Of a DNA stretch of 32,156 nucleotides, positions 1 to 32,156 are shown one piece after another. Within the stretch, counting starts at the first letter, position 1. Every line of letters starts with the position of its first letter. The notes beneath the pieces were generated by a model. The model did no database searches, was not told where the DNA came from, and saw only the letters and a program-made list of their open reading frames with translations. A program made the translations under genes and the position numbers. The stretch spans positions 1-32,156 of the forward strand of contig JAFQLU010000069.1 in the NCBI GenBank assembly GCA_017396465.1. The letters run 5' to 3'. This stretch comes from Clostridia bacterium (GTDB taxonomy: Bacteria > Bacillota > Clostridia > UBA1381 > UBA9506).

Positions 1-200
1 ACCACGTGGGCACCAATACGCCGATTCCGAGAGAAGAGCAGTATCTGGCGCATTTAGACCTTTTAATGAGTCTTCCCGGCGGATATCCCTGCGTATCGCT
101 TCTGCCCGATATGTTCGGTCAGGGCGCGGTGGATACATTCGTGAGAAAAATCCGCGAATGGGATGAAAACCGCAAAAATGCCATGGCATTGATTTATTGA
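1..200 (+). CDS. C-terminal fragment of an unidentified protein
   Basis: The reading frame is open from the window edge and ends in TGA at 198-200, giving about 66 visible residues. The true start lies upstream of the window. The fragment begins HVGTNTPIP, contains a hydrophobic stretch with SLPGGYPCVSLLPDMFG, and ends in a charged helix-like segment (VRKIREWDENRKN). I do not recognise the family and assign no function. A strong hairpin terminator follows within 15 bases, which supports a real gene end. The GTG at position 6 is only an internal codon of the longer frame. Confidence 0.6.
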   Translation, partial: HVGTNTPIPREEQYLAHLDLLMSLPGGYPCVSLLPDMFGQGAVDTFVRKIREWDENRKNAMALIY

Positions 201-214
201 TTATAAACTGACAT

Positions 215-254
215 AAAGCAGATGTTATCCAAAAAGGATAGCATCTGCTTTTAT
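215..254 (+). terminator. Intrinsic terminator after the first gene
   Basis: AAAGCAGATGTTATCC (215-230) pairs with GGATAGCATCTGCTTT (236-251) over 16 base pairs with one G-U pair. The loop is AAAAA and a T-rich tail follows. It closes the truncated gene at the window edge. Confidence 0.9.
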
Positions 255-314
255 TACGTTTCGTCGCAAAATGTTACAGTGCGGTTAAATAAATGCGACA
301 GTTGTGAAATATTC

Positions 315-343
315 GTGACAATAAAAATATGGAGTGATATACT
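315..343 (+). promoter_or_regulatory. Sigma-A promoter for the TetR gene
   Basis: GTGACA (315-320) and TATACT (338-343) are separated by 17 bases. TG at 335-336 gives an extended -10 element (TGATATACT). It lies 83 bases upstream of the regulator's start codon. No clear palindromic operator was recognised around it. The rest of the 201-425 gap holds only the terminator and AT-rich sequence. Confidence 0.6.
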
Positions 344-425
344 TAATATGTATATTTATAATTGCCAATCATAGTCTCTGTGGAATTGGAGCGAATGCTC
401 TAAAATGATTGTAGGAGGGAAAAAG

Positions 426-995
426 ATGAGAAGTCCGGTTTACCGTGATGTGGAAGAGGCAATGCTGGAAAAAGTGTATCACTATCTGCTGGAAAACGGT
501 CTGGATCACTTTTCTATGCGCGAATTCTGCAAAAGCACGGGAATATCTATGGGTAGCACATATTACTGGTTTGAAAACAAAGAGCAAATGATTGCCGAGG
601 CGGCAGAATACGGTCTTTCCAAATTGGCGGAACGGATTTTCGGATACGTTTTTACGCAAATGGATCAGCTGGATGAATTTTTTGCAAATATTTTAGAGCA
701 GATGGAATATGCAAAACCGCAGTTTCGTTTGCTGGCTCGTCTGGCAACCAGCCCCGTATACGGCGCGCGTATCAAACAAGCGGCAACGCTTCTGGATGCA
801 TCTTATGTCAAATATATCAGCATGTTTGCGGAGCAGGCGGGATGTGATGCCGAAGAGGTTGCGCCACTGGTATATCTGTGCGTTTCTGTTTTGGTCGACT
901 ATGCTATCTGGGAAGATAAAGAGGTTTCGCAGATGCAGTGCGACTATATCTGTAAACAGTTGAAAAAAATCTGTGTCGGCAAAAAGGAGCAGTAA
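426..995 (+). CDS. TetR/AcrR-family transcriptional regulator
   Basis: This is a 189-residue DNA-binding regulator. The N-terminal third carries a typical TetR helix-turn-helix: a helix around HYLLENG, then FSMREFCKSTGISMGSTYYWFENKEQ's recognition helix (the GSTYYWF segment corresponds to the usual G-x-x-Y-x-H/Y-F pattern). The remaining residues look like an all-helical ligand-binding and dimerisation domain. The ATG at 426 is chosen over the in-frame ATG at 405 because AGGAGG at 413-418 sits 7 bases upstream of it. Proteins of this family usually repress an adjacent gene and release DNA on binding a small ligand. Candidate targets are its own promoter and the surface gene at 1128, with no terminator seen in between. 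The ligand is unknown. Confidence 0.85.
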   Translation: MRSPVYRDVEEAMLEKVYHYLLENGLDHFSMREFCKSTGISMGSTYYWFENKEQMIAEAAEYGLSKLAERIFGYVFTQMDQLDEFFANILEQMEYAKPQFRLLARLATSPVYGARIKQAATLLDASYVKYISMFAEQAGCDAEEVAPLVYLCVSVLVDYAIWEDKEVSQMQCDYICKQLKKICVGKKEQ

Positions 996-1010
996 GAAGG
1001 CAATATCAAT

Positions 1011-1103
1011 ATGTTTTATCCAACATGGTGCGTTTTCCGGAAGGAGAACGTGGAAGTGTTGTATGAAAATTGGAATCGTGTGTACATGGTTTCAAAAAGA
1101 TAA
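1011..1103 (+). CDS. Possible small ORF, 30 codons
   Basis: An ATG-to-TAA frame of 30 codons fills most of the gap between the TetR gene and the SLH protein gene. AGAAGG at about 995-1000 lies 10 bases upstream, an acceptable but not strong ribosome binding site. The peptide begins MFYPTWCVF and is rich in aromatic and charged residues, with no signal peptide or known motif. It may be chance, or a small leader peptide in the transcript that reaches the surface gene. Confidence 0.2.
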   Translation: MFYPTWCVFRKENVEVLYENWNRVYMVSKR

Positions 1104-1127
1104 ATTTTTAAACAGGAGGAAAGAAAC

Positions 1128-3239
1128 ATGAACAAAACATGGAAGAAAAGAGTTGGAGCGTTTATGCTTGCAGCTCTGTTTGTGCTTGTTGGTGCAATAC
1201 CGGTTTTTGCCGAAAAAGCTTCAGCACCTATCGAGCTGATTCTGGAGGATGTGACAGACTCTGATGCAACCGTACTTTCCGGTCAGGCGAAACTGAAGGT
1301 CAGCGTGAAAGGCACGACAGAAAGTGTGTACGGCGTGCAGACCACCTTATCGTTCTTTGGGGACCTGTCCTATTCATCCGTACAGTTCCTGCAGGGGGAA
1401 AATGATCCTGCAAGTGGTTCGTTCCAGGTGTCCCAGAATCCTGCGGACGTGAATCTTGACATGACAGTTGCACCTTCTATCTTAAGCAAGAATGCATTTG
1501 ATTTTTCTGACAAGACTGATTTATTCATTCTGACATTTACAGGTGAGCCCGGTGAAACCATTGAAGTGACCTTGGATGAATCCGAAACCAAGTCTTACTT
1601 TACAGTAGACCACCTCACCGAGGGCAGATACATCGGCGTGGATGCAGAAACCGAAACCATTAGCTTAACCGCAAGCTCCAAGCAGGGTGGCAGCATTGAT
1701 GCGACAATCCGTCTGGAAATGGATGCGCTGCAGGATATCGGCTTTAAGTCGAACTTTGACGGTAGTGAGCCCTACTATAAGGATCCCGGCGTTTGCGTGG
1801 AAATCATCGGAGAAGAAAACAGCACTAACTTAAAACTGTTTTTAAGCGATTTGCATCGCGTGACTTCTGCAAATGTTCCTACATTTGAAATCAGAACACA
1901 GCTTCTGGCTGAAAGCAACTATACTGTAAAGGTAACCGGTATGGGTTTTGCGCCTTACACAGTAGAGGGTGTGGATTTTGCAACGGTTCTCACTATCGGA
2001 AACACGAAGTTTGTTCCCGGTGATGTGGACGGCAATGAAGTGGTGGACGGATACGATAAAGCGCTGTTTAATCTGATTGTGGAATCCGAAGAATATAACG
2101 AAGCGGCAGACTTTAACCGCGACGGTAAAGTGAATAACAATGACTTCAGCATCATTGCTCACCTGCCCGATGTGGAAATCGGCGGCGATGATAACGAGGA
2201 AGAAGATCCCGAAAAGCCGGTTCCCGCAAAAATGGAAAAACCGAATTTATCCGCAACAACAGATGAAATTGAGGTAGAATGGGAACTGCTGGACGAGGAT
2301 GAAGATACACCCTATCCCGTAACCGGCTACGAAATACATTACGGCACCACAGCTGAAATGAAGAATGTAGAAGAAGTTGACGATCCCGAAGAAACCAAAT
2401 TTACATTGGAAGATTTAGAGGAAGACACAAAATACTATGTATGTATTGCCGCTGTAAATGAAAACGGCAGAGGTGAATTCTCCAAAACTGCAAGCATCTC
2501 CACAAAAGAGACCTCCTCCGGCGGTGGCGGCGGTGGTGGCACCGGTGGAGGTGGAGGCGGTGGTGGTGCCGGCGGTGGCGGCGGCAGCACAGGTGATAGC
2601 CGTCCTTCCGCAGGTACAGGTACAGGCACCGGAACAGGAACAGGTAGTGGTAGTGGCGATGTTGCCGTAGACCCCGTAGACCCCAAAGAACCTTTCACAG
2701 ATTTAGGCAACTACAGCTGGGCAAAAGAATCTATCTACAGCTTAAAGGATGCAGGCATCATCAGCGGTACCAGCGAAACCACATATTCTCCCGCGGCAAA
2801 CATCAAGCGCGGCGACTTTATTCTGATTCTGTCCAGAATGCTGAAACTGGAGGACGCTTTCACAGAAAACTTTGCAGACGTTCCCGAATCCAGCTACTAT
2901 TATAACGCAATCGGTGCCGCAAAAGTGGCAGGTATTGCAAAGGGTGACAGTGAAACCAACACCTTCAGACCGGAAGATACCATCACAAGACAGGATTTAA
3001 TCACTCTGGCATACCGTGCATTCTTAGATGCAGGCTATATCGAGGCAACAGAAGACGTTTCTGCGTTAGATCAGTTCGCGGATAAAGACCTGATTGCAGG
3101 TTATGCGGCAGAAGCAATGGCTTCTATGGTTTCTGCAGGCATCATCAAGGGTAGTGACGGCAACGTAAACCCCTTAGGCAACGCAACAAGAGCAGAAGTT
3201 GCAGTGATGTGTGCAAGACTGGCGGCATTGATGAAATAA
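1128..3239 (+). CDS. SLH-anchored surface protein with cohesin-like, dockerin-like and FN3 modules
   Basis: This is a 703-residue exported protein. A signal peptide covers residues 1-28, with a likely cut after VFA. A cohesin-like beta domain follows at about 33-185 (typical start IELILEDVT with the strand pattern LKVSV...VYGVQTTLSF). Next is a beta-rich module at about 195-293. A dockerin-like pair of calcium loops sits at about 297-346 (DVDGNEVVDGYD and DFNRDGKVNNND). An FN3 domain spans about 368-462. A glycine-rich and TG/SG linker covers 464-510. Three SLH repeats run from about 523 to the C-terminus (FTDLG..WAKESI, FADVPESSYYYNAI, FADKDLIAGYAAEAM). SLH repeats bind pyruvylated secondary cell wall polymer, so the protein should be displayed on the wall. 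AGGAGGA lies just before the ATG. The cohesin call rests on pattern only; the SLH and dockerin calls are firmer. Confidence 0.85.
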   Translation: MNKTWKKRVGAFMLAALFVLVGAIPVFAEKASAPIELILEDVTDSDATVLSGQAKLKVSVKGTTESVYGVQTTLSFFGDLSYSSVQFLQGENDPASGSFQVSQNPADVNLDMTVAPSILSKNAFDFSDKTDLFILTFTGEPGETIEVTLDESETKSYFTVDHLTEGRYIGVDAETETISLTASSKQGGSIDATIRLEMDALQDIGFKSNFDGSEPYYKDPGVCVEIIGEENSTNLKLFLSDLHRVTSANVPTFEIRTQLLAESNYTVKVTGMGFAPYTVEGVDFATVLTIGNTKFVPGDVDGNEVVDGYDKALFNLIVESEEYNEAADFNRDGKVNNNDFSIIAHLPDVEIGGDDNEEEDPEKPVPAKMEKPNLSATTDEIEVEWELLDEDEDTPYPVTGYEIHYGTTAEMKNVEEVDDPEETKFTLEDLEEDTKYYVCIAAVNENGRGEFSKTASISTKETSSGGGGGGGTGGGGGGGGAGGGGGSTGDSRPSAGTGTGTGTGTGSGSGDVAVDPVDPKEPFTDLGNYSWAKESIYSLKDAGIISGTSETTYSPAANIKRGDFILILSRMLKLEDAFTENFADVPESSYYYNAIGAAKVAGIAKGDSETNTFRPEDTITRQDLITLAYRAFLDAGYIEATEDVSALDQFADKDLIAGYAAEAMASMVSAGIIKGSDGNVNPLGNATRAEVAVMCARLAALMK
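2517..2658 (+). repeat. Low-complexity Gly and TG/SG coding repeat
   Basis: A GGN-rich run (about 2519-2588) encodes poly-glycine. It is followed by an imperfect ACAGG/ACCGG repeat (about 2614-2658) encoding TG and SG pairs. It forms the flexible linker between the FN3 and SLH parts of the surface protein. The codons vary between repeats, so the tract is not a pure microsatellite. Confidence 0.8.
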
Positions 3240-3257
3240 TCAAAAATAATAAAACCC

Positions 3258-3291
3258 GGCGGAGGGGAACCTCTCCCTTCCGCCCTCTTTC
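3258..3291 (+). terminator. GC-rich hairpin after the SLH gene
   Basis: GGCGGAGGGGA (3258-3268) pairs with TCCCTTCCGCC (3274-3284) with one G-U pair, and the loop is ACCTC. The tail CTCTTTC is only weakly T-rich, so termination may be partial. Confidence 0.65.
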
Positions 3292-3325
3292 AAAGCGCAT
3301 AAGTTATTGCTTGCTTGTGCGTTTT
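3292..3325 (+). terminator. Second hairpin terminator in the same gap
   Basis: AAAGCGCATAAG (3292-3303) pairs with CTTGTGCGTTTT (3314-3325) over 12 positions with two G-U pairs and a 10-base loop. The right arm itself ends in TTTT. It stands in tandem with the hairpin at 3258, 55 bases before the next start codon. Confidence 0.6.
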
Positions 3326-3380
3326 GCAGGGGGGATTTTTATGAATCTACCAAAAAAATTATGAAAAGGAGTATAAAAAC

Positions 3381-6194
3381 ATGAAAGCAAAGAAATTTTT
3401 GTCTGCTATTTTAGCAGGCGTGATGCTGCTTATGACAGCATCGTTCACAGTTTTTGCGGCTGACCCGGATATTTATGAGGTTAACAGCGAAACAACATTT
3501 GCGAGTGTCATTCAAAACGCAAAAGATACCAATGGCGATGGCGTTATCACATACGCAATCAGCGGCAAAGCATCTATTGCCGGCGGTTCTATTGTGACGG
3601 ACAGTACCGTTACAACCATAAACATTGTTGGTAAAACAGCGGATGCAGAGCTTCACATCAGCGGTAATAACGCCGGCGCGTATATTATGGTGCCGAACCT
3701 TCATGTGAATGTATCAGACATGACTCTTACCAAGGTTGTAGGAAATTATATTGGGGATGCCGGCTACAGAAACCGCTTCTTCAGTATCTCTCATGGTGAT
3801 ACAGTAACTTATAAAAACTGTAAGTTCCCTCTTGGCGCATGTGCATCCACCAACAGTGGCACAACACGTCTGACCACATTTGATACCTGCGTTTTCAGCG
3901 CAACCGACTATTATAGCTTATGGGTGTATGATGGAAACGTTGATATCAAGAATTGTACATTTGACGGCGTAAGAGGTATCAAGGTTTATGCGGAAGATGA
4001 AACCTATCCTATCATCACAAAAATCGAAGGAACAAAATTTGTTGGTTTAACACAAAAACCAGCTATTGTTTCTACTCAGCCGGGTAAAATTGCTGTGACA
4101 AACAGCACATTCACAGATTGTACATACGGCGTTTTGGCAAATGAATCTTACAACGGCAGTTTGGCAGAAGTTACAATTGATGGCAAAACTCCCGAATATG
4201 TTGCCACCGTAAATGGTGCTTTGTATACCAATATGGAATACGCAAAGGCTGAAGCTGATGAAGCAAATGCAGAAGTGAAAGTTCCTGTTGCAAAAATTGG
4301 TAATAAATACTATACATCTTTAGACGAAGCTCTGGCTGATGCAGAAGCATCCGGTGCAACCGAAACTACAATCGGATTACTGCAGGATGTTACAAAAACA
4401 ACGAAATTTAATGGTAAAGTAGCAAACTTAACCATCGACTTAAACGGAAAAACATTATATATTGCAGCGTCGGATAACTATGCGAAGGGTTATCTGAAAT
4501 TTATGAATGGTACAGTAGATATCACCGGTGTTGTGACCGAAGGCGATTCTATTTTCCATATGCTGGGCGGTGCAGATATTCTGTTTGAAAATGCAAAGCT
4601 GGTTGGTGAAAACTTCGTAAGCGCATTCGCGGTAATCAACTTAGCATCCGTAGGCTCTGATGCCACATTCACAAATTCTACTGTTGCATTAAAGGATGAG
4701 TTATCTACCAATGGCGGATTTGTGAAATCCGGTTCTACCGTAGACAACATTGTTACCTTTGATAACACCGATGTATCCCTTACAAATCTGCTGAAAGCAT
4801 TTGTAAATAATGATATCCGCATCGAAAACGGTTCTGATGTTACCGTAATAGGCGGCGAATATGGCTTCAATGTTCCGAAACTGACTGTAAGCGACTCCAA
4901 ACTGTATGTAAGCGGTTCTTTAGAACCCGGTATCAAAGTGGGGAATAATCCAATCATCATTTCCGGTGACTCTGATGTATATGTAGAAAATATTGCACAT
5001 AGAGAAGCAACAAATACCGGTGCGATTGAAGTAAAAGATACAGCATCTTTGGTTGCTGAAACCATTTCTTCTGCTCTTTTAACCGGCATGACAGTTGCAG
5101 ACACAGCTACCGTTGTTTCGAAAGCAGACAAAATTTCTGTTGAATTCGTCGAAGTAGAAGACGATACAGATGAATACTTAGATAACGCACTTTGGAACAT
5201 CGTTTTAAAGGGTGCAAATGCAGAAACAATCAACAGATTAAACTCTGCAGAGCTGACATTCGCATTGGCTGACGGCGAAGGCGACATGGCGTACGAAATC
5301 ATCGAAAGCAACAGCCAGATTGATATCAATCCTGTGAACAACTCCAAAGACCACTATGAATTCCATTTCAAGGGTAAAGAAGGCGTTGTGGACACAGCAA
5401 ATGAAATCGTAATCGGTCAGGTGGCATTTGAAGGCTACGGCGATGTAGACTTCAGCGTGGATGCAAACGGAACAAATGTTGTTCATGCGACCACAATTTC
5501 CGACAATATCGTTGATACCTTCCGCCCCGGCACAAGCACAACTGCAAAGGTTGGTATCCTGGATATTTCTGCTGTAATCGATTCTGCAATCGAAACAGTA
5601 AAAGAAAACTTAGAAATTCACATTGCATTCCCCAACGCAGTAAACAAGAATGCATACACATATCAGGATATGACCGTAACCGTTGAAAACGACGATTTAG
5701 GTCAGCTGTATGTAGTGAAACTGGGCGAAAACAATGCGGCAAACATCACTGCAACACCTGTTGCAGAAGCTGCAGGCATTGCTTGCACAGTAGATAGCGA
5801 CGGTTGCTATGTTGTAACCTTCACAGACATTTTAGTACAGCACAATTCCTACGAAATCACCGTAGAGGGTGCAGGCTACAGAACAGCTCGCTACACCGTT
5901 CGTATGACAGAAGACAAAACTGTGAACTTCTGGAACAACGTAAAAGATGCGGATGCTTATATGGAAGTATCCAAGAGTGAAAGCGTAGCTCCTGCTAAAC
6001 TGAACTATTTAGCAGGTGATATCGTAAAAGATAACAAGATTAACGTATATGACTTGTCTGCAGTTGTATCCTACTTCGGTGAAGCAGGATTATCTGCAAC
6101 AAAGAACCCCGAATATGCAAAATATGACTTGAACCGTGACGGCTTCATTGATTCTAAAGACGTTGCAATCGTTCTGGTTTCCTGGGGTAAATAA
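3381..6194 (+). CDS. Secreted beta-helix-like protein with C-terminal dockerin
   Basis: This is a 937-residue exported protein. A signal peptide covers about residues 1-27, with a cut near VFAA. Most of residues 30-560 is a run of short beta strands with repeated Asn, Gly and aromatic turns, as in right-handed parallel beta-helix proteins. One part (YTSLDEALADA, then IDLNGKTL) is a pattern common in gut Firmicute surface proteins. A cohesin-like region may follow at about 590-715, then an Ig-like module to about 850. A dockerin covers 879-937, with calcium loops DIVKDNKINVYD and DLNRDGFIDSKD. The first loop has Val at a position usually Asp or Asn. No catalytic residues could be placed, so a polysaccharide lyase role is only possible. 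AAGGAG precedes the ATG. It lies directly downstream of the SLH/cohesin-like gene, which suggests a shared surface assembly. Confidence 0.8.
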   Translation: MKAKKFLSAILAGVMLLMTASFTVFAADPDIYEVNSETTFASVIQNAKDTNGDGVITYAISGKASIAGGSIVTDSTVTTINIVGKTADAELHISGNNAGAYIMVPNLHVNVSDMTLTKVVGNYIGDAGYRNRFFSISHGDTVTYKNCKFPLGACASTNSGTTRLTTFDTCVFSATDYYSLWVYDGNVDIKNCTFDGVRGIKVYAEDETYPIITKIEGTKFVGLTQKPAIVSTQPGKIAVTNSTFTDCTYGVLANESYNGSLAEVTIDGKTPEYVATVNGALYTNMEYAKAEADEANAEVKVPVAKIGNKYYTSLDEALADAEASGATETTIGLLQDVTKTTKFNGKVANLTIDLNGKTLYIAASDNYAKGYLKFMNGTVDITGVVTEGDSIFHMLGGADILFENAKLVGENFVSAFAVINLASVGSDATFTNSTVALKDELSTNGGFVKSGSTVDNIVTFDNTDVSLTNLLKAFVNNDIRIENGSDVTVIGGEYGFNVPKLTVSDSKLYVSGSLEPGIKVGNNPIIISGDSDVYVENIAHREATNTGAIEVKDTASLVAETISSALLTGMTVADTATVVSKADKISVEFVEVEDDTDEYLDNALWNIVLKGANAETINRLNSAELTFALADGEGDMAYEIIESNSQIDINPVNNSKDHYEFHFKGKEGVVDTANEIVIGQVAFEGYGDVDFSVDANGTNVVHATTISDNIVDTFRPGTSTTAKVGILDISAVIDSAIETVKENLEIHIAFPNAVNKNAYTYQDMTVTVENDDLGQLYVVKLGENNAANITATPVAEAAGIACTVDSDGCYVVTFTDILVQHNSYEITVEGAGYRTARYTVRMTEDKTVNFWNNVKDADAYMEVSKSESVAPAKLNYLAGDIVKDNKINVYDLSAVVSYFGEAGLSATKNPEYAKYDLNRDGFIDSKDVAIVLVSWGK

Positions 6195-6209
6195 TTCAAA
6201 AAAGCAATG

Positions 6210-6242
6210 AAACGGAAAGGGAATTTTCCCTTTCCGTTTTTT
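6210..6242 (+). terminator. Intrinsic terminator after the dockerin gene
   Basis: AAACGGAAAGGG (6210-6221) pairs perfectly with CCCTTTCCGTTT (6228-6239). The loop is AATTTT and the T run extends to 6242. Confidence 0.93.
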
Positions 6243-6273
6243 GCGTTTTTCTTTCGTTTTCTTTCTTGCGGTA

Positions 6274-6302
6274 TTGCATTTTTTATTTGCTTATGCTATA
6301 AT
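6274..6302 (+). promoter_or_regulatory. Sigma-A promoter for the aldolase operon
   Basis: TTGCAT (6274-6279), a 17-base spacer and TATAAT (6297-6302), with TG at 6294-6295, give an extended -10 promoter. The expected transcript has a leader of about 160 bases. It begins with an AT-rich hairpin (6312-6337, CAGAATTTTAT against ATAAAATTTCTG, one bulge). No riboswitch was recognised in the leader. Confidence 0.8.
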
Positions 6303-6470
6303 TAACACATACAGAATTTTATTTCATAAAATTTCTGAAAATTGCAGAACTTTTGCGTGCCATGCCAATGAATTATGTTGCAAAAAGTCTATGAAAAGCT
6401 TTCTGCTCTAAGTGGTATCGGCATGGATAACGTTTTAATTGGAATATTACGTATACGGAGGAATGAAATT

Positions 6471-7379
6471 ATGAATTCACAACAGGCAGTTCGTTTAGCT
6501 ATGCAGAATCGCACGATTATTCCTGCGTTCAACATTCCCTATCTTCCTATGATGGAACCTGTCGTTCAGGCGATTGTTGACGAGGATTCTCTTGCGATGA
6601 TTCAGGTGGCACGTTTAGAATGGGAAAAATTTGAATCCCAGAGTCCCGAAGCGGTGGCAAAAGAATATCAGAAATTCGGCAAAGAGGGTTACACTCTTCT
6701 GCATCTGGACCATGTTCCGGTAATTGATGAAGATCAGCTGAAGGTAGATTATATTTCAATCATCAAAAGAGCATTGGATGTAGGCTATCAGTCCGTTATG
6801 GTGGACGGTTCCCGTCTCCCTCTGGACGAAAATATCGCTGTAACCAAAGAAGTTTCCGAGGTTGCAAAAGCGTTTGGTGCGGCAGTTGAAGCAGAGCTTG
6901 GCGCAGTTTCCGGTCATGAAGGAAGCGGCATTGGTCTCAGCTATGAAGAACTGTTCACATCCAAAAAAGGTTTCACAAAGCCTGAAGAAGCAGCACGCTT
7001 TGCAAAAGAATCCGGTTGCGATTGGATGAGTGTTGCCGCAGGCAGCTTCCACGGTGCAATTGCTTCCGGCACAAAGCATCTGAAAAAGCCGCAGGCAAGA
7101 CTGGATATTGACCATATCGCAACGTTGTTTGAAGTAACAGGCAACATGCCCTTGGTGCTTCACGGCGGAAGCGGTATTGAGCAGGATTACATCTTAAAGG
7201 CAATGGCGAACGGTATTGCAAAAATCAATGTGGGAACAGAAATCCGTCAGCCCTACGAATTCGCTCTGGAAGAAAAACCGGGCGATATTGCATACGCACA
7301 GGAAAAGGTTTATGAACGCGCTCGTTGGGTCATTCATGATTTCCTGCGCACAGCAGGCAACCATTCCAAATTGAAATAA
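6471..7379 (+). CDS. Class II (zinc) fructose-bisphosphate aldolase family protein
   Basis: This 302-residue TIM-barrel enzyme belongs to the family that reversibly joins dihydroxyacetone phosphate to an aldehyde (fructose-, tagatose- or related ketose-bisphosphates). The visible family residues are the catalytic Asp80 and zinc ligand His81 in LHLDH, the EAELG motif near 140-144, His194 in AAGSFHGA, and His231 in VLHGGSG followed by the phosphate-binding region near KINVGTE. The ATG at 6471 is chosen because GGAGG ends about 9 bases upstream. The longer in-frame extension to 6375 has no such site and no family resemblance. Substrate specificity cannot be read from sequence. The partner gene at 7468 is a mutarotase-like protein, so a role in breaking down a less common sugar is as likely as central glycolysis. 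Confidence 0.88.
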   Translation: MNSQQAVRLAMQNRTIIPAFNIPYLPMMEPVVQAIVDEDSLAMIQVARLEWEKFESQSPEAVAKEYQKFGKEGYTLLHLDHVPVIDEDQLKVDYISIIKRALDVGYQSVMVDGSRLPLDENIAVTKEVSEVAKAFGAAVEAELGAVSGHEGSGIGLSYEELFTSKKGFTKPEEAARFAKESGCDWMSVAAGSFHGAIASGTKHLKKPQARLDIDHIATLFEVTGNMPLVLHGGSGIEQDYILKAMANGIAKINVGTEIRQPYEFALEEKPGDIAYAQEKVYERARWVIHDFLRTAGNHSKLK

Positions 7380-7381
7380 TG

Positions 7382-7409
7382 ATAAAGCCCTGACGCATCA
7401 GGGCTTTAT
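7382..7409 (+). terminator. Hairpin between aldolase and DUF4432 genes
   Basis: ATAAAGCCCTGA (7382-7393) pairs perfectly with TCAGGGCTTTAT (7398-7409) around the loop CGCA. The T-tract is short, so it may attenuate rather than end transcription before the next gene. Confidence 0.75.
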
Positions 7410-7467
7410 ATATCATCGGAAAAAGCATTTTCTGTATGAACACTATAAAACACGAAAGAAGGAAACA

Positions 7468-8469
7468 ATGATGAATCCATATATCGGTCATGGCCTGCAG
7501 CTGTCAGGCGTTGAAGAATTTCGTTTAACAGGCGGCAAGGGAGACGGTATGCGTATGCTGTCCGTAAGAAACGGCAAAGGCTTATCCTGCCTGATTTCCC
7601 TGGACCGTTGTGCAGACTTAATGCGCATTGAAATTGATGGCGTGAACATGGGATATTTTGCAGGCTGCGGTCATGTGCATCCGGCATACTATGAAAAGGA
7701 CGGTATTTCGTTCTTAAAATCCTTCACAGCAGGCTTTATGACAACCTGCGGCTTGACGGCTGTTGGCAGCCCCTGCGTGGATGAAGGCGAAGAACTGGGC
7801 CTGCACGGCACTGTTTCCAACATCCCTGCAGAAAACCATTCCTGGGAAGAAACAGACGATGAGATTATCATAAAAGCACAGATGAGAGATGCGTGTCTCT
7901 TCGGAAGAAGACTTCTGTTAAACCGTGTATATCGTATCTCTAAGGTAACAAATACCATCGCGCTGGACGACAGCGTTACAAACTTCGGTTCGGAAGAGTC
8001 TCCCGTGATGCTTCTGTATCATTGCAACATGGGTTATCCTCTGCTTTCGGAAAACTCCAAGGTGGTGATCCCTGCAGATTCCGTTCTGCCCAGAGGCGAA
8101 TATCCTGCTGATGCAGTTCCCAACTGCCTTAATATGGAGAAACCCCAGGTTGGTTACGAGGAGCAGTGCTTCTATCATGATGTGAAGACAAAGGACGGCA
8201 TTGCAAAATGCGGTATTTTCAATCCGGACGCAGGAAAAGGTCTGGTAATGTCCTTTGATAAGAGCACACTAGATTGCTTCACCGAGTGGAAAATGATGGG
8301 CGCATACGACTATGTATTAGGTCTTGAGCCCGGCAACTGCAGACCGGACGGCAGAGATGTGATGAGAAAAGAAGGTGTATTAAAATTTGTTGCCCCCGGC
8401 GAAAGCTATAAAACATCATTATCCTTTGATTTTAAACGGGACAAAGCATCCTTTGAAGGTGAATTCTAA
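7468..8469 (+). CDS. DUF4432 family, aldose 1-epimerase-like protein
   Basis: This 333-residue cytoplasmic protein matches the DUF4432 group of the galactose-mutarotase superfamily. Supporting features are an early segment with LISLDRCADLMRIEIDG, the central FGRRLLLNRVYRI, the family-like SVTNFGSEESPVMLLYHCNMGYPLL region with its histidine, and LEPGNCRPDGRD near the C-terminus. Superfamily members interconvert anomers of sugars or bind related sugars. The substrate here is unknown. Two adjacent ATG codons (7468 and 7471) follow AGAAGGAAAC, and the first is used here. The stop codon overlaps the start of the next gene by one base (TAATG), so the pair is probably translationally coupled. Together with the aldolase gene it suggests a sugar-catabolic unit. 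Confidence 0.8.
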   Translation: MMNPYIGHGLQLSGVEEFRLTGGKGDGMRMLSVRNGKGLSCLISLDRCADLMRIEIDGVNMGYFAGCGHVHPAYYEKDGISFLKSFTAGFMTTCGLTAVGSPCVDEGEELGLHGTVSNIPAENHSWEETDDEIIIKAQMRDACLFGRRLLLNRVYRISKVTNTIALDDSVTNFGSEESPVMLLYHCNMGYPLLSENSKVVIPADSVLPRGEYPADAVPNCLNMEKPQVGYEEQCFYHDVKTKDGIAKCGIFNPDAGKGLVMSFDKSTLDCFTEWKMMGAYDYVLGLEPGNCRPDGRDVMRKEGVLKFVAPGESYKTSLSFDFKRDKASFEGEF

Positions 8470-9620
8470 TGAAAAAACGGAGCATACTCGTTGTTGTGCT
8501 GACTGTCTTTATGTTGTTCGGATGTGTGCCAATCGATAAGGAAAACGGCATGACCGTGCGTGCGGAAGCGAGCAGTCTTTATACGCCAACGGTAAAAAAT
8601 ATGCTGGCAAACGCTTTTCTTCCCGTGGGGAAAGCTGTGTATGTATACGGTGGTGCGTGGAACGAAGAAGACACTGCGGCAGGTGTGGAGGCTATGACCT
8701 ACGGCATAAGCTCGCGGTGGGCAGAGTTTTACAACGCCCAAAGCAGTGCGTATAACTATCAGAATACACGGTATCAGATTCATGATGGATTGGATTGCAC
8801 CGGCTATGTGGGCTGGACCATGTATCAGCTATTCGGAAATAGCTACAGCGATATTGGATATGTGTATCAATCCAAGAAAATGGCATCGTCTTATGCTTCT
8901 CTGTTCGGCGGAACTTACACGCCGAAGGAGCAGGTGACAAAACGCGTATGCGGTGATGTGATGAGCTCCGGCGGCCATGCTTATATGGTTGTGGGGCAGT
9001 GCAGCGACGGAAGTGTGGTATTTTTGCACGCATCTCCTCCTGCGGTGAATCTGTGCGGAACGGCGGCACCGAACGGCAGAACAAACAGCGAAGCGGTAAA
9101 GCTTGCAACGCGTTACATGAAAACTTATTTTCCGGCGCATTACGGTAAGTTCCCTGACACATCACGAGGAAAAGCATATTTAACAGACTATAACCGGATG
9201 CAATGGCCGGAAAATGTGCTTCCCGACCCGGACGGATATCGGAATATGTCGGCAGAAGCTATTTTGGCAGATCTATTTGAAAACGTGAAAATCTACGCAA
9301 ACGGCGCGCGCCTCTTCAGTGATGCGGAGCCTTATATTGACGAGGGAACGACTTATGTTCCGTTAAGAGCAGTTTCGGAAAGCTTCGGCGCGGAGGTTAT
9401 CTGGAGTGAAGAAACCGGAACGGCAACCGTTCAGTGCGGCGGACACACGGTGATGATTAACGTCAGAAGAAACACCGTGGCGTTTGACGATGATCCCGAC
9501 AGCCGGATGTTTCAGATGAAAAACGACCGCATCACGGTTCCCATCCGTCTCGCGGCAGAGCTCTGCGGCTTTCAGGTGGAATGGGAAGGTGTTTCCAAAT
9601 CAGTATATCTGACGAAATGA
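8469..9620 (+). CDS. Exported NlpC/P60-type hydrolase with C-terminal stalk domain
   Basis: This is a 383-residue protein with a hydrophobic N-terminal export signal. Cys19 in MLFGC could be a lipobox, although Phe at -2 is unusual. Cleavage after AEA near residue 34 is the alternative. Residues 45-190 look like an NlpC/P60 cysteine peptidase fold: the nucleophile would be Cys110 in GLDCTGYVGW, the base His170 in SSGGHAYMVVG, with His187 in VFLHASP a possible third residue. Such enzymes cut peptidoglycan stem peptides. Residues 270-383 form a stalk domain of the copper amine oxidase N-terminal type (TYVPLRAVSESFGAEVIW and ITVPIRLAAELCGFQVEW), which is common in clostridial wall proteins. It overlaps the DUF4432 gene by one base. 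The link to sugar metabolism is unclear. Confidence 0.78.
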   Translation: MKKRSILVVVLTVFMLFGCVPIDKENGMTVRAEASSLYTPTVKNMLANAFLPVGKAVYVYGGAWNEEDTAAGVEAMTYGISSRWAEFYNAQSSAYNYQNTRYQIHDGLDCTGYVGWTMYQLFGNSYSDIGYVYQSKKMASSYASLFGGTYTPKEQVTKRVCGDVMSSGGHAYMVVGQCSDGSVVFLHASPPAVNLCGTAAPNGRTNSEAVKLATRYMKTYFPAHYGKFPDTSRGKAYLTDYNRMQWPENVLPDPDGYRNMSAEAILADLFENVKIYANGARLFSDAEPYIDEGTTYVPLRAVSESFGAEVIWSEETGTATVQCGGHTVMINVRRNTVAFDDDPDSRMFQMKNDRITVPIRLAAELCGFQVEWEGVSKSVYLTK

Positions 9621-9685
9621 TGGAAAAGCTCCGGAGAAATCTTTTGTGTTTATCCCCGGAAGCTGAACTGAATCAAAAACAAAAA

Positions 9686-9714
9686 AACCTCTCTTGAGAA
9701 TAGAGAGGTTTTTT
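9686..9714 (+). terminator. Intrinsic terminator after the NlpC/P60 gene
   Basis: AACCTCTCT (9686-9694) pairs perfectly with AGAGAGGTT (9702-9710). The loop is TGAGAAT and the T run continues to 9714. An A run upstream could let it work in the opposite direction as well. Confidence 0.93.
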
Positions 9715-9726
9715 CTTGCGTATGGG

Positions 9727-9755
9727 TTGACTTTTATCCCGGATTTCCGTATAAT
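9727..9755 (+). promoter_or_regulatory. Sigma-A promoter for the MATE operon
   Basis: TTGACT (9727-9732), a 17-base spacer and TATAAT (9750-9755) are near-perfect consensus. It lies 31 bases before the GTG start of the transporter and directly after the preceding terminator. Confidence 0.92.
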
Positions 9756-9786
9756 ACAGATGGAATAAATTTTTTGGAGGTATCTC

Positions 9787-11235
9787 GTGTTACAAAAATT
9801 GTTTGGAGATAAAAAATTCTGGGGTTCCATGCTGACGCTGGCAATCCCCATTGCAATACAGAATTTGCTGACCAGCTCGTTCACTTTGATTGACACCTTG
9901 ATGGTGGGGCAGCTGGGTGATGTCAGCCTTGCGGCGGTAGGTATGGCGGGGCAGTGGAGCTGGCTTCTGAATATGGTGATTTTCGGCATCTGCTCCGGCG
10001 CGTCTGTGTTCTTTGCCCAGTATTTTGGTGACGGAAACAAAAAAGGGTTTTTGCATACTTACGGATTAGCACTTTTTTCCGGCCTTGCCGTGGCAATTGT
10101 GTTTCTTTTGGTCGGTTTTTTCGCTCCCGGGGCGGTCATCAGCATTTTTAACCGTGACCCTGCTGTTCTGGAAGCAGGTATCAGCTATTTAAAGATTGCG
10201 GTATTTTCCTATCCTGCCATTATGGTGAACATGCTGATTAACATTGTGCTTCGCTCCACAGAACGCGTGAAGCTTCCAATGGTTGTTGCTTTTTTCACCA
10301 CTATCTTAAACGCATTTTTAGACTACGGTCTTATTTTTGGCGCGTTCGGTTTGCCGGAACTGGGTATCCGCGGTGCGGCAATTGCAACGGTGATTTCTGC
10401 ATGGTCCGGTCCTGTGATTATCTTTGTGGTAACGGCATTTCTGCAGGACGATATTTTCTTTGCACCCATCCGTGAAATGCTGGGGTTTAACAAAGAATTT
10501 GTAAAAGATTTTTTCAAACGCGCTCTTCCCGTGGTGTTTAATGAAACCTTGTGGGGCTTGGGCACGGTGGTATATAACATCATTTTCGGTAATCTGGGTT
10601 ATGAATACACAGCGGCTATTTCTATTTTAAGAACCTTTGAAAATATCGCCTTCGCTTTCTTTGTAGGCTTAAACAATGCGGCATGCGTTATGATTGGTCA
10701 GGATATCGGAAGTGGCGAAACGAAAGAAGGCGTGAATAAAGCGGCGCGTTTTATGGTGCTTGTACCTGCGGCAGGCCTGTTTGCAGGTGCGCTGATTGCT
10801 TTGTTCCGTGAACAGCTAATCGGCATATTCAATATGGGTGGCACAATTTCCCGAACAACGCTTGAAGCGGCGCGGGGGATTATGCTGGTGTATGCGATAG
10901 AGCTTGCAGTGCGAAATATTCCCTATGTTGCCATTGTTGGCGTGTTCCGCTCCGGCGGCGATACGAAAAAAGGTATGAAATATGACCTTTTAAGCTTGTG
11001 GTGCATTTCTGTTCCGGCAACAATCCTTGCGGCGTTTGTTCTGAAGCTTCCTTTTGTGGCAGTATTTGCCTGCAGCTATATCTGCGAAGATTACCTGAAA
11101 TCATTTTTATGTATCAAATATTTTAGAACAAGAAGATGGATTCAGCCGGTTACGGAAAACGGCAAGAAGGGCTTAGAAAGCTATCTTCTGGAAGAGAAGG
11201 AGAGAAAAGAACATGGTAAACGAAAGACTGCGTAA
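9787..11235 (+). CDS. MATE-family multidrug/cation antiporter
   Basis: This is a 482-residue integral membrane protein with about twelve hydrophobic segments in two similar halves. The first half opens with the family-like AIPIAIQNLLTSSFTLIDTLMVG and LAAVGMAGQ. The second half repeats the pattern from about RALPVVFNETLWGLG. MATE proteins export drugs, toxic cations or metabolites in exchange for sodium ions or protons. The start is GTG, with TTGGAGG about 6 bases upstream. The last 23 bases overlap the esterase gene in another frame, so the two are almost certainly co-transcribed. The substrate cannot be predicted, but the operon partners suggest export or detoxification linked to a plant-derived compound. 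Confidence 0.93.
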   Translation: MLQKLFGDKKFWGSMLTLAIPIAIQNLLTSSFTLIDTLMVGQLGDVSLAAVGMAGQWSWLLNMVIFGICSGASVFFAQYFGDGNKKGFLHTYGLALFSGLAVAIVFLLVGFFAPGAVISIFNRDPAVLEAGISYLKIAVFSYPAIMVNMLINIVLRSTERVKLPMVVAFFTTILNAFLDYGLIFGAFGLPELGIRGAAIATVISAWSGPVIIFVVTAFLQDDIFFAPIREMLGFNKEFVKDFFKRALPVVFNETLWGLGTVVYNIIFGNLGYEYTAAISILRTFENIAFAFFVGLNNAACVMIGQDIGSGETKEGVNKAARFMVLVPAAGLFAGALIALFREQLIGIFNMGGTISRTTLEAARGIMLVYAIELAVRNIPYVAIVGVFRSGGDTKKGMKYDLLSLWCISVPATILAAFVLKLPFVAVFACSYICEDYLKSFLCIKYFRTRRWIQPVTENGKKGLESYLLEEKERKEHGKRKTA

Positions 11236-12274
11236 GATTACCCCTCCTGCATTTCCCTTTGGAAATACAATGGAGGAAACAAAACAGAATATGCTGGATG
11301 TTTTACTGACGGAAGAATACGGCTTTCTTCCCAATCGGGAAACGGCACTTTCCTGGGAAGTGAATAAAGAGGAACCCACATTTGCGGCAGGAAAGGCAAC
11401 GCTTTACCGCATGACAATGCATGCGACATTCCCTACGGGAACCTTTTCCTTTCCCTTTGTTTCCGTGATTCCCAAGAACAAAGGAAACATTCCGTTTTTT
11501 GTGCATATCAATTTCCGCCCGGATGTGCCGGACAAATATCAGCCCACAGAAGAGCTGGTGGACAACGGTTATGCAGTAATTTCCTTCTGCCATAAAGATG
11601 TAACTTCGGATGACGGAGACTTTGGAAACGGCGTGGCACCTTTTATTTTAGGTGCAACCGAACAGCAAACAGACACAGACTGCGGCAAAATTGCCATGTG
11701 GTCCTGGGCGGCATCCAAGATCATGGACTATGCCGAAACCATTCCGGAGCTGGATAAATCAAGAGCAACAGTAGTGGGTCACTCCCGTCTTGGAAAAACT
11801 GCGCTTCTGACCGGTGCGCAGGATTCCCGATTTTCTTTGGTGATTTCCAACGATTCCGGCTGCAGCGGCGCGGCGGTAACCCGCGGCAAGCAGGGCGAGA
11901 CAATTGAAGTTATCACACGAGTGTTTCCCTATTGGTTCTGTAGAAACTATCGGAAATACAGCGGAAAACACGAAGCGCTTCCTTTTGATCAGCATTGGCT
12001 GATTGCGGCAAGCTTACCTGCACGCATCTGCATCGGTAGTGCAGAAGAAGATTTATGGGCAGACCCCGAAGCGGAATTTTTATCCTGCGTGCTGGCGGAA
12101 GAGTATGGAAAGCATTTTGGCTTAAAGGTATTTCCCGAAGTGACAGAATTTCCCAAAACGGGCGACCGCTTTGCAGGAAATATGGCGTGCTATCATGTTC
12201 GCTCCGGCTGTCACTTTTTCAGCAGAACAGACTGGCTTTCCTACATGGCATTTGAGAAGATGGGCAGAGAATGA
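11213..12274 (+). CDS. CE15-like glucuronoyl esterase, no signal peptide
   Basis: This is a 353-residue alpha/beta hydrolase. The nucleophile elbow GHSRLGKTAL places Ser191 and Arg192 as in carbohydrate esterase family 15. Downstream blocks also fit that family: VFPYWFCRNYRKY, LPFDQHWLIA, the acidic residue region near WADPEAEF (Asp284), and the catalytic His334 in SGCHFFSRTDW. CE15 enzymes cleave ester bonds between glucuronate on xylan and lignin alcohols. Most described bacterial members are exported, but this one starts MVNERLRKI without a signal peptide and should be cytoplasmic. AAGGAG precedes the ATG. The start overlaps the MATE gene by 23 bases and the stop overlaps the next ATG by 4 bases. 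It may act on imported esters rather than on intact plant wall. Confidence 0.85.
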   Translation: MVNERLRKITPPAFPFGNTMEETKQNMLDVLLTEEYGFLPNRETALSWEVNKEEPTFAAGKATLYRMTMHATFPTGTFSFPFVSVIPKNKGNIPFFVHINFRPDVPDKYQPTEELVDNGYAVISFCHKDVTSDDGDFGNGVAPFILGATEQQTDTDCGKIAMWSWAASKIMDYAETIPELDKSRATVVGHSRLGKTALLTGAQDSRFSLVISNDSGCSGAAVTRGKQGETIEVITRVFPYWFCRNYRKYSGKHEALPFDQHWLIAASLPARICIGSAEEDLWADPEAEFLSCVLAEEYGKHFGLKVFPEVTEFPKTGDRFAGNMACYHVRSGCHFFSRTDWLSYMAFEKMGRE

Positions 12275-12597
12275 ACACATTTGAGAAGATATACGAAATC
12301 ATTAACAAAATCCCGGCGGGTCAGGTGGCAACCTATGGGCAGATAGCGGCTCTGGCAGGCTATCCCAGAAACGCCCGCGTGGTGGGGTATGCTTTGCACG
12401 GACTTCGGGATATGACTGTTCCGTGGCACCGCGTGGTGGCGAAAAACGGCGTTTTGAATATGCGCTGCTGCACCGACGGAACCCTCAATATCCAGCGGAT
12501 TCTGCTGGATATTGAGGGTGTTTCCTTCACCCCGGACGGTCGGGTAGATTTAGAAAAACATTCTTTCAAACCTGTTGACATATTTGCGGATATGTGA
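12271..12597 (+). CDS. Alkyltransferase-like (ATL) DNA repair protein
   Basis: This is a 108-residue protein resembling the DNA-binding domain of O6-methylguanine-DNA methyltransferase. It shows IPAGQVATYGQIAALAGYPRNARVVGYAL, with the helix-turn-helix and the Arg finger region, then VPWHRVV. In the true methyltransferase the motif is PCHRV and the Cys accepts the alkyl group. Here Trp52 stands in that position, the usual mark of ATL proteins. These bind bulky or small O6-alkylguanine lesions and hand them to nucleotide excision repair. The start ATG overlaps the esterase stop (ATGA). The last bases of this gene contain the promoter of the pyr operon. Confidence 0.92.
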   Translation: MNTFEKIYEIINKIPAGQVATYGQIAALAGYPRNARVVGYALHGLRDMTVPWHRVVAKNGVLNMRCCTDGTLNIQRILLDIEGVSFTPDGRVDLEKHSFKPVDIFADM

Positions 12598-12603
12598 TAT
12601 AAT
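12575..12603 (+). promoter_or_regulatory. Consensus sigma-A promoter for the pyr operon
   Basis: TTGACA (12575-12580), a 17-base spacer and TATAAT (12598-12603) match the consensus exactly. The -35 box and spacer lie inside the end of the ATL gene. Transcription should start near 12610, about 180 bases before pyrC. Confidence 0.95.
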
Positions 12604-12652
12604 TCTATAGAATATGTGTGGTACGCAAATGCCAACAAGGTGAATAAAGAAA

Positions 12653-12673
12653 GCAGGCGGGAAGTTAGCCTGC
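12653..12673 (+). promoter_or_regulatory. Upstream hairpin in the pyr leader
   Basis: GCAGGC (12653-12658) pairs with GCCTGC (12668-12673) around a 9-base purine-rich loop. It lies 15 bases before the leader terminator and could be part of an antiterminator or a protein- or ligand-binding site. It does not contain the PyrR loop pattern I know from Bacillus. Confidence 0.5.
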
Positions 12674-12688
12674 AAGAAATGGAGCTTG

Positions 12689-12720
12689 AAAGCCTTGTCG
12701 GAAGCGATAAGGCTTTTTAT
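12689..12720 (+). terminator. Leader terminator (attenuator) before pyrC
   Basis: AAAGCCTTGTCG (12689-12700) pairs with CGATAAGGCTTT (12705-12716) with one G-U pair. The tetraloop is GAAG and the T-rich tail runs TTTTTATTTTTA. It stands between a very strong promoter and pyrC, so operon expression must depend on read-through. That fits attenuation by pyrimidine supply. Confidence 0.85.
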
Positions 12721-12790
12721 TTTTACTTTCAGAAAGCTTTGGATTTATCTGTACGCGTATCCGAAAAAGCAAAGAAAGGCAGGAAACACT

Positions 12791-14005
12791 GTGACATATT
12801 TGCTAAAGGGTGTAACCGCCGGGGTAAGCGGCGAGAAGAACCCCGTAATTATCGGCGAGAAACCAACAGAAATTCAAATATTAGACATGGAGGGCTGTGT
12901 AGCTCTGCCGGCGTTTTGCGATGTGCATGTGCATTTCAGAGAACCCGGCTTTTCCTATAAGGAAACCATGAAAAGCGGCATGGCTGCTGCGGCACACGGG
13001 GGCTATACCGATGTGTGCACCATGCCCAACGTCAGTCCTGCTCCCGACACAAAGGCGCATCTGGAAGAACAGCTGAAGTGCTTGGGGCATAATCCGAAAA
13101 TCCGTGTTCTGCCTTATGGCACCATCACCATGGAACGGGCAGGAATGGTGCTTTCGGATATGGAAGGCATGAAAGACTGCGCCATTGCCTTTTCTGATGA
13201 CGGAAGCGGCATTCAGGAAGAAAGCCTTATGCTTGCAGCAATGGAAGAAGCGAAAAGATTAGGCAAAATCATTTGTGCTCATTGTGAGGACAATGCACTT
13301 CTGCGTGGCGGCTATATTCACGACGGCGAATATGCCAAAGCTAACGGTCACCGCGGCATCTGCTCCGAAAGTGAATTCGGGCAGATTGCAAGAGATTTGG
13401 AGCTGGTGAAAAAAACGGGCTGTGCTTATCATGTGTGCCACATTTCCACCAAGGAAAGTGTGGAGCTGATTCGCAAAGCAAAAGCGGAAGGGCTGGATGT
13501 GACCTGCGAAACCGGTCCTCATTATCTGGTGCTTTCCGATAAAGACCTGCAGGAGGACGGAAGATTCAAAATGAACCCGCCTCTTCGGTCGGAAGAAGAT
13601 AAAAAGGCACTCATTGAGGGCATCTTAGACGGCACCATCGACATGATTGCCACAGACCATGCACCGCACAGCGCAGAGGAAAAAGGCAAGGGCCTGGAAA
13701 AAAGCGCCATGGGTGTGGTTGGTTTAGAAACGGCGTTTGCCGTGATGTATACGCATTTCGTAAAAACCGGTATTCTGACGATGGAAAAGCTGGTGGAGCT
13801 GATGAGCATCAACCCCAGAAAGCGGTTCGGAATCGAAATGCACGCAGGTGATGTTGCCGTATTCAATATAAAAGACGAATACACCGTTGATCCCAAGGAC
13901 TTTAAGAGCATGGGCAAAAGCTCACCCTTTACGGGGATGCAGGTGTTCGGCAGATGCGTGGCAACCTTCTGCAACGGAAAAATGGTTTGGAGGGAACAGG
14001 CTTGA
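12791..14005 (+). CDS. pyrC: Dihydroorotase, type I
   Basis: The enzyme closes carbamoyl-aspartate to dihydroorotate, the third step of UMP synthesis. The 404-residue form from GTG at 12791 fits the family length. The upstream in-frame ATG at 12686 would put the leader terminator inside the coding region and adds a non-homologous segment. AGGAAA sits about 6 bases upstream of the GTG. Visible metal-site motifs are DVHVHFREPG (His46, His48), FSDDGSG with the Asp that bridges metals in type I enzymes, ICAHCED, CHISTKES, and IATDHAPH. NPPLRSEEDK is the typical substrate-loop segment. It is the first gene of the pyr operon and its stop overlaps the TTG start of pyrK by 4 bases. Confidence 0.95.
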   Translation: MTYLLKGVTAGVSGEKNPVIIGEKPTEIQILDMEGCVALPAFCDVHVHFREPGFSYKETMKSGMAAAAHGGYTDVCTMPNVSPAPDTKAHLEEQLKCLGHNPKIRVLPYGTITMERAGMVLSDMEGMKDCAIAFSDDGSGIQEESLMLAAMEEAKRLGKIICAHCEDNALLRGGYIHDGEYAKANGHRGICSESEFGQIARDLELVKKTGCAYHVCHISTKESVELIRKAKAEGLDVTCETGPHYLVLSDKDLQEDGRFKMNPPLRSEEDKKALIEGILDGTIDMIATDHAPHSAEEKGKGLEKSAMGVVGLETAFAVMYTHFVKTGILTMEKLVELMSINPRKRFGIEMHAGDVAVFNIKDEYTVDPKDFKSMGKSSPFTGMQVFGRCVATFCNGKMVWREQA

Positions 14006-14733
14006 TTCAGACAGTTTACACAATCAAAGAAAATAAACGGCTGACAGAAACCGTTTATAAAATGGTTCTTGCGGGAGATACCTCCTCCTTCACGGCTCCC
14101 GGTCAGTTCATTAATATTAAATTAGACGGATTTTATCTGCGCCGTCCCATCTCGGTTTGCGATTGGGAAGAAAACCTGCTCACCATCGTATATAAGGTGG
14201 TAGGAAAAGGCACAGAGGTGATGGCAGAGCTTAAGGAAGGAACACTTCTGAATTGTTTGGTTGGCTTAGGAAATGGCTTTAACCCCGAAAAGAGCGGAGA
14301 AAAACCACTGTTGATCGGTGGTGGTGTTGGCGTGCCTCCTATGTATGGCTTATGCAAAGAGCTTATCAAGCAGGGCAAAAAGCCGACGGTAATTTTAGGC
14401 TTTAACACCAAAGACGAAATCTTCTTAGAGGATGATTTTAAAGCGCTGGGCGCTGAAGTTTATGTCACCACGGTTGACGGAAGCTACGGCGTGAAAGGCT
14501 TTGTAACAGATGCTATGAAGAATTTAGATTACACATACTTTTACACCTGCGGTCCCATGCCCATGTTCAAAGCAATTGAGAACACGGCGGTGACCTCCGG
14601 TCAGTATAGCTTCGAGGAACGCATGGGATGCGGTTTCGGTGCATGCATGGGTTGTTCCTGCAAAACAAAATATGGTAACAAACGAATCTGCAAAGACGGC
14701 CCCGTATTGGAAAGGGAGGAAATCATATGGTAA
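14002..14733 (+). CDS. pyrK: Dihydroorotate dehydrogenase B, electron-transfer subunit
   Basis: This is a 243-residue flavin/iron-sulfur protein that passes electrons from dihydroorotate oxidation in PyrD to NAD. The FAD-binding motif RRPISV is near residue 50. The nucleotide-binding segment IGGGVGVPPMYGL follows. The [2Fe-2S] ligands lie in the C-terminal cluster CGFGACMGCSC and a later Cys in KRICKDGPVL. The start is TTG at 14002, supported by GGAGGG (13989-13994) 7 bases upstream and by the TTGA overlap with the pyrC stop. The longer frame from 13954 would overlap pyrC further and lacks such a site. The end overlaps pyrD by 7 bases, fitting tight coupling of the two subunits. Confidence 0.95.
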   Translation: MIQTVYTIKENKRLTETVYKMVLAGDTSSFTAPGQFINIKLDGFYLRRPISVCDWEENLLTIVYKVVGKGTEVMAELKEGTLLNCLVGLGNGFNPEKSGEKPLLIGGGVGVPPMYGLCKELIKQGKKPTVILGFNTKDEIFLEDDFKALGAEVYVTTVDGSYGVKGFVTDAMKNLDYTYFYTCGPMPMFKAIENTAVTSGQYSFEERMGCGFGACMGCSCKTKYGNKRICKDGPVLEREEIIW

Positions 14734-15638
14734 ACACAAAAGTAACCTTAAGCGGCATCGAACTGGATAATCCTGTGATTCCTGCCAGCGGCACCTTTGG
14801 CTTTGGCTATGAATTTGCAGAAATTTATGATATCAACGAGTTGGGAACTTTTTCGTTCAAGGGAACTACCAAGGATCCCAGATTCGGAAATCCCACGCCC
14901 AGAATCGCAGAGTGTACTGCCGGCATGATTAACTCTGTCGGTCTGCAGAATCCCGGTGTGGAAAAGGTGATTGAAGAAGAGCTTCCGAAGCTTGCCAAGT
15001 GCTTCCGCAAAAAAGTCATGGCAAATGTTTCGGGTTTTTCGATAGACGAATATGCCTACACCTGCGAAAAACTGGATAAAGAAGATCAGGTTGGCTGGCT
15101 GGAAGTAAATGTGTCCTGCCCCAATGTCCATAACGGCGGCATGAGCTTCGGCACGTCCACAGAAGCAGTAAAAGATGTGGTAAAAGCCGTAAAGAGCGTT
15201 ACCACAAAGCCGGTTTACATGAAGCTTTCGCCCAATGTTACCGACATTGTATCTATCGCAAAGGCGTGCGAGGATGCAGGTGCAGACGGCATCAGCATGA
15301 TTAACACTCTTTTAGGCATGCGCATTGACCTGAAAACCAAAAAGCCGGTTGTGGCAAATAAAATGGGCGGATTTTCCGGCAGTGCCATTCTGCCTGTTGC
15401 GGTTCGCATGGTATATCAGGTATATGAAGCAGTAAAAATCCCCATCATCGGTATGGGCGGTATTACAACGGCGGAGGACGTCATCGAAATGATGCTTGCC
15501 GGTGCAACGGCGGTTCAGGTCGGCGCGGCAAACTTAATTGATCCTTTTGCCAGCAAGAACATCATTGACGATTTGCCCCGCGTAATGAAAAAATACGGTA
15601 TAGAAAAATTAACAGATATCATAGGAGGAGCACACTAA
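14727..15638 (+). CDS. pyrD: Dihydroorotate dehydrogenase B, catalytic subunit (class 1B)
   Basis: This 303-residue FMN TIM-barrel protein oxidises dihydroorotate to orotate using PyrK to reach NAD. Family signatures include [20 protein letters not shown], the catalytic Cys131 in [12 protein letters not shown] (class 1 enzymes use Cys), [10 protein letters not shown], and the FMN-phosphate region [30 protein letters not shown] precedes the ATG. The pyrK neighbour confirms the NAD-linked 1B type rather than the fumarate-linked 1A or membrane class 2. It shares one base with pyrF (TAATG). Confidence 0.97.
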
Positions 15639-16336
15639 TGGGAAAAGACGTTATCATTGCTTGTGACTTTTCAAGCAAAGAACAGGTATTTGCATTTTTA
15701 GACAAGTTTGAAGGCAAGAAACCTTTTGTAAAAATCGGCATGGAGCTGTTTTATGCAGAAGGCCCCGAAATCGTAAGGGAAATCAAAAGAAGAGGACACA
15801 AAATCTTCCTGGATTTAAAACTGCACGATATTCCCAACACAGTTAAAAAATCCATGAATGTGTTATCAAGACTGGATGTTGACATGACAAACCTGCATGC
15901 GGCAGGCACCATTTCCATGATGGAAGCGGCTTTAGAGGGCTTAACCCGTCCCGACGGCACAAGACCTCTGCTCATCGCCGTAACCCAGCTGACCTCCACA
16001 GATCAGCAGCGCATGGAGGATGACCTCTTAATCAAAGAGCCCATCGATAAAGTGGTTATGCACTATGCATCCAATGCGGCAAAAGCAGGACTCGACGGTG
16101 TAGTTTGCTCTCCCTTGGAAGCGGAAAAGGTTCACGAAACCTGCGGCAAAAGCTTCTTAACCGTAACCCCCGGCGTTCGCTTTGCAGACGGCGATATCGG
16201 TGACCAGAAACGCGTTATGACACCAGCAGAAGCAAAGAGAATCGGCTCTGACTATATCGTGGTAGGCAGACCCATTACTGCGGCAGAAGACCCTGTTGCG
16301 GCATATGAACGCTGCATCAACGAATTTGTAGACTAA
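15638..16336 (+). CDS. pyrF: Orotidine 5'-phosphate decarboxylase
   Basis: This 232-residue enzyme carries out the last UMP step, decarboxylation of OMP. The catalytic segment [11 protein letters not shown] is intact (Asp59, Lys61, Asp64). The early ACDFSS and VKIGMELF blocks, VTPGVR near 175 and the phosphate-binding VVGRPIT near 207 are also present. The length is normal for the short bacterial class. GGAGGAG lies just inside the end of pyrD, and the start shares one base with the pyrD stop. Confidence 0.97.
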
Positions 16337-16357
16337 AGACAGAAAGGATAGATTACG

Positions 16358-16990
16358 ATGAAAAGAAACATTGCACATGATTTACTGAAAATTCAAGCAG
16401 TTTTTTTAAGACCTGAGGAGCCTTTCACATGGGCAAGTGGTATCAAAAGTCCCGTGTATTGCGATAACAGACTAACGCTTACTGCACCCGAAGTGCGTAA
16501 CGATATTGAAAACGGCTTGTCTGAACTTGTAAAAATGCATTTCCCCGAAGCAGAAGTGCTGATGGGAACATCCACAGCGGGTATCGCACATGCGGCAATC
16601 TGCGGACACCTCTTAGATATGCCTATGGGCTATGTACGCTCCGGCAGCAAAGACCACGGCAGACAGAACCGCATTGAGGGCAAGCTCCTTCCCGGTCAGA
16701 AGGTTGTTGTTGTGGAAGACTTAATCTCCACAGGCGGCAGCGTGATTGATGTTGTGGAGGCTCTGCGCGAGGCTGGTGCTGAGGTGTTAGGCGTTGTCAG
16801 CATCTTCACCTACGGCATGCAGAAAGGCTTAGACCGCTTAAAAGAAGCAAACGTTATCAATTACAGCTTAACCGATTTTGACACAGTTTGCCAGATTGCA
16901 GCAGAAACCGGCTACATCAAACCGGAAGATGTAGATAGATTGATTGTATTCCGCAATAACCCCTCCGACGAATCCTGGATTCAGAAATAA
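16358..16990 (+). CDS. pyrE: Orotate phosphoribosyltransferase
   Basis: This 210-residue enzyme transfers ribose 5-phosphate from PRPP to orotate to give OMP. The PRPP-binding motif [13 protein letters not shown] is intact at about 116-128 (Glu120, Asp121). The flexible-loop segment [15 protein letters not shown] carries the basic residues that act in catalysis. It lies 21 bases after pyrF with GAAAGGA as the ribosome binding site. Its place between the decarboxylase and the transcarbamoylase genes matches a full pyr operon. Confidence 0.97.
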
Positions 16991-17008
16991 TCGGAAAGGG
17001 TGAAAGAA

Positions 17009-17923
17009 ATGAATCATTTAATTGATATTCTGCAGCTCACAGAAGCGGAAATTGACGAACTGATTGCAGTTGCGGAGGACATCATCGCAAACCCTGCGAA
17101 ATATGCAGAAAAGTGCCACGGTAAAAAGCTTGCAACGTTGTTTTTTGAGCCCTCCACCCGTACGCGTTTAAGCTTTGAAGCAGCGATGTACGAGCTGGGC
17201 GGTAATGTACTGGGCTTTTCCGAAGCGCAAAGCTCTTCGGCATCCAAGGGGGAAAGCGTGTCCGACACCATCCGCACCGTAGGCTGCTATGCAGATATTA
17301 TCGCAATGCGCCATCCTAAAGAAGGTGCGCCTGTTGTTGCATGCCAGTCTTCCACGGTTCCGATTATCAATGCAGGTGACGGCGGACATAACCATCCCAC
17401 CCAGACGTTGACCGACCTTTTAACCATTCATCGGGAAAAGGGAACATTTTCCGGACTCACCATCGGTCTCTGCGGTGACCTGAAGTTCGGAAGAACGGTG
17501 CATTCCTTAATTTCGGCAATGTCCCGTTATGAAAACGTGAAATTCGTTTTGATTTCTCCGGATGAGCTGAAGGTTCCTGATTATATCATTGAGGATTTCT
17601 TAGAAGCTAATAACATAGAATATGTAGAGACCACCTCTTTGGAAGAGGCTATGCCGGAGCTTGACATTTTATACATGACAAGAGTGCAGAGAGAACGCTT
17701 CTTCAACGAGCAGGATTATATCCGCCTGCGCGACAGCTATATCTTAGATATGGAAAAGCTGAAGGGCGCAAAAAAAGATATGTGCATCCTGCATCCCCTG
17801 CCCAGAGTGAACGAAATCGCGAAAGATGTGGACAACGATCCCCGTGCCTGCTATTTTAAACAGGTATTAAACGGTAAGTTTATTCGCATGGCGCTGATTT
17901 TAAAACTCTTGGAAATAGACTAA
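17009..17923 (+). CDS. pyrB: Aspartate carbamoyltransferase, catalytic subunit
   Basis: This 304-residue enzyme condenses carbamoyl phosphate with aspartate. The carbamoyl phosphate motif [13 protein letters not shown] is at 45-57. It is followed by SSSASKGES, the [15 protein letters not shown] block and the HPLPRVNEI segment near the C-terminus. The ATG at 17009 is chosen because AAAGGGTG lies a suitable distance upstream, whereas the GTG at 17000 overlaps that site. PyrI follows 15 bases downstream, so the enzyme is probably the allosteric dodecamer type. No carbamoyl phosphate synthase gene is in the window. Confidence 0.97.
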
Positions 17924-17938
17924 AAGGGGGAATGCACT

Positions 17939-18355
17939 ATGATTATCGGACAGATTAAAAACGGTATCGTGTTAGACCATATCACGGCAGGCATGGGCAT
18001 GGAGCTCTATAATCTTTTGGGGCTTGATCGCTTAAACTGTCAGGTGGCACTGATTAAAAATGCCGAAAGTAAAAAAATGGGGAAGAAAGACATCATTAAA
18101 ATTGATGAGGAGATCGATTTTGATGTGGATGCTTTAGGGTATATTGACACCAATATCACCGTAAATATTATTAAAGACGGAAAGCTCTTTAAAAGAAAGC
18201 ATTTAGAGGTGCCGGAGAAGGTCGTAAACATCATCCGTTGCAAGAATCCCCGTTGTATTACCACAACGGAGCAGGAGCTTCCGCATGTGTTTAAGCTTAC
18301 AAACAGAGAAAAGAAAATTTACAGATGTATCTATTGCGAAAGCAAAGGTAAATAA
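17939..18355 (+). CDS. pyrI: Aspartate carbamoyltransferase, regulatory subunit
   Basis: This 138-residue protein binds nucleotide effectors and links PyrB trimers. The N-terminal domain shows KNGIVLDHITAG and VALIKNAESKKMGKKDIIKI, the nucleotide-binding side. The zinc domain has four cysteines at 101, 106 (CKNPRC) and 130, 133 (CIYC). The length is slightly short of the roughly 150 residues of the enterobacterial protein but normal for clostridial forms. AAAAGGGGG precedes the ATG. Its presence indicates feedback control at enzyme level, in addition to the leader terminator. Confidence 0.96.
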   Translation: MIIGQIKNGIVLDHITAGMGMELYNLLGLDRLNCQVALIKNAESKKMGKKDIIKIDEEIDFDVDALGYIDTNITVNIIKDGKLFKRKHLEVPEKVVNIIRCKNPRCITTTEQELPHVFKLTNREKKIYRCIYCESKGK

Positions 18356-18385
18356 GAAAAAGGAAGAAATAGGAGAATTCATATC

Positions 18386-19126
18386 ATGGAAAAAATTATT
18401 GCACAGGTTGCCGGTAACCCGATTTATCAGGCAGAAGTTGATGAAATGGTTGCGGCATACGCACAGCGTGGTCAGAACTATGATAACCCCCAGGGCAGAG
18501 CTGCTCTTTTAGACCAGGTGATTAACAAAAAATTACTGCTTTTAGATGCGCAGAAAAATTTACTGGAGCACAATGCGGCATTTAAAGCAGAGCTGGCAAA
18601 AGTAAAAGAAGAAATGCTGGCAAACTTTAACCTGCAGAAAGCTATCGAAAGCGTTACCGTTACAGATGTTGATGCAGAAACCTACTATAATGAAAATAAA
18701 GAACAGTTCGTAAAAGGCGAATCCGTCAGCGCGAGCCACATTTTAGCGGACAGCGAGGAAAAAGCAAAAGAAATTATGGCAAAAATCGAAGCCGGCGAAG
18801 TTTCTTTTGAAGATGCAGCAAGAGAAAACAGCTCCTGTCCCTCCTCTCAGCAGGGTGGCGCATTGGGAGAATTTACACAGGGACAGATGGTTCCCGAATT
18901 CGACCAGGCTGTATTTTCCATGGAAGTCGGCGAACTGCGCGGACCTGTGAAAACACAGTTCGGTTTCCATATCATCAAGCTGACAGCGAAAAATGAAGCA
19001 GAAGAAATGGCTTTTGCCGATATCAAAGAACAGGTAAAAGGTCTTGTATTAAACGAAAAACGCAGAAAAGCTTATGAAAGCAAAATCAATCAGCTGAAGA
19101 TTTTATATCCGGTTGATAAAATGTAA
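18386..19126 (+). CDS. Parvulin-type peptidyl-prolyl isomerase, cytoplasmic
   Basis: This is a 246-residue protein with a helical SurA-like N-terminal part (YQAEVDEMVAAYAQRGQNY..., LLDQVINKKLLL) and a PpiC/rotamase domain at about 112-207. The typical segments are VSASHILADSEEKA, FEDAARENSSCPSSQQGGALGEF, FDQAVFSMEVGEL and PVKTQFGFHIIKL. There is no signal peptide or lipobox, unlike PrsA, so it should act in the cytoplasm. It follows pyrI by 30 bases with no terminator, suggesting co-transcription with the pyr genes. AGGAGAA lies upstream of the ATG. Its client is unknown. Confidence 0.9.
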   Translation: MEKIIAQVAGNPIYQAEVDEMVAAYAQRGQNYDNPQGRAALLDQVINKKLLLLDAQKNLLEHNAAFKAELAKVKEEMLANFNLQKAIESVTVTDVDAETYYNENKEQFVKGESVSASHILADSEEKAKEIMAKIEAGEVSFEDAARENSSCPSSQQGGALGEFTQGQMVPEFDQAVFSMEVGELRGPVKTQFGFHIIKLTAKNEAEEMAFADIKEQVKGLVLNEKRRKAYESKINQLKILYPVDKM

Positions 19127-19171
19127 TCTTTGCCAAAGAGCAAAATATAAAAAGAAAGGTTTGTGGTTTTT

Positions 19172-20071
19172 ATGGTAATGAATGCGTACAAATCGGCACT
19201 TTCGGTTTTATTGAGAAAACCTTTTGTGCTCTGGGGACTGTCCTTGATGTCGGGACTGTTATCGATTCTGGTGACATTGTTCTGCATTTTAGTTCCCGTG
19301 GTAGCTATTCCCATCACATTGACACTGACAGCAGGAATGGCACTGATTTATCTGGACGGATTAAGAGGAAAAGAAGTGAACTCCGATCAGCTTTTCGCCG
19401 GATTTAAAAAGTTCGGCCATGTGGCAGGCGGTATGGCATGGATGCAGCTTTGGGTATTTATCTGGAGCCTGGTTCCGATTGCCGGTCCTATTATTGCAAT
19501 GGTGAAAGGATATTCCTATGCTTTCACACCTTACATATTGATGACAAGACCTGATGTTTCTGCAACAGAAGCACTTCGTATCTCTATGAAAGAAACAAAC
19601 GGCAAGAAGCTGTATATGTTCCTGGCTGAGCTTCTGTTTGGTGTTGCAATTGTTGTTCTTGCTCTTGTTCTTGGCATTGTTGCGATTATTCCTGTTCTCG
19701 GAACATTAATCGCTGTGTTAGGCTATTTGATTATCATTGCGTTTGGTCCGTTGGTATCCGGTCTGATTGCTGCATATTTCTATGAAACAAGACATGCGGC
19801 ACCTCCCGTATATCATAATGCACCTTACTACGGTGGCGGTGCTCCTCAGTATCCGAACTATCCGCAGTATCCCAACGGTGCACCTCAACAGCCGAGATAC
19901 CCGAATCAGGGCATGCCCCAGGCTGCACCTCAAGCGCCGGTAGCACCTCAAGCACCGGCAGCACCTCAGGCACCGGCAGCACCTCAAGCGCCGGTAGCAC
20001 CTCAGGCACCGGCAGCACCTCAGTATCCCACACAACCGCAGCAACCCCCTGTTCCGCCTCAGGAATCTTAA
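19172..20071 (+). CDS. DUF975-like membrane protein with Ala-Pro-Gln repeat tail
   Basis: This is a 299-residue protein. About five to six hydrophobic segments lie in the first 215 residues, including LWGLSLMSGLLSILVTLF and the long run from LLFGVAIVVLAL to LVSGLIAAYF. The central SLVPIAGPIIAMVKGYSYAFTPYILMTRPDVSATEAL resembles the DUF975 family. The C-terminal 80 residues are Pro, Gln, Ala and Tyr rich and contain five copies of a six-residue APQAP(V/A) unit. Function is unknown. GAAAGG at 19154-19159 precedes three possible starts (GTG 19163, ATG 19172, ATG 19178); ATG 19172 is the compromise choice. It is probably the last gene of the pyr transcript, ending at a strong terminator. Confidence 0.65.
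   Translation: MVMNAYKSALSVLLRKPFVLWGLSLMSGLLSILVTLFCILVPVVAIPITLTLTAGMALIYLDGLRGKEVNSDQLFAGFKKFGHVAGGMAWMQLWVFIWSLVPIAGPIIAMVKGYSYAFTPYILMTRPDVSATEALRISMKETNGKKLYMFLAELLFGVAIVVLALVLGIVAIIPVLGTLIAVLGYLIIIAFGPLVSGLIAAYFYETRHAAPPVYHNAPYYGGGAPQYPNYPQYPNGAPQQPRYPNQGMPQAAPQAPVAPQAPAAPQAPAAPQAPVAPQAPAAPQYPTQPQQPPVPPQES
19925..20022 (+). repeat. Tandem 18-bp coding repeat, five copies plus a partial
   Basis: The unit GCACCTCAAGCGCCGGTA and close variants start at 19925, 19943, 19961, 19979 and 19997, with a partial sixth copy at 20015. The copies differ only at codon third positions and at the last codon (Val or Ala). Near-identity suggests recent expansion and likely copy-number variation between strains. 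Confidence 0.93.
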
Positions 20072-20078
20072 AAAATAT

Positions 20079-20113
20079 AAGCGCTCAAACGAAAATGCGT
20101 TTGGGCGCTTTTT
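20079..20113 (+). terminator. Terminator after the DUF975-like gene
   Basis: AAGCGCTCAAACG (20079-20091) pairs with CGTTTGGGCGCTT (20098-20110) with one G-U pair, followed by TTTTT. It ends the long rightward transcript that begins at the pyr promoter. Confidence 0.92.
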
Positions 20114-20122
20114 GCACAATGA

Positions 20123-20160
20123 AAGGGATAAGATTTCGCATCTTATCCCTTCGCTTTTTT
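20123..20160. terminator. Hairpin between convergent genes
   Basis: AAGGGATAAGAT (20123-20134) pairs perfectly with ATCTTATCCCTT (20140-20151) around TTCGC. On the plus strand a T run follows after a 3-base gap. On the minus strand the tail is TCATTG, which is weak. It lies 27 bases beyond the galK stop and may serve both directions, probably backing up the terminator at 20079. Confidence 0.7.
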
Positions 20161-20177
20161 ATATATGCTTTAAAACA

Positions 20178-21362
20178 TTATTCCTTGATTTCTCTTCCAC
20201 CATCACCAATGCCGAACTGGTAGAAGGAAGGAGCATAGCCGATAATCTCGTTGTATGCTTTGCCTACCTTTTCGATGAATTCGGGAACAGCTTCTTCTTT
20301 TACCAAGGAAACGGTGCATCCGCCAAAGCCTGCACCTGTCATACGGGAACCAATGGTGCCGCTGATTTTACGCGCTTCGTCAACTAATGTATCCAGCTCA
20401 ATGCCGGTTACTTCGTAGTCGTCACGGAGAGAATCGTGAGAACCGTTCATCAGCTGACCGAATGCCAAGATATCGCCTGCATTCAATACCTTCAGGCTCT
20501 TCAGGACGCGGTCGTTTTCATAAACGACGTGGCGTACGCGTTTTAATACGGTTTCGTCTGTAATCAGATGCTTGTTTGCTTCAAATACATCCGGTGTGAT
20601 TTCGCACAGAAATTTCACATCGGGAAGACCTGCGTTCAGCATTTTTAAGCCGGCTGCACATTCTTCGCATCTTTCGTTATATTTAGAGTCTGCCAAACCG
20701 CGCTTTTTGTTGGTGTTGGCAATTACGATGGAATAGCCTTTCATGTCAAGGGGAGTATGCTGATATTCTAACGTGTCGCACTTTAAGAGGATAGCGCAAT
20801 CTTTTTTGCCCATTGCAGAAGCAAACTGGTCCATGATGCCGCAGTTAACGCCAACATATTCATGCTCTGCCTGCTGGCTGTAAAGCGCCATTTTAATCAT
20901 GTCAACAGGCTCGTCAATGCCGTTCTTTTCGTTGGAAAGGGTTGCAAATGCTAAAGCTGTCGCAACCTCAATGCCTGCGGAGCTGGAAAGACCGCCGCCG
21001 TGGGGCAGAGTATCGTCGAAAAGCATATCGCAGCCAACAATGGTGTAACCGTCCTTCTGCAGAGCTTCTGCAACACCTGCCTGATAGTTACCCCATTTTA
21101 AATCTTTATATGCACCTAAATCATTGATGTCAAGTGTCACGCGGTCTTCTAAATCGGTGGCCTTTAAACGGATGATATTGTCATCCCGTTCTCTTAACGC
21201 AATAACCGTACCGTTGGTTAAAGCGGCAGGGAAAACATAACCGCCGTTATAGTCGATGTGTTCACCAATTAAATTCACACGGCCGGGAGAAGCAAAAAAA
21301 CGGATGCCCTCGCCTTCGCCGTACAGCTTGATAAATTCCTGTTTCAGTTCTGTGATTGTCAT
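20178..21362 (-). CDS. galK: Galactokinase
   Basis: This is a 394-residue GHMP kinase that phosphorylates galactose at C1 with ATP, the first step of the Leloir pathway. The galactokinase signature GRVNLIGEHIDYNGG is at 27-41. The ATP-binding motif LPHGGGLSSSAG is near 124-135, and GSRMTGAGFGGCTVSLV is near the C-terminus. AAGGAGA lies before the ATG. It is the last gene of a leftward group with rluB and a GNAT-like gene, separated from the latter by 16 bases. Neither galT nor galE is in the window, so the rest of the pathway must be encoded elsewhere. Confidence 0.96.
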   Translation of the reverse strand: MTITELKQEFIKLYGEGEGIRFFASPGRVNLIGEHIDYNGGYVFPAALTNGTVIALRERDDNIIRLKATDLEDRVTLDINDLGAYKDLKWGNYQAGVAEALQKDGYTIVGCDMLFDDTLPHGGGLSSSAGIEVATALAFATLSNEKNGIDEPVDMIKMALYSQQAEHEYVGVNCGIMDQFASAMGKKDCAILLKCDTLEYQHTPLDMKGYSIVIANTNKKRGLADSKYNERCEECAAGLKMLNAGLPDVKFLCEITPDVFEANKHLITDETVLKRVRHVVYENDRVLKSLKVLNAGDILAFGQLMNGSHDSLRDDYEVTGIELDTLVDEARKISGTIGSRMTGAGFGGCTVSLVKEEAVPEFIEKVGKAYNEIIGYAPSFYQFGIGDGGREIKE

Positions 21363-21378
21363 GTGTATCTCTCCTTAT

Positions 21379-21786
21379 CTATTCTGCGTGCTGGCAGGAA
21401 TCAACGGTGAAATACCCTTCCAGCTCCAGCACATATATTTTCTTTCCGTCATCTGTCACTTCTTTTTTAAAGCGAAGCATTTTATATAAGTCAAACAGGG
21501 CGGGGTTAGAGCCATACACCGTACGCATACCCCGAAGGTCTGCTAAATTCAGTAAGGACTTCATCAGCCCTAAAATAAACCCTAAATTGTCTTTCAGCTC
21601 CTTCGAGGGAACGATGGTGTCTAAAAATACCTTATAATTTTTTAAAGATAACGTGCCAATGGCAATGATTACGCCCTTTTCCTTTGCAGACATCACGATA
21701 TCGTTGGATATATTGGTACTGACGCCTTGCGCGGTTAAAAAAGCCTGCGCCTGCAGTTTGTTTTCATCTAACTTGATTTCAATCAT
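21379..21786 (-). CDS. Small GNAT-like protein, function unknown
   Basis: This is a 135-residue protein. The middle (GVIIAIGTLSLKNYKVFLDTIV) and the C-terminal part (RTVYGSNPALFDLYKMLRF) resemble strands and the terminal helix of GNAT acetyltransferases, where ALxxLYxxLGF is typical. The usual acetyl-CoA pyrophosphate loop (Q/RxxGxG/A) is not evident: the corresponding helix reads NLGFILGLMKSLLNLADLRG. It may therefore be a degenerate or non-catalytic member. Its ATG overlaps the rluB stop by 4 bases (ATGA), so the two are co-translated. No substrate can be proposed. Confidence 0.6.
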   Translation of the reverse strand: MIEIKLDENKLQAQAFLTAQGVSTNISNDIVMSAKEKGVIIAIGTLSLKNYKVFLDTIVPSKELKDNLGFILGLMKSLLNLADLRGMRTVYGSNPALFDLYKMLRFKKEVTDDGKKIYVLELEGYFTVDSCQHAE

Positions 21787-22511
21787 TTCTTCTCACCGCC
21801 TGTCAGTTTTAAAAGCTCTGCTTCTGTTAGGTGCCGCCATTTACCGAGGGGGAGATTGCCTAATGATACGCCACCGATGTTGACGCGCTTGAGCCGAAGC
21901 ACGGGGAAGCCCACGGCTTCACACATTCTGCGCACCTGGCGGTTCTTACCTTCGTGAATGGTGATGTTAAGTTGTGCCGTACGTTCCTGCTCAACGGCTA
22001 AAGTAACCTGCGCCGGAGCCGTCACATAGTCGCCAATGTCCACACCTTTTCTGAGCTTTTGCAAATCCTCATACTGGGGAATGCCGGAAACTACCACCTG
22101 ATACTTTTTGTTAATCCGATGTCCCGGATGGGTCATGCGGTAGGTAAAGTCTCCGTCGTTCGTTAAAAAGAGAAGCCCTTCACTTTCATAGTCCAGGCGC
22201 CCTACAGGGTAGAGACGGGCATCTAAATCCGCAACCAGCTCGGTAACGGTTTTTCTGCCACGCTCATCGTCTGCCGTGGAAATATATCCCTTGGGCTTAT
22301 TGAGCATGATATAATATAATTTTTTTTCGGGAAGTAAACGCTGTCCGTCCAAAAACACCTTGTCGTTATCGCAGTCCACACGGGTTCCCAGCTCGGTCAC
22401 AACTGTTTTGTTCACGGTAACGCGACCGTCTAAAATCAGCTGTTCTGCCGCTCTGCGGGAAGCTGCACCGCAACGGGCAATGTATTTTTGCAGTCTTTCC
22501 GGCTTTGCCAT
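21783..22511 (-). CDS. rluB: RluB/RsuA-family rRNA pseudouridine synthase
   Basis: This is a 242-residue RNA-modifying enzyme. An S4 RNA-binding domain covers about 4-50 (RLQKYIARCGAASRRAAEQLI, GRVTVN). The catalytic domain has YIMLNKPKGYIST and the active-site Asp107 in GRLDYESEGLL. The GKNRQVRRM segment near 190 is typical. RluB acts on 23S rRNA and RsuA on 16S rRNA; the length and the ADDERGRKTV region favour RluB. GGAGGAA lies before the ATG. A sigma-A promoter precedes it within the end of the dacF-like gene. Confidence 0.93.
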   Translation of the reverse strand: MAKPERLQKYIARCGAASRRAAEQLILDGRVTVNKTVVTELGTRVDCDNDKVFLDGQRLLPEKKLYYIMLNKPKGYISTADDERGRKTVTELVADLDARLYPVGRLDYESEGLLFLTNDGDFTYRMTHPGHRINKKYQVVVSGIPQYEDLQKLRKGVDIGDYVTAPAQVTLAVEQERTAQLNITIHEGKNRQVRRMCEAVGFPVLRLKRVNIGGVSLGNLPLGKWRHLTEAELLKLTGGEKK

Positions 22512-22582
22512 AAGATTCCTCCGTAAGTAAAGATACCTTCGTTCAATGCCCCAAACTCCTCATGTATCATATTCTTAATTGT

Positions 22583-22611
22583 ATTATACACCATTTTCGC
22601 CTCCGGTGCAA
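22583..22611 (-). promoter_or_regulatory. Sigma-A promoter for the rluB operon
   Basis: On the minus strand TTGCAC (22606-22611), a 17-base spacer and TATAAT (22583-22588) form a strong promoter. It overlaps the last codons of the upstream carboxypeptidase gene and lies about 72 bases before the rluB start. It lets rluB, the GNAT-like gene and galK be expressed apart from the carboxypeptidase. Confidence 0.88.
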
Positions 22612-23726
22612 CTGAAATAAAGCAATTTTTTGAAAAAAGTGCGAAAGAGAGTGGAAGATGGCGCTTTGGAATAACCGATGTCGGCGGCGGCTAAAAGGTT
22701 TACGGAGTGGAGCAGTTTCCTGTCGTAATATATTTCGGCGATTCCTAAAACCTCTCCTTTTCTTATGGGGGCCTTTAGGCTTTGCGGAAGCTTCAGCCGG
22801 ATTTCGGCGTTTTGGAATTGAGTATCCTTGCGCTCGGTCAGGTAAAAATCCTCTTCAGCCGTGACCTCAATGGAACCTGCTGAACCATTTCTCACTGAAA
22901 CGGCGTTTACAGTCATGCCCTTTGCCAATAGAGGAAAACGGACAGTTTCCAAAAATGCTTTATCCAGAAGGCGGGTGTGATCGTTCCAGTCATCGGGTGC
23001 GTTTAAGGTAACGCAGATAAATTTGCGCCCGTCTCGTTCTGCGGCAGAAACCAAGCACCTTCCCGTTTTCTTGGTAAAACCGGTTTTTACGCCAATACAG
23101 CCGGGATACATAGATAAAAGCTTATTGTGATTTACAACAGTTTGCGCGCCACCGCGGATTGTTTTTTGCTTTGTTGCGCAGATTTCGGAAAAAGCGGGAT
23201 TTCGAAGTGCCTCCCGTGTAATCAAAGCTAAATCGTATGCGGTGGTGTAATGCCCTTCGGCATCTAATCCGTTGGGGTTTTGAAAAGCCGTGTTTTTAGC
23301 GCCGATTTTTTTGGCACGCTCCGTCATTTTTTGAGCGAAAGCCTCTACGGAGCCACTGATATGCTCGGCAATGGCAATGGCGGCATCGTTGCCGGATTGA
23401 AGCATCAGACCGTAAATCAGGTCTTTCAGCAGAACCTCATCCCCCGCGGAAAGATACAGGCTGGTTCCCTCCGTTCCTGCGGCATTTTTACTGATGGAAA
23501 CAGACGCATCCGGATTTCCCAGCTCCAAGGCGAGAAGGGCAGTCATAATCTTGGTGGTGCTTGCCATAGAATGATTCCGGTATGCGTTTTTCTCAAATAA
23601 AACCTGCCCCGTTTGTGCATCCATCACGCAGGCAAACTGCGCAGAAACGGATGTGGCGTATGCACTTCGGGGCGAAAGAGAAAACAGAAACAATGCAAAG
23701 CATAATAAGACGCAGATTTTTTTCAC
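22584..23726 (-). CDS. dacF: D-alanyl-D-alanine carboxypeptidase, DacF-like
   Basis: This is a 380-residue exported serine peptidase that trims D-Ala from peptidoglycan stem peptides. A signal peptide lies at about 1-24 (cut near AYA). The active-site motifs of the PBP5 group are intact: STTK at 56-59, SGN at 111-113 and KTG at 214-216. A C-terminal beta-rich PBP5-type domain follows at about 270-350. The end is a short hydrophobic-basic segment (RTFFKKLLYF) that may touch the membrane. The start is GTG, with GGGAGGGG upstream. The symbol dacF is by similarity to the sporulation-linked clade and could be another Dac paralog. It diverges from hpf across a 343-base gap. Confidence 0.85.
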   Translation of the reverse strand: MKKICVLLCFALFLFSLSPRSAYATSVSAQFACVMDAQTGQVLFEKNAYRNHSMASTTKIMTALLALELGNPDASVSISKNAAGTEGTSLYLSAGDEVLLKDLIYGLMLQSGNDAAIAIAEHISGSVEAFAQKMTERAKKIGAKNTAFQNPNGLDAEGHYTTAYDLALITREALRNPAFSEICATKQKTIRGGAQTVVNHNKLLSMYPGCIGVKTGFTKKTGRCLVSAAERDGRKFICVTLNAPDDWNDHTRLLDKAFLETVRFPLLAKGMTVNAVSVRNGSAGSIEVTAEEDFYLTERKDTQFQNAEIRLKLPQSLKAPIRKGEVLGIAEIYYDRKLLHSVNLLAAADIGYSKAPSSTLFRTFFKKLLYFSCTGGENGV

Positions 23727-23805
23727 AACAATCCCCTCCCAAGAAAAACTGTTTTATACATATGAATCCAAAAGATTAAATATTTGTTAAAGTGCGAAAA
23801 AACTA

Positions 23806-23833
23806 TTGAAATTATATGAAATTGTGGTATAAT
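23806..23833 (+). promoter_or_regulatory. Upstream hpf promoter, extended -10
   Basis: TTGAAA (23806-23811), a 16-base spacer and TATAAT (23828-23833), with TG at 23825-23826. It would give an untranslated leader of about 230 bases before hpf. Confidence 0.75.
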
Positions 23834-23934
23834 AAACATAACAGAATGTAATGCATCCTGAAAGAATGCAAAATAAAAAAAGGAAATGTTTATTGCATCA
23901 CAAATATCCGAAAAATGTTAAAAAGGGAAATTTA

Positions 23935-23943
23935 TGATATAAT
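23935..23943 (+). promoter_or_regulatory. Second hpf promoter, extended -10
   Basis: TGATATAAT (23935-23943) is a perfect extended -10. The sequence at the -35 position (ATGTTA, 23915-23920) is weak. It would start transcription about 120 bases before hpf. Confidence 0.6.
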
Positions 23944-24069
23944 AAAAATAGATACAGGGAATTATTAGTAAAAATGTCCCTGATTCTAATGCTTGCCTTG
24001 GGAAATTGCGTAAAGGGTGAGTGAGTGCGATTTACGAGGCGGCAATTATCAAAAAAAGGAGTGGATCGT

Positions 24070-24600
24070 ATGAAAATCACAATGGTAGGAAAACAGATCG
24101 AATTAACCGAAGGTTTAAAGGCAAGAGTGGAAGATCGTTTTTCCAAGCTCGACAAGTACTTTTTTAAGGACACAGAAGCATTTGTTACACTAAGTGTTCA
24201 GAAAGAAGACCAGGTCGTGGAAGCCACAATTCATTCCGGAAGTCTGATGCTGCGTGTTGAAGAAGCAACCACAGATATGTATACCTCGATAGATAGTGCT
24301 GTCGAAATCTTGGAACGCCAGCTTCGCAAGAACAAAACGCGGCTGGAAAAGAAAATGAAAAAGGAATATGTGGAAACCGTTGCTTTCGACCAGATTGTGG
24401 AAATGCCTTCGGAGGATGAAGACATCAAAATCGTCCGCACAAAGAAAATCGAAAGTAAGCCCATGTCTCCCGAAGAAGCGGTGCTTCAGATGGAACTGAT
24501 TGGTCACGCATTTTTCATTTTCACAAACTGTGACACAGGCGAGAAAAATGTAGTTTACCGTCGGAAAAAGGGTGACTACGGCTTGATTGAAGTAGACTGA
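24070..24600 (+). CDS. hpf: Ribosome hibernation promoting factor, long form
   Basis: This 176-residue protein pairs 70S ribosomes into inactive dimers in slow growth. The N-terminal ribosome-binding domain (about 1-100) starts MKITMVGKQIELTEGLKARVEDRFSKLDKYF. The C-terminal dimerisation domain (about 130-176) has MSPEEAVLQMELIGHAFFIF and the conserved ending VVYRRKKGDYGLIEV. The two-domain build defines long HPF. The ATG at 24070 is chosen because AAGGAG lies about 8 bases upstream. An in-frame extension to 24025 lacks family resemblance. Two upstream promoters suggest control by growth phase. Confidence 0.96.
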   Translation: MKITMVGKQIELTEGLKARVEDRFSKLDKYFFKDTEAFVTLSVQKEDQVVEATIHSGSLMLRVEEATTDMYTSIDSAVEILERQLRKNKTRLEKKMKKEYVETVAFDQIVEMPSEDEDIKIVRTKKIESKPMSPEEAVLQMELIGHAFFIFTNCDTGEKNVVYRRKKGDYGLIEVD

Positions 24601-24611
24601 GGAAACACATG

Positions 24612-24637
24612 TGCCGCCCGGAACCGGGCGGCATATT
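24612..24637 (+). terminator. GC-rich hairpin after hpf
   Basis: GCCGCCCG (24613-24620) pairs with CGGGCGGC (24625-24632) around GAAC. The tail ATATTTCTG is poorly T-rich, so termination before smpB is probably partial. Confidence 0.6.
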
Positions 24638-24661
24638 TCTGTTATAAAATAGGAGTGCAAA

Positions 24662-25129
24662 ATGGAAAATAAATCCAAAAAAATCATCAGTAACAACAAA
24701 AAAGCATACCATGATTATTTCATCGAAGAAAAAATCGAGGCAGGCATCGAGTTGTTTGGTACGGAAGTGAAATCCGTCCGTGCCGGAACGGTGAATTTAA
24801 AGGACAGCTATGTTTCTTTAAAAACCGGGGAAGCCATTTTAATCGGTATGCACATCAGCCCCTATGAGCAGGGAAACATTTTTAACCGTGACCCCATGCG
24901 GGAACGGCGTTTGCTTCTGCACAAAAAAGAAATTGCCCGTCTCATCGGTAAAACCAAGGAAACCGGATACTCTCTGATTCCGCTTTCCGTTTATTTCAGC
25001 GGAAGCTTGGTAAAAATCGAGCTGGGGCTGGCAAGAGGTAAAAAGGCATACGATAAGCGGGATGCCATTGCCGAACGGGATGCAAAACGAAATATGGACA
25101 GAGCGATAAAAGCAAGACAATACGGATAA
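24662..25129 (+). CDS. smpB: SsrA-binding protein SmpB
   Basis: This 155-residue partner of tmRNA in trans-translation rescues stalled ribosomes. The oligonucleotide-binding barrel carries the family pattern: [60 protein letters not shown]. The basic C-terminal tail follows ([19 protein letters not shown], then RAIKARQYG). The ATG follows ATAGGAGTG. No tmRNA gene was recognised in the window. Downstream genes of sugar metabolism follow within 16 bases, so it may share a transcript with them. Confidence 0.97.
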
Positions 25130-25145
25130 ACAGGGGAGAATCATC

Positions 25146-26033
25146 ATGAAAGAAATCAGTATCAGCACAGGACCTCTTCAGAGAAAATACGGTGACGAAA
25201 AAGCACTTAAAATCGCAAAAGCCGCAGGCTTTGATGCGGTGGACTTTAACTTAGAAGGATATGGCATGACAGACGATTGCATCTACCATGCATCGGAGGA
25301 TGCCTTTGGAACTTACTTTACAAGCCTTAAGAAAAAGGCAGAGGAGTTAGGCATCCGTATCGGTCAGACCCACGGCAGATGTGGTACCTTTGCGCCGGAA
25401 AAAGACAGATGTGATTTTGTAAGATTTGTGACCGAACGGGATTTGAAAGCGACCATGTATCTGGGAAGCCCTGCGTGCGTGATTCATTCTATCAGTACCA
25501 TGAGCTGGGGAATTGTTCCGCCCGAGGTGATGCGTGAGGAAAATCAGAAAATGTTTTCTGAGTTCATTCCCCTTGCGGAAGAATACCGGGTGAAAATCTC
25601 TCAGGAAACCTTTGGGGATGCCGTGGCAGATGGCGTGCGTGTTTTGGATTTCTTTGGCGATGTGCACGAACTCAAGGCTCAGCATGAACAGCTTGAAACT
25701 TCATGGAAAACCCTTTGCATGGACACGGGTCATGTGAATAAAGCAACGGCTTTCGGTATCATGCCGGCAGAAGAAGCAATCCGCCTTTTAGGCAAGGATA
25801 TCACGCTGACACATCTTCATGATAATAACACCTTCTCCGACCAGCATCTGCCGCCGAAAATGGGCGGTACCATCAACTGGGGCAATGTGTTTGACGCGTT
25901 TGACGAAATTGGCTACAGCGGTACATATAACTTTGAACTGGCGCTGGATTATTTCGGTGATACGCTGGAGGATGCCGTTATATTCTTAGGAAAATATTTA
26001 AGAAAATTCGTAGACGGCAGAGGAATCGTATAA
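25146..26033 (+). CDS. Xylose isomerase-like TIM-barrel protein, copy 1
   Basis: This 295-residue cytoplasmic protein belongs to the sugar phosphate isomerase/epimerase (AP endonuclease 2-like) superfamily. Likely metal ligands sit in four blocks: the Glu in QETFGDAV, the Asp and His in CMDTGHVNKA, the His in LTHLHDNNTF and the Glu in YNFELALD. A conserved QTHGRCGTF lies near residue 80. Superfamily members isomerise or epimerise keto sugars and inositol derivatives; the substrate here is not readable. GGGGAGAA precedes the ATG. It is followed after 12 bases by a paralog of equal length and then by a PfkB kinase. Confidence 0.85.
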   Translation: MKEISISTGPLQRKYGDEKALKIAKAAGFDAVDFNLEGYGMTDDCIYHASEDAFGTYFTSLKKKAEELGIRIGQTHGRCGTFAPEKDRCDFVRFVTERDLKATMYLGSPACVIHSISTMSWGIVPPEVMREENQKMFSEFIPLAEEYRVKISQETFGDAVADGVRVLDFFGDVHELKAQHEQLETSWKTLCMDTGHVNKATAFGIMPAEEAIRLLGKDITLTHLHDNNTFSDQHLPPKMGGTINWGNVFDAFDEIGYSGTYNFELALDYFGDTLEDAVIFLGKYLRKFVDGRGIV

Positions 26034-26045
26034 GGAAGTGACAAT

Positions 26046-26930
26046 ATGAAAAAAATAGGCTTGAGTATGGGCGTGGTTTGTCGGAATTTCGGCTGGGAAC
26101 GCGCAATGGAAATTTGCAAAAAGAGCGGATTTGATGCAATCGATTTTAATCTGGAAGAGTACAACATAGGTGATGAAATCTATGGTGGTTCGGAAGATGC
26201 TTTCCTTACGCATTTTACGAAAATCAAAGAAAAAGCAAAAGAACTGGAACTGGAAATTTCCCAGACTCACGGCAGATGCAGAACCTATATTCCTGATGAC
26301 GATAAGAACCGGGAATGGTTCCATCAGGTGGCGGAAAAGGATTTAAAGGCGACAGCTGTTTTAGGCAGTCCTGCCTGCGTGCAGCATTTTATCAATAATA
26401 CCAGATGGGGTATGCGCTCTCACGAAGAAATGCGTGCAGTGAGCAATGAAATGTTTGCAAATATTGTTCCTTATGCAGAAAAATATAAGGTAAAAATTGC
26501 ATTGGAAACCTTTGGCGCCGCAAAAGTGAAGGGTGCCAGAACCCGTGACTTTTTTGCGGACCCTTACGAAATGAAACGCCAGTTTGACGCGATGGATACA
26601 ACATATAAAACCTTTTGTGTAGACACCGGGCACACCCATGAAGCAGAATCCTTCTGGGTGCCGCCTCCGGAGGAAGTTATCCGCATATTGGGAAAAGATG
26701 TTACCATTCTGCATCTGCACGATAACACGGGACATTGGGACGACCATCTGCTTCCCGGTATGGGTGATATCAACTGGCCCGGCGTGTTTGATGCATTGGA
26801 TGAAATTGGGTATAGTGGCGTGTATAACTGCGAGCTGCGTCTGGGCTTTTATGGCGATATGCTGGAAGAAGCGTTAGCCTTTATCGGAAAATATATGCGT
26901 AAATTCGTGGACGAACACGGAAAAGTATAA
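26046..26930 (+). CDS. Xylose isomerase-like TIM-barrel protein, copy 2
   Basis: This 294-residue paralog of the preceding gene keeps the same blocks: QTHGRCRTY, ALETFGAAK, CVDTGHTHEAES, ILHLHDNTGHWDDHLLPG, INWPGVFDALDEIGYSG and NCELRLG. Both proteins end in nearly the same KYxRKFVD tail. By eye they share roughly half their residues, so they arose by tandem duplication and then diverged, probably in substrate. AAGGAAGTG lies before the ATG. The metal-site residues look intact in both copies, so neither looks decayed. Confidence 0.85.
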   Translation: MKKIGLSMGVVCRNFGWERAMEICKKSGFDAIDFNLEEYNIGDEIYGGSEDAFLTHFTKIKEKAKELELEISQTHGRCRTYIPDDDKNREWFHQVAEKDLKATAVLGSPACVQHFINNTRWGMRSHEEMRAVSNEMFANIVPYAEKYKVKIALETFGAAKVKGARTRDFFADPYEMKRQFDAMDTTYKTFCVDTGHTHEAESFWVPPPEEVIRILGKDVTILHLHDNTGHWDDHLLPGMGDINWPGVFDALDEIGYSGVYNCELRLGFYGDMLEEALAFIGKYMRKFVDEHGKV

Positions 26931-26962
26931 CTTTGTTTTGAGGTATTACGAAGGAGACAGAT

Positions 26963-27934
26963 ATGAAAACAGTCGTATCAATTGGTGAAGCCCTCATCGA
27001 TTTTATTCCCGAGAAAAAAGGATGTGGTCTGAAGGATAATGCTGTCTTTGAACGGGTGTGCGGCGGCGCACCGGCAAATGTTGTGGCAGCAGTGTCGCTT
27101 CTGGGTGGCTCCGGCAGAATGGTTACGCAGTTGGGAACCGACGGCTTCGGGGACCATATTGTTGAAGTGCTTCAGAATGTCGGCGTGAAAACAGACAGCA
27201 TTTTAAGAACGGATAAGGCAAACACATCTTTGGCGTTTGTTGCCTTAAAAGAAGACGGAAACCGGGAATTCTCTTTTTACAGAAAGCCCGGTGCGGATAT
27301 GCTTTTAGAAGATGCGGACCTGAAAAAGGAATGGTTTACAGATTGCGGCGCGTTGCATTTTTGCTCCGTTGATTTGATAGATTGCCCCATGAAAGAAGCA
27401 CACAGAAAAGCCATCGAACTTGCCAAAGAGCAGGGTGCAATCATCAGCTTCGACCCCAACATTCGACTGCCTTTGTGGGATGACCATGAAAAGCTGAAGC
27501 AAACAGTGCGTGAGTTTATCGGTTTTGCGGATGTTTTAAAAATTTCCGACGAAGAGCTGGAATTTATCACGGGAAAATCCGATATTCATAATGCGGCTCC
27601 GGAACTGTTTTCCAAAGGCGTTCAGATGATTCTGTTCTCCGAAGGAGCAGGCGGCGCAAGAGTTTTAACACCGGAGTATGAGGTGCAGGCACCCTCCGTG
27701 AAGGTTGCGGTATCCGACACCACCGGTGCAGGCGATGCGGTTATCGGCGCATTTTTATATGGATTGACAGAACGGAATATCACCTGTGTTTCCGATATCA
27801 CAAAAGAGACGGCGCAGAAAATGCTGACCTTTGCCAATGCCTATGCGGCATACAGCGTCATGGGAAAAGGCGCCATTGCGGCGTACGGCACAAAAGAGCA
27901 GGTGCTTTCTTTTATGGAAGAAAGAGGTCTTTGA
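26963..27934 (+). CDS. PfkB-family sugar kinase, fructokinase-like
   Basis: This 323-residue ribokinase-fold enzyme phosphorylates a sugar with ATP. The N-terminal substrate site shows GEALIDFIPEK and GGAPANVVAAVSLLGG, the first PfkB signature. The C-terminal signature DTTGAGDAVIGAFLYGL carries the anion hole and the catalytic base Asp258. The combination with GEALIDF and FSFYRKPGADMLL is typical of fructokinases, but 2-keto-sugar kinases are close relatives. GAAGGAGA precedes the ATG. It follows the two isomerase paralogs, so the three may convert one sugar to a phosphorylated keto form. Confidence 0.87.
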   Translation: MKTVVSIGEALIDFIPEKKGCGLKDNAVFERVCGGAPANVVAAVSLLGGSGRMVTQLGTDGFGDHIVEVLQNVGVKTDSILRTDKANTSLAFVALKEDGNREFSFYRKPGADMLLEDADLKKEWFTDCGALHFCSVDLIDCPMKEAHRKAIELAKEQGAIISFDPNIRLPLWDDHEKLKQTVREFIGFADVLKISDEELEFITGKSDIHNAAPELFSKGVQMILFSEGAGGARVLTPEYEVQAPSVKVAVSDTTGAGDAVIGAFLYGLTERNITCVSDITKETAQKMLTFANAYAAYSVMGKGAIAAYGTKEQVLSFMEERGL

Positions 27935-27948
27935 TACATAGAATCCAA

Positions 27949-28001
27949 GCATCCCGGGCATGATATATAAAGATGATATTTTGCAGAAAGGCTTGGGATG
28001 C
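27949..28001 (+). promoter_or_regulatory. Inverted repeat enclosing the ptsI start
   Basis: GCATCCCGGGC (27949-27959) can pair with GCTTGGGATGC (27991-28001) over 11 positions with two G-U pairs. The right arm contains the ATG at 27998 and the 31-base loop contains the AGAAAG ribosome binding site. It could limit translation in transcripts that come from upstream. Confidence 0.4.
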
Positions 28002-29632
28002 ATATGATAAAACTAACGGGAAAAGGTGTGTACGGAGCCGTGGCAATCGGCCATATATCCTTTTATCACCGCGGTGAGGTGCAGGTGAAAAGGGAACGGG
28101 TTTCCGACACCGGGACAGAAATAGCGAGGTTTCATAAAGCGCGGAAGGCGGCGATGTGCCAGCTTTCTGCGCTTTACGATAAGGCGCTTTATGAAATCGG
28201 TGAAACCAACGCACAGATTTTCGAGATTCACCAGATGATGCTGGAGGATTCCGATTTTCTGGATTCTGTGGAAAACATCATTGATAAGCAGCAAATGAAC
28301 GCGGAATATGCCGTTGCAGTAACAGCGGACAATTTCGCGCTTTTATTTTCTTCCATGGATGATGCTTATATGAAAGAACGGGCAAGCGACGTGAAGGATG
28401 TGGCAAACCGGATATTAGCCTGCTTTGGCGAAACGGAGCAGGAGGGGATAGCGGAAGGAACAGGACTCATCATCTGTGCCGACGATCTGGCACCTTCGGA
28501 AACTGTTCAGCTGGATAAATCCAGAGTGCTTGCTTTCGTGACGCAGAAGGGTTCACTGAATTCTCATACCGCGATACTGGCGCGAACCATGAATATCCCG
28601 GCGGTGATTGGGGTGGGAACGGCGCTGGATGAAAAGTATGAAGGGAAGCTTGCCGTTGTGGACGGATTTACAGGCGAGGTCTTTATTGAACCTGACCAAC
28701 ATACGCTGGAAAAACTGCGAAAAAAACAGAAAGAGAATATAAAGAATAAAGCACTTTTAGAAGAACTGAAAGGGAAAGAAAATATCACTCTGGACGGAAG
28801 AAAGATTCATATCTACGCCAACATCGGAGGGTTAGCGGATGTGGGAGCTGTGCTTTTAAACGATGCCGGCGGAATTGGTCTTTTCCGCAGTGAATTTTTG
28901 TATCTGGAAAGCAGGGATTATCCCACGGAGGAAGAGCAGTTTACGGTATATAAAAAGGTACTGGAAAGCATGGCGTGGAAAAAGGTGATTATCCGCACGC
29001 TGGATATCGGCGCAGACAAGCAGATTGACTATTTTAATCTGGGACAGGAAGAAAACCCTGCACTGGGATACCGTGCCATCCGGATTTGTCTGTCGGAACC
29101 GGAGGTGTTCCGCACGCAGCTTCGTGCGCTTCTGCGCGCCTCGGTGTACGGTACGCTTTCCATTATGTTTCCCATGATTATTTCCTTGGAGGAAATCAGG
29201 GAAATCAAAGGAATCCTGGAATCTGTAAAAAAAGAACTGCAAAGAGAAGGCGTTCCTTACAGCGAACAGATTGAAATCGGCATCATGATTGAAACGCCTG
29301 CAGCAGCGCTCATCAGCGACGTGCTGGCTCCCGAAGTGGACTTTTTCAGCGTGGGCACCAATGATTTAATTCAGTATACTCTGGCGGCTGACAGGCAAAA
29401 CCCGAAACTGGACCGCTTTGTAGACACGCATCACGAAGCGGTGATGCGCCTCATTGGTTATGCGGCAGAAAATGCACACAGGTATGGAAAATGGATTGGC
29501 ATCTGCGGAGAACTGGGCGCGGATACTTCTTTAACCGAACGATTTTTAAAAATGGGAATTGATGAACTTTCCGTTTCGCCTTCCTTTATTTTAAAAGTAA
29601 GAGACCAGGTACGGAAAAGCTCCTGCAAATAA
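27998..29632 (+). CDS. ptsI: Phosphoenolpyruvate-protein phosphotransferase (PTS enzyme I)
   Basis: This 544-residue enzyme takes phosphate from PEP and passes it to HPr for sugar uptake. The phosphohistidine is His190 in GSLNSHTAILART. The PEP-binding barrel follows from about 260, with GIGLFRSEFLYL, RTLDIGADK, NPALGYRAIR, IMIETPAA and VGTNDLIQYTLAADR. The active-site Cys503 is in GICGELGAD. The helical HPr-binding part at about 30-140 is present. It is a little shorter than the roughly 570 residues usual for the family, mostly at the C-terminal end. ATG 27998 is preferred over 28004 from the spacing to AGAAAGG. Neither ptsH nor an enzyme II gene is adjacent. Confidence 0.95.
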   Translation: MHMIKLTGKGVYGAVAIGHISFYHRGEVQVKRERVSDTGTEIARFHKARKAAMCQLSALYDKALYEIGETNAQIFEIHQMMLEDSDFLDSVENIIDKQQMNAEYAVAVTADNFALLFSSMDDAYMKERASDVKDVANRILACFGETEQEGIAEGTGLIICADDLAPSETVQLDKSRVLAFVTQKGSLNSHTAILARTMNIPAVIGVGTALDEKYEGKLAVVDGFTGEVFIEPDQHTLEKLRKKQKENIKNKALLEELKGKENITLDGRKIHIYANIGGLADVGAVLLNDAGGIGLFRSEFLYLESRDYPTEEEQFTVYKKVLESMAWKKVIIRTLDIGADKQIDYFNLGQEENPALGYRAIRICLSEPEVFRTQLRALLRASVYGTLSIMFPMIISLEEIREIKGILESVKKELQREGVPYSEQIEIGIMIETPAAALISDVLAPEVDFFSVGTNDLIQYTLAADRQNPKLDRFVDTHHEAVMRLIGYAAENAHRYGKWIGICGELGADTSLTERFLKMGIDELSVSPSFILKVRDQVRKSSCK

Positions 29633-29651
29633 AAAAGGGTGTCCCGGTTTG

Positions 29652-29680
29652 GTATATCCCGGCTTTTGTCGGCATACAAT
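29652..29680 (+). promoter_or_regulatory. Sigma-E-like mother-cell promoter for spoIIP
   Basis: GTATATC (29652-29658), a 14-base spacer and CATACAAT (29673-29680) match the Bacillus sigma-E pattern (KMATATT, 14-15, CATACAHT) except at two -35 positions. It lies 30 bases before spoIIP, a gene known to be sigma-E controlled in Bacillus subtilis. Confidence 0.7.
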
Positions 29681-29710
29681 GCAAGTAAGAAAGAATAAAG
29701 GAGTCTTACG

Positions 29711-30793
29711 ATGCACGGCAGAAGAAAACGGTATTATCATAAAACTATCGTTGTACGGAAAATCCCCGGGAAATGTGTAGTTGGAGCTCTGCTTTTTGTT
29801 GTCATGAGCATTAAACTGATTTCCGGAACGGAAATTCCGCGGATTGCAATGAATCAGGGAATATTTGAAGTTGCAATGGATTATGTCTTTGGCAGAACAG
29901 AATATTCTTTTGAAATACCAACTGCGTATGACAGAACTGTTTATGTGATGCCAATGCTTTACACGGCAGAAGCACAGAAAAAAGCAGAAGCGGCAAAAAC
30001 CAAAGGCGTAAAAAAACAAACTGCAAAGGAAGAGGAAGAAAAAACGGAAACAAAAATGAAAGTGAAGAGCACAGACATGTCCGCAGAAGGGATTTCCTTC
30101 CGGAACGAAACCGGTTACACACCGGATGCGGATGCATGCCTTCGCCAGAAGCTTTCCTTTTCTTCCAATAAAAAAGAGCCGAAGGTTTTGATTATGCATA
30201 CTCACACCTCGGAAGCTTATGCAGACAGTGAGGGTGCGCGAACAAAGGATTCAACCAAAAATGTAGTGCGTGTGGGAGAAGTGCTTGCCGGTCAACTGGA
30301 GAAAAACGGTGTTTCGGTGATACATGACACCACGCAGAACGATTCGCCTTCCTATAACGGTTCATACACCAAGGCAATGAAAAATATTTCTGCGCGGCTT
30401 GAGGCACACCCCTCTTTGGAAATTGTTCTGGATGTGCATCGGGATTATGCGGAGCAAACAAAAAACGGTGAAATGGTGCAGTTAAAACCTGTAACAGAGA
30501 TAGATGGAGAAGCTGTTGCGCAGGTGATGCTTGTGGTAGGTACAGACGGATTGGGCTTATCCCATCCTCATTGGCAGGAGAATCTGGCTTTTGCGGTTCA
30601 ACTGCAGCAAGAACTGCAGAGAATTGCACCAAGCCTTGCAAGACCTATCAATCTGCGAAGAGAACGGTTCAATCAGCATCTGACCAAAGGCTCACTGATT
30701 GTGGAGGTGGGAACGGCAGGAAACACCCTGGCGGAATGCGAGCGCGCGGCGGATTATATCGGGAAAGCACTGTCTGCGCTTTTGTCATCATAG
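29711..30793 (+). CDS. spoIIP: Stage II sporulation protein P
   Basis: This 360-residue membrane-anchored N-acetylmuramoyl-L-alanine amidase works with SpoIID and SpoIIM to degrade septal peptidoglycan during forespore engulfment. One N-terminal transmembrane segment lies at about 22-38 (VVGALLFVVMSIKL). A charged linker rich in Lys and Glu covers 85-120. The amidase domain starts near 155. Candidate zinc and catalytic residues are His163 or His165 in IMHTHTSEAY, His243 in VLDVHRDY and Glu332 in LIVEVGTAGN. The ending GTAGNTLAECERAADYIGKAL fits the family. AAAGGAGT precedes the ATG and a sigma-E-like promoter lies just upstream. Confidence 0.95.
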   Translation: MHGRRKRYYHKTIVVRKIPGKCVVGALLFVVMSIKLISGTEIPRIAMNQGIFEVAMDYVFGRTEYSFEIPTAYDRTVYVMPMLYTAEAQKKAEAAKTKGVKKQTAKEEEEKTETKMKVKSTDMSAEGISFRNETGYTPDADACLRQKLSFSSNKKEPKVLIMHTHTSEAYADSEGARTKDSTKNVVRVGEVLAGQLEKNGVSVIHDTTQNDSPSYNGSYTKAMKNISARLEAHPSLEIVLDVHRDYAEQTKNGEMVQLKPVTEIDGEAVAQVMLVVGTDGLGLSHPHWQENLAFAVQLQQELQRIAPSLARPINLRRERFNQHLTKGSLIVEVGTAGNTLAECERAADYIGKALSALLSS

Positions 30794-30821
30794 CATAAAT
30801 CATATCCTTTCGGGTATACTA
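30793..30821 (+). promoter_or_regulatory. Sigma-G/F-like forespore promoter
   Basis: GCATA (30793-30797) serves as -35. GGGTATACTA (30812-30821) fits the sigma-F -10 pattern GGNNANAMTR, with a 14-base spacer. Read as a sigma-G site, TATACTA (30815-30821) has a 17-base spacer. The -10 lies in the left arm of the hairpin that follows. Transcription would start near 30828, inside the hairpin loop. Confidence 0.6.
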
Positions 30822-30853
30822 ACTGTAAAATAGTATGCTTGAAAGGATTTTTT
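30804..30853 (+). terminator. Terminator hairpin after spoIIP, includes next gene's RBS
   Basis: ATCCTTTCGGGTATACTA (30804-30821) pairs with TAGTATGCTTGAAAGGAT (30831-30848) over 18 positions with three G-U pairs. The 9-base loop is ACTGTAAAA and a T run extends to 30853. The right arm contains AAAGGA (30842-30847), the ribosome binding site of the next gene, whose ATG is at 30857. Confidence 0.85.
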
Positions 30854-30856
30854 GTT

Positions 30857-32156
30857 ATGAAGCTTTCTGTGAATCTGGAAACAAATAAAAAAATGATGGA
30901 GGATATTCTGCCGATAGGCAAAAGCTTTGACCTGATACAACGCGACCTGGTCATAGGCGGAAAACGCGCCTCTATGTATTTTATCGATGGATTTGTCAAG
31001 GACGGCGTTGTGGCAAAAATGATTACCTTTCTTCTGTCCGTTACGCCGGAAAAAATGCAGGATATTCATTCCGCAAAGGAATTTGCTTCTCATTTTATAT
31101 CCTATGTGGAAGTATCCACGGAGCAGGATGTGGACAGGCTCATCAGCCAGTATCTGGCGGGTCCGGCGGTGTTGATGCTGGATGGATTTGATGAAGCGAT
31201 CTTAATTGATGCCAGAACCTACCCTGCCAGAAGTACGGAAGAGCCGGAAAAGGAAAAGGTGCTTCGAGGCTCGCGTGACGGCTTTGTGGAAACTGTTGTA
31301 TTTAACACGGCACTTCTTCGGCGCAGAATCCGTGACGTCAATTTCACAGCAGAAATTGTAAATGTGGGAAATCGCTCTAAAACCGATATTGCCATTGCGT
31401 ATATTGCAGATATTGTGGATCAAGAAATGCTTGCGCGCGTTAAGAAAAGGCTTGCGTCCATCGATGTGCGTTCGCTTACCATGAACCAGCAGAGTTTAGC
31501 AGAGTGCCTCATTCGCAGAAAATGGTATAACCCATTCCCGAAAATCAGATACACCGAGCGTCCTGACATCGCGGCGGCAAATATATTGGAAGGAAGCGTT
31601 GTGATTTTGGTGGATAACGACCCTTCTGCTATGGTGCTTCCCAGTTCCATCTTCGATTTTATACAGGAAGCGGATGATTTTTATTATCCGCCGCTGATCG
31701 GTGGATATATTCGCATTGCCAGAAATCTGATATTCTTTTCCACACTGATATTAACGCCACTCTGGCTTTTAGCGCTTCAAAATATGGATGCTTTGCCGCC
31801 CTGGCTTCAGTTTCTGCGCGTGGCAGAACCTAATGATGTGCCGATTGTGGTACAGCTCTTGCTTTTGGAAATGGCAACGGATGTATTAAAGCTTGCTTCT
31901 GTTAACACGCCAAATATGCTGGGAAGCTCCTTAAGCATCATCGGTGCGCTGATACTGGGAGATTTTGCCATTCAATCCGGTTGGTTTGTGCCGGACACTA
32001 TTTTGTATATGTCGGTGGTTGCTATCAGCAGCTTCGCCCAGCCCAGCGTAGAACTGAACTACGCCTTTAAGTTTATGCGCGTGTTTATTCTGCTTCTCAC
32101 ATGGTGGCTGAATATATGGGGATTCATAGCGGGACTTTTGATTTCTTTTGCCTTCA
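30857..32156 (+). CDS. spoVAF: SpoVAF/GerA-family spore germination protein, 3' end outside window
   Basis: The frame is open from ATG at 30857 to the window edge, giving 433 visible residues. The N-terminal half is a soluble domain like that of GerA A subunits (VLMLDGFDEAILIDARTYPAR, then SRDGFVETVVFNTALLRRRIRD, and TDIAIAYIADIVD). From about residue 285 a membrane domain begins, with segments near LIFFSTLILTPLWLLAL, LSIIGALILGDFAIQ and VFILLLTWWLNIWGF, and the typical YPPLIGGYIRIARN and NTPNMLGSSLSIIGALILG blocks. The early IGKSFDLIQRDLVIGGKRASMYFIDGF favours SpoVAF over GerAA. In Bacillus, spoVA genes are expressed in the forespore. The promoter and hairpin just upstream fit that timing. 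Confidence 0.85.
   Translation, partial: MKLSVNLETNKKMMEDILPIGKSFDLIQRDLVIGGKRASMYFIDGFVKDGVVAKMITFLLSVTPEKMQDIHSAKEFASHFISYVEVSTEQDVDRLISQYLAGPAVLMLDGFDEAILIDARTYPARSTEEPEKEKVLRGSRDGFVETVVFNTALLRRRIRDVNFTAEIVNVGNRSKTDIAIAYIADIVDQEMLARVKKRLASIDVRSLTMNQQSLAECLIRRKWYNPFPKIRYTERPDIAAANILEGSVVILVDNDPSAMVLPSSIFDFIQEADDFYYPPLIGGYIRIARNLIFFSTLILTPLWLLALQNMDALPPWLQFLRVAEPNDVPIVVQLLLLEMATDVLKLASVNTPNMLGSSLSIIGALILGDFAIQSGWFVPDTILYMSVVAISSFAQPSVELNYAFKFMRVFILLLTWWLNIWGFIAGLLISFAF

Follow-up and report, generated by a model that had tools for sequence, protein, structure and literature searches.

A putative SLH-anchored cohesin–dockerin display system for mostly non-enzymatic cargo in gut Clostridia

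Two neighbouring genes, one encoding an SLH protein and the other a secreted protein that ends in a dockerin, raise the question of whether cohesin–dockerin pairing serves to display proteins on a bacterial surface, and which module of which protein would bind which. Both genes lie on the forward strand of a window of 32,156 nucleotides, the whole stretch of DNA that was analysed, which is one contig of a 1.96 Mb assembly (140 contigs, 54.6% complete). A preliminary description of this DNA had suggested a minimal two-protein assembly, in which a cohesin on the SLH anchor is matched by a dockerin on its neighbour. The results presented here are most likely explained by a non-cellulosomal, SLH-based display system, which would be built on the anchoring logic of type II cellulosomes with strongly diverged cohesins.

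The anchor gene (1128..3239) encodes a protein of 703 aa, with a signal peptide (recognised by eye), a cohesin, an X module, a dockerin, an Fn3 domain, a Gly-rich linker and three SLH repeats. The divergent cohesin domain (1227..1682, residues about 34-185) is followed by the X module (1689..2009, residues 188-294) and by a dockerin with two Ca-loop repeats (2016..2159, residues 297-344; Pfam E 6e-7). The Fn3 domain is situated at 2253..2495 (residues 376-456; Pfam E 2.9e-13), and the SLH region at 2691..3203 (PF00395 at 2691-2822, 2871-2999 and 3075-3203; Pfam E 1.5e-25). The whole genome yielded 77 SLH repeat matches from an assembly that is about half complete, and the envelope of this bacterium appears to be strongly SLH-based.

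The neighbouring gene (3381..6194), hereafter the cargo gene, encodes 937 aa, comprising a signal peptide (by eye), a beta-helix-like body, a cohesin, an X module and a dockerin. The N-terminal body (3462..5120) is probably beta-helix-like, given the repeats in its sequence and the Beta_helix, DUF1565, LRR_5 or Pectate_lyase_5 matches (the last below cut-off) of homologues encoded by neighbouring genes at other loci. A divergent cohesin-fold domain (5127..5600, residues about 583-740), an X module resembling CarboxypepD and PEGA domains (5601..5993; weak PEGA and CarboxypepD_reg matches) and a dockerin (6012..6173, residues 878-931; Pfam E 1.4e-8) complete the protein. Anchor and cargo dockerins both scored above the cut-off of the type I profile PF00404. 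The cohesin and the dockerin named in the preliminary description were recovered where it had placed them, but its anatomy was incomplete: the anchor's own dockerin, carried besides its cohesin, and the cargo's own cohesin had been overlooked.

The cohesin assignments rest on predicted structure. An AlphaFold2 model of the anchor triad (cohesin, X module and dockerin), built with 25 sequences, reached a pLDDT of 89.1 and a pTM of 0.80. In the structure search (VIA-align), model residues 8-157, corresponding to protein residues 34-183 (33-185 in the preliminary description), matched 6kge_A with a Z of 13.1 and an rmsd of 2.8 Å over 130 residues, and nearly all top rows were cohesins. The cargo triad model was of moderate confidence (pLDDT 71.6); its first domain had the Clostridium perfringens cohesin 2vo8 as best match (Z 10.5), and antibody chains among its Foldseek rows were disregarded as common Ig-like matches. 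Sequence profiles gave a different result. The Pfam cohesin profile PF00963 matched none of 25 anchor triads and none of 17 cargo triads, even at E<=1, nor any protein of the window's genome, a scaffoldin with several cohesins included; this genome is 54.6% complete and was searched with a profile blind to this type of cohesin. Comparison of the anchor and cargo cohesin-like regions with 30 PF00963 cohesins by hhalign gave 2.8% and 0.9%, respectively, and the two regions gave no signal against each other; all of these comparisons used small alignments. The proposed cohesin therefore found no support by HMM and clear support by structure, and the conclusion from the profile search that it is not a cohesin was overruled. 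Both the anchor N-terminal domain and cargo residues ~583-740 are predicted to adopt a divergent form of the cohesin fold, a nine-stranded jelly-roll sandwich, that is beyond Pfam detection. Regarding the hallmarks of type II cohesins (a crowning helix between strands 6 and 7, and beta-flaps), the anchor model has a helix at 79-85, and type I-like and other cohesins outscored type II cohesins. Of the 95 order genomes, 66 contained Pfam-detectable cohesins, with up to 15 per genome, and cohesin–dockerin systems are widespread in this lineage.

The remaining two modules of each triad resembled type II X-dockerins. The X-dockerin half of the anchor was closest to 5m0y_B (Z 9.8) and that of the cargo to 5g5d_B (Z 9.0, within a range of 8.5-9.0 for type II X-dockerins), the structural matches of both halves being found among 5m0y_B, 5g5d_B, 5k39_B and 2b59_B. 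The strong matches of PDB profile searches were to X-dockerin and dockerin chains only, with 2b59_B at E 3e-7 on the dockerin part, and the anchor and cargo were homologous to each other by hhalign in the X module (95.6%) and the dockerin (95.9%). Over the whole triad, the best Foldseek matches were CohI9-X-DocII fragments of Clostridium thermocellum CipA (ScaA), namely, 3kcp_A for the anchor (E 2.8e-13) and 4fl4_C for the cargo (E 3.8e-11). The whole-chain rmsd against CipA was 20 Å and 11 Å, respectively, so the match concerns the modules and their order, and not one rigid body.

The pair is not a minimal assembly as had been suggested. The window's genome contained one anchor and six matches to the cargo triad on five contigs, two of these matches being cut by contig ends. 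Each of the six Pfam dockerins found there belonged to the anchor–cargo system, and the dockerins of five of its cargo proteins shared a mean identity of 94%. In another genome (G038), all 14 Pfam dockerins were cargo dockerins and no Pfam cohesin was found. Across the order, one anchor per genome was detected (two in a single genome), together with 1-23 cargo triads. Anchor and cargo were both present in the same five of 20 genomes of the family, and both were missing from the other 15. Strong matches in the 95 order genomes placed the anchor in 12, the cargo in 13 and both in 11, with the two apart in 3 (Fisher p 1.2e-11, in a test that treats related genomes as independent, which they are not). 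The sole anchor-only genome had its anchor cut by a contig end, and two genomes had cargo with no detected anchor. At least seven genera contained both members with anchor and cargo and members with neither. The association noted earlier between the two genes thus goes beyond chance and recurs in many genera.

A second kind of dockerin repeat was observed in a secreted protein of 258 aa, which by eye also has a carboxypeptidase-regulatory-like region and is encoded in the window's genome (L267:3406-4182, contig C47) and in another genome of the family (L268:3447-4211). The Pfam dockerin search did not pick up these repeats, and at both loci the gene lies behind an ORF of ~400 aa whose product has a likely signal sequence. 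This protein was left out of the system as belonging to another family.

The gene order was also examined beyond the order. A scan of 84,980 species returned 25 anchor loci, nearly all in assemblies of gut Clostridia, plus the isolate Ructibacterium gallinarum. Counting the window, 21 loci had enough sequence; in 16 of them the anchor gene was followed downstream by a cargo gene on its own strand, and the other five had no adjacent cargo. In 11 loci, the window again included, the gene immediately upstream of the anchor gene codes for a TetR-family regulator (405..995 in the window, forward strand); its TetR_N match was 22.3 bits here, against a cut-off of 24 bits, and exceeded the cut-off in three homologues. 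Very large SLH-like proteins of one type, with 'RQVYLHA' near the start, were encoded close downstream of the anchor at two other loci (L101:3173-8122, 1649 aa; L103:7940-13720, 1926 aa), adjoining it in G010 and lying past the cargo gene in G008.

The displayed proteins, as far as their domains indicate, are mostly not enzymes. None of the four cargo proteins scanned in the window's genome had a catalytic domain, and a plain enzymatic cellulosome was not adopted as an explanation; GH48 was found in 0 of 95 order genomes by a search that lacked a working positive control. The N-terminal parts of cargo in relatives included right-handed beta-helix, DUF1565, BspA-type LRR, bacterial Ig-like, YDG and Cthe_2159 carbohydrate-binding domains, and a pectate-lyase-like adhesive domain was matched below its cut-off. 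We infer an adhesive role for these proteins. The cargo of one relative (L274:1-5064) includes a SASA (sialic acid-specific acetylesterase) domain, and the display tag is therefore probably used on an enzyme as well. Because the cargo domains of relatives include this one esterase, the platform is mostly but not wholly non-enzymatic. The display of non-enzymatic cargo, which the preliminary description had considered possible, is in line with these results, with the qualification that it is not exclusive.

Since both partners carry a cohesin, an X module and a dockerin, the anatomy alone does not give the direction of binding. Conservation was compared module by module. For the cargo, 48 triads of five genomes were used; their mean within-genome identity was 0.73 for the dockerin, 0.37 for the X module and 0.31 for the cohesin, and in 289 of 290 pairs the identity of the dockerin was above that of the cohesin. 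Across 15 genomes, the corresponding cargo values were 0.65, 0.35 and 0.25, whereas the cohesin, X module and dockerin of the anchor were equally conserved (0.44, 0.46 and 0.47). The anchor modules served as a control, and their equal conservation means that dockerins are not conserved merely as dockerins. The modules under constraint are thus the anchor cohesin (0.44 vs 0.25 in the cargo) and the cargo dockerin (0.65 vs 0.47 in the anchor).

Co-variation was assessed in the same number of genomes (15) with partial phylogenetic control. With the other anchor modules controlled for, anchor cohesin and cargo dockerin were correlated in their identity matrices (partial r 0.42-0.50, p 0.0025-0.0105), and the anchor cohesin also co-varied with the cargo X module, a pattern that fits type II anchoring. 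Neither control, anchor dockerin vs cargo dockerin or anchor SLH vs cargo dockerin, showed co-variation in these 15 genomes. Conservation and co-variation of the sequences thereby favour a pairing of the anchor cohesin with the cargo X-dockerin. Weak co-variation was also detected between anchor dockerin and cargo cohesin (rank r 0.22-0.30, p 0.007-0.04), and the anchor cohesin co-varied with the cargo cohesin; because of these two signals, a reciprocal or more complex binding network may still operate.

The explanation that we consider probable is a cohesin–dockerin surface display, in which an SLH-anchored divergent cohesin would capture many X-dockerin-tagged, mostly beta-helix proteins; the binding, the partners, the surface location and the adhesive function are all deduced from what was observed, namely, the domain anatomy, the predicted folds, the gene linkage, the co-occurrence, the pattern of conservation and the co-variation. 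The SLH repeats would hold the anchor on the wall, where it would present a single divergent cohesin. A C-terminal cohesin–X–dockerin triad is carried by several secreted proteins, most of them beta-helix or adhesin-like, and its nearly identical X-dockerin may act as an address tag for the anchor cohesin, in the way that the X-dockerin of CipA plugs into type II cohesins on cell-surface anchoring proteins. The cohesin of the cargo itself probably serves for the most part as a spacer or structural module, or may have acquired private partners. The presence of both cohesin and dockerin in every cargo and in the anchor would also allow a fibre. A general, non-cellulosomal display platform of gut Clostridia whose members each carry a complete divergent triad beyond the reach of standard cohesin profiles, and whose subunits may chain head-to-tail on one SLH anchor into a non-covalent surface fibre, is rather unlikely, and the polymer taken by itself, with the dockerin of each cargo binding the cohesin of the next and the fibre ending at the SLH anchor, is slightly more doubtful. 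Cargo cohesin and cargo dockerin do co-vary (partial r 0.33, p 0.01), but modules of the same protein co-vary anyway, and conservation is lowest in the cargo cohesins (0.31 within and 0.25 across genomes), although a joint shared along a fibre should be constrained.

The same low conservation bears on an intramolecular closure, in which each dockerin folds onto the cohesin of its own chain and forms a stable stalk, with no intermolecular assembly. The location of both modules in one chain would allow it, and the high pTM of the anchor model may mean packed modules; we nevertheless judge it improbable, as it explains neither why cargo occurs almost strictly together with a single anchor nor why the cargo dockerin, but not the cargo cohesin, is conserved. 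It is very unlikely that the dockerins are ordinary EF-hand-like stalk modules and that the SLH protein has nothing to do with the cargo, with adjacency reflecting shared regulation only. The usual D/N ligand at position 3 of cargo dockerin loop 1 is indeed missing in about two thirds of sequences, but the Ca ligands of loop 2 and the S at position 10 are invariant, K/R occupies position 11 in 46 of 47 cargo dockerins, and the co-variation and co-occurrence of anchor and cargo and the structural match to type II XDoc also oppose this view.

The anchoring proteins SdbA, Orf2p and OlpB of C. thermocellum are SLH proteins. In type II anchoring, a cohesin on a cell-surface protein is bound by the X-dockerin of the scaffoldin; the dockerin is stabilised by the X module, which can also contact the cohesin (PMC5141474). 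The surface display proposed here would place the X-dockerin on the partner and the cohesin on the anchoring protein in the same way as CipA with SdbA, Orf2p and OlpB (PMC5141474). Unlike the CipA system, the anchor combines one cohesin with an X-dockerin of its own and an Fn3 domain, the triad is on each cargo instead of on one scaffoldin, the cohesins are beyond PF00963, and no recognised cellulase was found among the scanned cargo of the window's genome. C. thermocellum CipB likewise attaches modules of unknown function via a C-terminal X-dockerin (PMC5141474), but is one protein in a cellulosome producer, whereas the cargo here forms a multi-member family with a cohesin before each X module. 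Glycoside hydrolases of C. perfringens also carry cohesin and dockerin on the displayed proteins themselves; those enzymes pair with each other (PMC12997984), in contrast to an SLH anchor with mostly non-enzymatic cargo. The Limousia mucinolysome and other cellulosome-like systems of the gut share the host group (gut Clostridia) and a wall-anchored cohesin protein with many predicted dockerin partners (PMC12997984), but differ in their sortase anchor, multi-cohesin scaffoldins, CAZyme cargo and Pfam-detectable cohesins. Archaeal proteins (Archaeoglobus, ANME) similarly use cohesins and dockerins outside cellulose degradation (PMC9012536), and are not known from that work to form an SLH anchor-plus-cargo operon of this kind. 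A non-exhaustive search of the open-access literature found no prior description of this display system, which is apparently an undescribed variant of cohesin–dockerin anchoring.

If the proposed display is correct, cohesin–dockerin assembly would extend from enzyme complexes to a broad adhesin-like display in gut Clostridia, in which a single socket would accept as many as about twenty tagged proteins. Because its cohesins escape the Pfam profile, the system would go unnoticed in gut surveys that make a Pfam cohesin a requirement, as in PMC12997984. The cultured strain R. gallinarum DSM 107454 has the same anchor–cargo gene pair, which makes the question testable.

Elsewhere in the window, a glucuronyl esterase-like domain is encoded at 11213-12274 (Pfam GCE_fung, E 5e-24) and may belong to a plant-fibre esterase. 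A pyrimidine biosynthesis run occupies 12686-17923, with dihydroorotase-like, dihydroorotate dehydrogenase and Fe-S subunit, OMP decarboxylase, phosphoribosyltransferase and aspartate carbamoyltransferase-like genes.
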